This document shows positions 1-64,000 of a stretch of DNA of 64,000 nucleotides, piece after piece. The notes beneath the pieces are model-generated. The model was given only the letters and a program-made list of their open reading frames with translations. It searched no databases and was not told where the DNA came from. The translations under genes and the position numbers were made by a program. Position 1 is the first letter of the stretch, and every line of letters begins with the position of its first letter. The stretch is from positions 3,038,001 to 3,102,000 of the forward strand of contig NZ_PDJG01000001.1 of assembly GCF_002564005.1 (NCBI RefSeq). Reading direction: 5' to 3'. Origin of the DNA: Sanguibacter antarcticus. GTDB taxonomy: Bacteria > Actinomycetota > Actinomycetes > Actinomycetales > Cellulomonadaceae.

Positions 1-996
1 ACCGTCACGTTGAACCCTGCCATCGACGTCACCTACGAGGTCCCGTCCCTCGTCGTCGACGACGTCGTCCGGGTCACCCGGACGACGTCCCGCGCCGGAG
101 GCAAAGGCGTCAACGTCGCTGCCGTCGCATCGGCGATCGGCGCCGACGCACGGGTCCTCGTCCTCACCGGCGGCCCCTCCGGGACAGCGTTCACCGACGG
201 GCTGGCCGCACTCGACCTCGACGTGCTGGCGGTCGACGCGCTCGCCGACGTGCGCCGCACAGTCGTCGTCGTCGCCCACGACGGCACGACCACGAGCCTC
301 CAGGAACCAGGCCACGACGTCCGCGAACCGCAGACCACCGCCCGGCAGGTCCTCGAGGCGGTCGACCGGTTGCTCGCCGAGGGCGTGAGCGCCGTTGCCG
401 TCAGCGGCTCCCTGCCACCAGGGTGCCCGGTGAGCCTGCTCACGGACGTCGTCGCCCGGTTCCTCTCAGGCGGCGTGCCCGTCGTCGTCGACACCTCCGG
501 CGAGGCTCTCGCCTCCGTCGTCAGGTCCGGCGCGATCCTGACCCCCAACAGGTCCGAGCTCGTCGAGATGCTCGGCGAGAGCGCTCCGGAGCCCTTCGGC
601 GCGAACGGCCTCGACGAGGCATGGACGGTCGCCGCTGCCCGACGTCTGCTCTCCGAGGGGGCGCCCGCAGTGCTCGTCACGCTGGGCGCCGACGGCATCC
701 TTGCCGTCACTCCCGACGGGACGTTCGCCGCGCGGCCTCCCCAGGCCGTCTTCGGGAACCCCACCGGTGCCGGCGACGCAGCCGTCGCGGCGCTCCTCGT
801 GCACCTGGCAGCCGCCGGTGACCCTGCGGCAGTCCGCTGGACCGAGGCGCTCGCAGACATGGTCGCGACCTCTGCGGCGTGCGTGCTGCGTCCCGTCGCC
901 GGGGAGGTCGACCACACCGCACGTGCGGCATGGCTGCCCCAGGTCAGAGTCCGCGCCACCACACCACCCACCGACCAGGAGGACCTCCCGACATGA
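1..996 (+). CDS. 1-phosphofructokinase-family (PfkB) sugar-phosphate kinase, 5' end outside window
   Basis: Ribokinase/PfkB-type kinase of the FruK/LacC branch, expected to phosphorylate a ketohexose 1- or 6-phosphate to the bisphosphate in the cytosol. The reading frame is open from base 1 (it reads TVTLNPAIDVTYEV, the usual FruK N-terminus lacking only a few residues), so the true start lies upstream. The substrate-binding GGKGVN motif is at about bases 97-115 and the catalytic GAGD anion-hole motif at about 766-777. Its stop overlaps the start of the aldolase in ATGA, so the two are translated together and probably catalyse successive steps. Fructose 1-phosphate or tagatose 6-phosphate are both possible substrates; sequence alone does not decide. 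Confidence 0.88.
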   Translation, partial: TVTLNPAIDVTYEVPSLVVDDVVRVTRTTSRAGGKGVNVAAVASAIGADARVLVLTGGPSGTAFTDGLAALDLDVLAVDALADVRRTVVVVAHDGTTTSLQEPGHDVREPQTTARQVLEAVDRLLAEGVSAVAVSGSLPPGCPVSLLTDVVARFLSGGVPVVVDTSGEALASVVRSGAILTPNRSELVEMLGESAPEPFGANGLDEAWTVAAARRLLSEGAPAVLVTLGADGILAVTPDGTFAARPPQAVFGNPTGAGDAAVAALLVHLAAAGDPAAVRWTEALADMVATSAACVLRPVAGEVDHTARAAWLPQVRVRATTPPTDQEDLPT

Positions 997-1874
997 ACAC
1001 CACCATGGCAGCCGTCGCTCACGAGTGCCGGACGCGGGGCACCGCCGTCGGCGCCTTCAACGCGATCCTCCTCGAGCACGTCGAGGCGATCGTCGCAGGC
1101 GCTGAGGACGTCGGTCTTCCCGTCGTGCTCCAGCTGTCCCAGAACGCCGCCGAGTACCACGGGGGGCTCGCACCGCTGGCCCGGGGCGCGCTCGCGATCG
1201 CAGAGGCAGCATCCGTGCCCGTCATCGTGCACCTCGATCATGCAGACGACGAGGCGCTCGTCGACGAGGCGCTCGCTGTGGGCATCCGGTCTGTCATGTT
1301 CGACGCGTCGACAGCCGACTATGCGGAGAACGTGAGCCGTACCGCCAACGTGGTTGCCCGGTGCCATGCTGTCGGGTGCTGGGTCGAGGCCGAACTCGGT
1401 GAGGTCGGTGGCAAGGACGGAGCGCACGCGCCCGGCGCTCGCACCGACCCGGACGAGGCGGCGGCGTTCGTCCTCGCGACGGGGGTCAACGCGCTGGCGG
1501 TCGCGGTCGGGTCCTCGCACGCGATGTCGAGCCGTGACGCCGTGCTCGACGACGAGCTCATCGCCCGGCTACGCGACGCCGTGGACGTGCCCCTCGTGCT
1601 GCACGGTTCGAGCGGGGTCCCAGACGACGGGCTGCGCGCTGCGGTCCACCACGGGATCACGAAGGTCAACGTCGGCACGCGGCTCAACGTCGTCATGACG
1701 TACCAGGTGCGCCGCGTGCTCGCGGAACGTCCCGAGCTGACGGACCCGCGTGCCTACCTGGCTCCCGGCCGGGACGCGATCCGCTCTGAGGTCGGTCGCA
1801 TCCTCCGCCTGCTCGCCGACGGCTCAGGGCTGGAGACGGTCTCTGCCTCCGATCCGGACCCCGCCCGCGCCTGA
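993..1874 (+). CDS. class II ketose-bisphosphate aldolase (FbaA/GatY/KbaY family)
   Basis: Zinc-dependent aldolase of 293 residues that splits fructose- or tagatose-1,6-bisphosphate into dihydroxyacetone phosphate and glyceraldehyde 3-phosphate. Visible family motifs are the metal/active-site segment VHLDHADD, the EAELGEVGG segment, HGSSGVPDD and the phosphate-binding GITKVNVGT. The start at 993 is chosen because an AGGAGG-like site sits 10 bases upstream and it forms an ATGA overlap with the kinase; a frame open from 879 is only upstream read-through. The size fits the GatY/KbaY branch better than the longer glycolytic Fba, so a dedicated sugar catabolic role with the adjacent kinase is likely (inference). 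Confidence 0.9.
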   Translation: MNTTMAAVAHECRTRGTAVGAFNAILLEHVEAIVAGAEDVGLPVVLQLSQNAAEYHGGLAPLARGALAIAEAASVPVIVHLDHADDEALVDEALAVGIRSVMFDASTADYAENVSRTANVVARCHAVGCWVEAELGEVGGKDGAHAPGARTDPDEAAAFVLATGVNALAVAVGSSHAMSSRDAVLDDELIARLRDAVDVPLVLHGSSGVPDDGLRAAVHHGITKVNVGTRLNVVMTYQVRRVLAERPELTDPRAYLAPGRDAIRSEVGRILRLLADGSGLETVSASDPDPARA

Positions 1875-1993
1875 CGAGCCTGCTCTGGCCGGACGCCCCT
1901 CAGCCGTGACGCGTCGTGGACACGACCGCTGCCGTCGGTGGGCTATGTTTCGGGGATGCTGACCACGACCATCGACCGTGACCGTCCCGGCCG

Positions 1994-3235
1994 ATGAGCA
2001 CGGTGAGCGTGATCGGCGGTGGCCCGGCAGGGCTGATCGCTGCTGAGGAGCTGGCGCGGGCCGGCATGGACGTCACGGTGCACGAGCACATGCCCGCCGT
2101 CTGCCGGAAGTTCCTCCTCGCGGGCCGTGGCGGGCTGAACATCACGCACTCCGAGGACTTCGCACGCCTGCTCACCCGGTACGGGGACTCCTCCGACAGG
2201 CTCGCGCCGATGCTCGCGCAGTTCGACCCGCAGGACCTGCGCGACTGGTGCGCAGGCCTGGGCGAGGAGACGTTCGTCGGGTCGAGCGGGCGCGTGTTCC
2301 CGCGAGCGTTCCGGGCGACACCGCTGGTCCGTGCCTGGCTGGCGCGGCTCGCCGAGCTCGGCGTGCAGATCGAGACGCGGCGCCGGTGGACGGGCTGGAC
2401 CGACGAGCCCGGGGTGCTGCGGTTCGCCGGTGCGGACGGGACCGAGACCGAGGTCGCCAGCGACGCGGCGGTCTTCGCGCTCGGTGGCGCGTCGTGGCCC
2501 CGGCTCGGGTCCGACGGCGGATGGGTCGAGACGTTCCGCGACCGAGGCACCGAGGTGACACCCCTGCGCCCCGCGAACGTCGGGGTCTGCGTCGGGTGGA
2601 GCGACATCTTCGTCGACAGGTTCGCGGGGAAGCCGTTGAAGAACGTGGCGCTGTCGGTCCGCGGCCACGGCGGTCCGCCAGCACGCGGTGACGCGATGAT
2701 CACCCAGACGGGGCTCGAGGGCGGACCGCTCTACGCGATCGGGGCCGTGATCCGCGACGCACTCGACAGCGGTGAGCCGTGCGTCGTGGAGGTCGACCTG
2801 CGCCCGGACCTCACCGTCGACCGGCTCACGGAACGGCTGCTGCAGCGCAGACCGAAGGACTCTGACCCCACCTGGCTGCGACGCACGACAGGGCTCGATC
2901 CCGCTGCGATCGCGCTGGTCCGCGAGTCGGGCGGCGGGACCGTCCCGCGAGACGCCGCCGTCATGGCCCGGCTCATCAAGGCCGTGCCCGTCGAGGTGAG
3001 CGCGACGATGCCGATCGCACGGGCCATCTCGACCGCGGGCGGCATCGCCTGGTCGGAGGTCGACGAGTCGCTCATGCTGCACCGCATGCCCGGAACCTTC
3101 GTCGCGGGCGAGATGCTCGACTGGGAAGCGCCCACGGGCGGCTACCTGCTCCAGGCCTCGTTCAGCACGGGGGTCACCGCAGCACGGGGGGCCCTGGCGT
3201 GGCTCACGCCCTCGCGTGCGGGTCCGTCCGGTTGA
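1994..3235 (+). CDS. BaiN/YhiN (HI0933)-family NAD(P)/FAD-dependent oxidoreductase
   Basis: Flavoprotein of 413 residues. The N-terminal Rossmann motif GGGPAG (residues 8-13) binds FAD, and the family signatures LLAGRGGLNITHSE (about residues 41-54) and, near the C-terminus, GGIAWSEVDES and TFVAGEMLDWEAPTGGY mark the HI0933/BaiN group (TIGR03862-like). Substrate is unknown for most members; the group was named for BaiN of bile-acid metabolism, which is unlikely to be its role here. It stands alone after a 119-base gap and converges on the SDR gene; the 3' ends overlap by 32 bases. Confidence 0.85.
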   Translation: MSTVSVIGGGPAGLIAAEELARAGMDVTVHEHMPAVCRKFLLAGRGGLNITHSEDFARLLTRYGDSSDRLAPMLAQFDPQDLRDWCAGLGEETFVGSSGRVFPRAFRATPLVRAWLARLAELGVQIETRRRWTGWTDEPGVLRFAGADGTETEVASDAAVFALGGASWPRLGSDGGWVETFRDRGTEVTPLRPANVGVCVGWSDIFVDRFAGKPLKNVALSVRGHGGPPARGDAMITQTGLEGGPLYAIGAVIRDALDSGEPCVVEVDLRPDLTVDRLTERLLQRRPKDSDPTWLRRTTGLDPAAIALVRESGGGTVPRDAAVMARLIKAVPVEVSATMPIARAISTAGGIAWSEVDESLMLHRMPGTFVAGEMLDWEAPTGGYLLQASFSTGVTAARGALAWLTPSRAGPSG

Positions 3236-3971
3236 GCATCGCGACGACCTCGGGGTAGGCGCCGTTCACCTCGCTGAACCGCAAGGGCTTCACGCGCTCG
3301 ACGAGGATCTCGTGAGCGTCCGGCTGGGTCTCGAGGAGGGTCATGACCTCGTCGACGAACGCGTCGAGGGGGACCGCCGCGTCGTTCTCTGCGTGGCCAG
3401 GCATGAGGTCGGTCCGGACCGCGGGCGGCACGAGCTCGAGCACCTGGACGCTCGTGTCCGCGAGCTGGAGGCGGATCGACTCGCTGAGCATGTGGATCGC
3501 GGCCTTCGTCGCGTTGTACGTCGGCGTGACGCGCAGCGGGGCGTGGGCGAGCCCGCTGGAGACCGTGACGATCGTCGACGCGGACCTCGTCTGGAGGTGC
3601 TCGACGAAGGCCGCGACGAGGCGGATCGGTCCCAGCAGGTTCGTCGTGACCGCCGCTTCCGCGTCGGCGAGGAATCCTGCGGGCGAGTGCCAGTCCTCCG
3701 TGCGCATGATGCCGGCCATCGCGACGAGGACGTTCACGTCCGGGTGCGCGGCGATCACCTCGGCAGACGCCGACGCGATGCTCGCGGTGTCGGCCGTGTC
3801 GATCCGGACCGTGTGGATGCCGGGGTGGTCCGCGGCGATCTGCTCGAGGAGCGCGGTGCGGCGGCCGCCGACGATGACGGTGCTGCCCGCCGCGTGCAGA
3901 CGCAGGGCGAGGGCCAGCCCGATCCCGCTCGTGGCGCCGGGGACGAAGACGGTGCTCTCGGTGATGTTCAT
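3204..3971 (-). CDS. short-chain dehydrogenase/reductase, DltE-like
   Basis: Classical SDR of 255 residues. The cofactor motif GATSGIG lies near residues 11-17 and the catalytic Ser and Tyr-x-x-x-Lys appear as VSSGLAHA and YNATKAA. It carries an NAG-type active-site segment in the form VAMAGI. Start ATG at 3971 was chosen over the longer open frame because the Rossmann motif falls at the correct distance. It is divergent from the MmyB-type regulator at 4062, with a 12-bp-arm palindrome between them, an arrangement very common for SDRs controlled by that regulator family. Substrate unknown. Confidence 0.88.
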   Translation of the reverse strand: MNITESTVFVPGATSGIGLALALRLHAAGSTVIVGGRRTALLEQIAADHPGIHTVRIDTADTASIASASAEVIAAHPDVNVLVAMAGIMRTEDWHSPAGFLADAEAAVTTNLLGPIRLVAAFVEHLQTRSASTIVTVSSGLAHAPLRVTPTYNATKAAIHMLSESIRLQLADTSVQVLELVPPAVRTDLMPGHAENDAAVPLDAFVDEVMTLLETQPDAHEILVERVKPLRFSEVNGAYPEVVAMLNRTDPHARA

Positions 3972-4017
3972 GCCACCACCGTGCGCCGGGCGCACAGCCG
4001 CGACAAGAGCCCCGCGG

Positions 4018-4042
4018 ATCCAGGGATCGCCGATCCCTGGAT
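4018..4042. promoter_or_regulatory. perfect palindrome, probable operator of the divergent MmyB-type regulator
   Basis: Arms ATCCAGGGATCG (4018-4029) and CGATCCCTGGAT (4031-4042) are exact reverse complements around a single C. The site lies 47 bases upstream of the SDR start and 20 bases upstream of the regulator start, where a dimeric helix-turn-helix protein could control both promoters. No T-run follows on either side, so a terminator is unlikely. Confidence 0.7.
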
Positions 4043-4061
4043 GTGACGAGGCGCGTCGACG

Positions 4062-4913
4062 ATGATGGCGGGCATGGAACGCCACGACCTCGCCGACTTC
4101 GTGCGAGCCCGCCGCGAGGCGCTGCGCCCGAGCGACGTCGGCCTGCCCGCCGGTGCCCGGCGCCGCGCACCCGGCCTGCGTCGCGAAGAGGTCGCCGCCC
4201 TCACCGGCATGTCCACGGACTACTACGCCCGCCTCGAGCAGGGCCGCAGCCCCCAGCCCAGCGAGCAGATGCTCACGGCCCTCGCCCGCGCCCTGCGCCT
4301 CACCGACGACGAGCGCGACTACCTCTTCCGTACCGCCGGCCGCACGGCACCGGACCGGGCCAGCGCGTCGTCGCACGTCGCCGCACCGCTGCTGCGGGTC
4401 CTCGACCGGCTCGACGACAGCCCAGCGCTCATCCTCTCGGAGCTCGGCGAGACGCTCGTCGCCAACCGGATGGCGGTCGCGCTCTTCGGCGACCAGTCAG
4501 CCCGCACAGGCCTCGCCCGCAGCGACGCCTACCGGTGGTTCACCGACCCCGGGTCACGCACCGTCTACCCCGAGGACGACCGCCCGCGCCAGTCCCGCGC
4601 GCTCGTCGCGAACCTGCGCGCCGCGTACGGGCGCTCCGGGCCCAGGTCGCGCGCCGGCGGCCTCGTCACGGCGCTCCTCGACGAGAGCCCCGAGTTCGCG
4701 GACCTCTGGGCCAGCCACGAGGTCGCCCGACGCTTCGAGGACCACAAGATGCTCGTCCACCCCGAGCTCGGGCCGCTCGACCTCGACTGCCAGGTCCTCT
4801 TCACCGAGGACCAGACCCAGGCGCTGCTCGTCCTCACCGCCCCGCCACGCACGCCGGCATGGGAGAAGCTCCAGCTCCTGGCTGTCGTCGGGAGCCAGAG
4901 GTTCACCGGATAG
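4062..4913 (+). CDS. XRE-family regulator with MmyB-like ligand-binding domain
   Basis: Transcription factor of 283 residues (279 if the ATG at 4074 is used). The N-terminal helix-turn-helix (about residues 12-75) contains RAPGLRREEVAALTGMSTDYYARLEQGR split across two helices, a hallmark of the MmyB-type group, and the C-terminal half is the MmyB-like ligand-binding domain (LGETLVANRMA, DDRPRQSRALVANLRA). Members usually repress a divergent oxidoreductase gene, matching the SDR at 3971. I give the first of three close in-frame ATGs; the downstream one at 4074 has a similar claim. Confidence 0.88.
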   Translation: MMAGMERHDLADFVRARREALRPSDVGLPAGARRRAPGLRREEVAALTGMSTDYYARLEQGRSPQPSEQMLTALARALRLTDDERDYLFRTAGRTAPDRASASSHVAAPLLRVLDRLDDSPALILSELGETLVANRMAVALFGDQSARTGLARSDAYRWFTDPGSRTVYPEDDRPRQSRALVANLRAAYGRSGPRSRAGGLVTALLDESPEFADLWASHEVARRFEDHKMLVHPELGPLDLDCQVLFTEDQTQALLVLTAPPRTPAWEKLQLLAVVGSQRFTG

Positions 4914-4964
4914 CGCGGGCCACGAGCGTCCAGGCGCTGGGACCGCGCACAGGGCGCCGGCCGC

Positions 4965-5423
4965 TCACCTGTCGAGCGCGAGCTTGAACCCGACGTGCGA
5001 CCCGACGAAGCCGAGCCGCTCGTAGAAGCGGTGGGCGTCGGTGCGGCTCGCGTCGGTGGTCAGCTGGACCAGCGTGCAGCCGCTCGCGCGCGCTGCCTCG
5101 ATCGCCCACGCGACGAGCTGGGTGCCGAGCCCGCCGCTGCGCGCCGACGAGTCCACACGGACCCCTTCGACGAGGCCACGGTTCGCTCCCTGGCGTGAGA
5201 GGCCAGGCACGATCGTCAGCTGCAGCGTGCCCACCACGATGCCGTCCCGCTCCGCGACGACGAGCCGGTGCTGCGGCTCAGCGAGGATACGGTCGAAGGC
5301 CGCGTCGTACGGGGCACGGTCGTCGGGCGTCTCGCGGGACGCCCCGAGCGGGTCGTCGGCGAGCATCCGGACGATCGCCGGGATGTCGTCACGGGTCGCA
5401 GCCCGGATGGTCGCGGGAGTCAT
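4965..5423 (-). CDS. GNAT-family N-acetyltransferase
   Basis: Small acetyltransferase of 152 residues. The acetyl-CoA loop is seen as SSARSGGLGTQLVAWAIE (Q/RxxGxG/A motif, near residue 90) and the C-terminal DAHRFYERLGFV segment is the conserved GNAT beta-alpha hairpin. ATG at 5423 is preferred to a longer open frame beginning at 5597 because the TIRAATRDDIPAIVRM start is typical of the family. It converges on the MmyB regulator with 51 bases between. Acceptor substrate unknown. Confidence 0.85.
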   Translation of the reverse strand: MTPATIRAATRDDIPAIVRMLADDPLGASRETPDDRAPYDAAFDRILAEPQHRLVVAERDGIVVGTLQLTIVPGLSRQGANRGLVEGVRVDSSARSGGLGTQLVAWAIEAARASGCTLVQLTTDASRTDAHRFYERLGFVGSHVGFKLALDR

Positions 5424-5620
5424 GGCTGCACTGTAGCCGTGGAGCCTGCGCCCGGCGGCGACTGTCAAGGTTCCGTCAAGATCCTCTGCCGTGCGCCCCA
5501 CGACAGGCCAGCGTCCTCCGCGACGAGTACGGTAACGGACGTTCGAGCCCACCGACCAGCGGCGGGCGAGCCTGACGGAGCCGCGAGCACGATGCACGAA
5601 GACACCCGCGGCGGAGCCGT

Positions 5621-7027
5621 ATGAGCCCGCTCGACCAGCTCCCCCGAGGACGGCCCGGGCGCGGCCTGCGCAGGAGCCGACGCCCCGGTGTCACTCCCGA
5701 CGCCGGGATCCGGCGTCGACCCGGCCAGGTGCTCGTCGGGAGCTTCGCTGCCGCCATCGCCGTCGGCACGCTCCTGCTGCTCCTGCCCGTATCGAGCGCA
5801 GGCCGTGGCGCGACGGTGCTCGAGGCGCTCTTCACCGCGACGTCCGCCGTCTGCGTGACCGGGCTCGTCGTCGTCGACACCGCGACGTTCTGGACCCCGT
5901 TCGGCCAGGCCGTCGTCATGCTCCTCTTTCAGGTCGGCGGGTTCGGCATCATGACGCTCGCCTCCTTGCTCGGCCTGCTCCTCTCCCGGCGGCTCGGCCT
6001 GCGCAGCAGGCTCGTGGGCGCGTCCGCGACGAGCACCGTCAGCCTCGGAGACCTGCGCAGGGTCCTCCTCGGCATCGGGACCGTCACGGTCGTCGTCGAA
6101 GGGACGACAGCCGCGGTCCTCGCCGCACGCTTCGTGCACACCTACGGCGAACCCGTCGGCCGTGCGGCCTGGCTCGGTCTCTTCCACGCCGTCTCAGCGT
6201 TCAACAACGCCGGCTTCGCCCTCTACACGGACAACCTCATGGGCTTCGTGACCGACCCGTGGGTGTGCCTGCCGATCGCCGCAGCCGTCGTCGTCGGCGG
6301 GATCGGCTTCCCCGTCCTGCTCGAGGTGTGGCGCAGCCCCCGTCGTCCCCGCGCCTGGAGCCTCCACACCAAGATCTCCGTGATGATGACCGCGGTGCTC
6401 ATCACGGCGGGCACCGTCTTCATGACGCTGGCCGAGTGGAGCAACCCCGCGACCCTCGGCCCGCTCGACGTCCGAGGCAAGGTGCTCGCCGGGTTCTTCC
6501 AGGGCGTCTCGCCCCGCACCGCCGGGTTCAACAGCATCGACATCGCCCAGATGGACAGCGCGACGTGGCTCGGCAGCGACGTCCTCATGTTCATCGGCGG
6601 CGGGAGCGGAGGCACGGCCGGCGGCATCAAGATCACCACCTTCACGGTGCTCCTCGTCGTCATCTGGGCAGAGCTGCGCGGAGACCCGGACGCCACCCTG
6701 TTCGACAGGCGCATCGCCGTCTCGGCGCAGCGCCAGGCGCTCGCGGTCGCCCTCCTCGGCGTCGCTGCCGTCCTCGTGTCGACGATCGTCATCGCGATGA
6801 CCTCGCCCTTCACGTCCGACCAGGTCCTCTACGAGGTGGTCTCAGCCTTCGCGACGGTCGGCCTCTCGACCGGGATCACCGCACAGCTCGACTCCTGGCA
6901 CCAGGTGATCTTGTGCGCTCTCATGTTCGTCGGGCGGCTCGGACCCGTGACGCTCGGGACAGCGTTGGCCCTGCGGTCGAAGCAGCGCCTCGTGCGCATG
7001 CCGGAGAGCGCCCCGATCGTCGGCTGA
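5621..7027 (+). CDS. TrkH/KtrB-family potassium channel subunit
   Basis: Integral membrane protein of 468 residues that would conduct K+ (or Na+) into the cell. Four pore-loop selectivity segments are visible in order: TSAVCVTGLVV, FNNAGFALY, SPRTAGFNS and FATVGLSTG, each with its filter glycine, and hydrophobic helices surround them. The N-terminus (about 35 residues) is Arg-rich and cytoplasmic. Length and the absence of a long TrkH insertion favour the KtrB-like branch. The RCK-type partner (TrkA/KtrA), often next door, is not in this window. Confidence 0.92.
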   Translation: MSPLDQLPRGRPGRGLRRSRRPGVTPDAGIRRRPGQVLVGSFAAAIAVGTLLLLLPVSSAGRGATVLEALFTATSAVCVTGLVVVDTATFWTPFGQAVVMLLFQVGGFGIMTLASLLGLLLSRRLGLRSRLVGASATSTVSLGDLRRVLLGIGTVTVVVEGTTAAVLAARFVHTYGEPVGRAAWLGLFHAVSAFNNAGFALYTDNLMGFVTDPWVCLPIAAAVVVGGIGFPVLLEVWRSPRRPRAWSLHTKISVMMTAVLITAGTVFMTLAEWSNPATLGPLDVRGKVLAGFFQGVSPRTAGFNSIDIAQMDSATWLGSDVLMFIGGGSGGTAGGIKITTFTVLLVVIWAELRGDPDATLFDRRIAVSAQRQALAVALLGVAAVLVSTIVIAMTSPFTSDQVLYEVVSAFATVGLSTGITAQLDSWHQVILCALMFVGRLGPVTLGTALALRSKQRLVRMPESAPIVG

Positions 7028-7102
7028 CGTCGGCGGTGCCCGGTAGGCCCGGTGGGCTCGGCGGGCTCGGTGGGCGTGGCGCTGCCGGTATACGGTCGAC
7101 GG

Positions 7103-8296
7103 GTGACAGACCAACCCACCATCTTCGACTCGCTGTCCCTCGACGAGCTCCGCACGCGCACGAGCAAGAAGTGGCGTGCGTACGCGCCGGACGTCCTGCC
7201 GCTGTGGGTCGCCGAGATGGACGTGCCGCAGCCCGAGCCCGTCGTCGCCGCCGTGCACGACGCGATGCGCCGCGGCGACACCGGCTACCCGAGCGGCACC
7301 GACTACGCCGAGGCGTACGCCGAGCTCGCCGACGAACGCTGGGGTTGGACCGTCGACCCGGGCAGCGCCCGGATGCTCACGGACGTGATCATCGGCATCT
7401 CCGACGTGCTCAAGGTCCTCACGGAGCCCGGCGACACCGTCGTCGTGAACACCCCCGTCTACCCGCCGTTCTTCGCTGTGCTCGACGACCTCGGCCGCCG
7501 CACGGTCTCCGCTCCTCTCGGCGCGGACGGTCGCATCGACCTCGCAGCGCTCGAGGCCGTGCTCCCCGGCGCGCAGGTGTTCCTCCTGTGCAACCCGCAC
7601 AACCCGACCGGGACCGCGCACACCCCCGAGGAGCTCGCCGCGGTCGCCGCCCTCGCCCGCACGCACGGCGTCCGTCTCGTCGCCGACGAGATCCACGCAC
7701 CGATCTCCTCGCCGGCGGCGGCGGCCGAGCTGGGCCGGCCGGTCTTCACACCGCTCGCGACCGTCCCCGGTGCAGAGAACGCGATCAGCGTCGTCTCCGC
7801 GTCGAAGGCATGGAACCTCGCCGGCCTCAAGGCAGCGCTGGCGATCGGTGGCCCGGAAGCGACGCAGGACGTCCACGAGATCGCTGAGCTCGCCGACCAC
7901 GGGGCGAGCCACCTCGCCTCGATCGCGCACGTCGCGGCGCTGCGCCACGCCCGCGGGTGGCTCGACGAGGTCACCACCGGCATCGACGTCAACCGTCGGT
8001 TCTTCACCGAGCGGCTCGCCGAGCGCCTGCCGGGCGCGACCGTCCAGGAGGCGCACGCCACCTACCTCGCCTGGGTCGACTGCCGTGGGCTGCGGGACAC
8101 AACCGGCATACCGCTCGGCGACGACCCGGCTCGGGCCTTCCTCAAGAGAGGCAAGGTCGCCTTCACGTCGGGCGTGCCGTTCGGTCCCGGTGGCGAAGGT
8201 TTCCTCCGGGTCAACCTCGCGACGTCACGAGCAGTGCTCGCCGAGGCGGTCGACAGGATGGTCGCCGCGCTCGCGAGCCAGCGACCGGCTCGCTAG
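7103..8296 (+). CDS. MalY/PatB-type PLP-dependent aminotransferase / cystathionine beta-lyase
   Basis: Fold-type I PLP enzyme of 397 residues. The motif NPHNPTG binds the substrate carboxylate and cofactor, DEIHAPI supplies the PLP-ring Asp, and the Schiff-base lysine is in SASKAWNLAG. These and the opening LPLWVAEMDVP are characteristic of the PatB/MalY C-S lyase branch, which cleaves cystathionine or cysteine conjugates to thiol, pyruvate and ammonia. I choose the GTG at 7103 (VTDQPTIFDSL) over the upstream in-frame ATG at 7052, since the extra 17 residues are low-complexity. A TATACG hexamer ends 8 bases before this GTG, so the mRNA may be leaderless. The gene converges on the LuxR gene. 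Confidence 0.88.
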   Translation: MTDQPTIFDSLSLDELRTRTSKKWRAYAPDVLPLWVAEMDVPQPEPVVAAVHDAMRRGDTGYPSGTDYAEAYAELADERWGWTVDPGSARMLTDVIIGISDVLKVLTEPGDTVVVNTPVYPPFFAVLDDLGRRTVSAPLGADGRIDLAALEAVLPGAQVFLLCNPHNPTGTAHTPEELAAVAALARTHGVRLVADEIHAPISSPAAAAELGRPVFTPLATVPGAENAISVVSASKAWNLAGLKAALAIGGPEATQDVHEIAELADHGASHLASIAHVAALRHARGWLDEVTTGIDVNRRFFTERLAERLPGATVQEAHATYLAWVDCRGLRDTTGIPLGDDPARAFLKRGKVAFTSGVPFGPGGEGFLRVNLATSRAVLAEAVDRMVAALASQRPAR

Positions 8297-8349
8297 CAGG
8301 CCGCTCGCTAGCTCGCTCGCTGGCGGGCGGGCGGGCGGGCTGATACCCG

Positions 8350-10950
8350 TCAGACGTGGTGCACGCCGAGGAACCCGTGCGCGTGCCCGGCGGCGACGGC
8401 GCCCATCCTGTCGCGGACGTCGAGCGCCCGGTACAGGCCTCGGACCTGAGACTGGACGGTCCCCCTGGACACCCCGAGCTGGGCGGCCATCTGAGCGAGC
8501 TGCGCCCCGGAGTTGAGCTCGCGCAAGAGGTCCTGCTGGCGTCGTGTGAGCTCGATGAGCGTGGAGCGCTCCGACATGTAGAGGGTGACGCCCGACGCGA
8601 CGAGCCGTTCGACGATGGGGCCCGCAGCCGGCACCAGCGGGGTGAGGTCCACGAGGACCTTCCGCGGCACGGACACGAAGGGGCGCAGCAAGAGCGGCCC
8701 GGCGAGGTCGATCGCCGAGCGGAGCATCGTTGCAGCGGCAGCGAGCTCACCGAGCCGGTGGTGGGCGACAGCGCTCGTGAGGAGCATCTCGATCCGGAGA
8801 CGAGCGGAGACGTCGCTGCGCGCGAGCGCCGCCGTGATGATCGACAGCGCCTCGTGAGCGTCACCGACCTGGAGAGCGATCCGTGCACGGACGGGCTCGA
8901 AGATCACCGTCGGAGGGCACGCACCGAGAGAGTTCTTCGCCCGGGTCGGGCTGCCAGACCACACGAGGATGCGCGCCACGGTGCTCACGAGGAGCTGGGA
9001 CGACAGGGTGCCCCGCGCCATCGCGTCCTGGTTCGCCTTGAGGCTGCGCCCGAGCGCTGTCAGCGCGACGAAGAGGTTGCCCTGCAGGACGTTCAGGTGC
9101 GCACGCGCGTACTCCTCGACGAACCATGTCGCGCGTGCTCGCGGTCGGATCATGGCCGGTTCCTCGGGCGGCAGCAGGGCGGCGGCGGTCTCCAGGTCGA
9201 GGGCGTCCAAGGCGAGGACCGCGCGGACGAGGTTGGCGACGCCCCTGTCGATATAGCACACGGTCTTGCCCTCGCCCTGGAGGGTCGACGCCACCTCGAG
9301 GTGCTCGGAGGCGCTCTCGAGATTGCCGACCATCACGTGCGTGAGGGCGCTGTACTCCGCGGCGGCGAGCGCCACGAACTCGAGCGGCGTGCCCCGGCCG
9401 CTCGCGACGCACTCCGCGAAGTCGCTCAGTGCCGTGTCGAGATCGCCGACCGTCAACCGGGTGATGCCGGACTGGAGCAGCAGGTAGGGCAGGGTGGCGC
9501 CGAGCGCTGAGCGCCATGTCCCGTCGGCGTTGCGCGCGGCCGCGCGGTGCCGTGTCACGAGCGTGTTCGACGCGGCGTACTCGTGGCACTCCCGGAGCGC
9601 GACGATCTGCGCGAGCCCGACTCCGACGGCATGTCGGAGGGTCTCGTCCTGGAGCTCCGGGACGGCGGCGAGCCCGTCGATCTCGTGGCGCTCGCTCGTG
9701 TCGTCGGAGAGGTGCAGCAGCACGTCTCTGGCCGCCATGAGGTCGGGGTGGTCGGCGAGGGCCCCGGGCGGCAATGCCGCGAAGGCCCTCTTGACGAGGA
9801 ACGGGTGCTCGACGACGAGGAAGACGCAGTGCGTGCTCACGAGCTGGACGACGAGGTCCCAGTCCAGTCCGGTGACCGCGTGGCCGAGGGCGACGTCCGG
9901 GAAGTCGCGGAGGAGGTGCGCCGCCCTCCGGTGCGCCGGGAGCATCGTGGACGCCAGCTCGGGGAGCTCCATCGCGCGGCGGATCGCGGGCAGCAGCGTG
10001 TATGCGCGACGTCCGTCGACGTTCGTCATTCGGAGCATGCCCGCACGTTCCAGGTCGTTCAGGCTCCGGCACGTGTGCTCTGAGCCGACGAGGCGGGTGG
10101 CGAGCTCTTCGGTGATCGGGTCGAGGAGGCTCAGCTGGCGGACGAGGAACGAGAGCTCCGGGTTGTCCACGCGGCTCCCGTACCGCACGAGGTACTGGGC
10201 AGCGGGTGTCCAGGCGTCGGAGGAGTACGGGAGACCGGCGCTGGCGAGGCGGTGCAAGACCGCTCGGGTGAGGGCGGGCCAGCCCCACAGGACGCTGTAC
10301 AGGTCGTCGGCGTCGTCCTTGTCGAGCGGGACGCCGAGGGACTGCGAGAGGGTGCGGACGTCGTTGGCCGAGAGGGCCAACGCCTGTGCGTCGACGATCG
10401 CCGCGTCGTCGAACAGGCAGTCCATGGACAGCGGGCCCTGCGAGCGGCAGCAGACGATGACGGAGAGCTGCGGGCAGGTGCGGGCGAGCTCGGTCAGCCC
10501 GAGGGCCACCGAGACGATCGGTGACTCTCCGACGACCTGAGCCTTCGCCGCGTTCTCCAGCCTGTCGACGACGAGCGTGAGGGGCGCGTCGATCGACCTG
10601 AGCGCCTCGGTGACGCTGGCCCGGTGGTCGACCACGCTCGCGCGGTCGACGTCGTGAGCAGGGAAGACGCCGTCGAGAGCGAGCGTCGTGCGCAGTGCGA
10701 GCCAGAAGTCGGGCTGAGTGTCGCCGTGGGGGTCGACGTCGTGCCAGAGGACGTGCGACGCGCCGCGCTGCTCGCGGAGCCATGCCGCGACAGCGGCTGA
10801 CTTTCCGAAGCCGCTCGGGCTGCGGACCACCGTCATCGGGCGGCGCTCGTCGAGCGCGCTGCGGACGTCCGGGCGCAGCACGAAGTGCTCTGGTATGCGC
10901 CGCTCGTACGGCTCTGACCTGTGGAAGGTCTCGAGAGGTTGGTCAGTCAC
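8350..10950 (-). CDS. large MalT-like (STAND/LAL) LuxR-family transcriptional regulator
   Basis: Regulator of 866 residues. The Walker A motif SPSGFGKS (about residues 44-51) opens an NTPase domain, followed by a long alpha-helical region resembling TPR repeats (about residues 330-790) and a C-terminal LuxR helix-turn-helix (about residues 800-860, RRQQDLLRELNSGAQLAQMA then GVSRGTVQSQVRGLYRAL). This is the MalT/LAL architecture, in which a ligand and ATP switch the protein on. Start is a GTG. It is divergent from the DAACS symporter across a 493-base gap; regulation of that gene is possible but unproven. Confidence 0.88.
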   Translation of the reverse strand: MTDQPLETFHRSEPYERRIPEHFVLRPDVRSALDERRPMTVVRSPSGFGKSAAVAAWLREQRGASHVLWHDVDPHGDTQPDFWLALRTTLALDGVFPAHDVDRASVVDHRASVTEALRSIDAPLTLVVDRLENAAKAQVVGESPIVSVALGLTELARTCPQLSVIVCCRSQGPLSMDCLFDDAAIVDAQALALSANDVRTLSQSLGVPLDKDDADDLYSVLWGWPALTRAVLHRLASAGLPYSSDAWTPAAQYLVRYGSRVDNPELSFLVRQLSLLDPITEELATRLVGSEHTCRSLNDLERAGMLRMTNVDGRRAYTLLPAIRRAMELPELASTMLPAHRRAAHLLRDFPDVALGHAVTGLDWDLVVQLVSTHCVFLVVEHPFLVKRAFAALPPGALADHPDLMAARDVLLHLSDDTSERHEIDGLAAVPELQDETLRHAVGVGLAQIVALRECHEYAASNTLVTRHRAAARNADGTWRSALGATLPYLLLQSGITRLTVGDLDTALSDFAECVASGRGTPLEFVALAAAEYSALTHVMVGNLESASEHLEVASTLQGEGKTVCYIDRGVANLVRAVLALDALDLETAAALLPPEEPAMIRPRARATWFVEEYARAHLNVLQGNLFVALTALGRSLKANQDAMARGTLSSQLLVSTVARILVWSGSPTRAKNSLGACPPTVIFEPVRARIALQVGDAHEALSIITAALARSDVSARLRIEMLLTSAVAHHRLGELAAAATMLRSAIDLAGPLLLRPFVSVPRKVLVDLTPLVPAAGPIVERLVASGVTLYMSERSTLIELTRRQQDLLRELNSGAQLAQMAAQLGVSRGTVQSQVRGLYRALDVRDRMGAVAAGHAHGFLGVHHV

Positions 10951-11180
10951 ATCGGCCCCGTCGATTGCTGGCGTCTACTGATCGTATGCGTGTCTAGACC
11001 AGGCGCGCGGTGAGCGTCCGAAATTCACCCGCTACCGGTATGCGGGACACCAGATACGCTGGGAGCGCTTCACCAGCCCTGAGCGAGCCCGGCGCGGACG
11101 CGGAATAGATCCGCCCGAGGACTCGTTGGAACGCTCGGCGCACGAGCACTCGGGCGCCCCGACGATGCAGGAGAACGACT
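10951..11180. other. non-coding part of the LuxR-symporter divergent gap
   Basis: This stretch separates the GTG of the LuxR regulator from the leader peptide that begins at 11181. It is somewhat less GC-rich near 10975-11060 and should contain both divergent promoters. I could not pick out a convincing promoter pair, riboswitch or gene; an open frame on the minus strand (10994-11392) has no coding character. Confidence 0.5.
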
Positions 11181-11279
11181 GTGACCGACCAGCCCACCGT
11201 GACCGCACTCCGAACCGCCGACGCACGTCGCGCGCGCTCGCTGTCCGGGTCCATGGGCTGTTGTCGCACATGGTGCTGA
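11181..11279 (+). CDS. 32-residue leader peptide with cysteine-rich end, upstream of DAACS symporter
   Basis: Small frame read directly from the sequence: CAGGAGA ribosome site at 11168-11174, GTG at 11181, TGA at 11277. It begins VTDQPTVTAL and ends GSMGCCRTWC, so three of the last six residues are Cys. Two of them use TGT, a codon this genome otherwise avoids. Actinobacteria are known to use short leader peptides with C-terminal cysteine runs to sense cysteine by ribosome stalling (shown in mycobacteria); the symporter 164 bases downstream belongs to the family that includes the cystine carrier TcyP. Function as an attenuator is inference, and I cannot exclude chance. Confidence 0.5.
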   Translation: MTDQPTVTALRTADARRARSLSGSMGCCRTWC

Positions 11280-11443
11280 CGCCCGTCTGACACGACCGGC
11301 ACGACCCAGCAGCCCGTCGTTGCCCACGGCGTCTCTCCTGACCGCCTTCGTCCGCTCTGCCGGACTCTTCCTGCGCTGATCGCTGCCCGCACGGCACGCC
11401 CCTGCCCGCAGCCCGGCTACCCCGTCCGCGAAAGGTTTCTTCC

Positions 11444-12886
11444 GTGACCACCTCGTCACCCTCTGTCCTGTCTGCTCCCGCCGCGCCGCCACGGCGGCGG
11501 CGCTGGCGATCTCCGTCGTTCTCCGTCCAGATCATCGGGGCGCTCGTCCTCGGTGTCCTGCTCGGCTGGGCCGCCCTGTCGATGGGTACCTCCGACGGCA
11601 CTCCCGACGGTGACCCCAACTGGTTGACGACCACGCTCGACACCATCGGGTCGTCGTTCGTCCTGCTCCTCAAGGCGATCGTGCCGCCCCTCGTCTTCAC
11701 CGCGATCGTCGCGTCGATCGCGAACCTGCGGAACGTCGCCAACGGAGCGCGCCTCGCCTGGAAGACCCTCATGTGGTTCGCGATCACGGCGCTCGTCTCG
11801 GTGTCGATCGGCATCGCGCTCGGTCTCGTCTTCCGGCCCGGTGAGAACACGAGCCTCACGACGGCCGGCGCCGTCGAGCCTGGCCGCACCGGCAGCTGGC
11901 TCGACTTCCTCGACAGCCTCTTGCCGGCAAACTTCCTCGGCATCGCGGCGAACACCTCCGCGGGCAGCGACGGCTCCGTGAGCACGTCCGTGTCCTTCAA
12001 CGTGCTGCAGATCGTCGTCATGGCTCTCGTCGTCGGCATCGCCGCGCTCAAGGTGGGCAAGGGCGCCGAGCCGTTCCTCACCTTCAACCGGTCTGCCCTG
12101 GAGATCATCCAGAAGGTCTTGTGGTGGATCATCCGCCTCGCCCCTCTCGGCACGCTGGGTCTCATCGGCAACGCGATCGCTGCCTACGGCTGGGACCTCC
12201 TCTCGCCGTTGGCCACCTTCGCCGTGGCGATCTACACGGGCCTCGCGCTCGTCCTGTTCGTCCTCTACCCGGTGATCCTGCGGACCAACGGGCTGAAGGT
12301 CTCGAGCTACTTCCGTGGTGCATGGCCTGCCATCCAGCTCGCGTTCGTCTCCCGGTCCTCGATCGGCACGCTCCCGGTCACGCAGCGCGTGACCGAGCGC
12401 AACCTCGGCGTCCCCGCCGAGTACGCGTCCTTCGCGGTGCCGCTGGGTGCGACGACGAAGATGGACGGTTGCGCCTCGATCTACCCGGCGATCTCCGCGA
12501 TCTTCATCGCCCAGCTCTTCGGGATCGACCTCTCGATCATGGACTACCTGCTCATCGCCTTCGTCTCGGTCGTCGGCTCTGCAGCGACGGCGGGCCTCAC
12601 CGGCGCGCTCGTCATGCTGACCCTGACGGTCTCGACCCTCGGGCTCCCGCTCGCGGGCGTCGGGCTGCTGCTCGCGATCGACCCGATCCTCGACATGGGC
12701 CGCACCGCGGTCAACGTCGCAGGCCAGGTGCTCGTCCCGACGATCGTCGCCAAGCGTGAGGGCATCCTCGACATGGAGAAGTACCGCGCGGCAACCTCGG
12801 AGGACCTCTTCGCCGAGGCCCCAGAGGCCGACCCGACCCCGACCCCGGCCCCGGCCCCGGCCCAGCTGGCGAGTTCGGCAGTCTGA
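11444..12886 (+). CDS. dicarboxylate/amino acid:cation symporter (DAACS family)
   Basis: Secondary transporter of 480 residues with about eight membrane helices and two re-entrant hairpins. HP1 carries the serine-rich motif SRSSIGTLPVT, TM7 the cation-site segment GATTKMDGCASIYPA, and TM8 DMGRTAVNVAGQ, matching GltP/DctA/SstT/TcyP proteins. It would import an acidic or polar amino acid, or cystine, with Na+ or H+. Start GTG at 11444 has a GAAAGG site 10 bases ahead. The Pro/Ala-rich C-terminal 30 residues are variable. The last codons form one arm of the inverted repeat at 12870-12937. Confidence 0.9.
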   Translation: MTTSSPSVLSAPAAPPRRRRWRSPSFSVQIIGALVLGVLLGWAALSMGTSDGTPDGDPNWLTTTLDTIGSSFVLLLKAIVPPLVFTAIVASIANLRNVANGARLAWKTLMWFAITALVSVSIGIALGLVFRPGENTSLTTAGAVEPGRTGSWLDFLDSLLPANFLGIAANTSAGSDGSVSTSVSFNVLQIVVMALVVGIAALKVGKGAEPFLTFNRSALEIIQKVLWWIIRLAPLGTLGLIGNAIAAYGWDLLSPLATFAVAIYTGLALVLFVLYPVILRTNGLKVSSYFRGAWPAIQLAFVSRSSIGTLPVTQRVTERNLGVPAEYASFAVPLGATTKMDGCASIYPAISAIFIAQLFGIDLSIMDYLLIAFVSVVGSAATAGLTGALVMLTLTVSTLGLPLAGVGLLLAIDPILDMGRTAVNVAGQVLVPTIVAKREGILDMEKYRAATSEDLFAEAPEADPTPTPAPAPAQLASSAV

Positions 12887-12937
12887 GTCGAGGCCGGCAG
12901 GTGGAGATCACGATCTCACCTGGGACTGCCGAACTCG
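12870..12937. repeat. nested inverted repeat at the 3' end of the symporter gene
   Basis: Outer arms CGAGTTCGGCAGTC (12870-12883) and GACTGCCGAACTCG (12924-12937) are exact reverse complements. Between them is a smaller imperfect stem, GTGGAGAT against ATCTCAC (about 12901-12918). The left arm encodes the last residues and part of the stop of the symporter. It may end transcription, but it also shares the core GAGTTCGGCA with an intergenic element near 36823, so it may belong to a dispersed repeat family. Confidence 0.6.
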
Positions 12938-12964
12938 GCGGACCAGCCGCCGCTCTCGGGCTAC

Positions 12965-12997
12965 GCCACCGGTGACCGTGCCGCGGTCACCGGTGGC
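12965..12997. terminator. strong hairpin between convergent genes
   Basis: Arms GCCACCGGTGACC (12965-12977) and GGTCACCGGTGGC (12985-12997) pair perfectly around a 7-base loop. It lies between the symporter stop and the stop of the minus-strand COG0523-like gene at 13002. No T-run follows, which is usual for actinobacterial terminators. Probably bidirectional. Confidence 0.7.
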
Positions 12998-13001
12998 CGC
13001 C

Positions 13002-14108
13002 TCATGCGAGGTCGGCGGGATCGCCGAGCCACGGCTCGAGGACGTCGGGGCGTCCTAGCCAGGCGAGCTCGGCGTCGGCGAGCTCCGCGTCCGTGAGGAG
13101 GATCTCCTCGAACACCGAGCGCAGTCGGGCGCGCTCGCCGCGGCCGACACCGGTGAACACGAGCCGGGTCGTCGGGCGGGCGCCCCGCCAGGACCCGAGC
13201 GTGCCCACGTAGAGCTGACCGCCGGCGCCGTCCCAGTGGCAGACGGCGTCGGCACGGTTCGGCACATGGAAGACGCCGCGGCTGCGCAGGCGTCCGGCAC
13301 CGAGCTCCTCGATGCGCTCGAGGAGCCGCTCGGGGTGCACAGGCCGGTCGGACGCGAGCTCGAGGCTCCACGCGTGGTCGGTCTGGCACAGTGATGCCCG
13401 GGCGTGCAGCGGGTCGCAGCGTCGTTCGCCTGCGCTCGCGTCGTGCGTGGTGCTGCGCAGGCTCTCGGCGGTGATCTCGTGGAGACCGTCGATGCGCTGC
13501 GAGTCGTGGGCCCGCAGGTGGTCCACGAGCTCTGTGCCGCAGCGGGAGCGCAGCCCTGGGTGGGTGTGGCTGCCGCTGCACGTGACGACGAGGTCGGCGT
13601 GCTCGAGCTGGGAGGCCAGGGCATCCCCGACGGAGCGTTCGTCGTCGTCTGTGAGCGCGATGCCGCGCTCCGCGAGGGAGTCGATGCCGAGGAGGTCTTC
13701 TTCTGCGGTGTCGGCATCGACGGCTGTGACGACGGTCGCCAGCCGCATGCGGTCGAGCGGCGCTCCCGGCGCGGTGGCGGCAGAGAGCGCGTGCGTGACG
13801 GCGAGCGACTCGGCGGAGACGGGCAGCGCGAGCACCACGTCGTCCCAGCGGCCGTCCCGGGCGAGGTCGGCGAGGGAGGGGATGGCGTCCTCGCGGACCG
13901 CGCAGCTGAGGCATGCGTGCTCGAGCTCGACGGCGACGTCGTCGAGGATCCCGGTGCCGTCGATGACGACGCGTCGCAGGGTGCCGTGCTCGGCATGGAT
14001 GTCGTGGCGCAGGACGACGGTGCGGGGGGAGTCAACGAGGAGCGCGAAGATCGCGCTCTCGCGCAGGACGGGGTCGATCGTGCTGAGCACGGAGAGGGGG
14101 ATCGGCAT
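13002..14108 (-). CDS. COG0523/CobW-like protein lacking the P-loop, zinc-starvation locus
   Basis: Protein of 368 residues. The C-terminal part (FHVPNRADAVCHWDGAGGQLYVG and on) is the CobW C-terminal domain, and CLSCAVREDAIPSLADLA corresponds to the CxCC metal-motif region of COG0523 GTPases, here as CLSC. Where these GTPases have GAGKT, this protein reads LSTIDPVLRESAIF, so nucleotide binding is probably lost. COG0523 proteins move zinc or other metals to client proteins when zinc is scarce. The gene is divergent from six zinc-free ribosomal proteins and shares a Zur-like box with them. I would call it a zinc-response protein of uncertain biochemistry. Confidence 0.82.
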   Translation of the reverse strand: MPIPLSVLSTIDPVLRESAIFALLVDSPRTVVLRHDIHAEHGTLRRVVIDGTGILDDVAVELEHACLSCAVREDAIPSLADLARDGRWDDVVLALPVSAESLAVTHALSAATAPGAPLDRMRLATVVTAVDADTAEEDLLGIDSLAERGIALTDDDERSVGDALASQLEHADLVVTCSGSHTHPGLRSRCGTELVDHLRAHDSQRIDGLHEITAESLRSTTHDASAGERRCDPLHARASLCQTDHAWSLELASDRPVHPERLLERIEELGAGRLRSRGVFHVPNRADAVCHWDGAGGQLYVGTLGSWRGARPTTRLVFTGVGRGERARLRSVFEEILLTDAELADAELAWLGRPDVLEPWLGDPADLA

Positions 14109-14129
14109 GGTTGCACCCTACGCTTTGAC

Positions 14130-14142
14130 GATAATGATTATC
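14130..14142. promoter_or_regulatory. Zur-like operator
   Basis: GATAATGATTATC is a palindrome (GATAAT around a central base with ATTATC), a very AT-rich island in GC-rich DNA. It lies 22 bases before the COG0523-like start and 39 bases before rpmB. Zur boxes of actinobacteria are AT-rich palindromes with a TGATAATnATTATCA-like core, and all flanking genes are classical Zur targets, so zinc-dependent repression of both directions is likely. Confidence 0.8.
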
Positions 14143-14180
14143 AATACCTATAGTGGGCGCACACTCACCGGAGGTCACCC

Positions 14181-14417
14181 ATGTCAGCCGTCTGCCAGGT
14201 CCTTGGCACGAAGCCCGGATTCGGGCACTCCATCTCCCACTCCCACGTCCGCACCAAGCGGCGCTTCGATCCCAACATCCAGAAGAAGCGCTACTGGGTG
14301 CCCTCGCTCGGCCGTCATGTCACGCTCCGCGTGAGCGCCCGAGGCATCAAGACGATCGACAGGCTCGGCATCGAGGTCGTCGTCTCCCGCATCCAGGCAC
14401 GTGGGGAGAAGGTCTGA
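14181..14417 (+). CDS. rpmB: 50S ribosomal protein L28, zinc-free paralogue
   Basis: L28 of 78 residues ([20 protein letters not shown], then RTKRRFDPN). The CxxC pairs of zinc-binding L28 are absent; only Cys5 remains. Made under zinc limitation, it replaces the zinc form and frees zinc from ribosomes. First gene of the cassette, with GGAGGTCACCC ahead of the ATG; its stop overlaps the rpmG start. Confidence 0.93.
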
Positions 14418-14587
14418 TGGCGGGCAAGCGCGTCGACCTGCGCCCCGTCATCAAGCTCCGCTCGACGGCCGGCACCGGGCACACCTATGTCACGACGAAG
14501 AACCGCCGTAACACCCCCGACCGTCTCGTCCTGTCCAGGTACGACCCGGTGGTCCGGCGCCACGTCGAGTACCGCGAAGAACGCTGA
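14417..14587 (+). CDS. rpmG: 50S ribosomal protein L33, zinc-free paralogue
   Basis: L33 of 56 residues ([20 protein letters not shown], then [16 protein letters not shown]). The four cysteines of zinc-ribbon L33 are missing. ATG at 14417 shares one base with the rpmB stop codon (TGATG), implying translational coupling. Substitutes for the zinc form when Zur derepresses the operon. Confidence 0.93.
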
Positions 14588-14598
14588 GGAGAGCAGTC

Positions 14599-14904
14599 AT
14601 GGCCAAGAAGTCACTCATCGCACGAGACCAGCAGCGGCGCGCCGTCGTCGAGCGCTACGCCGAGCGGCGCGCCGAGCTCACGAGGACGGTCTCCGCGCCC
14701 GGGACCTCGGACGCGGCCCGGGCCGCAGCTCTCGCCGAGCTCCAGGCCCAGCCGCGGGACGCGAGCGCCACCCGGCTGCGCAACCGCGACGTCGTCGACG
14801 GACGCCCCCGCGCCTACATCCGAAAGTTCGGGCTCTCACGCATCCGGCTGCGCGACATGGCGCACCGCGGGGAGCTCCCGGGCGTCACCAAGTCCAGCTG
14901 GTGA
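14599..14904 (+). CDS. rpsN: 30S ribosomal protein S14, zinc-free long form
   Basis: S14 of 101 residues. The C-terminal [20 protein letters not shown] is the S14 signature with Arg and Ser where the zinc form has cysteines, and the extra N-terminal 40 residues are typical of the cysteine-free long form. GAGGAGAG lies 5-12 bases before the ATG. Third gene of the zinc-starvation cassette. Confidence 0.93.
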
Positions 14905-14947
14905 TGTCGACGCCAGGCGTCGACCACCTCGATCTCCAGGAGTCATC

Positions 14948-15214
14948 ATGAAGAACGGCATCCATCCCGACTACCACCCGGTCGTCTTCCGCGACGCGTC
15001 CGCGGGCTTCGCGTTCCTCACGCGCTCCACCGCGACGCCGACCACCACGATCGACTGGACCGACGGGGAGACGTATCCCGTCCTCGACGTCGAGGTCTCC
15101 AGCGCGAGCCACCCGTTCTACACGGGTACCGCCCGCGTGCTCGACACCGCCGGACGGGTCGAGAAGTTCAACCGCCGCTACGGCCGCTCGTCCCACGAGG
15201 GAGCCGGCTCGTGA
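14948..15214 (+). CDS. rpmE2: 50S ribosomal protein L31 type B
   Basis: Type B L31 of 88 residues ([41 protein letters not shown]). It lacks the CxxC of zinc-binding type A L31, which in other bacteria it displaces during zinc shortage. A CAGGAG site precedes the ATG. Its stop overlaps the GTG of the L36 gene (GTGA). Confidence 0.93.
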
Positions 15215-15333
15215 AGGTGCGCAGCTCGTTGCGGTCCCTGAAGAACAAGGACGGCTCCATCGTCGTGCGCCGTCACGGCAAGGTGTTCGTCATCAACAAG
15301 AAGAACCCACGATGGAAGGGCAGGCAGGGCTGA
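15211..15333 (+). CDS. rpmJ: 50S ribosomal protein L36, zinc-free paralogue (YkgO-like)
   Basis: Very short gene of 40 codons, starting GTG at 15211 inside the end of rpmE2. The product reads [19 protein letters not shown], then [21 protein letters not shown] in two parts. The zinc L36 (C-x-x-C...C...H) has its cysteines replaced by Lys, Asn and others. The stop TGA shares a base with the ATG of rpmF. Confidence 0.9.
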
Positions 15334-15515
15334 TGGCCGTACCGAAGCGCAAGATGTCTCGGTCGAACACGCGCAGCAGGCGGTCGGCCTGGCGAGCGAC
15401 CCCGGTCGACCTCGTCCCGGTCCAGGTCGACGGGCGCACCGTCCGGATGCCCCGGGCCCTCGTGCGTGCTGTCCACCGGGGGCTCGTCGACCCGGACGCG
15501 CTGCCGCACGTCTGA
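15333..15515 (+). CDS. rpmF: 50S ribosomal protein L32, zinc-free paralogue
   Basis: L32 of 60 residues beginning [20 protein letters not shown], the family's diagnostic N-terminus. The C-terminal cysteines of zinc L32 are absent (segment [16 protein letters not shown]). ATG at 15333 overlaps the L36 stop; an in-frame ATG at 15312 lies inside rpmJ and is not used. Last gene of the cassette; S18 is the one common member not seen here. An imperfect stem (15512-15542) follows. Confidence 0.9.
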
Positions 15516-15538
15516 GCGGACGACGCGGCCGTCTGCTC

Positions 15539-16723
15539 TCAGGGACGGCGAGAGCGCGTCACCGTGAACCGTGGGTCCTGGCCCATCATCGTCGTCGGCC
15601 CGACGGCGCGGGCCAGGTCGCGCTTGTACGTCAGGTGCGAGTTGTAGACGGTCCACAGCTCGCCGCCCGGGCGCAGGACCCGGCCCGCGGCGTCGAACAT
15701 GCGTTGTGCTGTGTCCGTGTGCAGGGCCGTCCCCGCGTGGAACGGCGGGTTGCACACGACGAGGTCGGCGCTCGCGTCAGGCAACGACGAGAGAGCGTCG
15801 TCGCGGACGGCCTCGACGCGGTCGCCGACACCGTTGGCGGCCGCAGTCGCCCGGGCGGACCACACTGCTGCCGCGGACTGGTCGGTCGCGACGACGTGGA
15901 CGTCTGGGCGGCTGCGCGCGAGCACGGTCGAGAGGATGCCGCTGCCGCACCCTGCGTCGACGGCGTCCCGGGCGTCGGGAGCCATCCGCGACAGGAACGT
16001 GAGGAGGAACCGTGTGCCGAGGTCGAGGCGCGTCCCCGCGAACACCCCGCCGTGCGCGACGACCGTGAGCCCGAGCTCGTCGAGCAGCGCGGTGCGGGGA
16101 AAGGTCGGTGCGCCGAGGGTGCGCGGCGCGCGCGCGACGAGAGCCCTCGACTTGAAGGCACCCAGGCTCGCGTGCACGTCGCCGAAGGAGCGGGCGAGCG
16201 TGTCGTTCATCCCGCGCGACATGTGCTTGACCCGCCCGCCGGCGTAGAAGACCACGTCGGGGGAGGCGTGCCGCGCGACCGCCTGGGCGATCTCGTCGAG
16301 GGCGTCGAGGCTCTTCGGGAGGCGGAGCAGCACGACCTCGGCGCCGTTCAGCAGGTCGGGGCCGAGCGCCTCTGTGACGGAGCGCGAGCCAGCCTGTGTG
16401 TAGCAGTCGATCATGCCGAGGCGCTCGGCGTTCCTCGCGAGCGCCCGCTCGGACGTCAGTGCGTCTTGGTGCACCCTGACGTGGCCGGCGCCGAGCGACA
16501 CGGACCCGAGGGTGAGCGCGCCGAACTCGTCGTCGAGCACGACCACCCGGCGGCTCTCACGGGCCGAGGAGGACTCCAGGGCGACCGGGAAGAGGTCGGC
16601 GGACGCGGATCGGAGCAGGAGCTTGTCGACCCCGTCGAAGCACTCAGGGCCTGCACCTTCTTCGCACGGGTAGCGCCCGAGGTGCGTGAGGAGGCTCTCG
16701 AGGGAGTCCTGGAAGGTCGGCAT
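15539..16723 (-). CDS. RsmC/RlmG-like 16S/23S rRNA guanine-N2 methyltransferase
   Basis: SAM-dependent methyltransferase of 394 residues. The C-terminal half holds the SAM motif DAGCGSGIL and the catalytic NPPFH tetrad motif (VCNPPFHAG), with the degenerate duplicate N-terminal domain seen in RsmC and RlmG. It probably methylates a guanine N2 in rRNA. I chose ATG at 16723 (MPTFQDSLESLL); the frame is open to 16810, but that extension crosses an AT-rich, non-coding-like stretch. It converges on rpmF. Confidence 0.8.
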   Translation of the reverse strand: MPTFQDSLESLLTHLGRYPCEEGAGPECFDGVDKLLLRSASADLFPVALESSSARESRRVVVLDDEFGALTLGSVSLGAGHVRVHQDALTSERALARNAERLGMIDCYTQAGSRSVTEALGPDLLNGAEVVLLRLPKSLDALDEIAQAVARHASPDVVFYAGGRVKHMSRGMNDTLARSFGDVHASLGAFKSRALVARAPRTLGAPTFPRTALLDELGLTVVAHGGVFAGTRLDLGTRFLLTFLSRMAPDARDAVDAGCGSGILSTVLARSRPDVHVVATDQSAAAVWSARATAAANGVGDRVEAVRDDALSSLPDASADLVVCNPPFHAGTALHTDTAQRMFDAAGRVLRPGGELWTVYNSHLTYKRDLARAVGPTTMMGQDPRFTVTRSRRP

Positions 16724-16994
16724 GTCACCAGTCTCCCCGATCGCGGGCATTCGGGCGTCTGGACGGGCCGGTGTAGCACCAGTAGCAAAAAAATGGTACA
16801 AAATACCCATCGGGCGTCTCGGAAGTGCCGAACTTTCACCGATTTCCGCGCTGAGAGAAACTCAGGAGGCGGAAATGGCGTCACGAGCGCCCAAGATTAC
16901 CTAGTGTTGTCCAGGAACACCGGCCGCACGGCTGGCAAGGTACGTCCGACCCCGCTCAGCGCACGCTGTCGCTCGGACCAAAGAAGGGATCCGC
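16724..16994. promoter_or_regulatory. AT-rich intergenic promoter region of the HU gene
   Basis: The segment 16786-16805 (a run of seven A, then TGGTACAAAATAC) is strikingly AT-rich for this genome, as expected for a strong promoter of an abundant nucleoid protein and for the divergent methyltransferase. A tiny frame at 16875-16904 (MASRAPKIT) sits behind an AGGAGG sequence; it is noted but not called as a gene. Confidence 0.45.
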
Positions 16995-17279
16995 ATGTCG
17001 CTGAACCGCACTGACCTCGTCTCGGCAATCGCTGGCAAGTCCGGCCTCACCAAGACGGACGCTGACGCTGCCCTCGCGGCGCTCCAGGAAGTTCTCGTCG
17101 AGTCACTGAGCGCGGGCGAGGCCGTCAAGGTCACCGGTCTGCTCTCCGTCGAGCGCGTCGAGCGCGCCGCTCGCACGGGCCGCAACCCCCGCACGGGCGA
17201 AGAGATCTCGATCCCCGCCGGCTTCGGCGTGAAGATCAGCGCTGGAAGCCTGCTCAAGAAGGCTGTCTCCACCAAGTGA
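16995..17279 (+). CDS. HU-family DNA-binding protein
   Basis: Nucleoid protein of 94 residues that bends and compacts DNA as a dimer. The sequence MSLNRTDLVSAIAGKSGLTK begins the helical body, and RTGRNPRTGEEISIPA is the beta-arm with the intercalating Pro that is diagnostic for HU/IHF. Unlike mycobacterial HupB it has no long Lys/Ala tail. AGAAGGGA precedes the ATG. A very strong hairpin follows. Confidence 0.95.
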   Translation: MSLNRTDLVSAIAGKSGLTKTDADAALAALQEVLVESLSAGEAVKVTGLLSVERVERAARTGRNPRTGEEISIPAGFGVKISAGSLLKKAVSTK

Positions 17280-17286
17280 CATCCCC

Positions 17287-17307
17287 GACGGCTGCTCGCT
17301 AGCCGTC
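17287..17307 (+). terminator. small hairpin just after the HU stop
   Basis: Arms GACGGCT (17287-17293) and AGCCGTC (17301-17307) with a 7-base loop, starting 8 bases after the HU stop codon. It sits immediately ahead of the larger hairpin at 17315 and may act with it. Confidence 0.5.
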
Positions 17308-18618
17308 ACCACGTCGACGGGCGCGGATCGAGGCACTGGCCTCGATCCGCGCCCGTCGTGCGCTCCGGGTGTCTGCGGTCGCGCCTGTCCTGGCTCCGGT
17401 CTGGGGAGCGAGGTCGTGCGCGTGGCTGCTCGGCACGGCTGCGTCGTGGTCGTGGTCGTCCGGGGCGCCCTTCTCCGGGACCGGTGTGAGGACGCCGGAC
17501 CCACCGACGGCGAGAGCCGCGATCGCGGTCGTCGCCGGGATAGCGAGCACGAGCCCGATGGACCCGACGAGGGTGCGGACCACCTCCTGCGCAATCTCTC
17601 CCGACGTGAGGGTCTGGCCGAGGCTCGTGCGCACGAGGCTGATGATGAGGAGCATCGGCAGCGCGGCGCCGAGATAGGCGAAGGCGACGGTGTAGACCGT
17701 GGACGCGATGTGGTCGCGCCCGATGCGCATGCCGCGCCGGAAGAGCTCCAGCCGTGACATGTCTGGGCTCACTGCTCGGAGCTCCCAGACCGCGGACGCC
17801 TGGGTGATCGTCACGTCGTTGAGCACCCCGAGCCCGGCGAGGACGATCCCGCACAGCGCGATGCCGGTGATGTCGACGTTGGGCGCGTACGCGGGCAAGA
17901 ACCGCATGTTGTCGTCCAAGAGTCCTGTCACCTTCGTGGCGTCGACCGCCCACGCAGCGAGCACGGTCGTGATGACGAGGCCGAGGAAGGTGCCGAGGAG
18001 CGCGGTGGAGGTCCGTGCGTTGAACCCGTGCGCGAGGTAGAGGACGACGAACATCACGCTCGCGGACGTCACGAGGGCGACACCGATCACGCTCTCGCCG
18101 GAGAGCAACGCCGGGAGAGTGAACTTCACGACGACGACGAAGGAGATGACGAGCCCGGCCATCGCGGCCAGGCCACGCCAGCGCGCGACCGTGAGGACCA
18201 CGAGCGCGTAGGCGATCGCGAGGATGGCGATCGGCACGTCACGCTTGAAGTCGAGGAACTGGTACTGGGTGCCTTCGAGGACCGCGTCGGGGATATCGAG
18301 GATCTTGTACTGGTCGCCGATCTCCACCCCCGCAGCGACATACTCCGACGGAACCTGGACGACGACGTCCTCGCCGGTCTCCTGCAGCTTCACCGGGACG
18401 TGGGAGTCGTCGATCGCCGGGCCGGTGACGGTCCCGTAGACGATCCCGGCGCTGTCGGCGGTCGGGTCGATGGTCTGCCCGGGGGCGTCGTGCGGCCACA
18501 GGACGACGAGGCCGACGATCGTCGCGAGGAGTGCTGGGACCAGGAGTGACGCGAGGATGACGCGGACGCGTCGTGAAGCCTTGGGGGCCGGTCCGTGAGA
18601 GTGGGCGTGTGCGCTCAT
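17299..18618 (-). CDS. YibE/F family membrane protein
   Basis: Polytopic protein of 439 residues with about eight helices. An N-terminal helix is followed by an extracytoplasmic domain (about residues 55-125, TVTGPAIDDSHVPVKLQETG) and then the YibE/F core, including LDFKRDVPIAILAIAYALVV, GIVLAGLGVLNDVTITQASA and MRIGRDHIASTVYTVAFAYLG. Function of the family is not established. The N-terminus (SAHAHSHG) and the tail after residue 390 (DDHDHDAA) are His-rich, hinting at metal contact. The last ~20 codons coincide with the hairpin at 17315-17358. Confidence 0.88.
   Translation of the reverse strand: MSAHAHSHGPAPKASRRVRVILASLLVPALLATIVGLVVLWPHDAPGQTIDPTADSAGIVYGTVTGPAIDDSHVPVKLQETGEDVVVQVPSEYVAAGVEIGDQYKILDIPDAVLEGTQYQFLDFKRDVPIAILAIAYALVVLTVARWRGLAAMAGLVISFVVVVKFTLPALLSGESVIGVALVTSASVMFVVLYLAHGFNARTSTALLGTFLGLVITTVLAAWAVDATKVTGLLDDNMRFLPAYAPNVDITGIALCGIVLAGLGVLNDVTITQASAVWELRAVSPDMSRLELFRRGMRIGRDHIASTVYTVAFAYLGAALPMLLIISLVRTSLGQTLTSGEIAQEVVRTLVGSIGLVLAIPATTAIAALAVGGSGVLTPVPEKGAPDDHDHDAAVPSSHAHDLAPQTGARTGATADTRSARRARIEASASIRARRRGDG
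17315..17358. terminator. 20-bp perfect hairpin, HU terminator inside the YibE/F 3' coding end
   Basis: Two 20-base arms (17315-17334 and 17339-17358) pair without mismatch around the loop ACTG. It ends the HU transcript from one side, and on the other strand it encodes part of the Arg/Ala-rich C-terminus of the YibE/F protein. Confidence 0.75.
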
Positions 18619-18671
18619 CCGGTGATCATCTCAAGGTCTGGGTGCTCTCAGCGCATACGTCTGGCCTGCGG

Positions 18672-21230
18672 CTACAGGTCCCCGCGCTTCTGCAGGTGCC
18701 GCATGGCGACCCAGCCGATGGGGATGCGCAGCCAGTAGGTGACGACGCGGAAGAGGACCACGGCTGACGTCGCGATAGAGGCCGGGACGCTCGCGGTCGT
18801 GGTGAGACCCGTGACGAGCGCGAGCTCGATCGCGCCGAGGCCCCCGGGGGTCGGTGCGAGGGAGCCGACGGTGTTGCCCACGAGGAACACGACCGCGACG
18901 TCGATGAGCGAGACGTCGCGGCCGAACGCTGCGAGCGAGGCGTCGAACGCGAAGACGTAGCCGAGCGTCATGGTGGCGTTGCCGAGGATGCCGATCCCGA
19001 TGCGCGCCGGCTGCCCGAGCATCTCGGACAGCCGCGGCCACAGCTGTTGGAACATCGGGCGGAGCCTGCTGTGCAGCCACCGGCGGACGACAGGCACGAG
19101 GAGCGCGGCTGCGCCGACCACGGCGACGGCGATGATCGCCGCGAGGACGGTCGCGGACGGGAGGCTCCGCAGCGCACCGCCGTCGCCGGTGAGCACGGAG
19201 AGCAGCACGAGGAGCAGGATCGTCACGACGAACTGCGACGCCTGGACGAGAGCGACGGTCGCGACCGCGAGCGACGTGCTCACGCCGCGCCGGGTGAGCA
19301 TCCGCAGGTTGAGCGCCGCGGGCCCGATCCCGGCCGGGGCAGCGAGCGCGACGAAGGACGCTGCGGCCTGGACGAGCGTCGCGCGCACGAGAGGCAGCCT
19401 GACGGGCGAGAACGCCACGAACGTCACGGCGCCGCCGACCCAGGTGAGGAGCCCGAGGGCGAACGCGACGGCAGCCCACCAGGGCTCGGCGTCGAGGACG
19501 GCTTCCTCGATCTGGTCGAAGTTGATGGTGGTCACGACGACAGAGACGGCGATGATCGTGACGACGAGGGTGAGGATGGTCCGTGCCCCGAAGCGGACGA
19601 GCTGGACGGGCTCGACGTCGGCCTGGGGGAGGCGCTCGACGAGGGCGCTGCGGAGCCCGGGCAGGATCTCGCGCTGGGCTCGGAGCTGTTCGCGGGTGCT
19701 CGCGGGCAGGGCGACGCTCTGCATGAGCGGGCCCATGGCGATGATGTCGCTCTCGTCGAGGACCGCGACGGCGGAGGCCATGGCGCGCTCCGCGCCGACC
19801 CGGATCGCGAGGACCGTGATCATCTGCGTGAGGTCCATCCGCCGGGCGAGGGCGGAGGAGGCGACGTCTCCTGACTCCCAGCCGGTGAGCCACACCTGCG
19901 GCTCGGCGTACGGACCGGTGCCGACGAGCACGACGTCGGACGTGAGGGCGCGGTGCGCGAGCCCGGCGGAGTGCGCGATGTCGAGCTGGCGCCAGGCGTC
20001 TCGCAGGACGTCGTCGGTGATGCGTTCGACGGGCATGTCGCGCAGGGGGACGGTGCCGACGGCGTGCTGCTGGACGAGGAGCATCGAGTCGTCTGCCTCG
20101 GCGATCCCCTCGAGCGTGGGGGAGCGGACGCCTGCGGCCTGGGCGGCGTACGCGAGGAGGGCTGCCCGCTCGGCGACGGCGCGCAGGGAGATGGCCGACC
20201 GGCCGTCGAGCCCTCGGAGCCGCAGGGAGCGCCAGGCGCGGGTGAGGAAGCCGATGACCTGGCGGTCGCCGTCGAGCACGACGACGTCGAGGCGGGGGCC
20301 GTGCTCTTGGGTGAGGGCGTAGACGCGGCTGTCGGAGTACCGGGCGATCGAGAGCGCGGAGGCGTCTGGCTCGGTGACCTGTCCGCCGTGGACGTGCACC
20401 TCGTCTGCGACGTCGCGGACGCGGACCAACGACACGGGGTGGAACCCGGCGCGGCGCACGCCGTCGACGAGGTCGTCGCCGTAGGCGCGCTCGCTGCGCA
20501 CGCCGGCGACGTAGCGGACGCCCAGCCCGGCGAGGCGTCCGAGGAGGAGGGTGAGGAGCACCCCGGCGAGGGAGACCTGGCCGATGACGAGGACGATCGC
20601 GAGGGAGACCCACAGGAGGTTCCAGGAGAAGGAGACCGTGCGGCGTCGTGCGCGTCCGGCTGCGGTGAGGAGCCCGGTGACGCCGGCGACGTAGCCGGGG
20701 ACGGTCAGCGTCGAGACGCCCCGCAGGGGGACGGACATCCCCTGGATGAGGTCGGCGGAGCCCCAGGTGACGAGGCTCCACGTGACGACGGCGGCGAGTG
20801 CGAGCCCGAGCACGAGCGCGGCGATGCACTCGACGACCTGCCGTCCGAGCCGGCGGATCGCGATCTCGGCGAGGACGGCGAGGGGGACGAAGAGCGTGAC
20901 GAGGCCTTCGAGGACGGCCACGGGCAGGAAGAGGACGCTCGCGAGGACGGAGGAGAAGCTCTGGACGTCGGACTGGACGCCTTCGGTGGTGCCGTGACCG
21001 AAGACAGCGAGGACGAGGACGAGGACGGCGGCCAGCGCGGTGAGGATGATCGCGAGGAGGTCGCGGGGCTGGCGGACACGGTCGAGGGGGGTGTCGACGA
21101 CGAGGACGGAGAGGCGTTCGTCGTCGTCCTGCACGCGGGGTCGGCCGGGTCCTGTCCCGAGCGGCGCGTCGGGCACGTGGTAGTCACCGACGTCGTGCAC
21201 CACCGGCTCGGGGCGCTCGGAGGTCGACAT
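18672..21230 (-). CDS. LPG-synthase-type flippase domain protein with degenerate kinase-like domain
   Basis: Membrane protein of 852 residues. Region 1 (about residues 55-235) has several helices. Region 2 (about 240-520) is soluble and resembles a lipid/protein-kinase fold: DISAHSAGLAHRALTSDVVLVG recalls the HRDxxxxN catalytic loop in broken form (read here as DIAHSAGLAHRAL), but no DFG motif is evident, so it is probably a pseudokinase. Region 3 (about 545-845) is the lysylphosphatidylglycerol synthase transmembrane (UPF0104) domain with the signature FLVGNTVGSLAPTPGGLGAIE. Such proteins flip lipid-linked substrates. Divergent from hdeD. Confidence 0.82.
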   Translation of the reverse strand: MSTSERPEPVVHDVGDYHVPDAPLGTGPGRPRVQDDDERLSVLVVDTPLDRVRQPRDLLAIILTALAAVLVLVLAVFGHGTTEGVQSDVQSFSSVLASVLFLPVAVLEGLVTLFVPLAVLAEIAIRRLGRQVVECIAALVLGLALAAVVTWSLVTWGSADLIQGMSVPLRGVSTLTVPGYVAGVTGLLTAAGRARRRTVSFSWNLLWVSLAIVLVIGQVSLAGVLLTLLLGRLAGLGVRYVAGVRSERAYGDDLVDGVRRAGFHPVSLVRVRDVADEVHVHGGQVTEPDASALSIARYSDSRVYALTQEHGPRLDVVVLDGDRQVIGFLTRAWRSLRLRGLDGRSAISLRAVAERAALLAYAAQAAGVRSPTLEGIAEADDSMLLVQQHAVGTVPLRDMPVERITDDVLRDAWRQLDIAHSAGLAHRALTSDVVLVGTGPYAEPQVWLTGWESGDVASSALARRMDLTQMITVLAIRVGAERAMASAVAVLDESDIIAMGPLMQSVALPASTREQLRAQREILPGLRSALVERLPQADVEPVQLVRFGARTILTLVVTIIAVSVVVTTINFDQIEEAVLDAEPWWAAVAFALGLLTWVGGAVTFVAFSPVRLPLVRATLVQAAASFVALAAPAGIGPAALNLRMLTRRGVSTSLAVATVALVQASQFVVTILLLVLLSVLTGDGGALRSLPSATVLAAIIAVAVVGAAALLVPVVRRWLHSRLRPMFQQLWPRLSEMLGQPARIGIGILGNATMTLGYVFAFDASLAAFGRDVSLIDVAVVFLVGNTVGSLAPTPGGLGAIELALVTGLTTTASVPASIATSAVVLFRVVTYWLRIPIGWVAMRHLQKRGDL

Positions 21231-21366
21231 GTTTGCGAGTCTATGGTCAGCCCTTGCGGATACCGCGGCGTTATCACGGGGCGTCGGTCACGTGTCGGTG
21301 ACGTCTCGTCAGGTCAGTCTGGCGTCGCGGACCTACCATGGCTCTCACCGACAAGAAAGAGCAGCC

Positions 21367-22269
21367 ATGTCACGCAGGTCGTCCACCTCGTCCACCGCCC
21401 AGAAGGCCCGACAGCCTGCCGCCACCGTGTCTGGCTCGCTGCGCAGGGTCTGGTGGATCCCGCTGCTGCGCGGGCTGTCCCTCATCGTCCTGGGGCTCCT
21501 GCTCATGGTCGAGCCGCTGGGCGTGCTGTCGACGCTGGTCGTCGTGTTCACGGTCTTCCTCCTCATCGACGGGTTCGTCGCGGTGCTCCAAGGTCTCGTG
21601 AACCGGGACCAGCAGGGGTGGCGGTGGTGGCTCGTGCAGGGCGCGGTCGACCTCGTGTTCGCGGTCATGGTCGTCGTGTGGCCGAGCGTGACGGCTCTCG
21701 CGCTCTTCTACCTGCTCGTCGTGTGGGCGCTCTCTCTCGGTGTCGTCGCGATCATCGGAGCGGCTGCGCTCCTGCGCAACCGCGACCTCGCATGGCCGTG
21801 GCTCCTGAGCGTGGGGCTGCTGTCGACGCTCTTCGGGCTGATGCTCCTCACCAAGCCCCAGACGGTCGGGGGCGTCCTGAGCGTCACCGTCACGGTCTTC
21901 GGCATCTACGCCTTCGCGTCCGGGGCCGTCCACGTGGTCTCGGCGTTCTCTGTGCGCTCTGTGGCCCAGTACATCGACAAGGCGCTCGACGGGGAGAGCC
22001 CGGTGCTCGACGCGATCGTCGAACGGCGTGCGGAGTCTGCACGCGCGGCCGGTGCACGCGCTGAGAATAAGGAGGCTGTCCGCGACGAGGCGAAGCGGCT
22101 CACCGGCGGGATCATCGTCCTCGACGACCCGGACGACGGGCACGCGTCATCCGACGCCCAGGACACGCAGCCACTCCTCGGGAAGGAACGCGTAGCCGAC
22201 GAACGCCACCACGTCGAGGATCGTGTGGGCGACGACGAGCGGCATGACGCGCCGGCGCCCCCAGCGTGA
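21367..22269 (+). CDS. HdeD/DUF308-family membrane protein
   Basis: Protein of 300 residues with six hydrophobic helices between about residues 28 and 195 (WWIPLLRGLSLIVLGLLLMV, then three paired helices), the HdeD pattern linked to acid resistance in enterobacteria; the role in actinobacteria is unknown. ATG at 21367 follows AGAGCAGCC and fits the Ser-rich N-terminus. The hydrophilic tail after residue 215 runs 123 bases into the antisense of the CPBP protease gene, an unusually long 3' overlap that suggests the original stop was lost. Confidence 0.8.
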   Translation: MSRRSSTSSTAQKARQPAATVSGSLRRVWWIPLLRGLSLIVLGLLLMVEPLGVLSTLVVVFTVFLLIDGFVAVLQGLVNRDQQGWRWWLVQGAVDLVFAVMVVVWPSVTALALFYLLVVWALSLGVVAIIGAAALLRNRDLAWPWLLSVGLLSTLFGLMLLTKPQTVGGVLSVTVTVFGIYAFASGAVHVVSAFSVRSVAQYIDKALDGESPVLDAIVERRAESARAAGARAENKEAVRDEAKRLTGGIIVLDDPDDGHASSDAQDTQPLLGKERVADERHHVEDRVGDDERHDAPAPPA

Positions 22270-22995
22270 CGTGTAGAACCAGGTGAACAGGACGCCCATG
22301 ACGACGTTCCCGACGAACGGCCCGAAGCCCTGATAGAGGTGGTAGGAGCCGCGCAGCAACGAGCTCGCGACGATGATCTTCACGCGTGACCAGCGCAGGT
22401 CGTCGAGCCGTTCGGTGAGGTACGCGACCACGATGACCTCCTCGAGCAGCCCGTTCTTCAGCGCCGCGAGGACGAGGACCGGGATCGTCCACCAGTACGG
22501 GTCGAGCGTGGCCGCCTGGACGTCGACCGTGATCCCGAGCGCGCGGCCGGCGGCGTAGAGCGCGAGGCCGGGGATGCCGACGGCCGCCGCCAGGGCGAGT
22601 CCGTACCCCGTGTCGCGCACGGGGCTCGCCCGGTCGAGGCCGATCCGGGCGAGGGTCCCGCGACCGCGCGCGGACAGCAGGTAGAGCGCGAGCGCCACGG
22701 GCACGAGCGTGAACCCGATCGACAACAGCTGGTACGTGAGGTCGAGGTAGGGGCGTGGTGACTGCGACGTGTTGAGCGCGGTCGACTGCTCCCCCAGCGG
22801 GGTGCCCTCGGTGAGGCGCGCGACGATGTTCGTCAGCGCGTAGACCCCGGAGCGGCCCAGGCTGAGGCCGAGGACGATCCAGATCTCCACGCCGATCCGT
22901 CGGCGGGCCGACCGGTCGAGGACGTCGCCGGAGGCGGGGAGCGGGCGGTCCGGCAGGGCTCGGTCCGCTGCCGCGGGTGTCGGGTCGAGGGGCAT
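22147..22995 (-). CDS. CPBP-family intramembrane glutamic protease
   Basis: Membrane protein of 282 residues with about eight helices. The family motifs are the EE pair in NGLLEEVIVVAYLTERL, the Arg/His segment SLLRGSYHLYQG and the C-terminal HTILDVVAF, which together form the Abi/CPBP (Rce1-like) active site. Members process prenylated or bacteriocin-related proteins or act as scaffolds. Lies downstream of the CDF gene on the same strand with 60 bases between. Confidence 0.88.
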   Translation of the reverse strand: MPLDPTPAAADRALPDRPLPASGDVLDRSARRRIGVEIWIVLGLSLGRSGVYALTNIVARLTEGTPLGEQSTALNTSQSPRPYLDLTYQLLSIGFTLVPVALALYLLSARGRGTLARIGLDRASPVRDTGYGLALAAAVGIPGLALYAAGRALGITVDVQAATLDPYWWTIPVLVLAALKNGLLEEVIVVAYLTERLDDLRWSRVKIIVASSLLRGSYHLYQGFGPFVGNVVMGVLFTWFYTSRWGRRRVMPLVVAHTILDVVAFVGYAFLPEEWLRVLGVG

Positions 22996-23055
22996 GGAGT
23001 TCGTTATAGCACCGGGTCCTGGACGTCGGGAGGCCTGCGGCGGCTCGGGATGTGG

Positions 23056-23973
23056 TCAGTCGTGGTGGACGAGCTCGTGGCCCTGGTGCTCGGCGGGCTC
23101 GAGCTGGAACGTGCAGTGGCTGATCGCGAAGTCGGTGGACAAGCACTCGGCGAGGGCATCGAGGACCTCTCCGGACCGGCCTCGTGCGATGCACTCGTCG
23201 TCGACGACGACATGGGCCGAGAGGGCAGGGACCCCGCTCGTGATGGTCCACGCGTGCAGGTCGTGGACGTCGACCACCCCGGGGACTCCTCGGACGTGCT
23301 CGCGCACGGTGTCGAGATCGAGACCGCGCGGGGTCGCCTCCAGCAGGACGTCGACGACCGAACGCAGGAGCGACCATGCGCGCGGCAGGATGAAGAGCCC
23401 GATCGCGAGCGACGCGACGACGTCGGCCCGGGCGTAGCCGGTGGTCGCGATGACGACTCCCGCGATGATGACAGCGACGGAGCCGACGAGGTCTCCGAGG
23501 ACCTCGAGATAGGCCCCACGGAGGTTGAGGCTCTCCTTCTCGCCCTGGCGCAGCAGCAGGAGGCTTGCGAGGTTGGCGAGCGCGCCGAGCGTCGCGGTGA
23601 CGAGCATGAGCGTGGTCCCGACCTCGGGAGGGTCGTCCCACCGCTGCACCGCCTCGACGATGACCCAGACGGCGAGCCCTCCGAGGAGCAGCGCGTTGGC
23701 GAGCGCGGCGAGGATCTCGGCACGCTGGAGGCCGAACGTCCGGCTCTTGTCGGGCGGTCGGGCGGCCAGACCGGTCGCGAGGAGCGCGATCGCGACGCCG
23801 GTGGCGTCGGTGAGCATGTGGCCGGCGTCGGCCAGGAGCGCGAGCGACCCGGAGACGAGACCGCCGACCACCTGGATCCCGACGACGCTCAGGGTGATCG
23901 CGAGCACCCAGACGAGGCGCTGGCGGTGACGGCCGGTCGCGGTGCCGTGGGTGTGGCTGTGCCCGCCGCTCAT
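23056..23973 (-). CDS. cation diffusion facilitator, CzcD/ZitB-like zinc exporter
   Basis: Heavy-metal/proton antiporter of 305 residues exporting Zn2+ (or Co2+/Cd2+) from the cytosol. Six helices hold the paired metal sites: LLADAGHMLTDATG in TM2 (HxxxD) and NLRGAYLEVLGDLVGSV in TM5 (HxxxD replaced by Y-x-E-V-x-G-D form). The N-terminal SGGHSHTHG and the C-terminal cytoplasmic domain (residues ~205-305, with DVHDLHAWTI) complete the family plan. ATG at 23973 overlaps the stop of a short upstream frame (ATGA). Confidence 0.9.
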   Translation of the reverse strand: MSGGHSHTHGTATGRHRQRLVWVLAITLSVVGIQVVGGLVSGSLALLADAGHMLTDATGVAIALLATGLAARPPDKSRTFGLQRAEILAALANALLLGGLAVWVIVEAVQRWDDPPEVGTTLMLVTATLGALANLASLLLLRQGEKESLNLRGAYLEVLGDLVGSVAVIIAGVVIATTGYARADVVASLAIGLFILPRAWSLLRSVVDVLLEATPRGLDLDTVREHVRGVPGVVDVHDLHAWTITSGVPALSAHVVVDDECIARGRSGEVLDALAECLSTDFAISHCTFQLEPAEHQGHELVHHD

Positions 23974-24152
23974 CGCGGGGACGTCCGGGAGCCGGGTGAG
24001 ATCGACGGCCCGGTCCTCGACGACGGCCCGGTCCAGGCAGCGACCCGACCAGGAGCCTCGTGGCGCTCCCCGAGCGCGCGCGCGGCCGTGACCAGTGCAG
24101 ACATCTCGGAGGGCGTGAAATGAGGTGCGACGCCCGGCACGATCGTCGTCAT
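23970..24152 (-). CDS. possible 60-residue protein coupled to the CDF gene
   Basis: Frame MTTIVPGVAPHFTPSEMSAL onward, ending in ATGA overlap with the CDF start, which suggests translational coupling. Codon third positions are mostly G or C, as in real genes here, for the first ~40 codons; the Ser/Pro/Arg-rich tail is less convincing. No relative recognised. It may be a coupling leader or the remnant of a longer metal-response regulator. Confidence 0.3.
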   Translation of the reverse strand: MTTIVPGVAPHFTPSEMSALVTAARALGERHEAPGRVAAWTGPSSRTGPSISPGSRTSPR

Positions 24153-24293
24153 CTCGCGATCGTATCGCGTCGCCCGTGAGCCTGACCAAGGACCCACCGA
24201 GGCCGACCCGCGATGTTGTTAATATGACGCCATGCGGGCAGGGCTCACATCCCGTCCCTGACGCCCGCAGCGATCCCATGATGGAGCATCTCG

Positions 24294-24896
24294 ATGAAGA
24301 CCCCCCGTACCGCTGCCGTTGCAGTGTCCCTGGCGCTGTTGGGCGCCCTTGCTGCGTGCGGCGGTGAGTCGGACTCGCCCGCTCCCGAGGTCGCGTCTGA
24401 TGCTCCGGCCCCGACCCACACAGACGTCGACGCCTCGTTCGCGCAGCTCATGACGGTGCACCACCAGACCGCTGAGGAGATGTCCGGTCTCGCCGAGATC
24501 AACGGCGGGTCGCAGGACATCAAGGACCTCGCGGTCAACATCACGGACGTCCGGGACACCGAGGTCGACGCGATGACGTGGTGGCTCAAGGTGTGGGGCG
24601 AGGAGAGCGCGGCGAGCGCCGAGGCGAACGGTCTGGACTACACGAGCATGCAGATGGACGGGCTCTCGCCCGAGGAGGTCATGTATCAGCTCGGAGGTCT
24701 TTCTGGGGCGGAATTCGACCAGCGCTATCTCGAGCTCATGATCGTCCACCACAAGAATGCGAACAACGCCGCACAGAAGGAGATCAGGGACGGCGCCAAC
24801 GGCGACGCCATCCGGCTCGCTGAGGCGATCGTCGCGACCCAGAACGAGGAGATCACCACGATGGAGACGATGCAGACGGCGCTCACCGGATTCTGA
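24294..24896 (+). CDS. DUF305 lipoprotein
   Basis: Exported protein of 200 residues. The signal peptide ends in the lipobox LAAC (Cys about residue 22), so it is anchored outside the membrane. DUF305 (ferritin-like four-helix bundle) is shown by two His-His motifs, MTVHHQTAEEM and MIVHHKNANNAA, in the positions where the family has MIPHHxxAI. Many DUF305 proteins lie near metal genes; here a CDF exporter is divergent. GGAGCATCTCG provides the ribosome site. A metal-binding role is inference. Confidence 0.88.
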   Translation: MKTPRTAAVAVSLALLGALAACGGESDSPAPEVASDAPAPTHTDVDASFAQLMTVHHQTAEEMSGLAEINGGSQDIKDLAVNITDVRDTEVDAMTWWLKVWGEESAASAEANGLDYTSMQMDGLSPEEVMYQLGGLSGAEFDQRYLELMIVHHKNANNAAQKEIRDGANGDAIRLAEAIVATQNEEITTMETMQTALTGF

Positions 24897-24914
24897 GGAC
24901 GGTCGCCTGGCCGT

Positions 24915-25478
24915 TCAGGGAAGGACGCGTTCTCCGACGGTCCGTGCTGTCCCGTAGACCGCGAGGAAGTAGCTCGTGCTGCTCGGGACGTCGATGTCGA
25001 CGTCGATGCTCGCGGTGGCGCTCGCGAGGTGCAGCGGCGGCGTCGTGAACACCGCGATCGTCGGTCCGCCGCAGGACGCACCGTCCGTGGCGGTCAGTGC
25101 TTCGTCTGTCTCGGCGGCGACGAGCGAGATGGTGTAGGCGATGGGCCGCGCGCACGTCAGCACGAGGGCCAGCGACTCGTGACCAGGACCGGCAGGCAGG
25201 CTGATCGACGACGCCCCCGACCCCGCAGCGTCGATCAGCAGCGTCGACCCGTCGAGCTCGGACGGCATGAGCTCGGGGTTGTCGTGCCAGAACTCGACGG
25301 CGCTCTGCGCCGTGCCGTCCGGAAAGGCGTCGGTGACGGGCGGCCGTTCTCGCAGAGCGCCGTGGTGCGCGCGCTGCGGTGGGTGCGGACGCTCGTCCGG
25401 CGGTGCGCAGCTCGTGGACGTCACGGTGAGCAACGCCGCGGCCACGAGGGCGGCCGTCGTGTGCGCGCCGTGCTGCAT
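24915..25478 (-). CDS. lipoprotein of unknown function
   Basis: Protein of 187 residues with a signal peptide and lipobox-like TSTSCAPP (Cys about residue 24). The mature part, after a Pro/His-rich linker, looks like a small beta-sandwich (SSISLPAGPGHESLALVLTC and SATASIDVDIDVPSSTSYFL) with two Cys that could pair. I recognise no family. Converges on the DUF305 gene with 18 bases between. Confidence 0.65.
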   Translation of the reverse strand: MQHGAHTTAALVAAALLTVTSTSCAPPDERPHPPQRAHHGALRERPPVTDAFPDGTAQSAVEFWHDNPELMPSELDGSTLLIDAAGSGASSISLPAGPGHESLALVLTCARPIAYTISLVAAETDEALTATDGASCGGPTIAVFTTPPLHLASATASIDVDIDVPSSTSYFLAVYGTARTVGERVLP

Positions 25479-25625
25479 CCGCTGCCTCCTGCGGGTCGCA
25501 GGTCGATTGCTCGACCCTGGGGAATATCCGCCAGGCTAGCACCGGGATTTCGTCGGTGAGAAGTATTTCTAGGGTGATTGACCGGGTGGTTGTCGATAAA
25601 CCGTCCGGTCATTGCTGAGGGAAAT

Positions 25626-25646
25626 TCACTGACCGTTGGTCGGTGA
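25626..25646 (-). terminator. terminator of the CopC-like gene
   Basis: On the minus strand TCACCGACC-AAC-GGTCAGTGA forms a 9-bp stem (one G-U pair) followed by ATTTCC. It lies 12 bases beyond the stop of the gene ending at 25658. Confidence 0.6.
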
Positions 25647-25657
25647 GGTTATCGGTA

Positions 25658-26284
25658 TTATCCGTTCCGATTCTTGCGCCACCTGGACCAGACCAGGACG
25701 CCGATCCCGGCGCAGAGGCCGAGCGTGCCGCCGATGATGATGCCAGGCCACGGGAGGGAGTCCTCGGTGTCGGTGTCAGCGTCAGCGGCGGTCGAGGTTG
25801 CCTCGGCGGACGGTTCCGGTGCGGTCGTCGATGTGTCGGTCGGTTCGGCGGAAGGGGACTCGAGGGGCTCCTCGAGCGCGGTCACCTCGGGAGCCGGGTC
25901 GACGGTGCTGGCGGGGTCTGCGACCGAGAAGGCGAAGGTGCCGTCGATCGGGTGGCCGTCGGCGGACACGACCCGCCAGGTGACGCCGTAGGGGCCGTTG
26001 GCGAGCGGCGGCATGTCGAAGGTCGCGCTCGCCCCGTCGATCGCGGGCACGCCGGCAGCGACCTGGGTTCCTGCGTCGTCGACGACGAGGACCTGGCTGC
26101 CGACGGCCTGGATCTCGTCGGTGAACGTCAGCGTGATCTGCGGGGGGCTGACGGTGAGCTCGGCGCCGTCGGCCGGGTCCGAGCTGATGATGCTGTCGTG
26201 CGCGCTGGCCGGCGCGAGGGAGACCGCCACGAGCCCGAAGGTGGCGAGGAGCAGGGCAAGGAGGCGTGCGACGTGGGTTCTCAC
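25658..26284 (-). CDS. CopC/YobA-domain copper-resistance-like protein, membrane anchored
   Basis: Exported protein of 208 residues. After a signal peptide cleaved before AHDSIISSDPADGAEL, the CopC beta-barrel runs to about residue 115, with the N-terminal His and the VVSADGHPIDGTF His that bind Cu2+ in CopC. A Ser/Thr/Glu/Pro linker and one C-terminal helix (GIIIGGTLGLCAGIGVLVW) ending in Arg/Lys anchor it. GTG at 26284 gives a normal signal peptide; the longer frame does not. It resembles the CopC at 32276 but has no copper genes beside it. Confidence 0.85.
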   Translation of the reverse strand: MRTHVARLLALLLATFGLVAVSLAPASAHDSIISSDPADGAELTVSPPQITLTFTDEIQAVGSQVLVVDDAGTQVAAGVPAIDGASATFDMPPLANGPYGVTWRVVSADGHPIDGTFAFSVADPASTVDPAPEVTALEEPLESPSAEPTDTSTTAPEPSAEATSTAADADTDTEDSLPWPGIIIGGTLGLCAGIGVLVWSRWRKNRNG

Positions 26285-26466
26285 AGCGTCCACCCTAACC
26301 GGGAGCCTCACGAATCCATCGGATGCGCACCCGGAGCCTGACGCGACCGTCGCCGCGTGGGCCGCAAGCGAGGTGGTGCGGCTCTTGCCCGTTGTGCGGC
26401 ATTCCCCTAGGGTGAACAGCGGGGTGACACGAGTCACCTGCGGAGACCTCAACGAAGAGAGTCGAC

Positions 26467-28422
26467 ATGTCACCAGCACGTCCGAGGCGCCGAGGGCGCC
26501 TCTCCCTCACGGTCGCGGCTGTCGCGACCGCAGCGCTCGTCACGTCCGGGGCTGCCGCCGCAGGCCCGGTAGCACCCGCGGTCGCAGACGTCTCGGCCAG
26601 CAGCACTTTCTCGGCCGGCCGCTCCACACCGTCCGTCGACCTCGGTGAGAACGTCATCGTCTTCGACGAGTCGATGGCGACCGCGGACATCGAGTCGCAG
26701 GCGAACGCGATCGCCGACGCCCAGGTCGACAACGAGATGGGCACCGCCCGCTGGAGCCTGCTGTTCAAGCCCGGCACCTACGGGACCGCCGCCGACCCGC
26801 TGCAGATCCGGGTCGGCTACTACACCGAGGTCGCCGGTCTCGGCGCGTCCCCGGCCGACGTCGTCATCAACGGCAAGATCGAGAGCTACAACCGCTGCCT
26901 CACCGCAGACAACTGCATCGCGCTGAACACCTTCTGGCGCTCGTTGTCGAACCTCACGCTCGACATCAGCGCCGAGGGACAGGACGGGTGCCGCGGGACG
27001 GCCAACTTCTGGGCCGTCTCCCAGGCTGTCTCGGTCCGTCGGCTCGACGTCCGTGCAGACGAGGGCGACCCGACCTTCTCGCTCATGGACTACTGCACGA
27101 ACGGCCCGCAGTACGCCTCGGGCGGGTTCATCGCCGACTCCCGCTTCGGCACCGTCGTCAACGGCTCCCAGCAGCAGTGGCTGACGCGCAACAGCGTCGT
27201 GGACGAGTGGAGCAACGGCGTCTGGAACCAGGTCTTCTCCGGGGTCGAGGGCGCGCCCGACGACGCCGGCTTCCCCGACCCGACGTACACGACCGTGGAC
27301 AACACCCCGGTGAGCCGCGAGAAGCCGTACCTCTTCGTCGACTCCCGTGGCGCCTACAAGGTCCGCGTGCCCCAGGCGCAGACCGAGAGCCGAGGGATCT
27401 CGTGGGCCGACGGCACGACCGCCGGGCGCAGCATCTCGCTCTCAGACTTCTACGTCGCGTCTCCTGGCGACTCGGTGAAGACCATCAACAGCCAGCTCGC
27501 ACGCGGCAAGAACCTCCTCCTCACCCCGGGCGTCTACGACGTAGACAGCAGCATCACGGTGAAGCGGGCGAACACCGTCGTCCTGGGCATGGGCCAGGCC
27601 ACGCTGACCGCGGTGGGAGGGTCCACCCCCTTGGTCGTCTCAGACGTCCCCGGGATCGTCGTCGCGGGAGTGACGATCGACGCGGGAACCGAGAAGTCTG
27701 ACGTGCTGCTCCAGGTCGGCAGCGTGCGCAACGGCAACGGCAACGGCAACAGCTCGTCGAGCTGGCTCCGCAAGATCACGACGCCTAACCCCATCACGCT
27801 CTCCGACGTCTACTTCCGCGTCGGTGGACCGCACGTCGGCAAGACCGACACCGCGATGCGGATCGACGCCGACGGCGTGCTCATCGACCACACCTGGGTG
27901 TGGCGTGCCGACCACGGCGTCGAAGGCTTCACGGACGGCGTGAACGGCGACACCGACCGGTGGAACACGAACACCGGCACCACCGGTGTCGTGGTCACCG
28001 GCGACGACGTGACCGCCACCGGCCTCTTCGTCGAGCACTTCCAGCAGCGCAACCTGCTCTGGGAGGGCGAGCGCGGGACAGTGATCCTGTTCCAGAACGA
28101 GCTGCCCTACGACCCGCCCACGCAGGCCGACTGGACCCAGCCCGACGGGACGCTCGGCTGGCCGGGATACACGGTGGCCGCTGACGTGGAGACCCACACG
28201 TTGTTCGGGGCAGGTGTCTACGTGTTCAACCAGAACAACCCCGACATCGTGACAGCGTCCGGCTTCTCGGTGCCGAGCACGCCCGGGGTCCAGCTGAACC
28301 ACGTCATGACCGTCAACCTCAACGCCGGGACCGTCCAGCACGTCGTCAACGACACCGGTGCACAGGTCGACTCGAGCGCACCGGGTGTGCCGAGCTTCGT
28401 CACGGTGTACCCGGAGCCGTGA
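26467..28422 (+). CDS. secreted right-handed beta-helix protein
   Basis: Exported protein of 651 residues with a signal peptide ending near AAAAGPVAPA. The body shows repeated beta-helix turns (VGYYTEVAGLGASPADVVIN, LARGKNLLLTPGVYDVDSSI, NTVVLGMGQATLTAVGG, VLIDHTWVWRADHGVEGF), like pectate-lyase-superfamily and GH55-type proteins; close relatives in actinobacteria are often labelled adenylyl cyclase or F5/8-type proteins without support. A polysaccharide-binding or -cleaving role is inference. The divergent LacI gene is 106 bases from its 3' end and convergent. No exporter or PTS gene is adjacent. Confidence 0.72.
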   Translation: MSPARPRRRGRLSLTVAAVATAALVTSGAAAAGPVAPAVADVSASSTFSAGRSTPSVDLGENVIVFDESMATADIESQANAIADAQVDNEMGTARWSLLFKPGTYGTAADPLQIRVGYYTEVAGLGASPADVVINGKIESYNRCLTADNCIALNTFWRSLSNLTLDISAEGQDGCRGTANFWAVSQAVSVRRLDVRADEGDPTFSLMDYCTNGPQYASGGFIADSRFGTVVNGSQQQWLTRNSVVDEWSNGVWNQVFSGVEGAPDDAGFPDPTYTTVDNTPVSREKPYLFVDSRGAYKVRVPQAQTESRGISWADGTTAGRSISLSDFYVASPGDSVKTINSQLARGKNLLLTPGVYDVDSSITVKRANTVVLGMGQATLTAVGGSTPLVVSDVPGIVVAGVTIDAGTEKSDVLLQVGSVRNGNGNGNSSSSWLRKITTPNPITLSDVYFRVGGPHVGKTDTAMRIDADGVLIDHTWVWRADHGVEGFTDGVNGDTDRWNTNTGTTGVVVTGDDVTATGLFVEHFQQRNLLWEGERGTVILFQNELPYDPPTQADWTQPDGTLGWPGYTVAADVETHTLFGAGVYVFNQNNPDIVTASGFSVPSTPGVQLNHVMTVNLNAGTVQHVVNDTGAQVDSSAPGVPSFVTVYPEP

Positions 28423-28460
28423 CCGACAGCTGACCGACAGCTGACCGACAGCTGATCGAC
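28420..28460. repeat. 11-bp tandem repeat beginning at the stop codon
   Basis: TGACCGACAGC occurs three times in succession (28420, 28431, 28442) with a decayed fourth copy, TGATCGAC. The first copy contains the stop codon of the beta-helix gene, so the repeat supplies in total four TGA triplets in shifting frames. Confidence 0.8.
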
Positions 28461-28471
28461 CGGACGACGCT

Positions 28472-28503
28472 GCGGGCCTGGTGGGACCTCCCACCGGGCC
28501 CGC
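28472..28503. terminator. bidirectional hairpin between convergent genes
   Basis: Fifteen-base arms at 28472-28486 and 28489-28503 (GCGGGCCTGGTGGGA against TCCCACCGGGCCCGC) pair with one G-U. Lies between the beta-helix gene and the convergent LacI regulator. Confidence 0.7.
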
Positions 28504-28528
28504 GGTGCGTCGTGACGCGCTCAGCCGG

Positions 28529-29509
28529 TCAGGTGGAGTCGCGTCCGACGACGGCGAGGACGTCCGGCGGCCAGGGCAGCCGGCCGTCGTCGCCGTCCAG
28601 GGCCGCGATCGTCGCGGCGGCCAGGTAGGCGGCCTGCAGCTCGATGGACTGGGAGATCGTGCTCAGCGCCGGGCACGCGAGCCGGGCAGCAGGGGTGTCG
28701 TCGACGCCGATGACCGCCACGTCGGTCGGGACCGCCATCCCTTCGGCTCGCAGCCCGGCGAGGACGGCGAGCGCCACGTCGTCGTTGTATGCGGCGACGG
28801 CGTCGGCCCCGGCGTCGTGCCAGATCGTCGCGGCGGAGCGGGCCGAGGCGACCTCGAGCTCGAGCGTGGCCACGACGGGTGCGGGCAGGCCTGCTGCTGT
28901 GCACGCCTCGGTGACGCCGACGAGGCGCGGCTCGGAGAACTCCGCGAGGCGAGAGTCGGTCGGCCCTGCCCAGCCGATCCGTCGACGCCCGCGTGCGACG
29001 AGGTGCTCGACCTGCATCTGGCCGATCCGGCGCTGGGAGACGGCGTACGACGTGGCGTCCGGGTGGCCTGCGTCGATCCGGGTGCCGACCACCCGGATGC
29101 CTGCTCGGCGCATCGACTGGACGTCCTGCGGGGCGAAGGCGGTGAGCCCCACGACGGTGTGCGGTGTGACGACCCGCCACAGGTCGGAGAGGGGGCGAGG
29201 GCCTCGGCCGTGGTGGACGAGGACGGACATGCCTCGCTCGGCGAGGTCGTCGGCGAGGTGGTCGAGGAGCGTGTCGATGACCGGGCCGATGGGCCAGTGG
29301 GGCAGCACGACGAGGACGAGGTCGCTGCGGCCGCGTCGCAGGGTGCGGGCTGCGGCGGACGGTGCGTAGCCGAGCTGTTCCGCTGCCTCGAGCACACGGC
29401 GGCGGGTGGCGTCGGAGATCGTCGTGCCCGAGCGGTCGTTGAGCACGTAGCTCACCGTGGTGCGTGACACGCCGCTGGCGTGCGCCACGTCCGCGCTGGT
29501 CACTGCCAC
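28529..29509 (-). CDS. LacI-family transcriptional regulator
   Basis: Repressor of 326 residues. The N-terminal helix-turn-helix is VTSADVAHASGVSRTTVSYV followed by the hinge helix SAAARTLRRGRS, and the periplasmic-binding-like sugar domain runs to the C-terminus (IGVDDTPAARLACPALSTIS). Start GTG at 29509; another GTG two codons in is also possible. The effector is probably a sugar, but no sugar operon adjoins it. Divergent from the GyrI-like gene. Confidence 0.92.
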   Translation of the reverse strand: MAVTSADVAHASGVSRTTVSYVLNDRSGTTISDATRRRVLEAAEQLGYAPSAAARTLRRGRSDLVLVVLPHWPIGPVIDTLLDHLADDLAERGMSVLVHHGRGPRPLSDLWRVVTPHTVVGLTAFAPQDVQSMRRAGIRVVGTRIDAGHPDATSYAVSQRRIGQMQVEHLVARGRRRIGWAGPTDSRLAEFSEPRLVGVTEACTAAGLPAPVVATLELEVASARSAATIWHDAGADAVAAYNDDVALAVLAGLRAEGMAVPTDVAVIGVDDTPAARLACPALSTISQSIELQAAYLAAATIAALDGDDGRLPWPPDVLAVVGRDST

Positions 29510-29667
29510 TGTGCCTCCTGCCCTAGATCCTCACCTCGACGATAGCTGCGTGGCGTGCGTCCGGACGTCACCGTGCGGCTGCTGAGCAGCCTGACCCGTG
29601 CCGCCGCGCCGGGCGGTGCGGGGTTTCCTATGCTGGCCATGACAGGTGCTCGTTCTCGAGGAGTGGG

Positions 29668-30315
29668 GTGACGGTCATCGACGACGTGGGGACGACGGCA
29701 GCCAAGTACGACATCAAGCGAGATCTCAAGGCCGTGTACTCGGCACCGACGACAGACTTCGTCCGTGTCTGCGTGCCACCGATCCAGTATCTCGCGGTCG
29801 ACGGTGCTGGTGACCCGAACACCGCGCCCGCGTATGCCGAGGCGATCGAGACTCTCTTCGGGCTGTCCTACGCCGTGAAGTTCGCGAGCAAGACGACGCT
29901 CGGTCGCGACTACGTGGTCGGTCCGCTCGAGGCGCTGTGGCGGTCGGGGGACCTGGGCGCGTTCGTGTCGCGCGACAAGGGCGCGTGGGAGTGGACGGCG
30001 ATGATCGCGCAGCCCGCGTGGATCACGGCGGAGCTCGTCGACACCGTCCACGCCCGGCTCGCCGCGACGAAGGATCTTCCCGCCTCGGAGCGGGTCCGGC
30101 TCGTCGTGCTCGACGAGGGGGACTCGCTGCAGATCCTCCACATAGGCTCCTACGACGACGAGGCGCCCACCCTGCACCGGCTCCACGAGGAGCACATGCC
30201 CGCGAACAGCCTCACGTTCGCCGGCGACCACCACGAGGTCTATCTCAGCGACGCGCGCCGCACCGCTCCCGCGCGGCTCAGGACGATCCTGCGGCAGCCG
30301 GTCGCGCCGCTCTGA
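29668..30315 (+). CDS. GyrI-like domain protein
   Basis: Protein of 215 residues with the GyrI-like small-molecule-binding fold (YDIKRDLKAVYSAPTTDF, PIQYLAVDGAGDPN, ALWR, VVLDEGDSLQILHIGSYDD, EVYLSD). Stand-alone members bind hydrophobic or cationic ligands or, in some cases, hydrolyse them. GTG at 29668 follows GAGGAG. Converges on the DyP gene. Ligand unknown. Confidence 0.85.
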   Translation: MTVIDDVGTTAAKYDIKRDLKAVYSAPTTDFVRVCVPPIQYLAVDGAGDPNTAPAYAEAIETLFGLSYAVKFASKTTLGRDYVVGPLEALWRSGDLGAFVSRDKGAWEWTAMIAQPAWITAELVDTVHARLAATKDLPASERVRLVVLDEGDSLQILHIGSYDDEAPTLHRLHEEHMPANSLTFAGDHHEVYLSDARRTAPARLRTILRQPVAPL

Positions 30316-30363
30316 CGACGAGCGACGTGCCGGCCGACGCCGGTGGCTCCTGGGCCTCGACGG

Positions 30364-31608
30364 TCACGCGAGGAGCGTGTCGCCGATGTATCCGCCCTCG
30401 GAGCAGCCGGGCGGGATCGCGAAGACGGCCGAGCCGATCGGGGTGGTCCACTGGTTGAGGAGGTCGAGCTCGTCGAGCCGACGCTGGAGGGGGACGTACT
30501 GGGCGTCGACGTCGACCTGGTAGGCGGCGAACAGGAGACCCGAGCTCGAGACGTCGTCCCCGGTGGGAGCGCCGTCGTAGCTGTACCCGCGGCGGAAGAT
30601 CCGCTGCGAGGTGTCCTCGGAGCGGGCCCGGCGCAGGTGGGAGAACTCCGGGATGACGGGGAAGCCGATCGCGGTGGTCGCGTCGAAGTCGGGCTCGTCG
30701 TGCTCGTCGGTGCCGGTGAGCGGTGCGCCGTGCGCGAGGAACCGCCCGGTGGACTGCTCTCGTCCGCTGCGGTCGAGGCGGTCCCAACCGTCGAGGTCCA
30801 TGCGGATCCGTCGCAGGACGAGGCTCGTCCCGCCGGCGAGCCACCCGTCGGCGATCCAGACGACGTCACCGAAGTCGGTCGTGGTCGGTGCGGGGTTGAC
30901 GGTGCCGTCGACCTGGCCGAAGAGGTTGCGCATGGTGGTGCCGGACTTCTCCGAGCCGTGGGCCCGACGGAAGCCGGTCTGGACCCAGCGCACCGTCGTG
31001 AAGCTGCGGGAGTCCTTGAGGAGCATCCGCTGGGCGTGGGCGACCGTCAGCGCGTCGTCGGCGCCGATGTGGACGAGGAGGTCCCCGCCGCTCCACGCGT
31101 CCTCGAGCTGGTCGATCGTGAACTCCGGCAGCGGACGCAGCCACTCGGGTGGCGCGGCGGCGTCTGTCGCTGCGCGACGGACGAGCTCGGGGCCGAACCC
31201 GAACGTCACGGTGAGGCGCGCGGGGATGCGGGCGAGCTCGGGCTCCGAGTCCGCGAGCGCCTCCATGCCCTGTGTCAGCCGTGCGGCGTCGTCGGTGAGC
31301 ACCTTCATGAGGCGGCGCAGGCTGTCACGGTCGACCTCGGGACGCAGGTCGAGCGCCAGGTAGGTCGCGTGCGCCTGGGGCGGGGTCTCGACCCCGGCTT
31401 GGTGGATGCCGTAGAAGTCGATCGTGCTGGCACCGTTGAGGGCCTGCTCGGCCTCGGTGGTCGGGGCGTCCGGGGTGTCGTCCTGTGCGAGCGCGTCCGC
31501 GCCGATCGCGGCGACAGCCCCGATCCCGGCGACAGCCCCTCCGAAGAGGAGCTGTCGCCGGGAGGGTCCGCCGCGACCAGGGGCGTGCGCCTGGTCGCGG
31601 GACGTCAT
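30364..31608 (-). CDS. DyP-type haem peroxidase, Tat-exported
   Basis: Protein of 414 residues. SRRQLLFGG near residue 17 is a twin-arginine signal, so the folded haem enzyme is exported. The DyP fingerprint GxxDG occurs as FGQVDGTVNP, and the axial haem His is likely in EFSHLRRA. Members use peroxide to oxidise dyes, lignin or metal-linked radicals. It is last in an operon with PCu(A)C, CopC and a membrane protein (ATGA overlap with PCu(A)C), the actinobacterial copper/DyP arrangement in which the peroxidase works with extracytoplasmic copper trafficking. EfeB-type haem deferrochelatase is the alternative. Confidence 0.9.
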   Translation of the reverse strand: MTSRDQAHAPGRGGPSRRQLLFGGAVAGIGAVAAIGADALAQDDTPDAPTTEAEQALNGASTIDFYGIHQAGVETPPQAHATYLALDLRPEVDRDSLRRLMKVLTDDAARLTQGMEALADSEPELARIPARLTVTFGFGPELVRRAATDAAAPPEWLRPLPEFTIDQLEDAWSGGDLLVHIGADDALTVAHAQRMLLKDSRSFTTVRWVQTGFRRAHGSEKSGTTMRNLFGQVDGTVNPAPTTTDFGDVVWIADGWLAGGTSLVLRRIRMDLDGWDRLDRSGREQSTGRFLAHGAPLTGTDEHDEPDFDATTAIGFPVIPEFSHLRRARSEDTSQRIFRRGYSYDGAPTGDDVSSSGLLFAAYQVDVDAQYVPLQRRLDELDLLNQWTTPIGSAVFAIPPGCSEGGYIGDTLLA

Positions 31609-32210
31609 TCGTTCATGTCCGTCTCGGACGGGGTCGCGTCGGTCATGTCGCCCATGTCGCTCATCTCGTCGTCTGCGCCTTCGTAGTTCTCGTTCGCGCC
31701 CGAGTAGTCCTTGGCGGGCGCCGTGAACTCGACGGTGGAGTCGTCGGAGAAGGTCAGCGTGAAGGTGATCTCGTCACCGGCCGTGACCGGGTCGACGAGG
31801 TCCATGAGCATGATGTGGTTGCCGCCCGGCGCGAGCATCAGGTCGCCGCCCGCGGGGATGGTGAAGCCGCCGTCCTTCGCGCGCATGGCCATCTCGCCGT
31901 CCTCGTTCTCCACGGTCTCGTGCAGCTCGACCATGCTGGACGCTGCGGTGGTGGCGGAGGTCACGGTGACGTCTTCGGTGCCGGAGTTCTTGAGGTCGCC
32001 GAAGGCAGCCGACATCCCCTCGTCGGCAGCCTTGACCCAGGCGTTCTCGATGGTCACGGACTCGGCGGCGGTGCTCGCCGTGGTCGCGGCAGGAGCGTCG
32101 GACGATGCCGCCGGGGACTCGGTCGTCGTGTCGGAGCTGCTGCACCCGGCCAGGGCGAGGAGGGCGACGGTGGCCAGGGCGACGGTGGGCTTGGTCAGGC
32201 GTGCAGACAT
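31605..32210 (-). CDS. PCu(A)C copper chaperone lipoprotein
   Basis: Exported lipoprotein of 201 residues; lipobox LALAGC (Cys about residue 23). The PCu(A)C copper motif H(M)x10Mx21HxM is seen as VELHETVENEDGEMAM followed by GGNHIMLMDL. It binds Cu(I) outside the membrane and delivers it to cytochrome oxidase or other copper sites. The Met/Asp-rich C-terminus (EMSDMGDM) may add copper ligands. Overlaps the DyP start in ATGA. Confidence 0.9.
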   Translation of the reverse strand: MSARLTKPTVALATVALLALAGCSSSDTTTESPAASSDAPAATTASTAAESVTIENAWVKAADEGMSAAFGDLKNSGTEDVTVTSATTAASSMVELHETVENEDGEMAMRAKDGGFTIPAGGDLMLAPGGNHIMLMDLVDPVTAGDEITFTLTFSDDSTVEFTAPAKDYSGANENYEGADDEMSDMGDMTDATPSETDMNE

Positions 32211-32275
32211 GTGAGTCTCCTTCGGTAGGGGTGAAGCAGGAAGAGCACGCAGGACCGGTGCGGTCCGGCGGAGGG

Positions 32276-32932
32276 TCACGAGGGGTCGCCGGGCTGGTTG
32301 GGAGGACGACGGCGCACGAGACGCGGCACCCCCCAGAAGAGGGCGGTCGCGACGAGCGCGCCCGCCGCACCGACGACGACGGGCCGGACCCACGACGGCG
32401 ACGTCGAGGTGTCCGTGGTGGTGCTGGCGGCGGCGTCAGCAGAGGGTGCCTCCGACGCCTCGGTGTCTGGCGCGGACCCCTCGGCGTCAGGCGCCGTCGC
32501 GGACGGCGGAGCGGTGTCCGTCGTGCCGGTCGTGCCAGCGGCCTGGGCGTCGCCGACGGTGAAGGGGACGACGCCGGAGATCGGGTGACCGTCGGCCGAC
32601 ACGACGCGCCAGCGCACCTCGTACGACCCGTCCGGGATGTCGTCTGCCAGCGGCACGACGAGGTCGGCGTCCTCGATCGTGGGGTCACCGTCGGTCCAGG
32701 TGGCACCGCTGTCGTCGGTGACGATCACCGCGGGGCCGATGGTGAGGATGTCGTCCGAGAACGTCAACGTCACGTACGTCGGGGCGACGTCGAGATGCTC
32801 CCCCTCACCAGGGGAGCTGTCGAGCAGCTCGTCGTGCGCGCTGGCTGACGGTGCGCCGACCGTGACGAGGAACGCGAGGAGCGCTCCGGTCCCGGCCGTG
32901 CGCAGGGCAGCGCGAGGTGGATGAACAGTCAT
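32276..32932 (-). CDS. copC: CopC-domain copper-binding protein, membrane anchored
   Basis: Exported protein of 218 residues. Signal peptide cleaved before AHDELLDSSPGEGEHLDVAP gives the N-terminal His typical of Cu(II)-binding CopC; VVSADGHPISGVVPF holds the second His. A Ser/Thr/Asp linker and a C-terminal helix follow. It sits between the membrane protein (33165) and PCu(A)C in the copper operon. Confidence 0.88.
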   Translation of the reverse strand: MTVHPPRAALRTAGTGALLAFLVTVGAPSASAHDELLDSSPGEGEHLDVAPTYVTLTFSDDILTIGPAVIVTDDSGATWTDGDPTIEDADLVVPLADDIPDGSYEVRWRVVSADGHPISGVVPFTVGDAQAAGTTGTTDTAPPSATAPDAEGSAPDTEASEAPSADAAASTTTDTSTSPSWVRPVVVGAAGALVATALFWGVPRLVRRRPPNQPGDPS

Positions 32933-33164
32933 GTCGGGTACGACCTTCGGTGGAAGGTCCGCGCACGGCGCAGCGACAGCGAGCAGCCGTCGACGACCGC
33001 CCAGACCGCCCGGTGCTCCGTCAGGGGAGGGTGGGCGTCCGGTCGTTCACCTGTCGGTGCTCTTCAGCCGGAGGTCTGTGGCGCTGTGCGCAGACACGTC
33101 AGGACAGCACGACCGGTCCGGGGCACGACGGTGTCGCGCCACGACGGCGGGTGCTGTGTGGGAC

Positions 33165-33821
33165 TCAGACCAACGACAGGACGGGTGGGCCGCGACGGAC
33201 CACACCGGAGGACATCACCGGCAGGGCGACCGGCACCCAGGTCCCCGCGGCGCTCGCCAGCGCGGTGCGCGGGTGCGCCGGCAGAGCGGCGACCCGGACG
33301 ACCGGCGGCAAGAGGAACGCAGCGACACGGCTGGACAGACGCGTGAGACGCGACAGGACGGCTTCGCCCCGCTGCAGGACGACGATCGTCACGACGCCCG
33401 CGAGCGCGTGGGCGAGCCACATCCACCCGGCGCTGTGCCCGGCATGGGCCATCGACCCGGTCGTCGAGCTGAGGACGACGAGCGCTGACTGTGCGTCGTG
33501 ACCGGCGTGCAGCCCTCCGTCGCCGACGACCTGGGCCGTCCCGGTCGTCCCGAGGACGAAGAGCGTGTGGAAGAGGATCTGGCTCAGCGCCACCGACCCT
33601 GTGAGGCGCAGCCACGAGCGGCGCAGCCCCGCGAGGGCGACGCAGGCCGAGGTCGCGAGCAGGAGGGGGACCGCGATGCCGAGGATGCCTGGCACCGTGC
33701 CGCCGGCGAGGACGTGCGAGAGGAGCGCGACGAACGTCGAGAAGGCAGCCGCGACGAAGCCGTGCGTCGCGCGGGACGCGCGCGAAGGCGTGCCTAGCAC
33801 GCTTGTGCCCCGACTGCTCAT
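33165..33821 (-). CDS. membrane protein of the copper/DyP operon
   Basis: Protein of 218 residues with about five helices (FVAAAFSTFVALLSHVLAGG, VPGILGIAVPLLLATSACVA and others) and a His/Met-rich external loop (GGLHAGHDAQ, SMAHAGHSAGWMW) suited to copper. No named family recognised. It heads the operon, and a TAGGAT hexamer ends 8 bases before the ATG, consistent with leaderless transcription. Its C-terminal third is basic and less hydrophobic. Confidence 0.72.
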   Translation of the reverse strand: MSSRGTSVLGTPSRASRATHGFVAAAFSTFVALLSHVLAGGTVPGILGIAVPLLLATSACVALAGLRRSWLRLTGSVALSQILFHTLFVLGTTGTAQVVGDGGLHAGHDAQSALVVLSSTTGSMAHAGHSAGWMWLAHALAGVVTIVVLQRGEAVLSRLTRLSSRVAAFLLPPVVRVAALPAHPRTALASAAGTWVPVALPVMSSGVVRRGPPVLSLV

Positions 33822-33823
33822 GA

Positions 33824-33836
33824 CCTAGATCCTAGG
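33824..33836 (-). promoter_or_regulatory. palindrome and -10-like element of the copper/DyP operon
   Basis: The minus strand reads CCTAGGATCTAGG, a palindrome (CCTAG/CTAGG with centre GAT) containing TAGGAT seven bases before the ATG at 33821. A promoter for leaderless mRNA overlapped by an operator would fit; the binding protein is unknown and the site is not a CsoR box. Confidence 0.45.
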
Positions 33837-33993
33837 CGATCGATCTCACGAGACACCGTTCGTTCCCAGACCGTGACCGATGCCACAACCTGGTCGAGCG
33901 CGTCTCGAGAAGCCTCGGGACGCGCTCGGACCGGGTCGCGGCACGCTCTGGGAAACCGACGCGACCCGGCGAGGGCCCCGACCGCAGGCGGTG

Positions 33994-34800
33994 TCAGCCG
34001 ACGCGGATGAAGACGGGGTCGGCCTGCCAGATGTCGCGGAACTGGATCGTCTTGCCCGGGCGGGGTGAGTCGATCTGGGTGTTGCCGCCGGCGTAGATCG
34101 CGATGTGGCCGGGGGAGTAGATGAGGTCGCCGGGCTGAGCGTCGGCGCGGGAGACGATCGTGCCCACGCCGGCCTGCGCGGACGAGGTCCGGGGCAACGA
34201 GATGCCGACCTGAGCGAAGACGTACGACGTGAACCCGGAGCAGTCGAAGCCCGACGGCGTGCTGCCGCCCGAGACGTACGGGACGCCGACGTAGCGGCTG
34301 GCCGCGTCGATGATCGCGCTGCCGCTCGCCGACGCAGGCACCGCGACAGGAGCAGCCTCGATCACGGGAGCCGCCTCCGTGACGACGGTCGACGTGACTG
34401 CCGAGCGCTCCGCCGAGCGCGACGTCGTCGCACGCACAGGCTCCGGCTCCACGACGGGCTCCGGGACCGGCTCGGGCGCCGGCGTCACGGTGATGGTCGT
34501 CAGCTCGACGGACCAGGTCGCGTCCGCCGTGCTCGTCACAGCGGGTGCCGTCTCGAGGGCGGCGCGGGCCTGCGTCGTCAGCGCGTCGAGGTCGACGGTG
34601 GTCGAGGCGGACGGTGCTGTCGAGGCGCTCGCGGGGGCAGCGCCCATGAGAGAGACGAGAAGGCCCGACGACGCGGCGAAGAGTGCTGTGCGTCGGCCGA
34701 TGATGCTGGCGCTGGTGCTCGCGCTCGTCGCGAGATCGGTCAGGGGCGTGCGTGCTCGTCGGTCTGAGCGGTGCTGGGCCGGGCGGGGTCGAACAGTCAT
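33994..34800 (-). CDS. secreted NlpC/P60 cell-wall endopeptidase
   Basis: Protein of 268 residues. A Tat- or Sec-type signal (GRRTALFAASSGLLVSLMG) precedes a Ser/Thr/Pro/Glu-rich linker (about residues 60-155) and a C-terminal NlpC/P60 domain: catalytic Cys in PSGFDCSGFTSYVF and His in SPGHIAIYAGG. It would cut stem-peptide bonds in peptidoglycan during growth. A c-di-AMP riboswitch fills the leader, ending one base before the ATG, a familiar pairing for actinobacterial wall hydrolases. Confidence 0.92.
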   Translation of the reverse strand: MTVRPRPAQHRSDRRARTPLTDLATSASTSASIIGRRTALFAASSGLLVSLMGAAPASASTAPSASTTVDLDALTTQARAALETAPAVTSTADATWSVELTTITVTPAPEPVPEPVVEPEPVRATTSRSAERSAVTSTVVTEAAPVIEAAPVAVPASASGSAIIDAASRYVGVPYVSGGSTPSGFDCSGFTSYVFAQVGISLPRTSSAQAGVGTIVSRADAQPGDLIYSPGHIAIYAGGNTQIDSPRPGKTIQFRDIWQADPVFIRVG

Positions 34801-34802
34801 GT

Positions 34803-34970
34803 CTCTCCATGACGCCTACGAGGTTAGCTGTCGGGTTCGGGCTGGAGAACTGCGCCCGGCCGTTCGGACGAGTCCGAGCGGCTTCACCCCGAGGGCGCTG
34901 CGTGCAGCGCCCAGATCTGGGTCCCCCATCCCTGCCAAGAAGATCGTCGAGACCTCGAGCGGTGGCAGGG
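34803..34970 (-). promoter_or_regulatory. ydaO-type cyclic di-AMP riboswitch
   Basis: On the minus strand the conserved blocks of the ydaO-yuaA aptamer occur in order: TGCCACCGCT (near 34965), GGGGGACCC (34927-34919), GGGGTGAAGCC (34890-34880) and CCGAACCCGACAGCTAACC (34840-34822) followed by TCGTAGGCGTCATGGAGAGA. These match the Bacillus aptamer closely. The 3' GGAGAGA is itself the ribosome site of the NlpC/P60 gene, so c-di-AMP would act at translation, probably switching the gene off. Confidence 0.88.
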
Positions 34971-35113
34971 CTAGACGTCCGCTCGAGCGCTCCACGTGGC
35001 GGTCGCCGTGTGAAGCACTCCGAACATATGTCGCCTACCTTGGGTATGTCACGGGGAGGTTACGGGTGATCTTCCCCAGGGGCGGGTGAAGTCCGGGTGG
35101 AACGGTGCCGATC
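34971..35113. other. gap between the riboswitch and the acetyltransferase 3' end
   Basis: Contains the promoter for the riboswitch transcript, probably near 35020-35060 where the sequence is relatively AT-rich (GAACATATGTCGCC). No gene seen. Confidence 0.4.
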
Positions 35114-35659
35114 TCAGTGCGTCGCGCTGGCTGCGGGTCGGACGACCTGATAGATCGCGTGGTCCTGCCAGCGCCCCGCGATCTGGAGATAGTCGGGTGC
35201 TGTGCCGATGCGGACGAAGCCGTTGCGCTGCAGCACACGCTGCGACGCAGCGTTGTGCAGGAGCGTCTCGCCCTGCACGCGGTGCAGCCCGAGGACGTCG
35301 AACGCGACCCGCACCGCGTCGCCCACCGCGGCCGTCGCCAGGCCGTGCCCGTTCGCGTGCGCGCTCACCCAGTAGCCCACGCTGCACGACTGGAACGCGC
35401 CGCGGACGATGCCGCTGAGCGTGATCCGGCCGACAACCTCCCCCGCACCGTCGAGGATCGTCAGCGGCATGCAGGTCCCCTGGGCGTGCTGCTCCAGCAC
35501 GGCCTCGACGACGGCCCGCTGACCCTGCTCGGTGAAGTACGTGTCCGGCCGGGCGGGCTCCCACGGCGCGAGGAACTCCCGGTTGCGCACCATGAGGTCT
35601 GCGAACGTCGCGGCGTCGTCGAGCGTCGTGAGGCGGGTGGGGCCGGGCGACGGCATCAT
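35114..35659 (-). CDS. RimJ/RimL-type GNAT acetyltransferase
   Basis: Protein of 181 residues of the ribosomal-protein-alanine acetyltransferase type: opening TRLTTLDDAATFADLMVRNR, central VGYWVSAHANGHGLATAAV (the acetyl-CoA loop) and C-terminal NAASQRVLQRNGFVRIG. The start overlaps the NUDIX stop in ATGATG, so the two genes form one operon. Target unknown. Confidence 0.88.
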   Translation of the reverse strand: MMPSPGPTRLTTLDDAATFADLMVRNREFLAPWEPARPDTYFTEQGQRAVVEAVLEQHAQGTCMPLTILDGAGEVVGRITLSGIVRGAFQSCSVGYWVSAHANGHGLATAAVGDAVRVAFDVLGLHRVQGETLLHNAASQRVLQRNGFVRIGTAPDYLQIAGRWQDHAIYQVVRPAASATH

Positions 35660-36201
35660 CCGACGCGACCCAGGGCGATCGCCGCATACATGAGGGCCGC
35701 GACCGTCTCGCCGTCCGTGATGGTCCCGTCCCGCACGAGCCCCATGACCTCGGACCACGGGAGCGTCCGGGTGCCCGTGATGCCCTCGGCAGCCTGCTCG
35801 GCGGCCTCCTCGGCGGTGTGCAGGCCCCGAGCGAGGTAGACGTGCTCGATCGCGTCGCAGACGCCGTTGAGCGCGAACATCGTGCCGAGCCGTTCCCACG
35901 ACGACGCGGCCAGGCCCGTCTCCTCGCGGAGCTCGCGCTGGGCGGCGAGCAGCAGGTCCTCGCCGTCCGAGCCGCCCGCGGGCACCTCCAAGGACAGGGT
36001 GCTGGTCGCGTACCGGGCCACCTCCACGAGGACGACCTCGTCGTCCTCCGTGAGCGGCACGACGAAGACCGAGGGGTTGCGAATCTCGACCACGCCGTAG
36101 ATCCCCGGGGTGCCGTCGGGCCGGTCGACGGCATCCTCGCGGACCCGGATCCACGGGTTCTCGTAGACGACGGTCGACGTGCGGGTGGTCCAAGGATTCA
36201 T
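35656..36201 (-). CDS. NUDIX hydrolase, ADP-ribose pyrophosphatase-like
   Basis: Protein of 181 residues. The Nudix box appears as GGSDGEDLLLAAQRELREE followed by TGL, with Pro/Ala upstream as in ADP-ribose pyrophosphatases. It hydrolyses nucleoside diphosphate derivatives such as ADP-ribose. ATG at 36201 (MNPWTTRTSTVVYENPWIRV) was chosen; the longer frame runs across the guanidine riboswitch region on the other strand. Confidence 0.88.
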   Translation of the reverse strand: MNPWTTRTSTVVYENPWIRVREDAVDRPDGTPGIYGVVEIRNPSVFVVPLTEDDEVVLVEVARYATSTLSLEVPAGGSDGEDLLLAAQRELREETGLAASSWERLGTMFALNGVCDAIEHVYLARGLHTAEEAAEQAAEGITGTRTLPWSEVMGLVRDGTITDGETVAALMYAAIALGRVG

Positions 36202-36267
36202 CGAACCAGTCTCGCAGAGCGACCGGCACGTCGGCGTGAGACCCTGGCGGCAGAGCCCTGCGGGCTC

Positions 36268-36310
36268 CCGGACGAGCGGTGCCGTACCCGGTGTGCGACA
36301 AGACGGCGCC
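36268..36310 (+). promoter_or_regulatory. guanidine-III (ykkC-III) riboswitch
   Basis: The three conserved blocks of this pseudoknot aptamer are present in order and spacing: CCGGACGAG (36268-36276), GCCGTACCCGG (36281-36291) and GACAAGACGGCGC (36297-36309). GGAGG follows at 36313, 6 bases before the ATG of the SMR gene, so guanidinium binding likely frees the ribosome site and turns the exporter on. Confidence 0.92.
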
Positions 36311-36322
36311 TTGGAGGCAGTC

Positions 36323-36637
36323 ATGTCCTGGATCGTTCTTGTCGTGTCCGGAGTTCTCGAGGCCGTGTGGGCCACCGCGCTCGGAAGGTCCGACGGCTTC
36401 AGCCGCCTCGGACCGTCGGTCGTGTTCGGTGTCGCGCTCGTCGCGAGCATGGGAGGCCTCGCCTACGCGATGCGTGAGCTGCCGGTCGGCACGTCGTACG
36501 CCGTCTGGGTCGGTATCGGTGCTGCGCTCACCGTCACGTACGCGATGCTCACCGGCACCGAGACCGTCTCGCTCGTGAAGATCCTCCTCGTGCTGGGCAT
36601 CGTGGGCTGCGTCGTCGGCCTCAAGCTCCTCCACTGA
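36323..36637 (+). CDS. gdx: Gdx-type SMR guanidinium exporter
   Basis: Small multidrug resistance protein of 104 residues with four helices. The proton/substrate Glu13 (SGVLEAVWATAL) and the Gdx signature GTSYAVWVGIGAA separate it from polyspecific EmrE-type SMRs. Gdx exports guanidinium in exchange for two protons as a dual-topology dimer. The guanidine-III riboswitch immediately upstream confirms the substrate. Older databases call it SugE. Confidence 0.94.
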   Translation: MSWIVLVVSGVLEAVWATALGRSDGFSRLGPSVVFGVALVASMGGLAYAMRELPVGTSYAVWVGIGAALTVTYAMLTGTETVSLVKILLVLGIVGCVVGLKLLH

Positions 36638-37071
36638 CGCGCCGGGCCGGGCCGCGCCGGGCCGCGCCGGGCCGGGCCGGGCAGCCCGGCCCTCCCCTCC
36701 CACGCCTCCCCCTCCCGGCTCGGTTGGCCCTCCCCTCTCCCCCGACTCGGCCCGGCGCTCCTCTCCCCAGCTCCCCCCGCCTGCTGGTCAGCGGGCCTCC
36801 GGTGAGGTCGGTACGTGTAGTCGAGTTCGGCAAATCCGACCGACGGTCTCGACTCGCAGTGTCGAACTCAACGGCTGGGACCGGGGTCGGGACCGGGGTC
36901 GGGACCAGGGTCGGGACCGGGGCTAGGACCGGGGGGGGGTTGGGACCGGAGTTGGGAGCAGAGGTGGGGGCCAGGGAGACGCAGCACGGGAGGCGTCGGG
37001 GCTCTGGTGCATGGATAGAATGGGTCCGTGGAGACTCTGGCTGTCATCGTGTTCCGACCAGTTATCGACGG
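36638..37071. repeat. low-complexity, repeat-rich intergenic region
   Basis: No gene seen. From 36645 to 36690 the sequence is CCGGGCCG-type repeats; 36690-36780 is a C/T-rich strand; an inverted repeat with core GAGTTCGGCA lies at 36823-36869; and 36877-36950 is a tandem array of about five 12-bp units GGGACCGGGGTC that decays into a run of nine G. A TAGAAT hexamer at 37016-37021 is a likely -10 box for the gene at 37072. Confidence 0.7.
36823..36869. repeat. inverted repeat sharing the GAGTTCGGCA core
   Basis: GAGTTCGGCA (36823-36832) faces TGTCGAACTC (36860-36869), pairing at 9 of 10 positions over a 27-base spacer. The same ten-base core forms the arms at 12871-12880 and 12927-12936. Confidence 0.5.
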
Positions 37072-37746
37072 ATGAGCGCTCAGACGTCGGTCGGCATCGG
37101 GCCGGTGACGCTGAGAGGTCGGCTCGTCGTTCTCGAGCCGCTCGCAGCCGAGCACCATGACGGTCTCGTCGAGGCGGCCCGCGACGGTGAGCTCTGGCGC
37201 CTCTGGTACACCTCCGTGCCCACGCCGGAGCAGATGGGCGCGGAGATCGACCAGCGGCTGTCGGCCCAGGCGTCCGGCTCGATGCTCCCGTTCACCGCAC
37301 GCCTGCGCGATCAGCAGACCGGTGGCCCCGGACGCATCATCGGGATGACCACCTACATGAACATCGACGCTGCGACGCCGCGCCTCGAGATCGGCTCGAC
37401 GTGGAACGCGGCCTCCGCCCACGGGACGGGGACCAACGCTGAGTCGAAGCTCCTGCTCCTCGGTCATGCGTTCGAGACGTTGGGCTGCCCTGCGGTCGAG
37501 CTCCGCACGCACTCGCTCAACATGCAGTCGCGCGAGGCGATCGAGCGGCTCGGTGCCAAGCAGGACGGGATCCTGCGGAGCCATGCACGCACTCGCGACG
37601 GGCTGCTGCGGGACACGGTCGTGTACTCGATCCTCGAGCACGAGTGGCCGGCGGTGCGCCGCGGACTGGAGTTCCGGCTGTCCCGGCGCCCCGACGCGGG
37701 TGGACCCGGAGCCCCCGCGCGTGGACCAGGCGCCCCGACGGAGTAG
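37072..37746 (+). CDS. GNAT acetyltransferase
   Basis: Protein of 224 residues of the RimL-like group: GPVTLRGRLVVLEPLAAEHH at the start, LEIGSTWNAASAHGTGTNAES as the acetyl-CoA loop, and AIERLGAKQDGILRSHA near the end. It may acetylate an amino-sugar antibiotic or protein; target unknown. ATG at 37072 was chosen because everything upstream in the frame is low-complexity repeat. The Pro/Gly-rich C-terminus (from about residue 205) grades into a repeat. Confidence 0.85.
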   Translation: MSAQTSVGIGPVTLRGRLVVLEPLAAEHHDGLVEAARDGELWRLWYTSVPTPEQMGAEIDQRLSAQASGSMLPFTARLRDQQTGGPGRIIGMTTYMNIDAATPRLEIGSTWNAASAHGTGTNAESKLLLLGHAFETLGCPAVELRTHSLNMQSREAIERLGAKQDGILRSHARTRDGLLRDTVVYSILEHEWPAVRRGLEFRLSRRPDAGGPGAPARGPGAPTE

Positions 37747-37764
37747 CCCGCACCTGAGCCCCGA

Positions 37765-37860
37765 GGCACCGAGCCTGCACCCGAGCCCGAGCCCGAGCCC
37801 GAGTCCGAGCCCGAGCCCGCCCCCGAGCCTGCACCCGAGCCGGCACCCGAGGCGCCCGCC
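37765..37860. repeat. GAGCCC hexamer repeat between convergent genes
   Basis: Repeats of CCGAGC/GAGCCC in period 6 (with decayed units CCGAGTCC, GCCCCCGAGCC) between the acetyltransferase stop and the copA stop. It resembles proline/glutamate codon runs but lies outside both genes. Confidence 0.7.
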
Positions 37861-37865
37861 GCGCC

Positions 37866-40340
37866 CTAGCTGGCTGCTGTGCGCAGCCGGAGGGAGTTGC
37901 TCACGACGATGACGGAGCTGGCCGCCATCGCTGCGCCCGCGATCATCGGGTTGAGCAGCCCGGACGCCGCGAGCGGGATCGCTGCGACGTTGTAGGCGAA
38001 CGCCCAGAAGAGGTTCTGCTTGATGATGCGGAGCGTCGCGCGCGACAGGCGGATGGCGGTGGCTGCGCTGCGCAGGTCCCCGCGGACGAGCGTGATGTCG
38101 CTCGCTTCCATGGCGACGTCGGTCCCCGTGCCCATCGCGAGTCCGAGGTCGGCGGCAGCGAGCGCTGCGGCGTCGTTGACGCCGTCGCCCACCATCGCGA
38201 CCGTGGCGCCTTCGGCGCGCAGGCGCTCGATCACGTCGACCTTCTCGTGGGGCAGGACGTGGGCGATGACGTCGTGCGCGGGGATGCCGACGGACGCGGC
38301 TGCCACGCGGGCGGCTCCGGCGTTGTCGCCGGTGAGGAGGACCGGACGGAGGCCGAGGGCGGTGAGCTGGGCGATGGCTTCGGCCGACGACTCTTTCACC
38401 GGGTCGCGCAGCACGACGACACCGCGTGCTGCACCGTTCCAGGCGACGACCACGGCGGTGGCGCCGGAGCCCTCCGCCGTCGTGAATGCTGTGACGAGGC
38501 TCGCGGTCGCGGGGTCGGCGGCGTCGAAGGCGACGCCTTCCTCGGCGAGCCACGTCGGGCGTCCGACGAGGACCCGGGAGGACATCGCGACCCCGGAGTG
38601 GGCGACACGGACGACGCCGGAGACTCCGCCGCCGGGTGCGCTGCGGAAGTCGAGCGCCTGGTCGGACCCGATCTCGATGCCGTCGTCGCCGGTCTCGGGC
38701 GCGATGGCGTCCGTGCCGGCGGCGGCCGCGGTCGCAGCGGTCGCTGCGGTGTCGGTCGCGGCGGCGGCGTCGGCTGCTGACGCGATCGCTCGGGCGATGG
38801 GGTGCTCGCTCAGTGCTTCGAGAGCGCCGGCGAGGCGCAGCGTCTGCGGGTCGCCGACGACGTTCTCGACGACCATCCGGCCCTGCGTGACCGTGCCGGT
38901 CTTGTCGAGCACGATCGTGTCGACGCGGCGGGTCGACTCGAGGATCTCCGGGCCCTTGATGAGCACGCCGAGCTGCGCGCCGCGGCCGGTGCCCACGAGG
39001 AGCGCGGTGGGTGTGGCGAGACCGAGGGCGCAGGGGCACGCGATGATGAGGACGGCGACGGCCGCGGTGAACGCGGACTCCGCGGACGGGCCCCACACCA
39101 TCCAGCCGACGAACGTGGCGACGGCCAAGACGAAGACGATGGGGACGAACACCGCAGAGATGCGGTCGGCGAGGCGCTGCACGGGGGCCTTGCCGGTCTG
39201 TGCGCGGGCGACGAGCTGACCGATCTGCGCGAGCGTGGTCTCTTCGCCGACGCGGGTCGCGCGGACGAGCAGATGGCCGGAGGTGTTGACGGTCGCGCCC
39301 GTGACGGGGTCTCCGGGGCCGACCTCGACCGGGACGGGCTCGCCGGTGAGGAGGGACGCGTCGATGGCGCTCGATCCTTCGACGACGACGCCGTCTGTGG
39401 CGACCTTCTCGCCAGGCTTGACGGTGAAGAGGTCGTCGACGAGGAGCGAGGCGGCGGGAACGGTCCGCTCGACCCGTCGGCCGCCCTCGTCGACGACGAG
39501 GGTCGCGTTCTTGGCGCCGAGGTCGAGGAGAGAGCGCAGGGCGTCGCCGGCGCTGCGTCGGGAGCGGTGCTCCGCGTAGCGGCCTGCGAGGAGGAACGCG
39601 GTGACGACGGTCGCGACCTCGAAGTAGAGCTCCGGCAGGTCGCCCGACTCCAGTGCGGCCATCCCCTGGGCGTCGACAGCCCCGGAGCCGCCCAGCAGGA
39701 GCGCCCACAGCGACCATGCGGTGGCGGCGACGACGCCGACCGAGACGAGCGTGTCCATGGTGGAGGAGCCGTGGCGGGCGGCGCGGAACGCGGCCCGGTG
39801 GAACGGGAGAGCAGCCCAGGTGACGACGGGCATGGAGAGAGCGGCGACGACCCACTGCCAGCCGGGGAAGCGGAGGGCGACGATCATCGACAGGGCGACG
39901 ACGGGGACCGCGAGCGTCGCGGCGACGACGAGCCTGCGTCGCAGGTAGGTGCCTCGGTCGGGGGTGGGCGCGGAGGTGTCGTCGTCCTCGCCCATGGTGT
40001 GGCCCTCGGCCATCGAGTGCCCGGAGAGCGCCATCTCGGTGTCGGAGCGGTCTGCGGGGCTCGACGGGTCGGACCCGGAGGTTCGCGGGGCGCGGCGACC
40101 GGTGATGCGTGCGGTGTACCCGGCTCGCTCGACCGCTGCGAGGAGGTCGTGGTCGTCGACGCTGCCGTGGACGGTGACGTGTGCGCTCTCGAGGGGGAGG
40201 TTGACGGTGGCCTCGACCCCAGCGACCTGGTTGAGCTTCTTCTCGACGCGGGCGACGCACGACGCGCAGGTCATGCCCTCGATAGCGAGGTCGATCTCGA
40301 GCGGTGCGGCCGGTGTGCCGGTGGTGTCCTGGATGCTCAC
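37866..40340 (-). CDS. copA: copper-exporting P1B-type ATPase
   Basis: Cu(I) efflux pump of 824 residues. N-terminal heavy-metal domain with GMTCASC (Cys25, Cys28), then a His/Met-rich linker (GHSMAEGHTMGED) and eight helices. Diagnostic motifs: IACPCALGLATP (transmembrane copper site), LDKTGTVTQG (phosphorylated Asp), SEHPIARAIA and MVGDGVNDAAAL. GTG at 40340 follows AAGGAGCAC; the longer frame overlaps copZ and is not used. A CsoR box lies 51-67 bases upstream. A block of Ala/Thr/Ala (residues ~540-560) in the nucleotide domain is a small low-complexity insertion. Confidence 0.95.
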   Translation of the reverse strand: MSIQDTTGTPAAPLEIDLAIEGMTCASCVARVEKKLNQVAGVEATVNLPLESAHVTVHGSVDDHDLLAAVERAGYTARITGRRAPRTSGSDPSSPADRSDTEMALSGHSMAEGHTMGEDDDTSAPTPDRGTYLRRRLVVAATLAVPVVALSMIVALRFPGWQWVVAALSMPVVTWAALPFHRAAFRAARHGSSTMDTLVSVGVVAATAWSLWALLLGGSGAVDAQGMAALESGDLPELYFEVATVVTAFLLAGRYAEHRSRRSAGDALRSLLDLGAKNATLVVDEGGRRVERTVPAASLLVDDLFTVKPGEKVATDGVVVEGSSAIDASLLTGEPVPVEVGPGDPVTGATVNTSGHLLVRATRVGEETTLAQIGQLVARAQTGKAPVQRLADRISAVFVPIVFVLAVATFVGWMVWGPSAESAFTAAVAVLIIACPCALGLATPTALLVGTGRGAQLGVLIKGPEILESTRRVDTIVLDKTGTVTQGRMVVENVVGDPQTLRLAGALEALSEHPIARAIASAADAAAATDTAATAATAAAAGTDAIAPETGDDGIEIGSDQALDFRSAPGGGVSGVVRVAHSGVAMSSRVLVGRPTWLAEEGVAFDAADPATASLVTAFTTAEGSGATAVVVAWNGAARGVVVLRDPVKESSAEAIAQLTALGLRPVLLTGDNAGAARVAAASVGIPAHDVIAHVLPHEKVDVIERLRAEGATVAMVGDGVNDAAALAAADLGLAMGTGTDVAMEASDITLVRGDLRSAATAIRLSRATLRIIKQNLFWAFAYNVAAIPLAASGLLNPMIAGAAMAASSVIVVSNSLRLRTAAS

Positions 40341-40390
40341 GAGTGCTCCTTGTGCGCGCGGTGGACCGTGGGTGCGTTCCTCTGAACACC

Positions 40391-40407
40391 ATACCCCCGA
40401 GGGGTAT
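40391..40407 (-). promoter_or_regulatory. CsoR operator of copA
   Basis: ATACCCCCGAGGGGTAT, a palindrome with arms ATACCCC and GGGGTAT, matches the CsoR/RicR box (TACCC...GGGTA). It lies 51 bases upstream of the copA GTG, and Cu(I) binding by CsoR would release it. Confidence 0.85.
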
Positions 40408-40486
40408 TTCGTCCGTGGGGCCATGGTCACGTGCGCTCGCTCGCCGAGCCGCGCGCTTCCGAGCTGGTCCGCACGCCCGCACGCGC

Positions 40487-40792
40487 TCAGGTCAACGGGT
40501 GCTGCGCGCGGTACTCCTCCTGGTGCTTGTGCTGCTCCGCCGCCTGGGACGCGAGGCCCTCGGTGTCGACCTCGATGCGGCTCGCCTCGTAGCCTGCCTC
40601 GACGATCGCGGCACGCAGCGCCGACTCGTCGAGGGGCTCGTGGGAGAGCACCGTCACCTCGGAGGCTCCCTCCGTGCGCAGCTCGACGCTGACCCGCTCG
40701 ACACCGTCGACGGTCTCGAGCTCGTTGGTGACCGCTGAGACGCAGTGGCCGCACGTCATGCCGCTGACGTCGAGGGTGGTGATGACAGTCAT
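40487..40792 (-). CDS. copZ: CopZ-type copper chaperone (HMA domain)
   Basis: Protein of 101 residues with one heavy-metal-associated domain; VSGMTCGHCVSAVTNELETV carries the Cu(I)-binding CxxC (Cys14, Cys17). It ferries copper to CopA. A basic/His-containing tail of about 35 residues extends beyond the usual 68. ATG at 40792. It lies 86 bases downstream of csoR on the same strand and has no CsoR box of its own, so it is probably co-transcribed with csoR. Confidence 0.92.
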   Translation of the reverse strand: MTVITTLDVSGMTCGHCVSAVTNELETVDGVERVSVELRTEGASEVTVLSHEPLDESALRAAIVEAGYEASRIEVDTEGLASQAAEQHKHQEEYRAQHPLT

Positions 40793-40878
40793 GAGAGCTC
40801 CTTGGGTGGATCGTGGATCGTGCGTGGCCTGCATGGGTCCGGGATGCAGCTCCGGACTTTTCTACCGTGGCAGGAGAC

Positions 40879-41160
40879 TCAGCTCCTGACGAGGCGAGCG
40901 ATCGCGTCCGCGGCCTCGCGGACCTTCTCTTGACCTTCTTCGTCGGACGACTGCGCGGCGTGGACCACGCAGTGGCCCAGATGGTCCTCGACGAGGCCGA
41001 GGCTGACCGCCTGGAGGGCCTTGGTCACCGCAGCGACCTGTGTGAGCACGTCGATGCAGTACGTGTCTTCGTCGACCATGCGGGCGATGCCGCGCACCTG
41101 GCCCTCGACGCGACGCAGCCGCTTGAGATAGTCGTCTTTCGAGCCGCTGTACCCGGCCAT
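40879..41160 (-). CDS. csoR: copper-sensing repressor CsoR
   Basis: All-helical repressor of 93 residues. The copper ligands Cys35, His60 and Cys64 (TYCIDVL and VEDHLGHCVV) match the Cys-His-Cys set of mycobacterial CsoR, and RLRRVEGQVRGIARMVDED is the DNA-contacting helix. It represses copA and its own operon until Cu(I) binds. A CsoR box lies 38-52 bases upstream of its ATG. Confidence 0.94.
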   Translation of the reverse strand: MAGYSGSKDDYLKRLRRVEGQVRGIARMVDEDTYCIDVLTQVAAVTKALQAVSLGLVEDHLGHCVVHAAQSSDEEGQEKVREAADAIARLVRS

Positions 41161-41197
41161 CGTCGTCCTCCTGGTCGTCGAGCTTCGCTCGCCACGT

Positions 41198-41212
41198 TAC
41201 CCCCGGAGGGTA
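41198..41212 (-). promoter_or_regulatory. CsoR operator of csoR-copZ
   Basis: TACCCCCGGAGGGTA is a near-palindrome of the CsoR type, 38 bases upstream of the csoR start, implying autoregulation. Its arms are shorter than the site before copA. Confidence 0.8.
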
Positions 41213-41265
41213 TCGCGCGCACCCATGCCGCAGCAGCCACAGGTGCGTGGCGTACGGTGACCCGT

Positions 41266-41487
41266 GTGAAGACGCTCGCGGCATACTTCGGCCTCAGTCA
41301 CGACGGGACGAGGGTCAGCGCCTCGACCTCGATCGCGATCTCCATCATCCTCTCGCTCGTCGTGAGCCTCCTCCTGCGCGTGCTGTTCCCGGGGTTCAGC
41401 TCCGTGGTCCGGCTCGTGCTCTGGGGGATCGTCATGTTCGTCATCTTCCGGTGGGCCGCCGCCAACGCGCAGCGTCAGGGACGCTGA
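41266..41487 (+). CDS. small membrane protein
   Basis: Protein of 73 residues with two hydrophobic helices (ISIILSLVVSLLLRVLFPG and LVLWGIVMFVIFRWAAAN). GTG at 41266 (VKTLAAYFGLSH) or the GTG at 41257 are both possible; TACGGT just upstream could be a -10 box for a leaderless message. No family recognised. Divergent from csoR, so it may share its regulatory region. Confidence 0.6.
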   Translation: MKTLAAYFGLSHDGTRVSASTSIAISIILSLVVSLLLRVLFPGFSSVVRLVLWGIVMFVIFRWAAANAQRQGR

Positions 41488-41625
41488 CCGCGCTGCGTGG
41501 GCCGAGTGGTTGCTCGATCGTTGCGAGACCGTGCCGCACACTCTCGCCGCGAGCAGCGCGCGACCCGTAGAGTGCAGCGGTCGACGCACGTGCGACGGTG
41601 CCTGACCTCGGACAGAAGGACACTC

Positions 41626-42129
41626 ATGCGCGCTCCAACCCGCTCCTTCGGCGGTGTCATCACCCTTGCCGCGGCACTCGCCCTCACCGGGTGCTCCGCC
41701 ATCGACGACCTCGTCGGGAACGACGAGCCCGAGCGAGACGACGCCGGTGAGATCGTCGAAGCCGCGGAGCTCGACGTGTTCTCGCTGCTCGTTGGCGACT
41801 GCGTGAACTCTGCGGACCTCGCCGACACGGTCGAGACCGTCCCGACGGTCCCGTGCAGCGAGCCCCACGACAGCGAGGCGTTCGCGGTGATGGACCTGCC
41901 CGCAGGGGACTTCCCCGGCAACGACGCCATCGACATCGCGGCCGACGACTTCTGCTACGACGAGTTCACGGCGTTCGTCGGGATCGCGTGGGACGACTCC
42001 ACCCTCGACTACTTCCCCCTCACCCCGCTCGAGGAGGGCTGGAACCAGCTCGACGACCGCCAGGTCCTCTGCTTCGTCTTCGACGGCGAGGGCGGCGTCG
42101 TCGGGACGCTCAAGGACGCCGCGCGCTGA
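41626..42129 (+). CDS. septum-formation-family lipoprotein
   Basis: Exported lipoprotein of 167 residues; lipobox LALTGC (Cys about residue 23). The mature domain, FSLLVGDCVNSADL, VPTVPCSEPHDSEAFAV, and FCYDEFTAFVG with paired cysteines, matches the actinobacterial Septum_form family (DUF4190-associated). Role unknown; the name comes from similarity to a mycobacterial septation factor. GACAGAAGGAC precedes the ATG. Converges on hemL. Confidence 0.82.
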   Translation: MRAPTRSFGGVITLAAALALTGCSAIDDLVGNDEPERDDAGEIVEAAELDVFSLLVGDCVNSADLADTVETVPTVPCSEPHDSEAFAVMDLPAGDFPGNDAIDIAADDFCYDEFTAFVGIAWDDSTLDYFPLTPLEEGWNQLDDRQVLCFVFDGEGGVVGTLKDAAR

Positions 42130-42178
42130 TCGCACGCACCGGCGCCCGGGTCGAGCCCGGTCGTCAGGGCCGCGCTCG

Positions 42179-43507
42179 TCAGGGCCGCGCCGCGGCCGCG
42201 GCCCGCGCCGCACCCGGCAGCGCCTCGAGGATCCGGCCGACCGCCACGTCGTCGTGCGCGGCGGAGAGGAACCACGCCTCGTAGACGGACGGCGGCAGGT
42301 TGACCCCGGCGTCGAGCATCGCGTGGAAGAACGGCGGGTAGCGGAACGTGTCAGACGCCTGGACCTGGGCGTACGTGTGCACGCCCGACGCGGCGGCCTC
42401 CTCGCCGAACATCACGGAGAAGAGGCTGCCGGAGTACTGGACGCGGTGGGCGACGCCCTCGGCGGAGAGCGCCTCGGAGACGGCGGCGCCGAGGTGCGTG
42501 GCGGTGGCGTCCACCTTGGCGTACACGGCGGCGTCGGCGGCCCGCAGCGTCGCGAGCCCGGCCGCGACGGCCACCGGGTTCCCGGAGAGCGTGCCCGCCT
42601 GGTAGACCGGTCCGAGCGGGGCGAGCTGGTCCATGAGCGCAGCCGGACCGCCGATCGCCGCGACGGGCATACCGCCGCCGACGACCTTGCCGAACGTGAA
42701 GAGGTCAGGTGTGAAGGACGCGCCGAGCACCGAGGTCTCGTAGCCCCACCAGCCGGACGCGCTCACGCGGAAGCCGGTGAGCACCTCGTCGAGGATGAGC
42801 AGCGCGCCGTGCGCGGCGGTGATGCGGCGCAGCCCGGCGTTGAAGCCGGGGGCGGGCGGGACGATGCCCATGTTGGCAGGCGCAGCCTCCGTGATGACGG
42901 CGGCGATGTCCGCGCCGCGCTCCGCGAAGGCCGCCTCGACAGCACCGAGGTCGTTGTACGGGAGCACGAGGGTCTCCGAGGCCGTCGCCTCCGTGACACC
43001 GGCCGAGCCGGGCAGAGCCTGCGTCGCGACGCCCGAGCCTGCCTCGGCCAGGAGAGAGTCGACGTGACCGTGGTAGCAGCCCGCGAACTTGATGATGAGC
43101 GGCCGGCCCGTCGCCCCGCGCGCGAGACGGACGGCCGTCATCGTCGCCTCGGTGCCGGTCGAGACGAGGCGCACGCGCTCGGCCGCCGGGACGCGGCGGC
43201 GGATCTCCTCGGCGAGCTCGACCTCGCCGACCGTCGGGGCGCCGAAGGACAGCCCGCGCGCGGCCGCCTCCTGCACCGCGGCGACGACGGCCGGGTGCGC
43301 GTGCCCGAGCAGCGCCGGACCCCACGAGCACACGAGGTCGACGTACTCGTTGCCGGCGACGTCCGTGATGTACGGCCCGGCAGCCGACGCGATGAACCGC
43401 GGGTCGCCGCCGACGGAGCGGTACGCCCGCACGGGCGAGTTCACCCCGCCCGGCAGCACGCCCTGGGCGCGCTCGAAGGCTGAGTGGTTCGCTGCGTCGT
43501 CGTGCAT
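42179..43507 (-). CDS. hemL: glutamate-1-semialdehyde 2,1-aminomutase
   Basis: PLP enzyme of 442 residues making 5-aminolevulinate, the C5-pathway entry to haem. Seen: the substrate-gating [42 protein letters not shown] (PLP Asp) and the Schiff-base Lys in [19 protein letters not shown] at 43507 is preceded by a normal spacing of about 90 bases from hemB. The frame is open upstream but without coding signs. Confidence 0.95.
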
Positions 43508-43566
43508 GGTCCGTCCGTTCGTCAGGTGCTCAGGAAGTCGGTCAGGTCGTTCGGGTCGGTCAGGTC

Positions 43567-43582
43567 GCCGGGCATGCCCGGC
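43567..43582. repeat. 16-bp palindrome between hemB and hemL
   Basis: GCCGGGCATGCCCGGC is a perfect palindrome located 17 bases after hemB. It could form a small hairpin that moderates read-through into hemL, or a protein site. Confidence 0.5.
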
Positions 43583-43598
43583 GGTGCGCTGGTGCGGG

Positions 43599-44579
43599 CT
43601 ACTTGATCCAGCCGGCGAGCTCGACGGCCCAGTACGTGAGGACGATGTCGGCACCCGCCCGCTTGATGCTCACGATCGACTCCTCGATCGCGGCACGACG
43701 GTTGATCCATCCGTTGGCCGCAGCCGCCTCGATCATCGCGTACTCGCCAGAGACCTGGTACGCGGCGACGGGGACGTTCGACGTCTGGGCGACGTCCGCG
43801 AGCACGTCGAGGTAGCTCATCGCGGGCTTGACCATGACGATGTCGGCGCCCTCGAGCATGTCGATGTCCGACTCGCGGGAGCCCTCGCGGCGGTTGGCCG
43901 GGTCGAGCTGGTACGTGCGACGGTCGCCCTCGAGCGTCGACTCCACCGCCTCGCGGAACGGGCCGTAGAACGCCGAGGCGTACTTGGCGGAGTAGGCCAA
44001 GATTGCGGTGTCGGGGAAACCGGTGCCGCCGTTCGCCGTCGAGGCGTCGAGCGCGCTGCGCACCGCGAAGACCTGCCCGTCCATCATCCCGGAGAGGCCG
44101 AGCACCTCGGCGCCTGCCTCGGCCTGGGCGATCGCCATGGCCTCGTAGCGCAGCAGGGTCGCGTCGTTGTCGACGCCACCCCGGGCGTCGAGAACGCCGC
44201 AGTGGCCGTGGTCCGTGAACTCGTCGAGGCACAGGTCCGCCATGACGACGAGCCGCCCGGCCGCCGCCTCGACCGCGATGCGGATGCCGACGTTGAGGAT
44301 GCCGTCCGGGTCGTCTGCCCCGGAGCCGGTCGCGTCGCGCGTGGTCGGGACGCCGAAGAGCATGACGCCGCCGATGCCGGCGTCGGCCGCCTCACGGACA
44401 GCCTGCGCGAGCGAGGCCTCGGTGTGGTGGACCACGCCCGGCATCGAGGTGATCTCCACCGGCTCGGTCGCGCCCTCCTTGATGAACAGGGGCAGGACGA
44501 GGTCCCGCGCGTGCAGGCGGGTCTCAGAGACGAGAGCGCGCAGCGCGGGAGTGGTGCGCAGGCGGCGTGGGCGGGTCAC
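43599..44579 (-). CDS. hemB: delta-aminolevulinic acid dehydratase (porphobilinogen synthase)
   Basis: Enzyme of 326 residues condensing two 5-aminolevulinates to porphobilinogen. The Schiff-base Lys is in [10 protein letters not shown]. The metal region reads [14 protein letters not shown]: two of the three zinc cysteines are kept and the middle one is Asp, between the zinc and the zinc-free forms. GTG at 44579 overlaps the hemD stop (GTGA). Confidence 0.95.
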
Positions 44580-45703
44580 GGGTCCTCCGGAAGGGTCGTG
44601 GGGAGAAGAGCTGCTGCATCGATGATCGCACTGAAGAGAGCGTCGTCGGACGCACCCGTAGCAACAGCGGCAACCGCTTGCCCTGTTCCCTCGGCGGCAC
44701 GACGCGTCGGCTCACCGATCGCGACAGCCAGCACGTCCGCACGCGGCCCGAGCTGGCGGGCGACCTCGCGGGCCACGCTCCCGGACGTGAGGACCACGAG
44801 GTCGATGCGCCCTGCAGCCCAGTCGGCGACGACCTCCGGCGGGGCCGGGTGAGAGACCGTCCGGTACGCGGTGACCCGGACCGGGGTGTAACCGAGCTCG
44901 GTGAGGCCGCGCTCGAGCGTGGGCTCGGCGAGGTCGCCGAGGGGAAGGAGGACGCGGGTGCTGGAGGGCGAGCTGGAGCCGGTCCCAGTGCCGACATCGA
45001 GGCCGCCGAACGTCGAGGCGTGCGCGTCCGGCCACTCGGCGAGCATCCCGACGGCAGAGTTCTCCGCGGCGACGAGCTTCGGCTCGACCCCGGCGGCCCG
45101 CAGCGCCCGTGCGGTAGCCGGCCCGACGACAGCCCACCGCACGGGCCAGCCATCCACCCCGCTGTCGCCGCGGCCGCGGCTGCTGTCGCTGCGGCCCGTG
45201 CTGCTGTTGCGACGGTCCGTGTGGTCCGTGTGGCCAGTGTGGTCCGCGTGGCTCCCGATGCACTCGCGGCTGCCGCCGCGTCCGTCGACCTCGGGCACTT
45301 GTCTCGAGATCGTGCCTTCGAGTGCCCGATCTCGAGACAACTGCCCGAGCTCGACGTCAGCTGAGGATGAGGCTGGGGGCAGGGGCAGGGGCGGGGGCGG
45401 GGATTGGGGCAGGGATTGGGGGTGAGGGGTTGCGTCTTGGGAGGGCATAGGCATCGCGGCCGCGGAGAGTGCCGTTACCGCGTTGACGCTCGTGATCGCC
45501 ACCCACGCGTACTCGCCTGCGCTTGCGGCGGCGGCCGCCGTGCGCAATGCGTCGAGGTCAGGTCCAGCGGCGTCGGCTCGGGAGATGAGCGGAGCGACGA
45601 CCGCACGACCACCCGCAGCCTCGATACGTGCGCCGAGAGCCTCGCCCCGTCCCGGCGCCCGGGGGATGAGCACACGCACGCCACGCAGAGGAGATGTCGT
45701 CAC
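44576..45703 (-). CDS. hemD: uroporphyrinogen-III synthase with large in-frame insertion
   Basis: Protein of 375 residues, about 100 more than usual. Recognisable HemD parts are [20 protein letters not shown] (N-terminus), [10 protein letters not shown] (about residue 66), [18 protein letters not shown] (about 188), [20 protein letters not shown] and [17 protein letters not shown] (C-terminal domain). Residues about 85-185 are an insertion of Pro/Gln, Ser/Arg/Asp and His/Thr low complexity; its middle is encoded by the inverted repeat at 45290-45349. Catalysis should survive because the insertion falls in the linker between the two lobes (inference). GTG start. hemC does not adjoin it. Confidence 0.9.
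45290..45349. repeat. inverted repeat inside hemD
   Basis: Arms of 23 bases (45290-45312 and 45327-45349) match at 22 of 23 positions around a 14-base loop; their inner 14 bases are TTGTCTCGAGATCG and its complement. The element is in frame and translated. It resembles a small palindromic mobile repeat. Confidence 0.85.
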
Positions 45704-46007
45704 ACGACCAGTCTCCCCGATCTGTCACCCGCTGTGCAGCCTGACGGCAGCCCGACGGCAGCCCGAGGGCAGCTCGACCGCGCGCCTCGACCGCAGCTCG
45801 CCCCCACGGCCGGACACCATCTCGACCGCGTCTCGGCCGCGCGCCTCGCCCGCCGCCCGACCGCACCGTCCGACAGCATCACCGGCCGCAGCAGCCAGAC
45901 ACTGCCGGCCTCCGCGTGGTTACACCGGCGACACATTCGCATGGTTCTCTGGCGACAGCCGAGGACCAGGAGGTCGTTGGCCCGTCGGATGTGCAGGAGG
46001 TGCTCGC
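45704..46007. other. 304-base gap between hemD and the xanthine dehydrogenase genes
   Basis: Divergent promoter region. It contains a tandem array of four 11-bp units (45736-45779, consensus GCAGCCCGACG). I saw no gene, operator or riboswitch. Confidence 0.5.
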
Positions 46008-47117
46008 GTGGACCTGGTGATCGATTCCGTGCGCGTCGCGCTGAGCAGGCAGGACGTGGCTCTCGCCGACGGCGAGACCTTCCTCGGCGGCGGCACGTGG
46101 CTCTACTCCCAGGCCGAGCACCACCTTGCCCCTGAGAACACCGAGGTCTCGTCGGCTGCACCGAGCCAGGACGCACGCGTGCGCGGCCTCGTCGACCTCA
46201 CCCTCCTCGGGTGGGCTCCGCTCACCCCGACCGACGCCGGCCTGAGCATCGCGGCCACCTGCACCATCGCGACCCTCGTCGACCTCGGCGAACATGGTGC
46301 GGCCGAGCACCCCACATGGACGGCTCTCCCCTTGTTCGCCCGGTGCGCGAACGCCCTGCTCGCGTCGTGGAAGGTCTGGAACGTCGCGACAGTCGGCGGC
46401 AACGTCTGCCTGTCGCTCCCCGCCGGCGCGATGATCGCGCTCGCCGTCGCGCTCGACGCGGACGCGGTGACATGGCTGCCGGACGCCGAGACGGTGGCTG
46501 GGGCCGCGACCGCGACCGCGACCGCGACAACAACCTCGACCTCGACCGCAACCGAGACCGCGGCAGCGCCACCGATCGGCGGCGAACGCCGGCTCCCCGT
46601 GGCCGAGCTCGTGACCGGGCCGGGCCGCAACACGCTCGCGCGCGGCGAGGTGCTGCGATCGATCGAGATCCCGCGGTACGCCCTCGAGTCCCGGACGGCC
46701 TTCCGGCAGATCGCGCTCTCGCCGCTCGGCCGCTCGGGTGCGGTCGTCGTCGGGCGGCACGACGCAGACGGCACGACGACCCTCGCGATCACCGCCAGCA
46801 CACCCGCACCCGTGGTCCTGCGTTTCCCGGCTCCACCGACGGCGGCTCGTGTCCGCGAGGCGGTGGCCAGCATCGAGACCTGGTTCGACGACGTCCACGG
46901 CGCACCCGACTGGCGCGCCCACGTCACAGGCGTCCTCGCTGAGGAGGTCCGCGCGGAGCTCGCGGCATGCGCCACGTCGAGCGCCACGTCGAGCGCTGCG
47001 TCGAGCGCCGCGTCGAGCGCCGCGCCGAGCGCCGCGCCGAGCGTCGGGCCGAGCGTCGGGCCGAGCGACCCGGCGGGGTCCGGCCCTCGCCCCGACCAAG
47101 ACGGAGGCCTGCGATGA
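46008..47117 (+). CDS. FAD-binding subunit of xanthine dehydrogenase
   Basis: Protein of 369 residues, the medium (FAD) subunit of a molybdenum hydroxylase. FAD contacts are ETFLGGGTWLYSQAE (FAD pyrophosphate loop) and KVWNVATVGGNVCLSLPAGA, and ARGEVLRSIEIP opens the C-terminal domain. GTG at 46008 follows CAGGAGG. Two low-complexity stretches are inserted: Ala/Thr alternation at residues ~165-190 and a C-terminal tail from a 12-bp repeat. ATGA overlap with the next gene makes it part of a two-subunit enzyme with the fused 2Fe-2S/molybdenum protein. Confidence 0.88.
   Translation: MDLVIDSVRVALSRQDVALADGETFLGGGTWLYSQAEHHLAPENTEVSSAAPSQDARVRGLVDLTLLGWAPLTPTDAGLSIAATCTIATLVDLGEHGAAEHPTWTALPLFARCANALLASWKVWNVATVGGNVCLSLPAGAMIALAVALDADAVTWLPDAETVAGAATATATATTTSTSTATETAAAPPIGGERRLPVAELVTGPGRNTLARGEVLRSIEIPRYALESRTAFRQIALSPLGRSGAVVVGRHDADGTTTLAITASTPAPVVLRFPAPPTAARVREAVASIETWFDDVHGAPDWRAHVTGVLAEEVRAELAACATSSATSSAASSAASSAAPSAAPSVGPSVGPSDPAGSGPRPDQDGGLR
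46971..47066 (+). repeat. eight 12-bp tandem repeats encoding the tail of the FAD subunit
   Basis: Eight consecutive units of GCCACGTCGAGC and close variants (ending GTCGGGCCGAGC) encode alternating Ser/Ala then Pro/Ser/Val tetrapeptides at the C-terminus. Unit divergence rises along the array. Confidence 0.85.
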
Positions 47118-49873
47118 AGCTCGAGGTCAACGGCGTGATGCTCGACGCGCAAGCCGCCCCCGGCCAGTGCCTGCGGACCCTGCTGCGCGAGCACGAGCAC
47201 TTCGAGGTGAAGAAGGGCTGCGACTCCGGCGACTGCGGGGCGTGCACCGTCCTCGTCGACGGCGCGCCCGTGCACTCGTGCATCTACCCGGCGCACCGCA
47301 TGGACGGGAAGACCGTCACGACGGTCGCCGGCCTCGGCGACGAGGAGCACCCGCACCCGGTCCAGTCGGCGTTCGCGGCCGCCGGTGGATTCCAGTGCGG
47401 GTTCTGCACGCCGGGCATGGTCGTCACCACGTCCGTCCTCACGGACGAGCAGAAGGCTGACCTGCCGCACGCCCTCAAGGGCAACCTCTGCCGCTGCACC
47501 GGGTACCGCGCGATCGAGGACGCGGTCAACGGGGTCCGCAACGTCGAGCCGACCTGCGGCAGCGCCACGACAGCAGGCGCAGACGCCTCGACCAGCGCTC
47601 CGGCCACACCGACGGTTCCCATCGCGCCCATCGCGCCCACCGCGCATACCGCGCCCGCAGCGCTCGCAGCCCCCGCAGCGCCGACCGGCCCCATGGGCAC
47701 CTCCGTCGGCGCCCCGGCAGCGATGCGCGTCGTCACCGGCCGTGAGCCGTACACGCTCGACCTCACGACCACGGGGGTGCTCCACCTCGCCGTCCTCGGC
47801 AGCCCGTACGCCCACGCACGCGTCCTCTCGGTCGACACGACCGTGGCACAGGCTCTCCCGGGGGTCCGCGCAGTCCTCACCGCAGCCGACTCCCCGGACG
47901 TCCTCTTCTCCACGGGCCGCCACGAGAACCGGCTCGACGACCCGGACGACACCCGCATCATCGACACGATCGTCCGGTTCCAGGGCCAGCGGGTCGCGGC
48001 TGTCATCGCCGACGACGTCGCCACCGCCCAGCGTGCCCGCGACCTCGTGCGCGTCGAGTACGAGGTGCTGCCCGCCGTCTTCGACCCCGAGGAGGCCCGC
48101 GCGCCCGGCGCCCCCCTCATCCACCCCGACCGCACACCCGCGGACCGCGTCGACGAAGCCCACCGCAACGTCATCGTCACCCTCCACGACGAGATGGGCG
48201 ACACCACGACTGCTCTCGCGGACGCCCACGCGACCGTCTCCGGCACGTGGCGCTCGCAGCGCGTCTCCCACGCCGCGCTCGAGACCCACGCCGCACGCGG
48301 CTGGCTCGACGCGACCGGTCGGCTCGTCATCCGCACGAGCACCCAGGTTCCCTACCTCGTCCGCGACGAGCTCTGCCACGTCCTCGGCCTCGAGCAGGAC
48401 CAGGTCCGCGTCTTCACCGCCCGCGTCGGCGGTGGCTTCGGCGGCAAGCAGGAGATCCTCACGGAAGACCTCGTCGCGCTCGCGGTCCTGCGGACCGGGC
48501 GGCCGGTCCAGTACGAGATGACGCGCGAGGACGTCTTCACGATCGCGACGGTCCGCCACCCGATGGCCGTCACCGTGCGCCTCGGTGCCGACGCGGACGG
48601 CACGCTCACCGCGATGACCGTCGAGATGCTCAGCGACACCGGCGCCTACGGCAACCACAGCCGCGGCGTCATGTTCCACAGCCTCAACGAGTCGCTCGCC
48701 GTCTACCGCTGCCCGGCCACGCGGGTCGACGCCGAGGTGGTCTACACGAACAACCCGCCCTCGGGTGCGTTCCGGGGCTACGGGCTCGGTCAGGTCGTCT
48801 TCGCCGTCGAGTCGGCGATGGACGAGCTCGCCCGCGAGCTCGGCATCGCGCCGGTCGAGCTGCGCCGGCGCAACGTCGTCGGGCCCGGGGAAGTGATGGT
48901 CGTCACGGACCCGGACGAGGTGAGCGACCTGCGCCACGGCAGCTATGGCCTCGACCAGTGCCTCGACCTCACGGAGGCCGCGCTTGCTCGAGGCGCAGCC
49001 GACGGGCCGGGCGTGCCGAGCGGTCCGCAGTGGTCGCACGGTAGCGGCACGGCGCTCGCGATGATCGCGACGATGCCGCCGCGCGGGCACTTCGCTGACA
49101 CGAGTGTCGCCCGGCTGGCGGACGGGACCATCGAGGTCTGTGTCGGGACCGCGGAGTTCGGCAACGGCACCACCACCGTGCACCAGCAGTTCGCCGCCCA
49201 GGTCCTCGGTGTTCCTGTGAGCCAGGTCCGGGTGCGGCAGTCGGACACCGACGTGGTCCGTTACGACACGGGCGCGTTCGGGTCGACGGGCTCGGTCGTC
49301 GCCGGCAAGGCGGTCGTCCTCGCAGCCGAGCGCCTCAAGGCGATGATCACCGAGGCCGACGCGCGTCGTCCGGGCACCGGCGAACCGTTGACCGAGCTCG
49401 TCGCGCACGGGAGTCACGACGGCACGCCGCGGTCGGTGGCCTACAACGTCCAGGGCTTCCGGGTCGCGGTGAACCGCGATACCGGGGAGGTCCGCATCCT
49501 CCAGAGCGTGCAGTCGGCCGACGCCGGCGTGGTCATCAACCCCGAGCAGCTCCGCGGCCAGATCGAGGGCGGGGTGGGTCAGGCGATCGGCGCTGCGCTC
49601 TACGAGGAGGTGCGGCTCGACGGCGCAGGCCACGTCCTCACGCGCACGTTCCGCGAGTACCACGTGCCGCAGATCGCCGACCTCCCGCGCACCGAGGTGT
49701 ACTTCGCGGACACGGTCGACAGCATCGGCCCGCTCGGGGCGAAGTCGATGAGCGAGGCCCCGTTCAACCCCGTCGCCGCGGCGCTCGCCAACGCGATCGA
49801 CGATGCGACCGGGGTCAGGCTGACGGAGCTCCCGATGTCTCGAGAACGGGTGTGGCGGGCGATGGCTCGCTAG
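47114..49873 (+). CDS. xanthine dehydrogenase, fused 2Fe-2S and molybdenum subunits
   Basis: Protein of 919 residues. Residues 1-147 are the iron-sulphur subunit: plant-type cluster Cys36, 41, 44, 56 (KKGCDSGDCGACTVLVDG) and helical cluster Cys95, 98, 126, 128 (CGFCTPGMV, CRCTGY). A Thr/Ala/Pro linker (148-205) joins the molybdopterin domain: GGGFGGKQE, SGAFRGYGLGQ and the catalytic Glu in GAKSMSEAPFNPVAAALANA. It oxidises hypoxanthine and xanthine to urate with the FAD subunit. The fusion of the small and large subunits is uncommon. The end overlaps the MFS gene by 59 bases. Confidence 0.9.
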   Translation: MKLEVNGVMLDAQAAPGQCLRTLLREHEHFEVKKGCDSGDCGACTVLVDGAPVHSCIYPAHRMDGKTVTTVAGLGDEEHPHPVQSAFAAAGGFQCGFCTPGMVVTTSVLTDEQKADLPHALKGNLCRCTGYRAIEDAVNGVRNVEPTCGSATTAGADASTSAPATPTVPIAPIAPTAHTAPAALAAPAAPTGPMGTSVGAPAAMRVVTGREPYTLDLTTTGVLHLAVLGSPYAHARVLSVDTTVAQALPGVRAVLTAADSPDVLFSTGRHENRLDDPDDTRIIDTIVRFQGQRVAAVIADDVATAQRARDLVRVEYEVLPAVFDPEEARAPGAPLIHPDRTPADRVDEAHRNVIVTLHDEMGDTTTALADAHATVSGTWRSQRVSHAALETHAARGWLDATGRLVIRTSTQVPYLVRDELCHVLGLEQDQVRVFTARVGGGFGGKQEILTEDLVALAVLRTGRPVQYEMTREDVFTIATVRHPMAVTVRLGADADGTLTAMTVEMLSDTGAYGNHSRGVMFHSLNESLAVYRCPATRVDAEVVYTNNPPSGAFRGYGLGQVVFAVESAMDELARELGIAPVELRRRNVVGPGEVMVVTDPDEVSDLRHGSYGLDQCLDLTEAALARGAADGPGVPSGPQWSHGSGTALAMIATMPPRGHFADTSVARLADGTIEVCVGTAEFGNGTTTVHQQFAAQVLGVPVSQVRVRQSDTDVVRYDTGAFGSTGSVVAGKAVVLAAERLKAMITEADARRPGTGEPLTELVAHGSHDGTPRSVAYNVQGFRVAVNRDTGEVRILQSVQSADAGVVINPEQLRGQIEGGVGQAIGAALYEEVRLDGAGHVLTRTFREYHVPQIADLPRTEVYFADTVDSIGPLGAKSMSEAPFNPVAAALANAIDDATGVRLTELPMSRERVWRAMAR

Positions 49874-51200
49874 GTCCGTCGCCGACGAGGGAGTCGCCGT
49901 CGGTGAGCGTCCGGTGCGCGACGAACCAGTACGCGACTCCGGCGAGCACGACGATCGACGCAGCGATCGACGGGAGCGCCAGCGCGGCCGACGCACCGAA
50001 GCGCTCACCGACCTCGCCGGTGACGGCGGAGCCGATCGACTGCCCGACGATGACGGCAGAGCCGAGGATCGTCATGACGGTCGTCGACCGGCCGCGGGGG
50101 CTGAGGGTCGAGCCGATGCTGTACTGCGTGACGAGGGTGGGCCCTACCCCGATGCCGATGACGGCGAGAGCGACGACGAGGTGCAGCACCGAGCCTGCGA
50201 ACGGCAGGGTGAGCGTCCCGGCGAGGACGACGCCGGCGAAGGTGAGCCACCGTGCACGGAGCGTGAACCCGACGGGGAAGAGCGCGACGGCGAGAGCGAG
50301 CGCAGCCGACCCGACGCCCATGACGCCGTAGACGAGGCCGGCGCGCTCGGGGTCGCCCTGGTCGTTCATGAATGCGGTGAGCGAGGTGAGCATCGTGCCG
50401 AAGAAGAGCCCGACACCGAGGATGCCGACGATCACGCTCACGAGACCGGGGTGCCACAGGTCCCGCAGCGGGGCGGCCTCGGCTGCGTCCCTGTCGTGCG
50501 TGCGCTGGACCGTGCTCGTGGGGTGCAGTGCGAACGCGGTGACGAACACGAGGGTGATCGCCCCGGCGGCGACGAGGGGGAGCCACGGGGCGACGCCGGA
50601 CGCGAGGATCCCGACGAGGAACGGCCCGACGACGAAGACGGTCTCGTCGGCGGCGGACTCGTAGGCCATCGTCGAGTTGAAGCTCCGGACCCGGAGGTTC
50701 GGGGCGAGCCGGTCGGAGATGATGCGCACGAGGCGGGTCCGTGACATGGGGCCGACCTGGGGCGCCGTCGTCCCGATGAGGAAGGCCGCGACGAGGACCG
50801 CCGCGTCCGGCAGCGTGGAGTACACGGCCCAGGCGAACCCAGCGAGCATGAGGCCGTTGGCCGTCCCGGCGACGAGGAGGACGACGCGCTGGCCGTACCG
50901 GTCGGCGGCGGCGCCGAGCAGCGGGCCGACGCACGCGGTGCCGAGGCCCACCATCGCGGAGCTCAGGCCGGCGAACGAGAGCGACCCGCGGGCGGAGACG
51001 ACGAGGGTGAGGACCCCGACGACCATCATCGCGAACGGGAGACGTGCGACGAACGCGACGGGGAAGTAGAGCCGTCCTGTGTGGTGCACGAGCGCGGAGC
51101 CGGGCTCGGACGCGCGGGGAGATGCGGTGCGCGGGGACGCGGTGCGGTGGGGCTGGGTGGGGCGGAGTTCTTCGGGCTGTGGTTCTGGGGTGGTGTTCAT
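49815..51200 (-). CDS. MFS transporter
   Basis: Protein of 461 residues with 12 helices, preceded by about 35 polar residues. The MFS A-loop is GAAADRYGQRVVLL between helices 2 and 3; a long loop 6-7 is rich in charged residues (STVQRTHDRDAAEAAPLRDL). Helix signatures are not those of a named drug pump. Its location between xanthine dehydrogenase and XdhC, in convergent then co-directional order, suggests a purine or its product as cargo, but the family is promiscuous. Confidence 0.85.
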   Translation of the reverse strand: MNTTPEPQPEELRPTQPHRTASPRTASPRASEPGSALVHHTGRLYFPVAFVARLPFAMMVVGVLTLVVSARGSLSFAGLSSAMVGLGTACVGPLLGAAADRYGQRVVLLVAGTANGLMLAGFAWAVYSTLPDAAVLVAAFLIGTTAPQVGPMSRTRLVRIISDRLAPNLRVRSFNSTMAYESAADETVFVVGPFLVGILASGVAPWLPLVAAGAITLVFVTAFALHPTSTVQRTHDRDAAEAAPLRDLWHPGLVSVIVGILGVGLFFGTMLTSLTAFMNDQGDPERAGLVYGVMGVGSAALALAVALFPVGFTLRARWLTFAGVVLAGTLTLPFAGSVLHLVVALAVIGIGVGPTLVTQYSIGSTLSPRGRSTTVMTILGSAVIVGQSIGSAVTGEVGERFGASAALALPSIAASIVVLAGVAYWFVAHRTLTDGDSLVGDGPSEPSPATPVLETSGAPSA

Positions 51201-51344
51201 GACCTCTGCGCACGGTCGCAGCCGGGGCTGCGACAGCTCTGGTGCCGCCGTCGTCTGGTCGGCAGGAGGCCGACAGCCGGTAGATACACGTTGACGAGAC
51301 TTACGGCGCGCCGTCGATCGGTGCGCCTGCTGTCAGCAAAGGTA

Positions 51345-52376
51345 TCAGGCGACGATCGGCCGGGCGCGGGAGGAGGTGCGGTGGACGGGCCCGTCGAGCG
51401 CTCGCAGCGGGACGCCGCTCGCCCCGGCGCGGACCGCCAGGATCTCGGCGAGGATCGCCACGGCGGTCTCCTGCGGGGTGCTGCCACCGATGTCGAGCCC
51501 GATCGGTGAGTGCAGCCGGCCGAGCTCGTCCTCGGTCACGCCAGCCTCGACGAGAGCTGCCACCCGGTCCGTGTGGGTGCGTCGTGAGCCCATCGCGCCG
51601 ACGAAGGCGACGGGCATGCGCAGCGCTGCCGCGAGGAGCGGCACGTCGAACTTCGGGTCGTGCGTGAGCACGCACACGACCGTCCGGTCGTCGATCGTCT
51701 CCGCCGCTAGCTCGCCTGCGAGGTACGCGTGGGGCCACGACACGACGACGTCCCGGGCCCGAGGGAACCGGTCGGGTGTCGCGAACACGGGGCGCGCGTC
51801 GCACACGGTGACGCTGTAGCCGACGAAGGCGGCGGCCTCGGTGAGGGCGACCCCGAAGTCGTTGGCGCCGCAGACGATGAGGCGTGCGGGCGGGCGGGAC
51901 AGCTCGCGGAAGACCTTGACGGGGGCGCCGGGGGCGCCGAGAGCGTCGCACGCGTCGTCTCCGACGAACGTCCCGAGCATCGCGGGTGGCCCGTCGACGA
52001 CGAGCGAGAGCGATGCGGCGAGGCCTTCGCGCGCCGCGCGCAGCGGGCCGAGCCACGCTCCGGCCGGGGGCAGCAGCGCGACGAACACCTCGATCTCGCC
52101 GCCGCACGTGAGGCCGACGCCGATCGCGTCGGCGTCGCTGATGCCGTAGGTCTCACGGACCGGAGGGCCACCGTCGAGGATGTCGAGGGCAGCCTCGTAG
52201 ACCGCGCCCTCGACGCAGCCGCCGGAGACGCTGCCGACGACGCTGCCGTCGTCGAGCACCACCATCGATGCGCCGGCAGGGCGCGGGGCGCTGCCACGGA
52301 CGCCGACGACCGTCGCGACCGCTGCTCGCCGCCCGGTCGCCACGACATCCAGGAGGGTGCCGGCGACGTCGAACAT
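51345..52376 (-). CDS. xdhC: XdhC-type molybdenum cofactor maturation factor
   Basis: Protein of 343 residues. It contains the XdhC/CoxI domain (VGVRGSAPRPAGASMVVLDDG, SVSGGCVEGAVYEAALD) and a C-terminal Rossmann part (RLIVCGANDFGVALTEAAAF, GAMGSRRTHTDRVAALVEAG, SPIGLDIGGSTPQETAVAIL). XdhC carries the molybdenum cofactor and puts the essential sulfur on it before insertion into xanthine dehydrogenase. It is separated from the dehydrogenase by the MFS gene, on the opposite strand. ATG at 52376. Confidence 0.92.
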   Translation of the reverse strand: MFDVAGTLLDVVATGRRAAVATVVGVRGSAPRPAGASMVVLDDGSVVGSVSGGCVEGAVYEAALDILDGGPPVRETYGISDADAIGVGLTCGGEIEVFVALLPPAGAWLGPLRAAREGLAASLSLVVDGPPAMLGTFVGDDACDALGAPGAPVKVFRELSRPPARLIVCGANDFGVALTEAAAFVGYSVTVCDARPVFATPDRFPRARDVVVSWPHAYLAGELAAETIDDRTVVCVLTHDPKFDVPLLAAALRMPVAFVGAMGSRRTHTDRVAALVEAGVTEDELGRLHSPIGLDIGGSTPQETAVAILAEILAVRAGASGVPLRALDGPVHRTSSRARPIVA

Positions 52377-52537
52377 GGGCGGTCCTCTCCTGGTGGCGAC
52401 GGTGCCGTGCGTCGTTGCACGACACGGCACCTGCGGGCGCTCTCACGCTAGGGCGTCCGTGTATCCCGAAGGTTACGACCGTGCGCCTGCCGGTGACGGC
52501 CTGGCACGGCAGGCCCGGGCGTGGCGCGTCGTCGTGG

Positions 52538-53839
52538 TCACGCGAACGGGTTGACCTCGAGCGCGGCGAGCGCCGCCCAGGCGGTCGCGCCCGTGTGCAG
52601 GGACGTGTAGATCTCGTCGCCCTCGCCGCTCGAGAGCCCGTCGGACGACGCGGCGGGGATGCCGCGGCCGTCGGAGGTCTCGACGGAGACCTGCGCTCTC
52701 CAGATCGAGGTCCGCAGGGCGCTCGCACGGGCGGCGTCGCCACGGGAGGCCCGGGTGCTGAGCGCGCAGGCGAGGTGCCCGGTGCCTTCCAGCCAGACCT
52801 TCTTCTCGTCGGTGACGAACACGCGGGTGCCACGCACCGGACCGTCGGTGGTCACGAGGTTCGCCAGCGTGTAGTCGAGCGACGTCGCGTAGGCGGGCTC
52901 GCGCAGCGCGAGGTACGTCCATGTCTGGACGTCTTCGAAGATCGGGGAGACGTTCGGCGTGATGCCGTCGTTGACGGTACCCACATGGAAGTGGTCGCCC
53001 TGCCACATCGAGCGGACGAAGACGCGGGCGGTCTCGGCGTGGGCTGCCCACGCCTGGTCGCCCGTGGCGCGCGCCAGCTGCGTGAAGAAGCCGACGCAGT
53101 CGGCGTTGTGCTCCGTGGAGCGCCACGTCAGGGGTGTGCCGGTACCCGTCGACCCGCCGGAGAATCCACCGACGCCGCGGGCGTCGTACGCGGTGGTGAC
53201 GACGAAGGTCGCGGTGCGGAGCGCTGCGTCGCGGAACTGGGGCGCGCCGGTGTGCTCGAAGAGCCGCACGAACGCCATGCCGACCCACGCCTGGTTGCCG
53301 GTCATCGTCGCGGTGCTGGCGATGCGCGGGCGGCCGACCCCAGCCTCCGGCACCGAGGTGTACGAGCTGCGCAGCCGGCTGTCGCCGGCCGGGTCGGCGA
53401 GCTGGACCGCGACGAGGACGTCGCCGATCTTCGTCGCTCGGGCGACGTCGTCGGGTGTCCCGCGGGCCAGGTAGGCGAGGACGACGAGGGCGCAGTCGTA
53501 GACGGACGCGGAGTCGTAGCCGATATCGCCGAGGTGCCCGCCGGTGTAGCTGCGCGGGAGGTAGCCCTCGGTCCCGGGGTCGAGCGGTGTCCGTTCGTCG
53601 AGAAACTCGAAGGCGTTCGCCAGGGCTGCGACGGGGTCGACAGGCGTGCGTGTCCGAGTCTGTGCACCGCGGCGGTTCTCTCGCGCGGACGCAGGGCCGG
53701 CGCCAATCCCGCACGAGACGGCGATGGGCACGAGCACGGCGATCCCGGCGATCCTCAGGATGGTCCGCCGACCAGGCCCGAGGAGTGCTCCTCCGGGGCC
53801 GTCGCTGGTCGTCGTGCGGTCCGGTGCGGTGAAGGTCAT
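52538..53839 (-). CDS. secreted (alpha/alpha)6-toroid-like protein, possible glycoside hydrolase
   Basis: Protein of 433 residues. A twin-arginine-type signal (GRRTILRIAGIAVLVPIAVS) precedes the mature protein, whose repeated helix pairs (VYDCALVVLAYLARG, NQAWVGMAFVRLFEHTG, DCVGFFTQLARATGDQAWAA, TWTYLALREPAY, ATAWAALAALEVNPFA) and conserved aromatic/acidic loops are those of six-hairpin glycosidases or lyases. No catalytic acid pair could be fixed. It is divergent from the REC-PIG-L operon across 493 bases and could trim or bind the same glycan (inference). Confidence 0.72.
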   Translation of the reverse strand: MTFTAPDRTTTSDGPGGALLGPGRRTILRIAGIAVLVPIAVSCGIGAGPASARENRRGAQTRTRTPVDPVAALANAFEFLDERTPLDPGTEGYLPRSYTGGHLGDIGYDSASVYDCALVVLAYLARGTPDDVARATKIGDVLVAVQLADPAGDSRLRSSYTSVPEAGVGRPRIASTATMTGNQAWVGMAFVRLFEHTGAPQFRDAALRTATFVVTTAYDARGVGGFSGGSTGTGTPLTWRSTEHNADCVGFFTQLARATGDQAWAAHAETARVFVRSMWQGDHFHVGTVNDGITPNVSPIFEDVQTWTYLALREPAYATSLDYTLANLVTTDGPVRGTRVFVTDEKKVWLEGTGHLACALSTRASRGDAARASALRTSIWRAQVSVETSDGRGIPAASSDGLSSGEGDEIYTSLHTGATAWAALAALEVNPFA

Positions 53840-54332
53840 GGTGCCGTCCTTGGCGTTGTCGACACCGGCGCACCCGTGGCACGGGTCTCGCCCGTGCGGT
53901 GCATGGTCGCGACTGCGCGGTCCAGCCGTCTGCTGTCGCGCTCGTCGACCGTCGCACGTGGCGGTGCGCGGCACCAGGGCACGGAGCCGGCTCGCCGGGT
54001 GAAAAAAGAACGGTGCACCGGACGGTCGAGAAAGAGGTGATCGGAGGTATCTGAATTCTTGGTGGAGCGGGTGAAAAAACTCTCAGAACGCGAAACTCTT
54101 CGGTACCCTTCGCGCTCGGGACGCCCGGAACTGTGCGGACACCGAGGGGGTGACCGGCCGTGCGCCGAGCAAAGACGGCTCGCCGCGAATTACCCGCGAG
54201 GTTACGCTCGAGAGCAATGGCTCTGACGAGGGTGACAGATAAAAGAACGCAGTCGGGTCCAGGCTCCGGGCATACGGTACGGAGACTGCACGACGGATCC
54301 ATTCCGGTAGGAATGACAGCGGAGGGAGATCT
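53840..54332. other. 493-base divergent control region
   Basis: Separates the toroid-like gene from the glycan operon. It is less GC-rich, with runs such as GTGAAAAAAGAACGG near 54000 and GTGAAAAAACTCTC near 54071, and a CGAATTACCCGCGAGG hairpin-like stretch near 54186-54202. The motif GTGAAAAAA occurs twice, 71 bases apart. A CATACGG hexamer near 54271 could be a -10 box. No riboswitch family or gene recognised. Confidence 0.45.
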
Positions 54333-55496
54333 GTGAGCACTGGTTATGTGGTCTTGGTCGTCGAAGACGATCCGGATGCCGCTGTCTACATGCGCACCAT
54401 CCTCCAGCGCGTCGGGATGCGGCCGCACGTGACGGGGAGCCCGCGCGAGGCGCTCGAGCTCTTGGCGTCGACCACGGTGGACCTCATCCTCACGGACATC
54501 GAGCTGCCGGGCATGACGGGGCTGGAGATGATCGGGCAGATCAAGCTGACGTGCCCGACGGTGCCGATCGTCGTCATGACGGCCCATGCCACCGTCAGCT
54601 ACGCGGTCGACGCCTTGCGGGCCGAGGCCGACGAGTTCCTCTTCAAGCCGATCCGCAAGCCCCAGCTCGTCGAGGTCATCGAGCGGCTCGTCACGAAGGC
54701 CCGCGCCGCAGCGACACCGGCCACCGTGGTCCTCGCGATCGGGGCGCACCCAGACGACATCGAGATCGGGATCGGCGGCACCCTCGCCGCTCACCGGGCT
54801 GCGGGCGACGCCGTGGTGATCCTCACGATGAGCCGCGGTGCCCGTGGCGGCGAGGCCGACGACCGGCAGGGCGAGTCTCTCGCTGCGGCCGAGCTGCTCG
54901 GCGCCCGGCTGTTCCTCAAGGATCTCGAGGACACCCGGATCAGCGCGGGCGACCCGACGGTCGGCATCATCGAGCAGGTCGTCGCCGAGACGGGGCCGTC
55001 GATCGTCTACACGCACTCGGCGAACGACCGTCACCAGGACCACGTGGCTGTCCATCGTGCCGTCTCGGTCGCGACCCGGCGCGTCCCCATGCTCGCCTGC
55101 TACCAGAGCCCGTCCGCGACGGTCGACTACCGGCCCAACCGCTTCGTCTCCATCGACGGCTTCACCGACTCGAAGCTCGCGCTGCTGCGCGCGTTCGGCT
55201 CTCAGTCGGGCATCCGGGACTACCTCATGCCCGACTTCGTCCTCGCGACGGCGCGCTACTGGTCCCGCTACGGCGGCGGCACGTACGCGGAGCCGCTCGA
55301 GGTCATCCGGGACACGTCCGCCGTGCGACGTGCCACCGGCGGGACGTCTACCGGAGCCACCGTGGTTCCGGTGAGCCACGACACGGCGCTCGTCGGCGAC
55401 CCGGGGGCGCTCCCCGGGGTGGCGCTCGGACCGGACACCACGTTCCGTCCTGACCTGACGTTCCGACCTGATGCAGAGAGGCACGACCGCTCATGA
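54333..55496 (+). CDS. response-regulator receiver fused to PIG-L/LmbE deacetylase
   Basis: Protein of 387 residues. Residues 1-120 are a complete receiver: acidic triad (Glu11, Asp12, Asp13), phospho-acceptor Asp55 in LILTDIELPGMTG, Thr83 and Lys105 in FLFKPIRKP. Residues 130-320 are a PIG-L zinc deacetylase: GAHPDDIEIGIGG (His139, Asp141, Asp142), SRGARGGEADDRQGE and HSANDRHQDHVAVHRA (His228, Asp232, His234, Asp236, His237). The C-terminal 65 residues are low in structure. PIG-L enzymes remove acetyl from N-acetylglucosamine conjugates. No kinase gene is adjacent. GTG at 54333 after GGAGGGA; ATGA overlap with the next gene. Confidence 0.9.
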   Translation: MSTGYVVLVVEDDPDAAVYMRTILQRVGMRPHVTGSPREALELLASTTVDLILTDIELPGMTGLEMIGQIKLTCPTVPIVVMTAHATVSYAVDALRAEADEFLFKPIRKPQLVEVIERLVTKARAAATPATVVLAIGAHPDDIEIGIGGTLAAHRAAGDAVVILTMSRGARGGEADDRQGESLAAAELLGARLFLKDLEDTRISAGDPTVGIIEQVVAETGPSIVYTHSANDRHQDHVAVHRAVSVATRRVPMLACYQSPSATVDYRPNRFVSIDGFTDSKLALLRAFGSQSGIRDYLMPDFVLATARYWSRYGGGTYAEPLEVIRDTSAVRRATGGTSTGATVVPVSHDTALVGDPGALPGVALGPDTTFRPDLTFRPDAERHDRS

Positions 55497-56521
55497 CCCG
55501 TACCGAGCACAGCCCCGCCACCCCCGAGCCCGGGTGCACCGTCCTCGTCACCGGTGCGGGCGGCCCTGCGGGCGTGAGCATCGTCCGCTCGCTCCTCGCG
55601 GTCCCTGACGTGACGGTCCTCGCCTCCGACATGGACGCGTTCGCGAGCGGTCTCTACCTCGTCCCCGCAGGCCGCCGCCACCTCGTGCGCCCCGGGCTGG
55701 CCCCGGACTTCGTCGACCATCTCCTGGCGCTGTGCCGCGACACCGGCGTCGACGTCCTCTTCCCGACGGTCGACGTCGAGCTCGTGCCGGTCGCTCGTCG
55801 GCGCGACGAGTTCGCCGCGATCGGGGTCGCGGTCGCCAGCCCGTCGCTCGACACCCTGGAGCACACGCTCGACAAGTACCTCCTGGCCCAGCGGTGCGCG
55901 GGACCCGACCTCCCCGTGCCCCGCACCGAGCTGCTCGGCGTCGCGTACGACTGGGAGTACCCCGTCATCGTCAAGCCACGCTCCGGGAGCGGCTCGCGCG
56001 GCGTGCACCTCGTCGAGGACGAGGCCGCGCTGCGGGCGCTCGGCACGGACGCGAGCCAGATCGTCCAGGAGAACCTGCCCGGCGAGGAGTATTCCGTCGA
56101 CGTCCTCGCGGACCTCGACGGGCGCGTCCTCGCGGCGGTCCCGAGGTCCCGGCTCCGGGTCGACTCGGGGGTCTCGGTCGCCGGCCGCACGATCAAGGAC
56201 GACGAGCTCCAGCGGACAGCGACCGCGGTCGCGGCGCGCGTGGGCCTGACGACGGTCGCGAACGTCCAGCTGCGCCGCCGGGCCGACGGCACGGCCGCGC
56301 TCCTCGAGGTGAACCCCCGCTTCCCGGGGGCGATGCCGCTGACGATCGCTGCCGGTGTCGACATGCCGCGGCTCTGCCTCGACATGGTCCTCGGCAGACC
56401 GCTCCCTGCGTCCCTGCCGTTCCGGGAGCTGGCGAACGTCCGCTACCTCGAGGACGTCTTCCTCGACCCGGCCGAGATCCTTCCGGACCTCGCCCCCAGC
56501 GACGTCCTCGACCTCGCATGA
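55493..56521 (+). CDS. ATP-grasp ligase, CarB/PylC-like
   Basis: Protein of 342 residues. N-terminal pre-ATP domain with the Rossmann-like VLVTGAGGPAGVSIVRSLLA; then the ATP-grasp: VIVKPRSGSGSRGVHLVED (ATP Lys and small Gly loop), QIVQENLPGEEYSVDVL and the Mg-binding VNPRFPGAMPLTIAAG. These enzymes join a carboxylate to an amine or thiol through an acyl-phosphate. In this operon it may attach an amino acid to a sugar amine freed by the deacetylase (inference). ATGA coupling at both ends. Confidence 0.88.
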   Translation: MTRTEHSPATPEPGCTVLVTGAGGPAGVSIVRSLLAVPDVTVLASDMDAFASGLYLVPAGRRHLVRPGLAPDFVDHLLALCRDTGVDVLFPTVDVELVPVARRRDEFAAIGVAVASPSLDTLEHTLDKYLLAQRCAGPDLPVPRTELLGVAYDWEYPVIVKPRSGSGSRGVHLVEDEAALRALGTDASQIVQENLPGEEYSVDVLADLDGRVLAAVPRSRLRVDSGVSVAGRTIKDDELQRTATAVAARVGLTTVANVQLRRRADGTAALLEVNPRFPGAMPLTIAAGVDMPRLCLDMVLGRPLPASLPFRELANVRYLEDVFLDPAEILPDLAPSDVLDLA

Positions 56522-57252
56522 CCAGCGAGGGCACAAGGGTGGACGAGCGCCAGGACCACCACGTCCACTCGACCTTCTCCGACGACGCGGTGAGCACGCT
56601 CGACGAGAACGTCGCGGCGGCGTCCGACCGCGGTCTGCGCGTGCTCCGGCTCGTCGACCACGTGCGGCTCAGCACCACGTGGGTGCCCGACTTCCTCGCG
56701 GCCGTCGCCGCGCTCGACGTGCCCGACGGTCTCGAGGTCTGCACGGGAGTCGAGGCGAAGATCCTCGACTCCGCAGGCCGTCTCGACCTCCCCGACGGAC
56801 TGGGGACGCACCCGGGCGTGGACCGCGTGCTCGTCGCCGACCACCAGTTCCCCGGAGCCGACGGCCCGGTGAGCCCGCGCGTCGTCCGGGACGGCATCCT
56901 CACACCCCAGGACGCGGCCGACGCTCTCGACGTCGTGGTCACCGCGACCGTCGCCGCGATGCACCAGGTGGACCGTGCCCAGATCGCGCACCTCTTCTCC
57001 CTGCTGCCGAAGATCGGTGTGAGCGAGGACCAGGTCACCGACGAGCACGTCGCCGCGCTCGGCGCCGCGGCGGCCGCGACCGGCACGACCATCGAGGTGA
57101 ACGAGAAGTGGGCCTGCCCGGGCCCCCGCGTCGTCCGCGCGCTCCTCGCAGCAGGTGTCGAGCTCGTCGTCAGCACCGACAGCCACGTCGCCTCAGACGT
57201 GGGTCGCTACGCACGCGTGAGCGAGATCCTCCGGGTGGCGGACAGCTCCTGA
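56518..57252 (+). CDS. PHP-domain phosphoesterase
   Basis: Protein of 244 residues with the PHP metal motif HHVHSTFSDDAVSTLDENV near the start (three His and Asp), VDHVRL, GVEAKI, and VSTDSHVAS near the end. Relatives include histidinol phosphatase and the CpsB/YwqE phosphotyrosine phosphatases found in capsule operons. Substrate here unknown. Coupled by ATGA upstream and TGATG downstream. Confidence 0.85.
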   Translation: MTSEGTRVDERQDHHVHSTFSDDAVSTLDENVAAASDRGLRVLRLVDHVRLSTTWVPDFLAAVAALDVPDGLEVCTGVEAKILDSAGRLDLPDGLGTHPGVDRVLVADHQFPGADGPVSPRVVRDGILTPQDAADALDVVVTATVAAMHQVDRAQIAHLFSLLPKIGVSEDQVTDEHVAALGAAAAATGTTIEVNEKWACPGPRVVRALLAAGVELVVSTDSHVASDVGRYARVSEILRVADSS

Positions 57253-58730
57253 TGGACACCCTCGAGACCATCGTGACCTGGCTGTGCGTCGTCTTCGTGG
57301 CGACCGGCGCGGTCCCTGTCGTCGCGGGGGCCTACCAGTTTCTCGTCATCCCGTTCCACGGGCTCCGCAACCACTACGGGCGCACCGCCCCCTACTTCCC
57401 GCGCGTGGCCGTCGTGGTGCCCGCCTGGAACGAGGGGGCCGTCATCGCGGCGTCGATCGACCGGCTCATGCGCCTGGAGTACCCGCCCGAGTCGTTGCGC
57501 GTGTATCTCGTGGACGACGCGAGCACCGACGACACCCCGGACGTCGCCCGGGCCAAGGAGGTCGAGTACCCCGGCCGGGTCGTGCACCTGCGACGCGAGA
57601 AGGGCGGCGAGGGCAAGGCGCACACGCTCAACCACGGCCTGCGGACGATCCTCGCGGACGACTGGATGCAGGCGCTGCTCATCATGGACGCCGACGTCAT
57701 CTACCAGCCAGACTCGTTGCGCCTCATGACGCGGCACCTGGCGGACCCCGAGGTGGGCGCGGTGACCGCGTACATCACCGAGGGCAGCGACGACCCCAAC
57801 TACATGACGCGGTTCATCGGCTACGAGTACATCGCCGCGCAGGCGGCCGCACGCCGTGCGCAGAACGTCATGGGCGCGGTCGCGTGCCTCGCCGGCGGCG
57901 CACAGCTCCACTCGCGGGAGAACCTCCTCGCGATCGGCGGCGAGATCGACACGACCTCCCTCGCCGAGGACACCTTCACCACCCTGCGCACCCAGATCGC
58001 CGGCCGCCGGGTCGTCTTCGAGCCGCACGCGATCGTCCTGGCGGAAGAACCCGGGACCGTCGGCGCCCTGTGGAAGCAGCGGCTGCGATGGTCGCGCGGC
58101 AACGTCCAGATCAGCCGCGTGTTCAAGCACCTGTGGTTCCGTCCACGTCGCCAGCACAACCTCGGGTCGATCCCCTTCGGCCTCATCTGGTTCGCCATCC
58201 TCCTGCTCCCGGCGACGATGGTGCTCAACACCGCCGGGCTCGTCGGCCTCTACCTGCTCGACAGCGACTACGCGAGGACCGCGTTCCAGGCGACGTGGTT
58301 CCTCGCCGGGTCCACGTACGTCTTCCTGACGGCCTTCACGATCATGATCGACCCGGCGACCGGGCGTCGGGCATGGCGCGAGGCGGTCGTCTTCCCCGGG
58401 CTCGTGTCCCTGCTCGTCATGACGGTCGCGTTCGCCCCGGAGGTCATCGACACCTACGCGGTGGGCCTGCTGGGGTTCGACCCGTTCACGACGACCCTGT
58501 GGACGCTCTTCGTGTACTCGTGGATCTCGTTGTCCATGGTCGGCGCATGGATCGCCAAGCGCGTCGAGACCACCCGCCTCGGCCGGTGGCTCACGCCGCC
58601 GCTCGTCTACCTCGTCGGGTACGGCCCGATCCTCTGCGCGATCACGTTCGACGCCTACATCAAGGAGTACCGCGGAGCCGCGCAGGTGTGGGACAAGACA
58701 GAGAAGACAGGGCGGGTGCGGACTACATGA
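57252..58730 (+). CDS. processive family 2 glycosyltransferase, membrane-bound
   Basis: Protein of 492 residues. An N-terminal helix is followed by a cytosolic GT-A domain: VAVVVPAWNEGAVIAASIDR, LVDDASTDDTPD, the DxD in LIMDADVIYQPDS, the acceptor ED in LAEDTFTTLR and the processive QxxRW motif QRLRWSRGN. At least four C-terminal helices follow. This is the architecture of cellulose, hyaluronan and poly-N-acetylglucosamine synthases, which polymerise and export a chain. With the PIG-L enzyme the product could be a partly deacetylated polymer (inference). Confidence 0.9.
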   Translation: MDTLETIVTWLCVVFVATGAVPVVAGAYQFLVIPFHGLRNHYGRTAPYFPRVAVVVPAWNEGAVIAASIDRLMRLEYPPESLRVYLVDDASTDDTPDVARAKEVEYPGRVVHLRREKGGEGKAHTLNHGLRTILADDWMQALLIMDADVIYQPDSLRLMTRHLADPEVGAVTAYITEGSDDPNYMTRFIGYEYIAAQAAARRAQNVMGAVACLAGGAQLHSRENLLAIGGEIDTTSLAEDTFTTLRTQIAGRRVVFEPHAIVLAEEPGTVGALWKQRLRWSRGNVQISRVFKHLWFRPRRQHNLGSIPFGLIWFAILLLPATMVLNTAGLVGLYLLDSDYARTAFQATWFLAGSTYVFLTAFTIMIDPATGRRAWREAVVFPGLVSLLVMTVAFAPEVIDTYAVGLLGFDPFTTTLWTLFVYSWISLSMVGAWIAKRVETTRLGRWLTPPLVYLVGYGPILCAITFDAYIKEYRGAAQVWDKTEKTGRVRTT

Positions 58731-58963
58731 GCGTGCAGAAGACGACTCCTCGACGTCGGGAGAAGCGGTACCGCCCGGTCCGCCGGTCCGCCTCAGGGCT
58801 GGAGCGCCGCCCGCTGAGGTCTGACCTCGTGGCGCCCACGCGCGAGGCCGAGCGCGAGCTGCGCCGAGACGCCCACGCCGAGCGGATGCTGATGCTCAAG
58901 GCCTTGGCGTCGCTCGCGCTCGCCGTCGTGCTCGTCCTCCTCCGGCAGGCCTACTTCGTCTAG
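58727..58963 (+). CDS. small membrane protein ending the glycan operon
   Basis: Protein of 78 residues: an Arg-rich cytosolic N-terminus (TPRRREKRYRPVRR) and one C-terminal helix (LMLKALASLALAVVLVLL). ATGA overlap with the glycosyltransferase shows it belongs to the operon; it may assist the synthase as small PgaD-like partners do. No sequence family recognised. Confidence 0.75.
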   Translation: MSVQKTTPRRREKRYRPVRRSASGLERRPLRSDLVAPTREAERELRRDAHAERMLMLKALASLALAVVLVLLRQAYFV

Positions 58964-59020
58964 CCGTCGGCTGACCGTGCTGCCACCGCGCGTCGCGCCG
59001 ATCGGTGGGATCCTTCAGAG

Positions 59021-59491
59021 ATGGTCGTCGACGCGAGCCAGGCCTCGTCCCTCCCGACGTGGGTGGAGTGGGTCTCCGCCCTCGCACCGTTCTTCACGCT
59101 CCTCGCCGCAGCCGTCGCGGGGACGATCGCCGTCCTCAGCCTGCGCCAGCGTCGGGTCGCCGACGCGAAGTCCGAGTGGTGGACGAGGTTCGCCTGGGCG
59201 AGCGACCTGCTCCTCGACCCGCGTGCGGAGCGGCAGGAGATCGGTGTCCGCACCCTCACGCTCCTCGCCCGCAGCGGCCTCGCGCACGCTGAGGAGCTCG
59301 AGATCGTCGACGCGGCATGGGGCGAGGTGCTCGTCGAGCCGGGTGTCGTCCCGCTGGGGACAGCGGTACCCGTCTCGCGCGTCCAGGTCCTCGCGGCGCG
59401 CGGACGGCAGGTGACCGACGCACGGCTGGGGCGCCCGACAGAGCCGTGGGTGGCCGAGATCGCCGGAAACATCGCAGTCACACGCGCCTGA
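59021..59491 (+). CDS. unknown protein with N-terminal membrane helix
   Basis: Protein of 156 residues: one helix (LAPFFTLLAAAVAGTIAVLS) then a soluble part with EWWTRFAWASDLLLDPRAE and QEIGVRTLTLLARSGLAH, probably helical. Similar short proteins accompany unrelated actinobacterial genes; no family recognised. Stop lies 34 bases before the uricase gene, so co-transcription is possible. Confidence 0.65.
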   Translation: MVVDASQASSLPTWVEWVSALAPFFTLLAAAVAGTIAVLSLRQRRVADAKSEWWTRFAWASDLLLDPRAERQEIGVRTLTLLARSGLAHAEELEIVDAAWGEVLVEPGVVPLGTAVPVSRVQVLAARGRQVTDARLGRPTEPWVAEIAGNIAVTRA

Positions 59492-59525
59492 CACCCCGGT
59501 CACACAGCGGTGGCAGCATGCGCAG

Positions 59526-60431
59526 ATGACGCTTCGCCTCACAGACTCCCAGTACGGCAAGGCCGAGAGCCGTGTCGTCCGGATCACGCGCGACACACCT
59601 CGCCACGAGATCACCGACCTCAACGTGACGACGGCCCTGCGTGGTGACTTCTCTGCCGCATACCTCGTCGGGGACCAGTCCGACGTGCTGCCGACCGACA
59701 CCCAGAAGAACACCGCCTTCGCGTACGCCAAAGAGGTCGGGATCTCGTCGATCGAGGCCTACGGTCTCGCGCTCGCCCGCCACTTCGTCGACGACGTCGG
59801 GCCGGTGCAGGCCGCGCGGATCGAGATCGAGCAGTACGCGTGGGACCGCGTCGTCGTCGATGGCGTGGAGCACGACCACACGTGGGTGAGGTCAGGGGCC
59901 GAGGTCCGGACCGCCGCCGTCACGGTGGAGTCGGACGAGGCCGGGCAGCGCGCGCACGTCGTGGCTGGCCTCAAGGATCTCGTGGTGCTCAAGTCGACCG
60001 GATCCGAGTTCCACGGGTTCCTCACGGACCCGTACACGACGCTCCAGGAGACGACAGACCGCGTGATGGCGACGTCGCTCGTCGCGCAGTGGAGGATGTC
60101 GTCGACGGACGTCGACTGGGACGCGACCTATGCGGGCGTCAAGGCGATCCTCCTGCGCGAGTTCGCGACCGTGCACTCGCTCGCGCTCCAGCAGACCCTG
60201 TGGCACATGGGGACCGCGGTCCTCGAGGCGTTCGAGGACATCGCCGAGATCCGCCTGACCGCGCCCAACAAGCACCACTTCCTCGTCGATCTGTCCCCGT
60301 TCGGTCTCGAGAACCCCGGCGAGGTCTTCATCGCTGCCGACCGTCCGTACGGCCTCATCGAGGCGACGATCGCCCGTGACGGAGCCCCCGACGCGGGCTC
60401 GGCGTGGCGTCCGTCCGGAGGTGTCGCATGA
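59526..60431 (+). CDS. pucL: urate oxidase (factor-independent urate hydroxylase)
   Basis: Uricase of 301 residues converting urate to 5-hydroxyisourate with O2. The catalytic Lys/Thr pair is seen in SQYGKAESRVV and VLPTDTQKNTAFA, and substrate-binding residues in TTLQETTDRVMATS and LPNKHHF-like APNKHHFLVDLSPFG. ATGA overlap with the deaminase gene. The later enzymes (HIU hydrolase, OHCU decarboxylase, allantoinase) are not in this window. Confidence 0.93.
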   Translation: MTLRLTDSQYGKAESRVVRITRDTPRHEITDLNVTTALRGDFSAAYLVGDQSDVLPTDTQKNTAFAYAKEVGISSIEAYGLALARHFVDDVGPVQAARIEIEQYAWDRVVVDGVEHDHTWVRSGAEVRTAAVTVESDEAGQRAHVVAGLKDLVVLKSTGSEFHGFLTDPYTTLQETTDRVMATSLVAQWRMSSTDVDWDATYAGVKAILLREFATVHSLALQQTLWHMGTAVLEAFEDIAEIRLTAPNKHHFLVDLSPFGLENPGEVFIAADRPYGLIEATIARDGAPDAGSAWRPSGGVA

Positions 60432-60979
60432 CCGACCTCGTCGCGTCCCGTGCCGCGCTGTCCGTGCCGGTCGCACTGTCCACGCCACCCGGCTCGGTTC
60501 CGGACCCGCTCCGGGCCGACGAGCGGTGGCTCGCGTGGACCATCAAGCTCGCCGTCGCCAACGTGGCGCAGGGCGGCGGACCGTTCGGCGCGGTCATCGT
60601 GCGCGAGGACGAGCTCGTCGCGTCGGGCCAGAACCGCGTCACGCGGGACAACGACCCGACCGCGCACGCCGAGGTCACCGCGATCCGCACGGCGTGCCGT
60701 GAGCTCGACACCTACTCCCTCGCGGGCGCGACCCTCTACACGTCCTGCGAGCCGTGCCCGCTGTGCCTGTCTGCCGCCCTGTGGGCCCGGCTGGACCGTG
60801 TCGTCTTCAGCGCCGACCGTCACGACGCGGCTCGCGGCGGGTTCGACGACCTGGAGTTCTACGAGCTCTTCGCGCGTGACCGCAGCACGTGGCCGGCGCC
60901 CGTCGAGGGCCTGCGGGTCGAGCACTCGGCTGCCCCGTTCGACGCGTGGCTCGCGTCGAGCACCCGCACCGACTACTGA
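60428..60979 (+). CDS. guanine deaminase-like cytidine-deaminase-fold enzyme
   Basis: Protein of 183 residues. Zinc ligands are His and Glu in PTAHAEVTAIR and the two Cys in SCEPCPLCLSA. The GuaD-like core is WLAWTIKLAVANVAQGGGPF and the C-terminus FYELFARDRSTWPAP follows the guanine-deaminase pattern, giving xanthine, the substrate of the dehydrogenase encoded at 46-50 kb. tRNA or cytosine deaminase are less likely. Coupled by ATGA to uricase. Confidence 0.88.
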   Translation: MTDLVASRAALSVPVALSTPPGSVPDPLRADERWLAWTIKLAVANVAQGGGPFGAVIVREDELVASGQNRVTRDNDPTAHAEVTAIRTACRELDTYSLAGATLYTSCEPCPLCLSAALWARLDRVVFSADRHDAARGGFDDLEFYELFARDRSTWPAPVEGLRVEHSAAPFDAWLASSTRTDY

Positions 60980-61006
60980 CGCGCCCGAGCCCGTCGCGCT
61001 GGCGCG

Positions 61007-61558
61007 TCAGGACGCGTCGCGCTGCCAGTCGGCCACGAGCGAGACGACTCTCTCGACGACGGCCGTGTCGTGGTCGCTGCCCGAGCCGATGAGCGCGTGC
61101 AGGTAGAAGCCGTCGCCGACGAGCTGGACCATCCGCGCGAGCACGGGGTCGTCGATGCGGCGCGCGATGGTCTCGTACCAGAAGCTGAACGACTCGGCGA
61201 GAGCCGCCTCGACGTCGACCTCGGGGACGCCGGCGAGCCGTAGTGCTGCGAGCACGGTTCGGGTCGAGGGGTCGTCGGCGACCGACGACGCATCGAGGTA
61301 GGCGGCGACGACGCCCTGCGGTGCGTCGAGGATCTGCGCTGCCTCGGCGCGGGAGCGGACGACCATCCGGTCGAGGAACCCCTGGTAGAGGGCCTCTTTG
61401 GAGCCGAAGTGGTAGAGCAGGCCGCCCTTGGAGACCCCGGCGGTCGAGGCGACGGCCTCGAGCGTGGCTGCGGAGGACCCGCCGCTCAGGAGGAGCGTCT
61501 CGAGGGAGTCGAGGAGGAGCTCCCGGGTGGGCTGGGCGTGAGCGGGCCGGGTCGACAT
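61007..61558 (-). CDS. TetR/AcrR-family regulator of the divergent efflux gene
   Basis: Repressor of 183 residues: helix-turn-helix TLEAVASTAGVSKGGLLYHF at the N-terminus and an all-helical ligand domain. ATG at 61558 was preferred to the GTG two codons upstream. It is divergent from a DHA2 pump with paired palindromes between them, the standard drug-sensor pattern. Ligand unknown. Confidence 0.9.
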   Translation of the reverse strand: MSTRPAHAQPTRELLLDSLETLLLSGGSSAATLEAVASTAGVSKGGLLYHFGSKEALYQGFLDRMVVRSRAEAAQILDAPQGVVAAYLDASSVADDPSTRTVLAALRLAGVPEVDVEAALAESFSFWYETIARRIDDPVLARMVQLVGDGFYLHALIGSGSDHDTAVVERVVSLVADWQRDAS

Positions 61559-61579
61559 GATCACACCCTACCGTCTCTA

Positions 61580-61618
61580 TACCGTCCAGCCGGTACAGTA
61601 CGTCAGGAAGTACTGACG
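61580..61618. promoter_or_regulatory. two palindromes between TetR and efflux genes
   Basis: TACCGTCCAGCCGGTA (61580-61595; arms TACCG/CGGTA) and CGTCAGGAAGTACTGACG (61601-61618; arms CGTCAG/CTGACG) lie between the divergent starts at 61558 and 61632. Either may be the TetR operator; the spacing allows two dimers. Confidence 0.65.
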
Positions 61619-61631
61619 AGAGAGCGAGACC

Positions 61632-63272
61632 ATGACCGACGACCTGTACCGCGACACCACGACTCGACCGGGTCGTGGCGGCGTGACGACCGCACCGACC
61701 GCACCGCCCGCAGCACTGGCACCCCCGCGAGCCGGCCGTCGTGCCTGGCTCGGGCTCGTCGCCCTCATGCTCCCCGTCCTGCTCGTGAGCATCGACAACA
61801 CCGTGCTGTCCTTCGCGATCCCGCAGCTGAGCGTCGCGCTCTCACCGAGCGCCGCCCAGATGCTCTGGATCGTCGACATCTACCCGCTCGTGCTCGCCGG
61901 GCTGCTCGTCACCATGGGGACCCTCGGCGACCGCGTCGGGCGGCGCTGGCTCCTGCTCGTCGGGGCGACCGGGTTCGGGATCGTCAGCGTCCTCGCGTCC
62001 TTCGCGACAGACGCCTCGCACCTCATCCTCGCCCGGGCCCTCCTCGGGCTCTTCGGTGCCACGCTCATGCCCTCGACCCTCGCGCTGCTGCGCAACCTCT
62101 TCCTCGACGGCAACCAGCGCCGGCTCGCGATCGCCGTCTGGGCGTCCGGGTTCTCGGCAGGCACCGCGCTCGGCCCGATCGTCGGCGGCTGGCTGCTCGA
62201 GCACTTCTGGTGGGGCTCCATCTTCCTCATCAACGTCCCCGTGCTCCTCGTCCTGCTCGTCGCCGCGCCCGTCCTCCTCCCCGAGTCGCGCAACCCTCGT
62301 GCCGTGCGGCTCGACGCGCTGAGCGTGGGGCTCTCCGTCGTCGCGATGCTGCCGTTCGTGCTCGGCATCAAGCGGCTCGCGAGCGAAGGTGCCGACACGC
62401 TCGGCGTCGTCTCCCTCGCGGTCGGGATCGTGCTCGGCGTCGTGTTCGTCCGCCGCCAGATGCGCCTGAAAGACCCTCTGCTCGACGTCGGGCTGTTCCG
62501 GAGCCGGACGTTCTCGGCATCGGTGCTCGCCAACTTCATGGCGGTGTTCTCGCTCGCCGGCCTCGTCTTCTTCGTCTCGCAGTACCTGCAGCTCGTCCTG
62601 GAGATCTCCCCGCTCGACGCCGGCGCCTACCTCCTGCCGGGGGCGGTCGCCTCGGTGCTCATGGGGCTGCTGGCCGTCGCGCTCGCCCGGGTGGCGCCCA
62701 TCTGGCTGCTCGTCCCGGCGGGCCTGCTCCTCGCGTCCGCGGGCTACGTCGTCGGCACGACGCTCAGCGGGACCTCGTCCGTCGGGGTCATCGTCGTCGT
62801 CTTCGTGCTCGTCGGCAGCGGCGCGGGCCTGGCGGAGACTCTCACCAACGACGCGATCCTCTCCTCCGTGCCTCCTGAGCGTGCCGGGGCGGCGTCAGGG
62901 ATCTCGGAGACCGCCTACGAGCTCGGTGCGTCCCTCGGGGTGGCGGTGCTCGGCAGCGTCCTCGCGGCGGTCTACCGCACGAGCCTCGTGCTCCCCGCTG
63001 GTCTGGACCCGGCGCTGGTCGAGCAGTCGCGAGCGACGCTCGGAGGAGCCGTCGACGCAGCGTCGTCCCTGCCATCGGCGGAGGGCGAGGTCCTCGTCGA
63101 GGCGGCCCGTGCGGCGTTCGCCGACGGGGTCGACGTCACGTCGACGATCGGGGCGGTGCTCGCCTTCTTCACCGCGGTCGGGGTCGGGCTGGCGCTGTGG
63201 TCGGCCCAGCGGGCCGACCACAGGCGTGCGGCACTGCAGCCCGAGACGGATCAGTCCGTGGTCTCGTCGTAG
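61632..63272 (+). CDS. DHA2-family multidrug efflux transporter
   Basis: Protein of 546 residues with about 14 helices. Family marks are [14 protein letters not shown] (TM1), the loop [14 protein letters not shown], and motif C-like [19 protein letters not shown] in TM5. Close to SmvA/QacA-type exporters of cationic antiseptics. Regulated by the divergent TetR. The 3' end overlaps the nhaA gene by 22 bases. Confidence 0.9.
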
Positions 63273-64000
63273 ACGTCGGGGACGCCGTCGCCGTCGGCGT
63301 CGCGCTCTTCCATGGCCTCGATGCGCCGGTAGGCGCGGTTGCGAGAACGCAGCAGGACTGCTGCGAGGACGCTCGCGATGACCGAGCCGGCGAGCACACC
63401 GACCTTGACGTGCTCGTCGCGCAGCTCGTCGCTGAACGCCAGGTCGCCGATGAGGAGCGACACCGTGAAGCCGATCCCACCGAGCACGGCGACCGCGAGG
63501 ACGTCGAGCCATCGGAGGTCTGAGTCGAGCTGGGCCTTGGTGAAGCGTGCGACGAGGTACGTGAACCCGAAGATCCCGACAGCCTTGCCGACGACGAGGC
63601 CGCTGACGATCCCGAGCGCGATCGGGTCGCTCAGCGCCTCGACGAAACCGTCCAGGCCACCGACGGTGACGCCCGCAGCGAAGAACGCGAAGACCGGGAC
63701 GGCGAAGCCTGCAGAGATCGGCCGGATGCGGTGCTCGAAGTGCTCGGCGAGACCAGGACCCGCTTCCGGGCCGCCCGCGGCGAGGCTCCGGACGACCGGG
63801 ACCGCGAAGCCGAGGAGCACACCGGCGACCGTCGCGTGGATGCCCGACGCGTGCACGAGGGCCCACGTCGTGACGGCGAGCGGCACGAGGATCCACCACG
63901 AGCTGATCCGTCGCTGGACAGCGACGGTGAACAGCGCGAAGGGGATCGCCGCGAGGAGCAGCGGGCCGACCTGGAGGTCAGCCGTGTAGAAGAGCGCGAT
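63251..64000 (-). CDS. nhaA: Na+/H+ antiporter NhaA, C-terminal part (start outside window)
   Basis: Membrane protein of which 249 residues are visible; the frame stays open to the window edge. Recognised from [19 protein letters not shown], the [16 protein letters not shown] helix, [20 protein letters not shown] and [18 protein letters not shown]. It exports Na+ (or Li+) for two H+. The C-terminus is unusual: [16 protein letters not shown], an Asp-rich calcium-loop-like sequence. Confidence 0.92.

Follow-up and report, generated by a model that had tools for sequence, protein, structure and literature searches.

The known modes of control over surface polymers act mostly through transcription and c-di-GMP. 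Among described systems, PgaABCD and IcaADBC, with their small membrane partners PgaD and IcaD and their exported CE4 deacetylases PgaB and IcaB, come close to the five-gene operon analyzed here, sharing with it a membrane GT2 protein with a QxxRW motif, an N-deacetylase, a small membrane protein and an amino-sugar polymer as the likely product. Here, however, the GT2 lies far below the family cut-off, the deacetylase is a cytosolic PIG-L protein fused to a receiver, an ATP-grasp ligase and a PHP enzyme are added, and the small protein has one span. Compared with the Bcs cellulose system, the GT2 contains no PilZ match (Pfam, E 0.001) and reaches 57 of 699 bits against the CelA model, and the operon has a two-component input together with a deacetylase and a ligase. 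In the synthesis of mycothiol (MshA/MshB/MshC) and bacillithiol (BshA/BshB/BshC), a transferase, a PIG-L deacetylase and then ATP-driven amide formation on the amine follow one another, an order of activities that our genes could share; the differences are a GT2 of the membrane synthase type, an ATP-grasp ligase, signalling within the operon and, in diderm bacteria, BcsB-like parts.

On the signalling side, three of nine diderm versions of the cluster resemble H-NOX/HnoK/HnoB and NosP/NahK/NarR in that NO-sensor families adjoin a kinase expected to pass its signal to a response regulator. In the parts of PMC8846402 that concern them, H-NOX and NosP (FIST) act on kinases whose regulators make or break c-di-GMP, whereas the output here is a sugar deacetylase within a polysaccharide locus. 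The sequence-only reading had known no described pathway with this set of genes, and none was found in the literature searched: titles and the openings of abstracts in mainly open-access literature, where a passing mention is possible, gave no description of the gene set or of a receiver–PIG-L fusion. The terms 'response regulator' and 'receiver' are absent from the text of the LmbE superfamily review PMC4101496, PMC12419801 mentions PHP and ATP-grasp in other contexts, and in three protein searches the best 120 matches listed for each carry generic names from their sources (response regulator, histidinol-phosphatase, putative hydrolase, glycosyltransferase).

The operon lies in a 64,000-nucleotide window, by which we mean the whole stretch of DNA analyzed, from the single-contig, 3.52 Mb genome of Sanguibacter antarcticus. 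It occupies 54333-58963 of the plus strand, in the order A-B-C-D-E, with the following features:

54321..54325, plus strand: ribosome-binding-like GGAGG, seven bases 5' of the GTG start of gene A (sequence inspection)
54333..55496, plus strand: gene A, receiver fused to a PIG-L/LmbE N-deacetylase (REC-PIG-L), 387 aa, start uncertain (Pfam)
55493..56521, plus strand: gene B, ATP-grasp ligase, CarB/PylC-like, 342 aa, overlapping A by 4 bases (Pfam)
56518..57252, plus strand: gene C, PHP metal-dependent hydrolase, YcdX-like, 244 aa (237 with a later start), overlapping B by 4 bases (Pfam)
57252..58730, plus strand: gene D, membrane GT2 synthase, cellulose-synthase-like, 492 aa, overlapping C by 1 base (Pfam, AlphaFold model)
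58727..58963, plus strand: gene E, small single-span membrane protein, 78 aa, overlapping D by 4 bases (recurrent ORF)

The successive overlaps are thus 4, 4, 1 and 4 bases. Across 16 loci the junction overlaps are mostly 1-14 bases, and gaps of 1 and 5 bases occur at 2 of 64 junctions; the choice of starts favoured short overlaps, so that single values are biased towards overlap. The five-gene arrangement is nevertheless not due to chance, because the same order recurs in relatives, and the coupling of the genes claimed earlier holds with this recurrence of order and overlaps. Public predictions give 237 aa for the PHP protein (244 here) and 372 aa for REC-PIG-L (387 here); the 237-aa start would abolish one overlap in the window, at a junction that overlaps in the other 15 loci. 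The products of the overlapping genes may be made in fixed ratio.

Divergent from the operon, 52538-53974 (minus strand) encodes a 478-aa protein, likely exported as judged by eye, that matches no Pfam family even at E up to 10. Its homologue occupies the same position in one locus of the same genus (G005, L106 7157-8314) and is found in none of the other loci compared; a role as polymer hydrolase was rejected on both grounds. Between the hem genes and the operon, 46008-52430 holds molybdopterin dehydrogenase-type genes (FAD-binding and MoCo-binding subunits) and a XdhC/CoxI-type gene, and in L106 hem-type genes directly adjoin the operon and its divergent neighbour.

Gene A matches Response_reg (E 2.9e-28, 98.7 bits, cut-off 30.2) and PIG-L (E 3e-23, 83.1 bits, cut-off 28.2). 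All residues expected of a response regulator are present (D12, D13, D55, T83, K105), with Asp55 as the phospho-acceptor, and the catalytic PIG-L/LmbE motifs are AHPDD at 138-142 and HQDH at 234-237. In an alignment of 30 proteins, 29 of them with a receiver (L147 stands outside it), the phospho-Asp and the Lys are kept in all 29 receivers, the Thr in 28 (Ser in one) and the acidic pair as DD in 28 (DE in one), and AHPDD and HQDH are kept in 28 of the 29 receiver proteins. Pfam scores and aligned residues support the sequence-only reading of a deacetylase under a phosphorylation switch to this extent: the phosphorylation residues of the receiver are intact, and so is the PIG-L deacetylase to which it is fused. 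The one exception, L146 (8479-9396, minus strand), has a PIG-L-like half without AHPDD and HxxH, adjoins a protein kinase gene and a hybrid histidine kinase, and is possibly a non-catalytic offshoot; it was kept in the residue count and is not a cluster, its 18 kb giving no ATP-grasp or GT2 match. L112 has an intact PIG-L without receiver, and L147 keeps AHPDD in its PIG-L with no intact receiver ahead of it. No membrane-span-like stretch was seen in REC-PIG-L, the best 19-residue hydropathy mean being 1.4.

Gene B belongs to the ATP-grasp proteins (ATPgrasp_Ter, E 7e-31, 107.2 bits, cut-off 29.1), its link to Ter-associated biosynthetic ATP-grasp operons being one of Pfam name only, and gene C to the PHP proteins (E 9.1e-08, 33.0 bits, cut-off 26.4); both families are known as cytosolic. 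Aligned with E. coli YcdX, gene C matches the HxH, H, E, H, H and DxH positions, which we take to be metal ligands, and has Asp in place of one YcdX His. YcdX is also the sole PDB sequence match of gene C, and ycdX lies ~6.6 kb from pgaABCD in E. coli K-12 (L148), which may be a coincidence.

Gene D contains a Glyco_tranf_2_3 domain (Pfam, E 1.9e-35) with QRLRW at 276-280, and QRxRW is present in 25 of 25 cluster and related GT2 proteins. Its AlphaFold model (pLDDT 90.9) matches PcManGT, BcsA and hyaluronan synthase, with the alignment to polymerising synthases running along the membrane helices; the closest fold is PcManGT, whose entry title is N-glycan mannosyltransferase. A processive synthase may be predicted from the motif and from the fold, the latter fitting synthases and also PcManGT. 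The claim of a synthase-type GT2 is supported by QRLRW and a fold like that of BcsA and hyaluronan synthase, but its assignment to the PgaC/BcsA type stands for the fold and fails for family membership: gene D scores 115.3 bits against PgaC/IcaA TIGR03937 (cut-off 422.3), its best NCBIfam match, and 56.9 against BcsA TIGR03030 (cut-off 699.1), and likewise 77.4 against NodC TIGR04242 (cut-off 550). In the tree, the cluster GT2 proteins form a clade separate from E. coli PgaC, on long branches.

Gene E belongs to no Pfam family. A span-bearing ORF of 44-81 aa follows the GT2 gene in all 19 type I actinobacterial loci (those of the arrangement described here) with a whole GT2 gene, its start lying 4 bases (8 in L129) ahead of the point where the GT2 stop codon ends. 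The same small-ORF test, applied in 17 of these loci (all but L027 and L185), was positive for 17 of 17 GT2 genes and for 1 of 265 other called genes of at least 150 aa. Most E proteins have a charged, Arg-rich stretch, a single hydrophobic span and an Arg near the span end. In diderm loci, none of 7 had a span-bearing ORF of 40-95 aa starting from -12 to +150 bases of the GT2 stop.

Full-length REC-PIG-L was present in 6 of 29 genomes, the count including the window genome (own, G001, G003, G004, G005, G015), and the A-B-C-D order was found in the own genome, G001, G004, G005 and, with A cut by a contig end, G003; G003 and G005 belong to the same genus as the window genome, and a different arrangement, type II, is seen in G015 and at a second locus of G003. 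The REC-PIG-L search kept 80 loci, of which 18 were examined for gene content (L026-L041, L049, L098) and 16 show matches to both domains (L026-L040, with L098 as a weaker case). Eight of these have A-B-C-D (L026-L031, L033, L034); L032 has A-B-C plus a short D remnant, at which the sequence contains no stretch of N. The diderm version is represented by L037 and L039 and type II by L036, L038 and L040, while L035 has A and a kinase, with B and D absent within reach. L098 matches both domains at 37% and is not a cluster, as its stretch holds no ATP-grasp, PHP or GT2. Duplicate or overlapping loci were counted once (L125 = L028 and L186 = L036 at 100% identity; L163 with L144, L164 with L142).

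Co-inheritance is seen in a class sample of 394 genomes, where PHP (E 1e-10) and GT2 (E 1e-80) orthologues occur in the identical 8 genomes, own included; the chance of two independent sets of 8 coinciding is 7e-17 with phylogeny ignored. REC-PIG-L (E 1e-45) occurs in 12 genomes, seven of these eight plus five others, three of which have type II clusters and two of which have A and a kinase with no other cluster gene in the stretch. The eighth, G022, has the same four-gene cluster with a PIG-L that lacks the receiver, and in G354 the genes are split over two contigs, GT2 and A on one, PHP and ATP-grasp on the other. The neighbourhood comparison suggested with the sequence-only reading thus found the genes kept together in Actinomycetota rather than apart, and in diderms all four main genes in four of nine loci.

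In type II loci (L036 = L186, L038, L040, L109, L110, L187, L188), REC-PIG-L and a kinase face another ATP-grasp, a GT2 from a second clade and F23, a protein whose N-terminus is hydrophobic and which matches GHL10 below threshold; where the PHP was sought, it gave no match. F23 was considered as a PgaB relative and rejected (probability 0.3% against E. coli PgaB), and its profile gave four PDB sequence matches, unrelated and with E 0.084 or worse. Related but distinct clusters at L041 2840-8750 and L049 9995-16236 hold PIG-L, ATP-grasp, UDP-GlcNAc 2-epimerase, HAD phosphatase and GT2 genes, with the ATP-grasp fused to an exosortase-like membrane domain in L049 and to the epimerase in L041.

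Versions of the cluster also exist in Pseudomonadota and Myxococcota. A-type matches were obtained in 6 of 235 and 2 of 193 genomes of the phylum samples and in 3 of 73 and 3 of 76 genomes among relatives of two of them, each count including the central genome, and nine diderm cluster loci were defined (L037, L039, L142, L143, L144 with L163, L145, L147, L161, L162); L160 has REC-PIG-L-like matches and is not a cluster, with no ATP-grasp, PHP or GT2 within 19.5 kb. ATP-grasp and GT2 are each present in seven of the nine and PHP in six, some stretches stopping at contig ends, and L037, L039, L143 and L144 with L163 have all of A-D. BcsB-like proteins occur in eight (seven by tblastn, L039 by profile at 5.5e-20), and L161 stops short of the region. 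Against Pfam BcsB, the L037 protein exceeds the cut-off of 21 (46.0 bits), that of L143 falls below it (13.2 bits) and that of L039 has no match; the remaining assignments were made by homology to the L037 protein and its kin; hhalign of four of these proteins with E. coli BcsB was weak (probability 2.2%), and a PDB sequence search with their profile gave 0 matches. TPR proteins are found in L037, L143, L144, L161 and L162 and weakly in L039 and L147. A protein of 114-120 aa without Pfam family (L143 6441-6794) has homologues in L037, L142, L145 and L163, making five of nine clusters, and adjoins the GT2 in three of the five.

Six of the nine diderm loci have hybrid kinases, with receiver and Hpt domains by Pfam in L037, L039 and L143 and homologous kinases in L144, L145 and L161. 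The NO-sensor families, H-NOX in L039 and L145 and FIST in L037 and L145, are linked to them by adjacency only. GlmS (glucosamine-6-phosphate synthase) is encoded in L144 and L161, whose genomes are related; by mechanical ORF limits, the L144 gene precedes the kinase by 12 bases, and the kinase in turn overlaps A by 34. In actinobacteria, a PAS-HisKA-HATPase kinase of family F4 adjoins the cluster or lies within 8 kb in 12 of the 18 type I loci with gene calls (L026, L028, L030-L034, L107, L108, L124, L126, L129) and was not seen in the window, L029, L106, L111, L112 and L127, several of these stretches being short. The kinase follows E and a lone receiver gene in L107, L108, L034, L124 and L126, and follows A in type II. 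No kinase is linked to the operon in the window; the best match elsewhere in the genome (G000:307847-308596, 42% over the kinase core) adjoins a lone receiver gene and is not claimed as the partner, the tree having given no clear placement.

On balance, we favour the reading that the operon encodes a machine for making a surface polysaccharide in a synthase-dependent manner, and that a two-component phosphorelay controls it by acting on an enzyme. A histidine kinase, operon-adjacent in many relatives and unlinked here, would phosphorylate Asp55 of gene A, and this would switch, in a direction at which we could only guess, the PIG-L domain, which would remove the N-acetyl group from a cytosolic GlcNAc-type sugar; that sugar could be a UDP-linked donor or part of the growing chain on the inner face of the membrane. 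B would activate a carboxylic acid, probably, as our guess, an amino acid, as an acyl phosphate and join it to the freed amine; C may take phosphate off an intermediate or by-product, its substrate being likewise guesswork; and D, with E as a single-span partner, would polymerise and extrude the sugar, which BcsB-like and TPR proteins could carry onward in bacteria with an outer membrane. The combination of a cytosolic deacetylase, a carboxylate-amine ligase, a phosphohydrolase and a membrane synthase suggests that an amine is freed and re-acylated inside the cell, and GlmS in diderm loci and UDP-GlcNAc 2-epimerase with HAD phosphatase in L041 and L049 point to GlcNAc-type sugars. What the sequences show directly is the genes with their coupling and co-inheritance, the conserved active sites and the GT2 fold; all substrates, the succession of steps, the product and the sign of control are inferred from these. 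Since REC-PIG-L has no span and the families of B and C are cytosolic, deacetylation and acylation should be intracellular, before or during polymerisation; for the same reason, the earlier proposal that an extracellular polymer is deacetylated and then acylated finds no support.

The same genes could instead make a small glycoconjugate, with the GT2 adding one GlcNAc-type sugar to a lipid or small acceptor, the PHP enzyme dephosphorylating, the PIG-L deacetylating and the ATP-grasp adding an amino acid. Mycothiol and bacillithiol synthesis follow the logic of transferase, phosphatase, PIG-L and carboxylate-amine ligase, which the gene set would fit with a membrane acceptor; PcManGT as the closest fold and the PIG-L, ATP-grasp, HAD phosphatase and epimerase of L041 and L049 are also consistent with it. 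We nevertheless regard this as rather unlikely, since the BcsB-like and TPR proteins of diderms suit an exported chain better and the GT2 aligns to polymerising synthases along its membrane helices.

Plain poly-GlcNAc, partly deacetylated by a PIG-L that replaces PgaB while ATP-grasp and PHP do side jobs, would agree with PgaC_IcaA as the top NCBIfam match and with GlmS in two diderm loci, but is improbable given 115 bits against a curated cut-off of 422, the separate (if long-branched) GT2 clade, a type II secreted protein unrelated to E. coli PgaB, which is the one PgaB compared, and a cytosolic deacetylase that cannot reach an exported polymer. Very improbable, in our view, is a mainly signalling role of gene A, in which PIG-L would make or destroy a small cytosolic signal and the other genes would merely be co-transcribed: REC-PIG-L does stand outside the GT2/PHP set in 5 of 12 genomes (three type II, two with a kinase only), and in L146 the receiver is retained although the PIG-L half has lost its catalytic motifs, but all 8 of the 394 genomes with PHP and GT2 have a PIG-L gene, adjoining or, in G354, beside the GT2 on the other contig.

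The operon is thus a real and conserved system that apparently has no name; its kind is recognisable, and its control point would be unusual. As to the function of the surface-polysaccharide machine we favour, we put forward tentatively, and with more doubt than belief, that it may represent an undescribed class of exopolysaccharide system shared by Actinomycetota, Pseudomonadota and Myxococcota. In this class a phosphorelay, connected with NO sensors in some diderms, would directly switch a cytosolic N-deacetylase without a relay through transcription or c-di-GMP, so that the ATP-grasp enzyme could re-acylate the amino sugars of the exported polymer with acyl or aminoacyl groups. For genetic work the locus offers a set of five genes, a kinase that can be recognised in relatives and well-defined active-site mutants. 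A receiver fused to a modifying enzyme, with both halves intact in 28 of 29 proteins, would connect a signal directly with the chemistry of the polymer, and the N-substituent would be a new matrix component.
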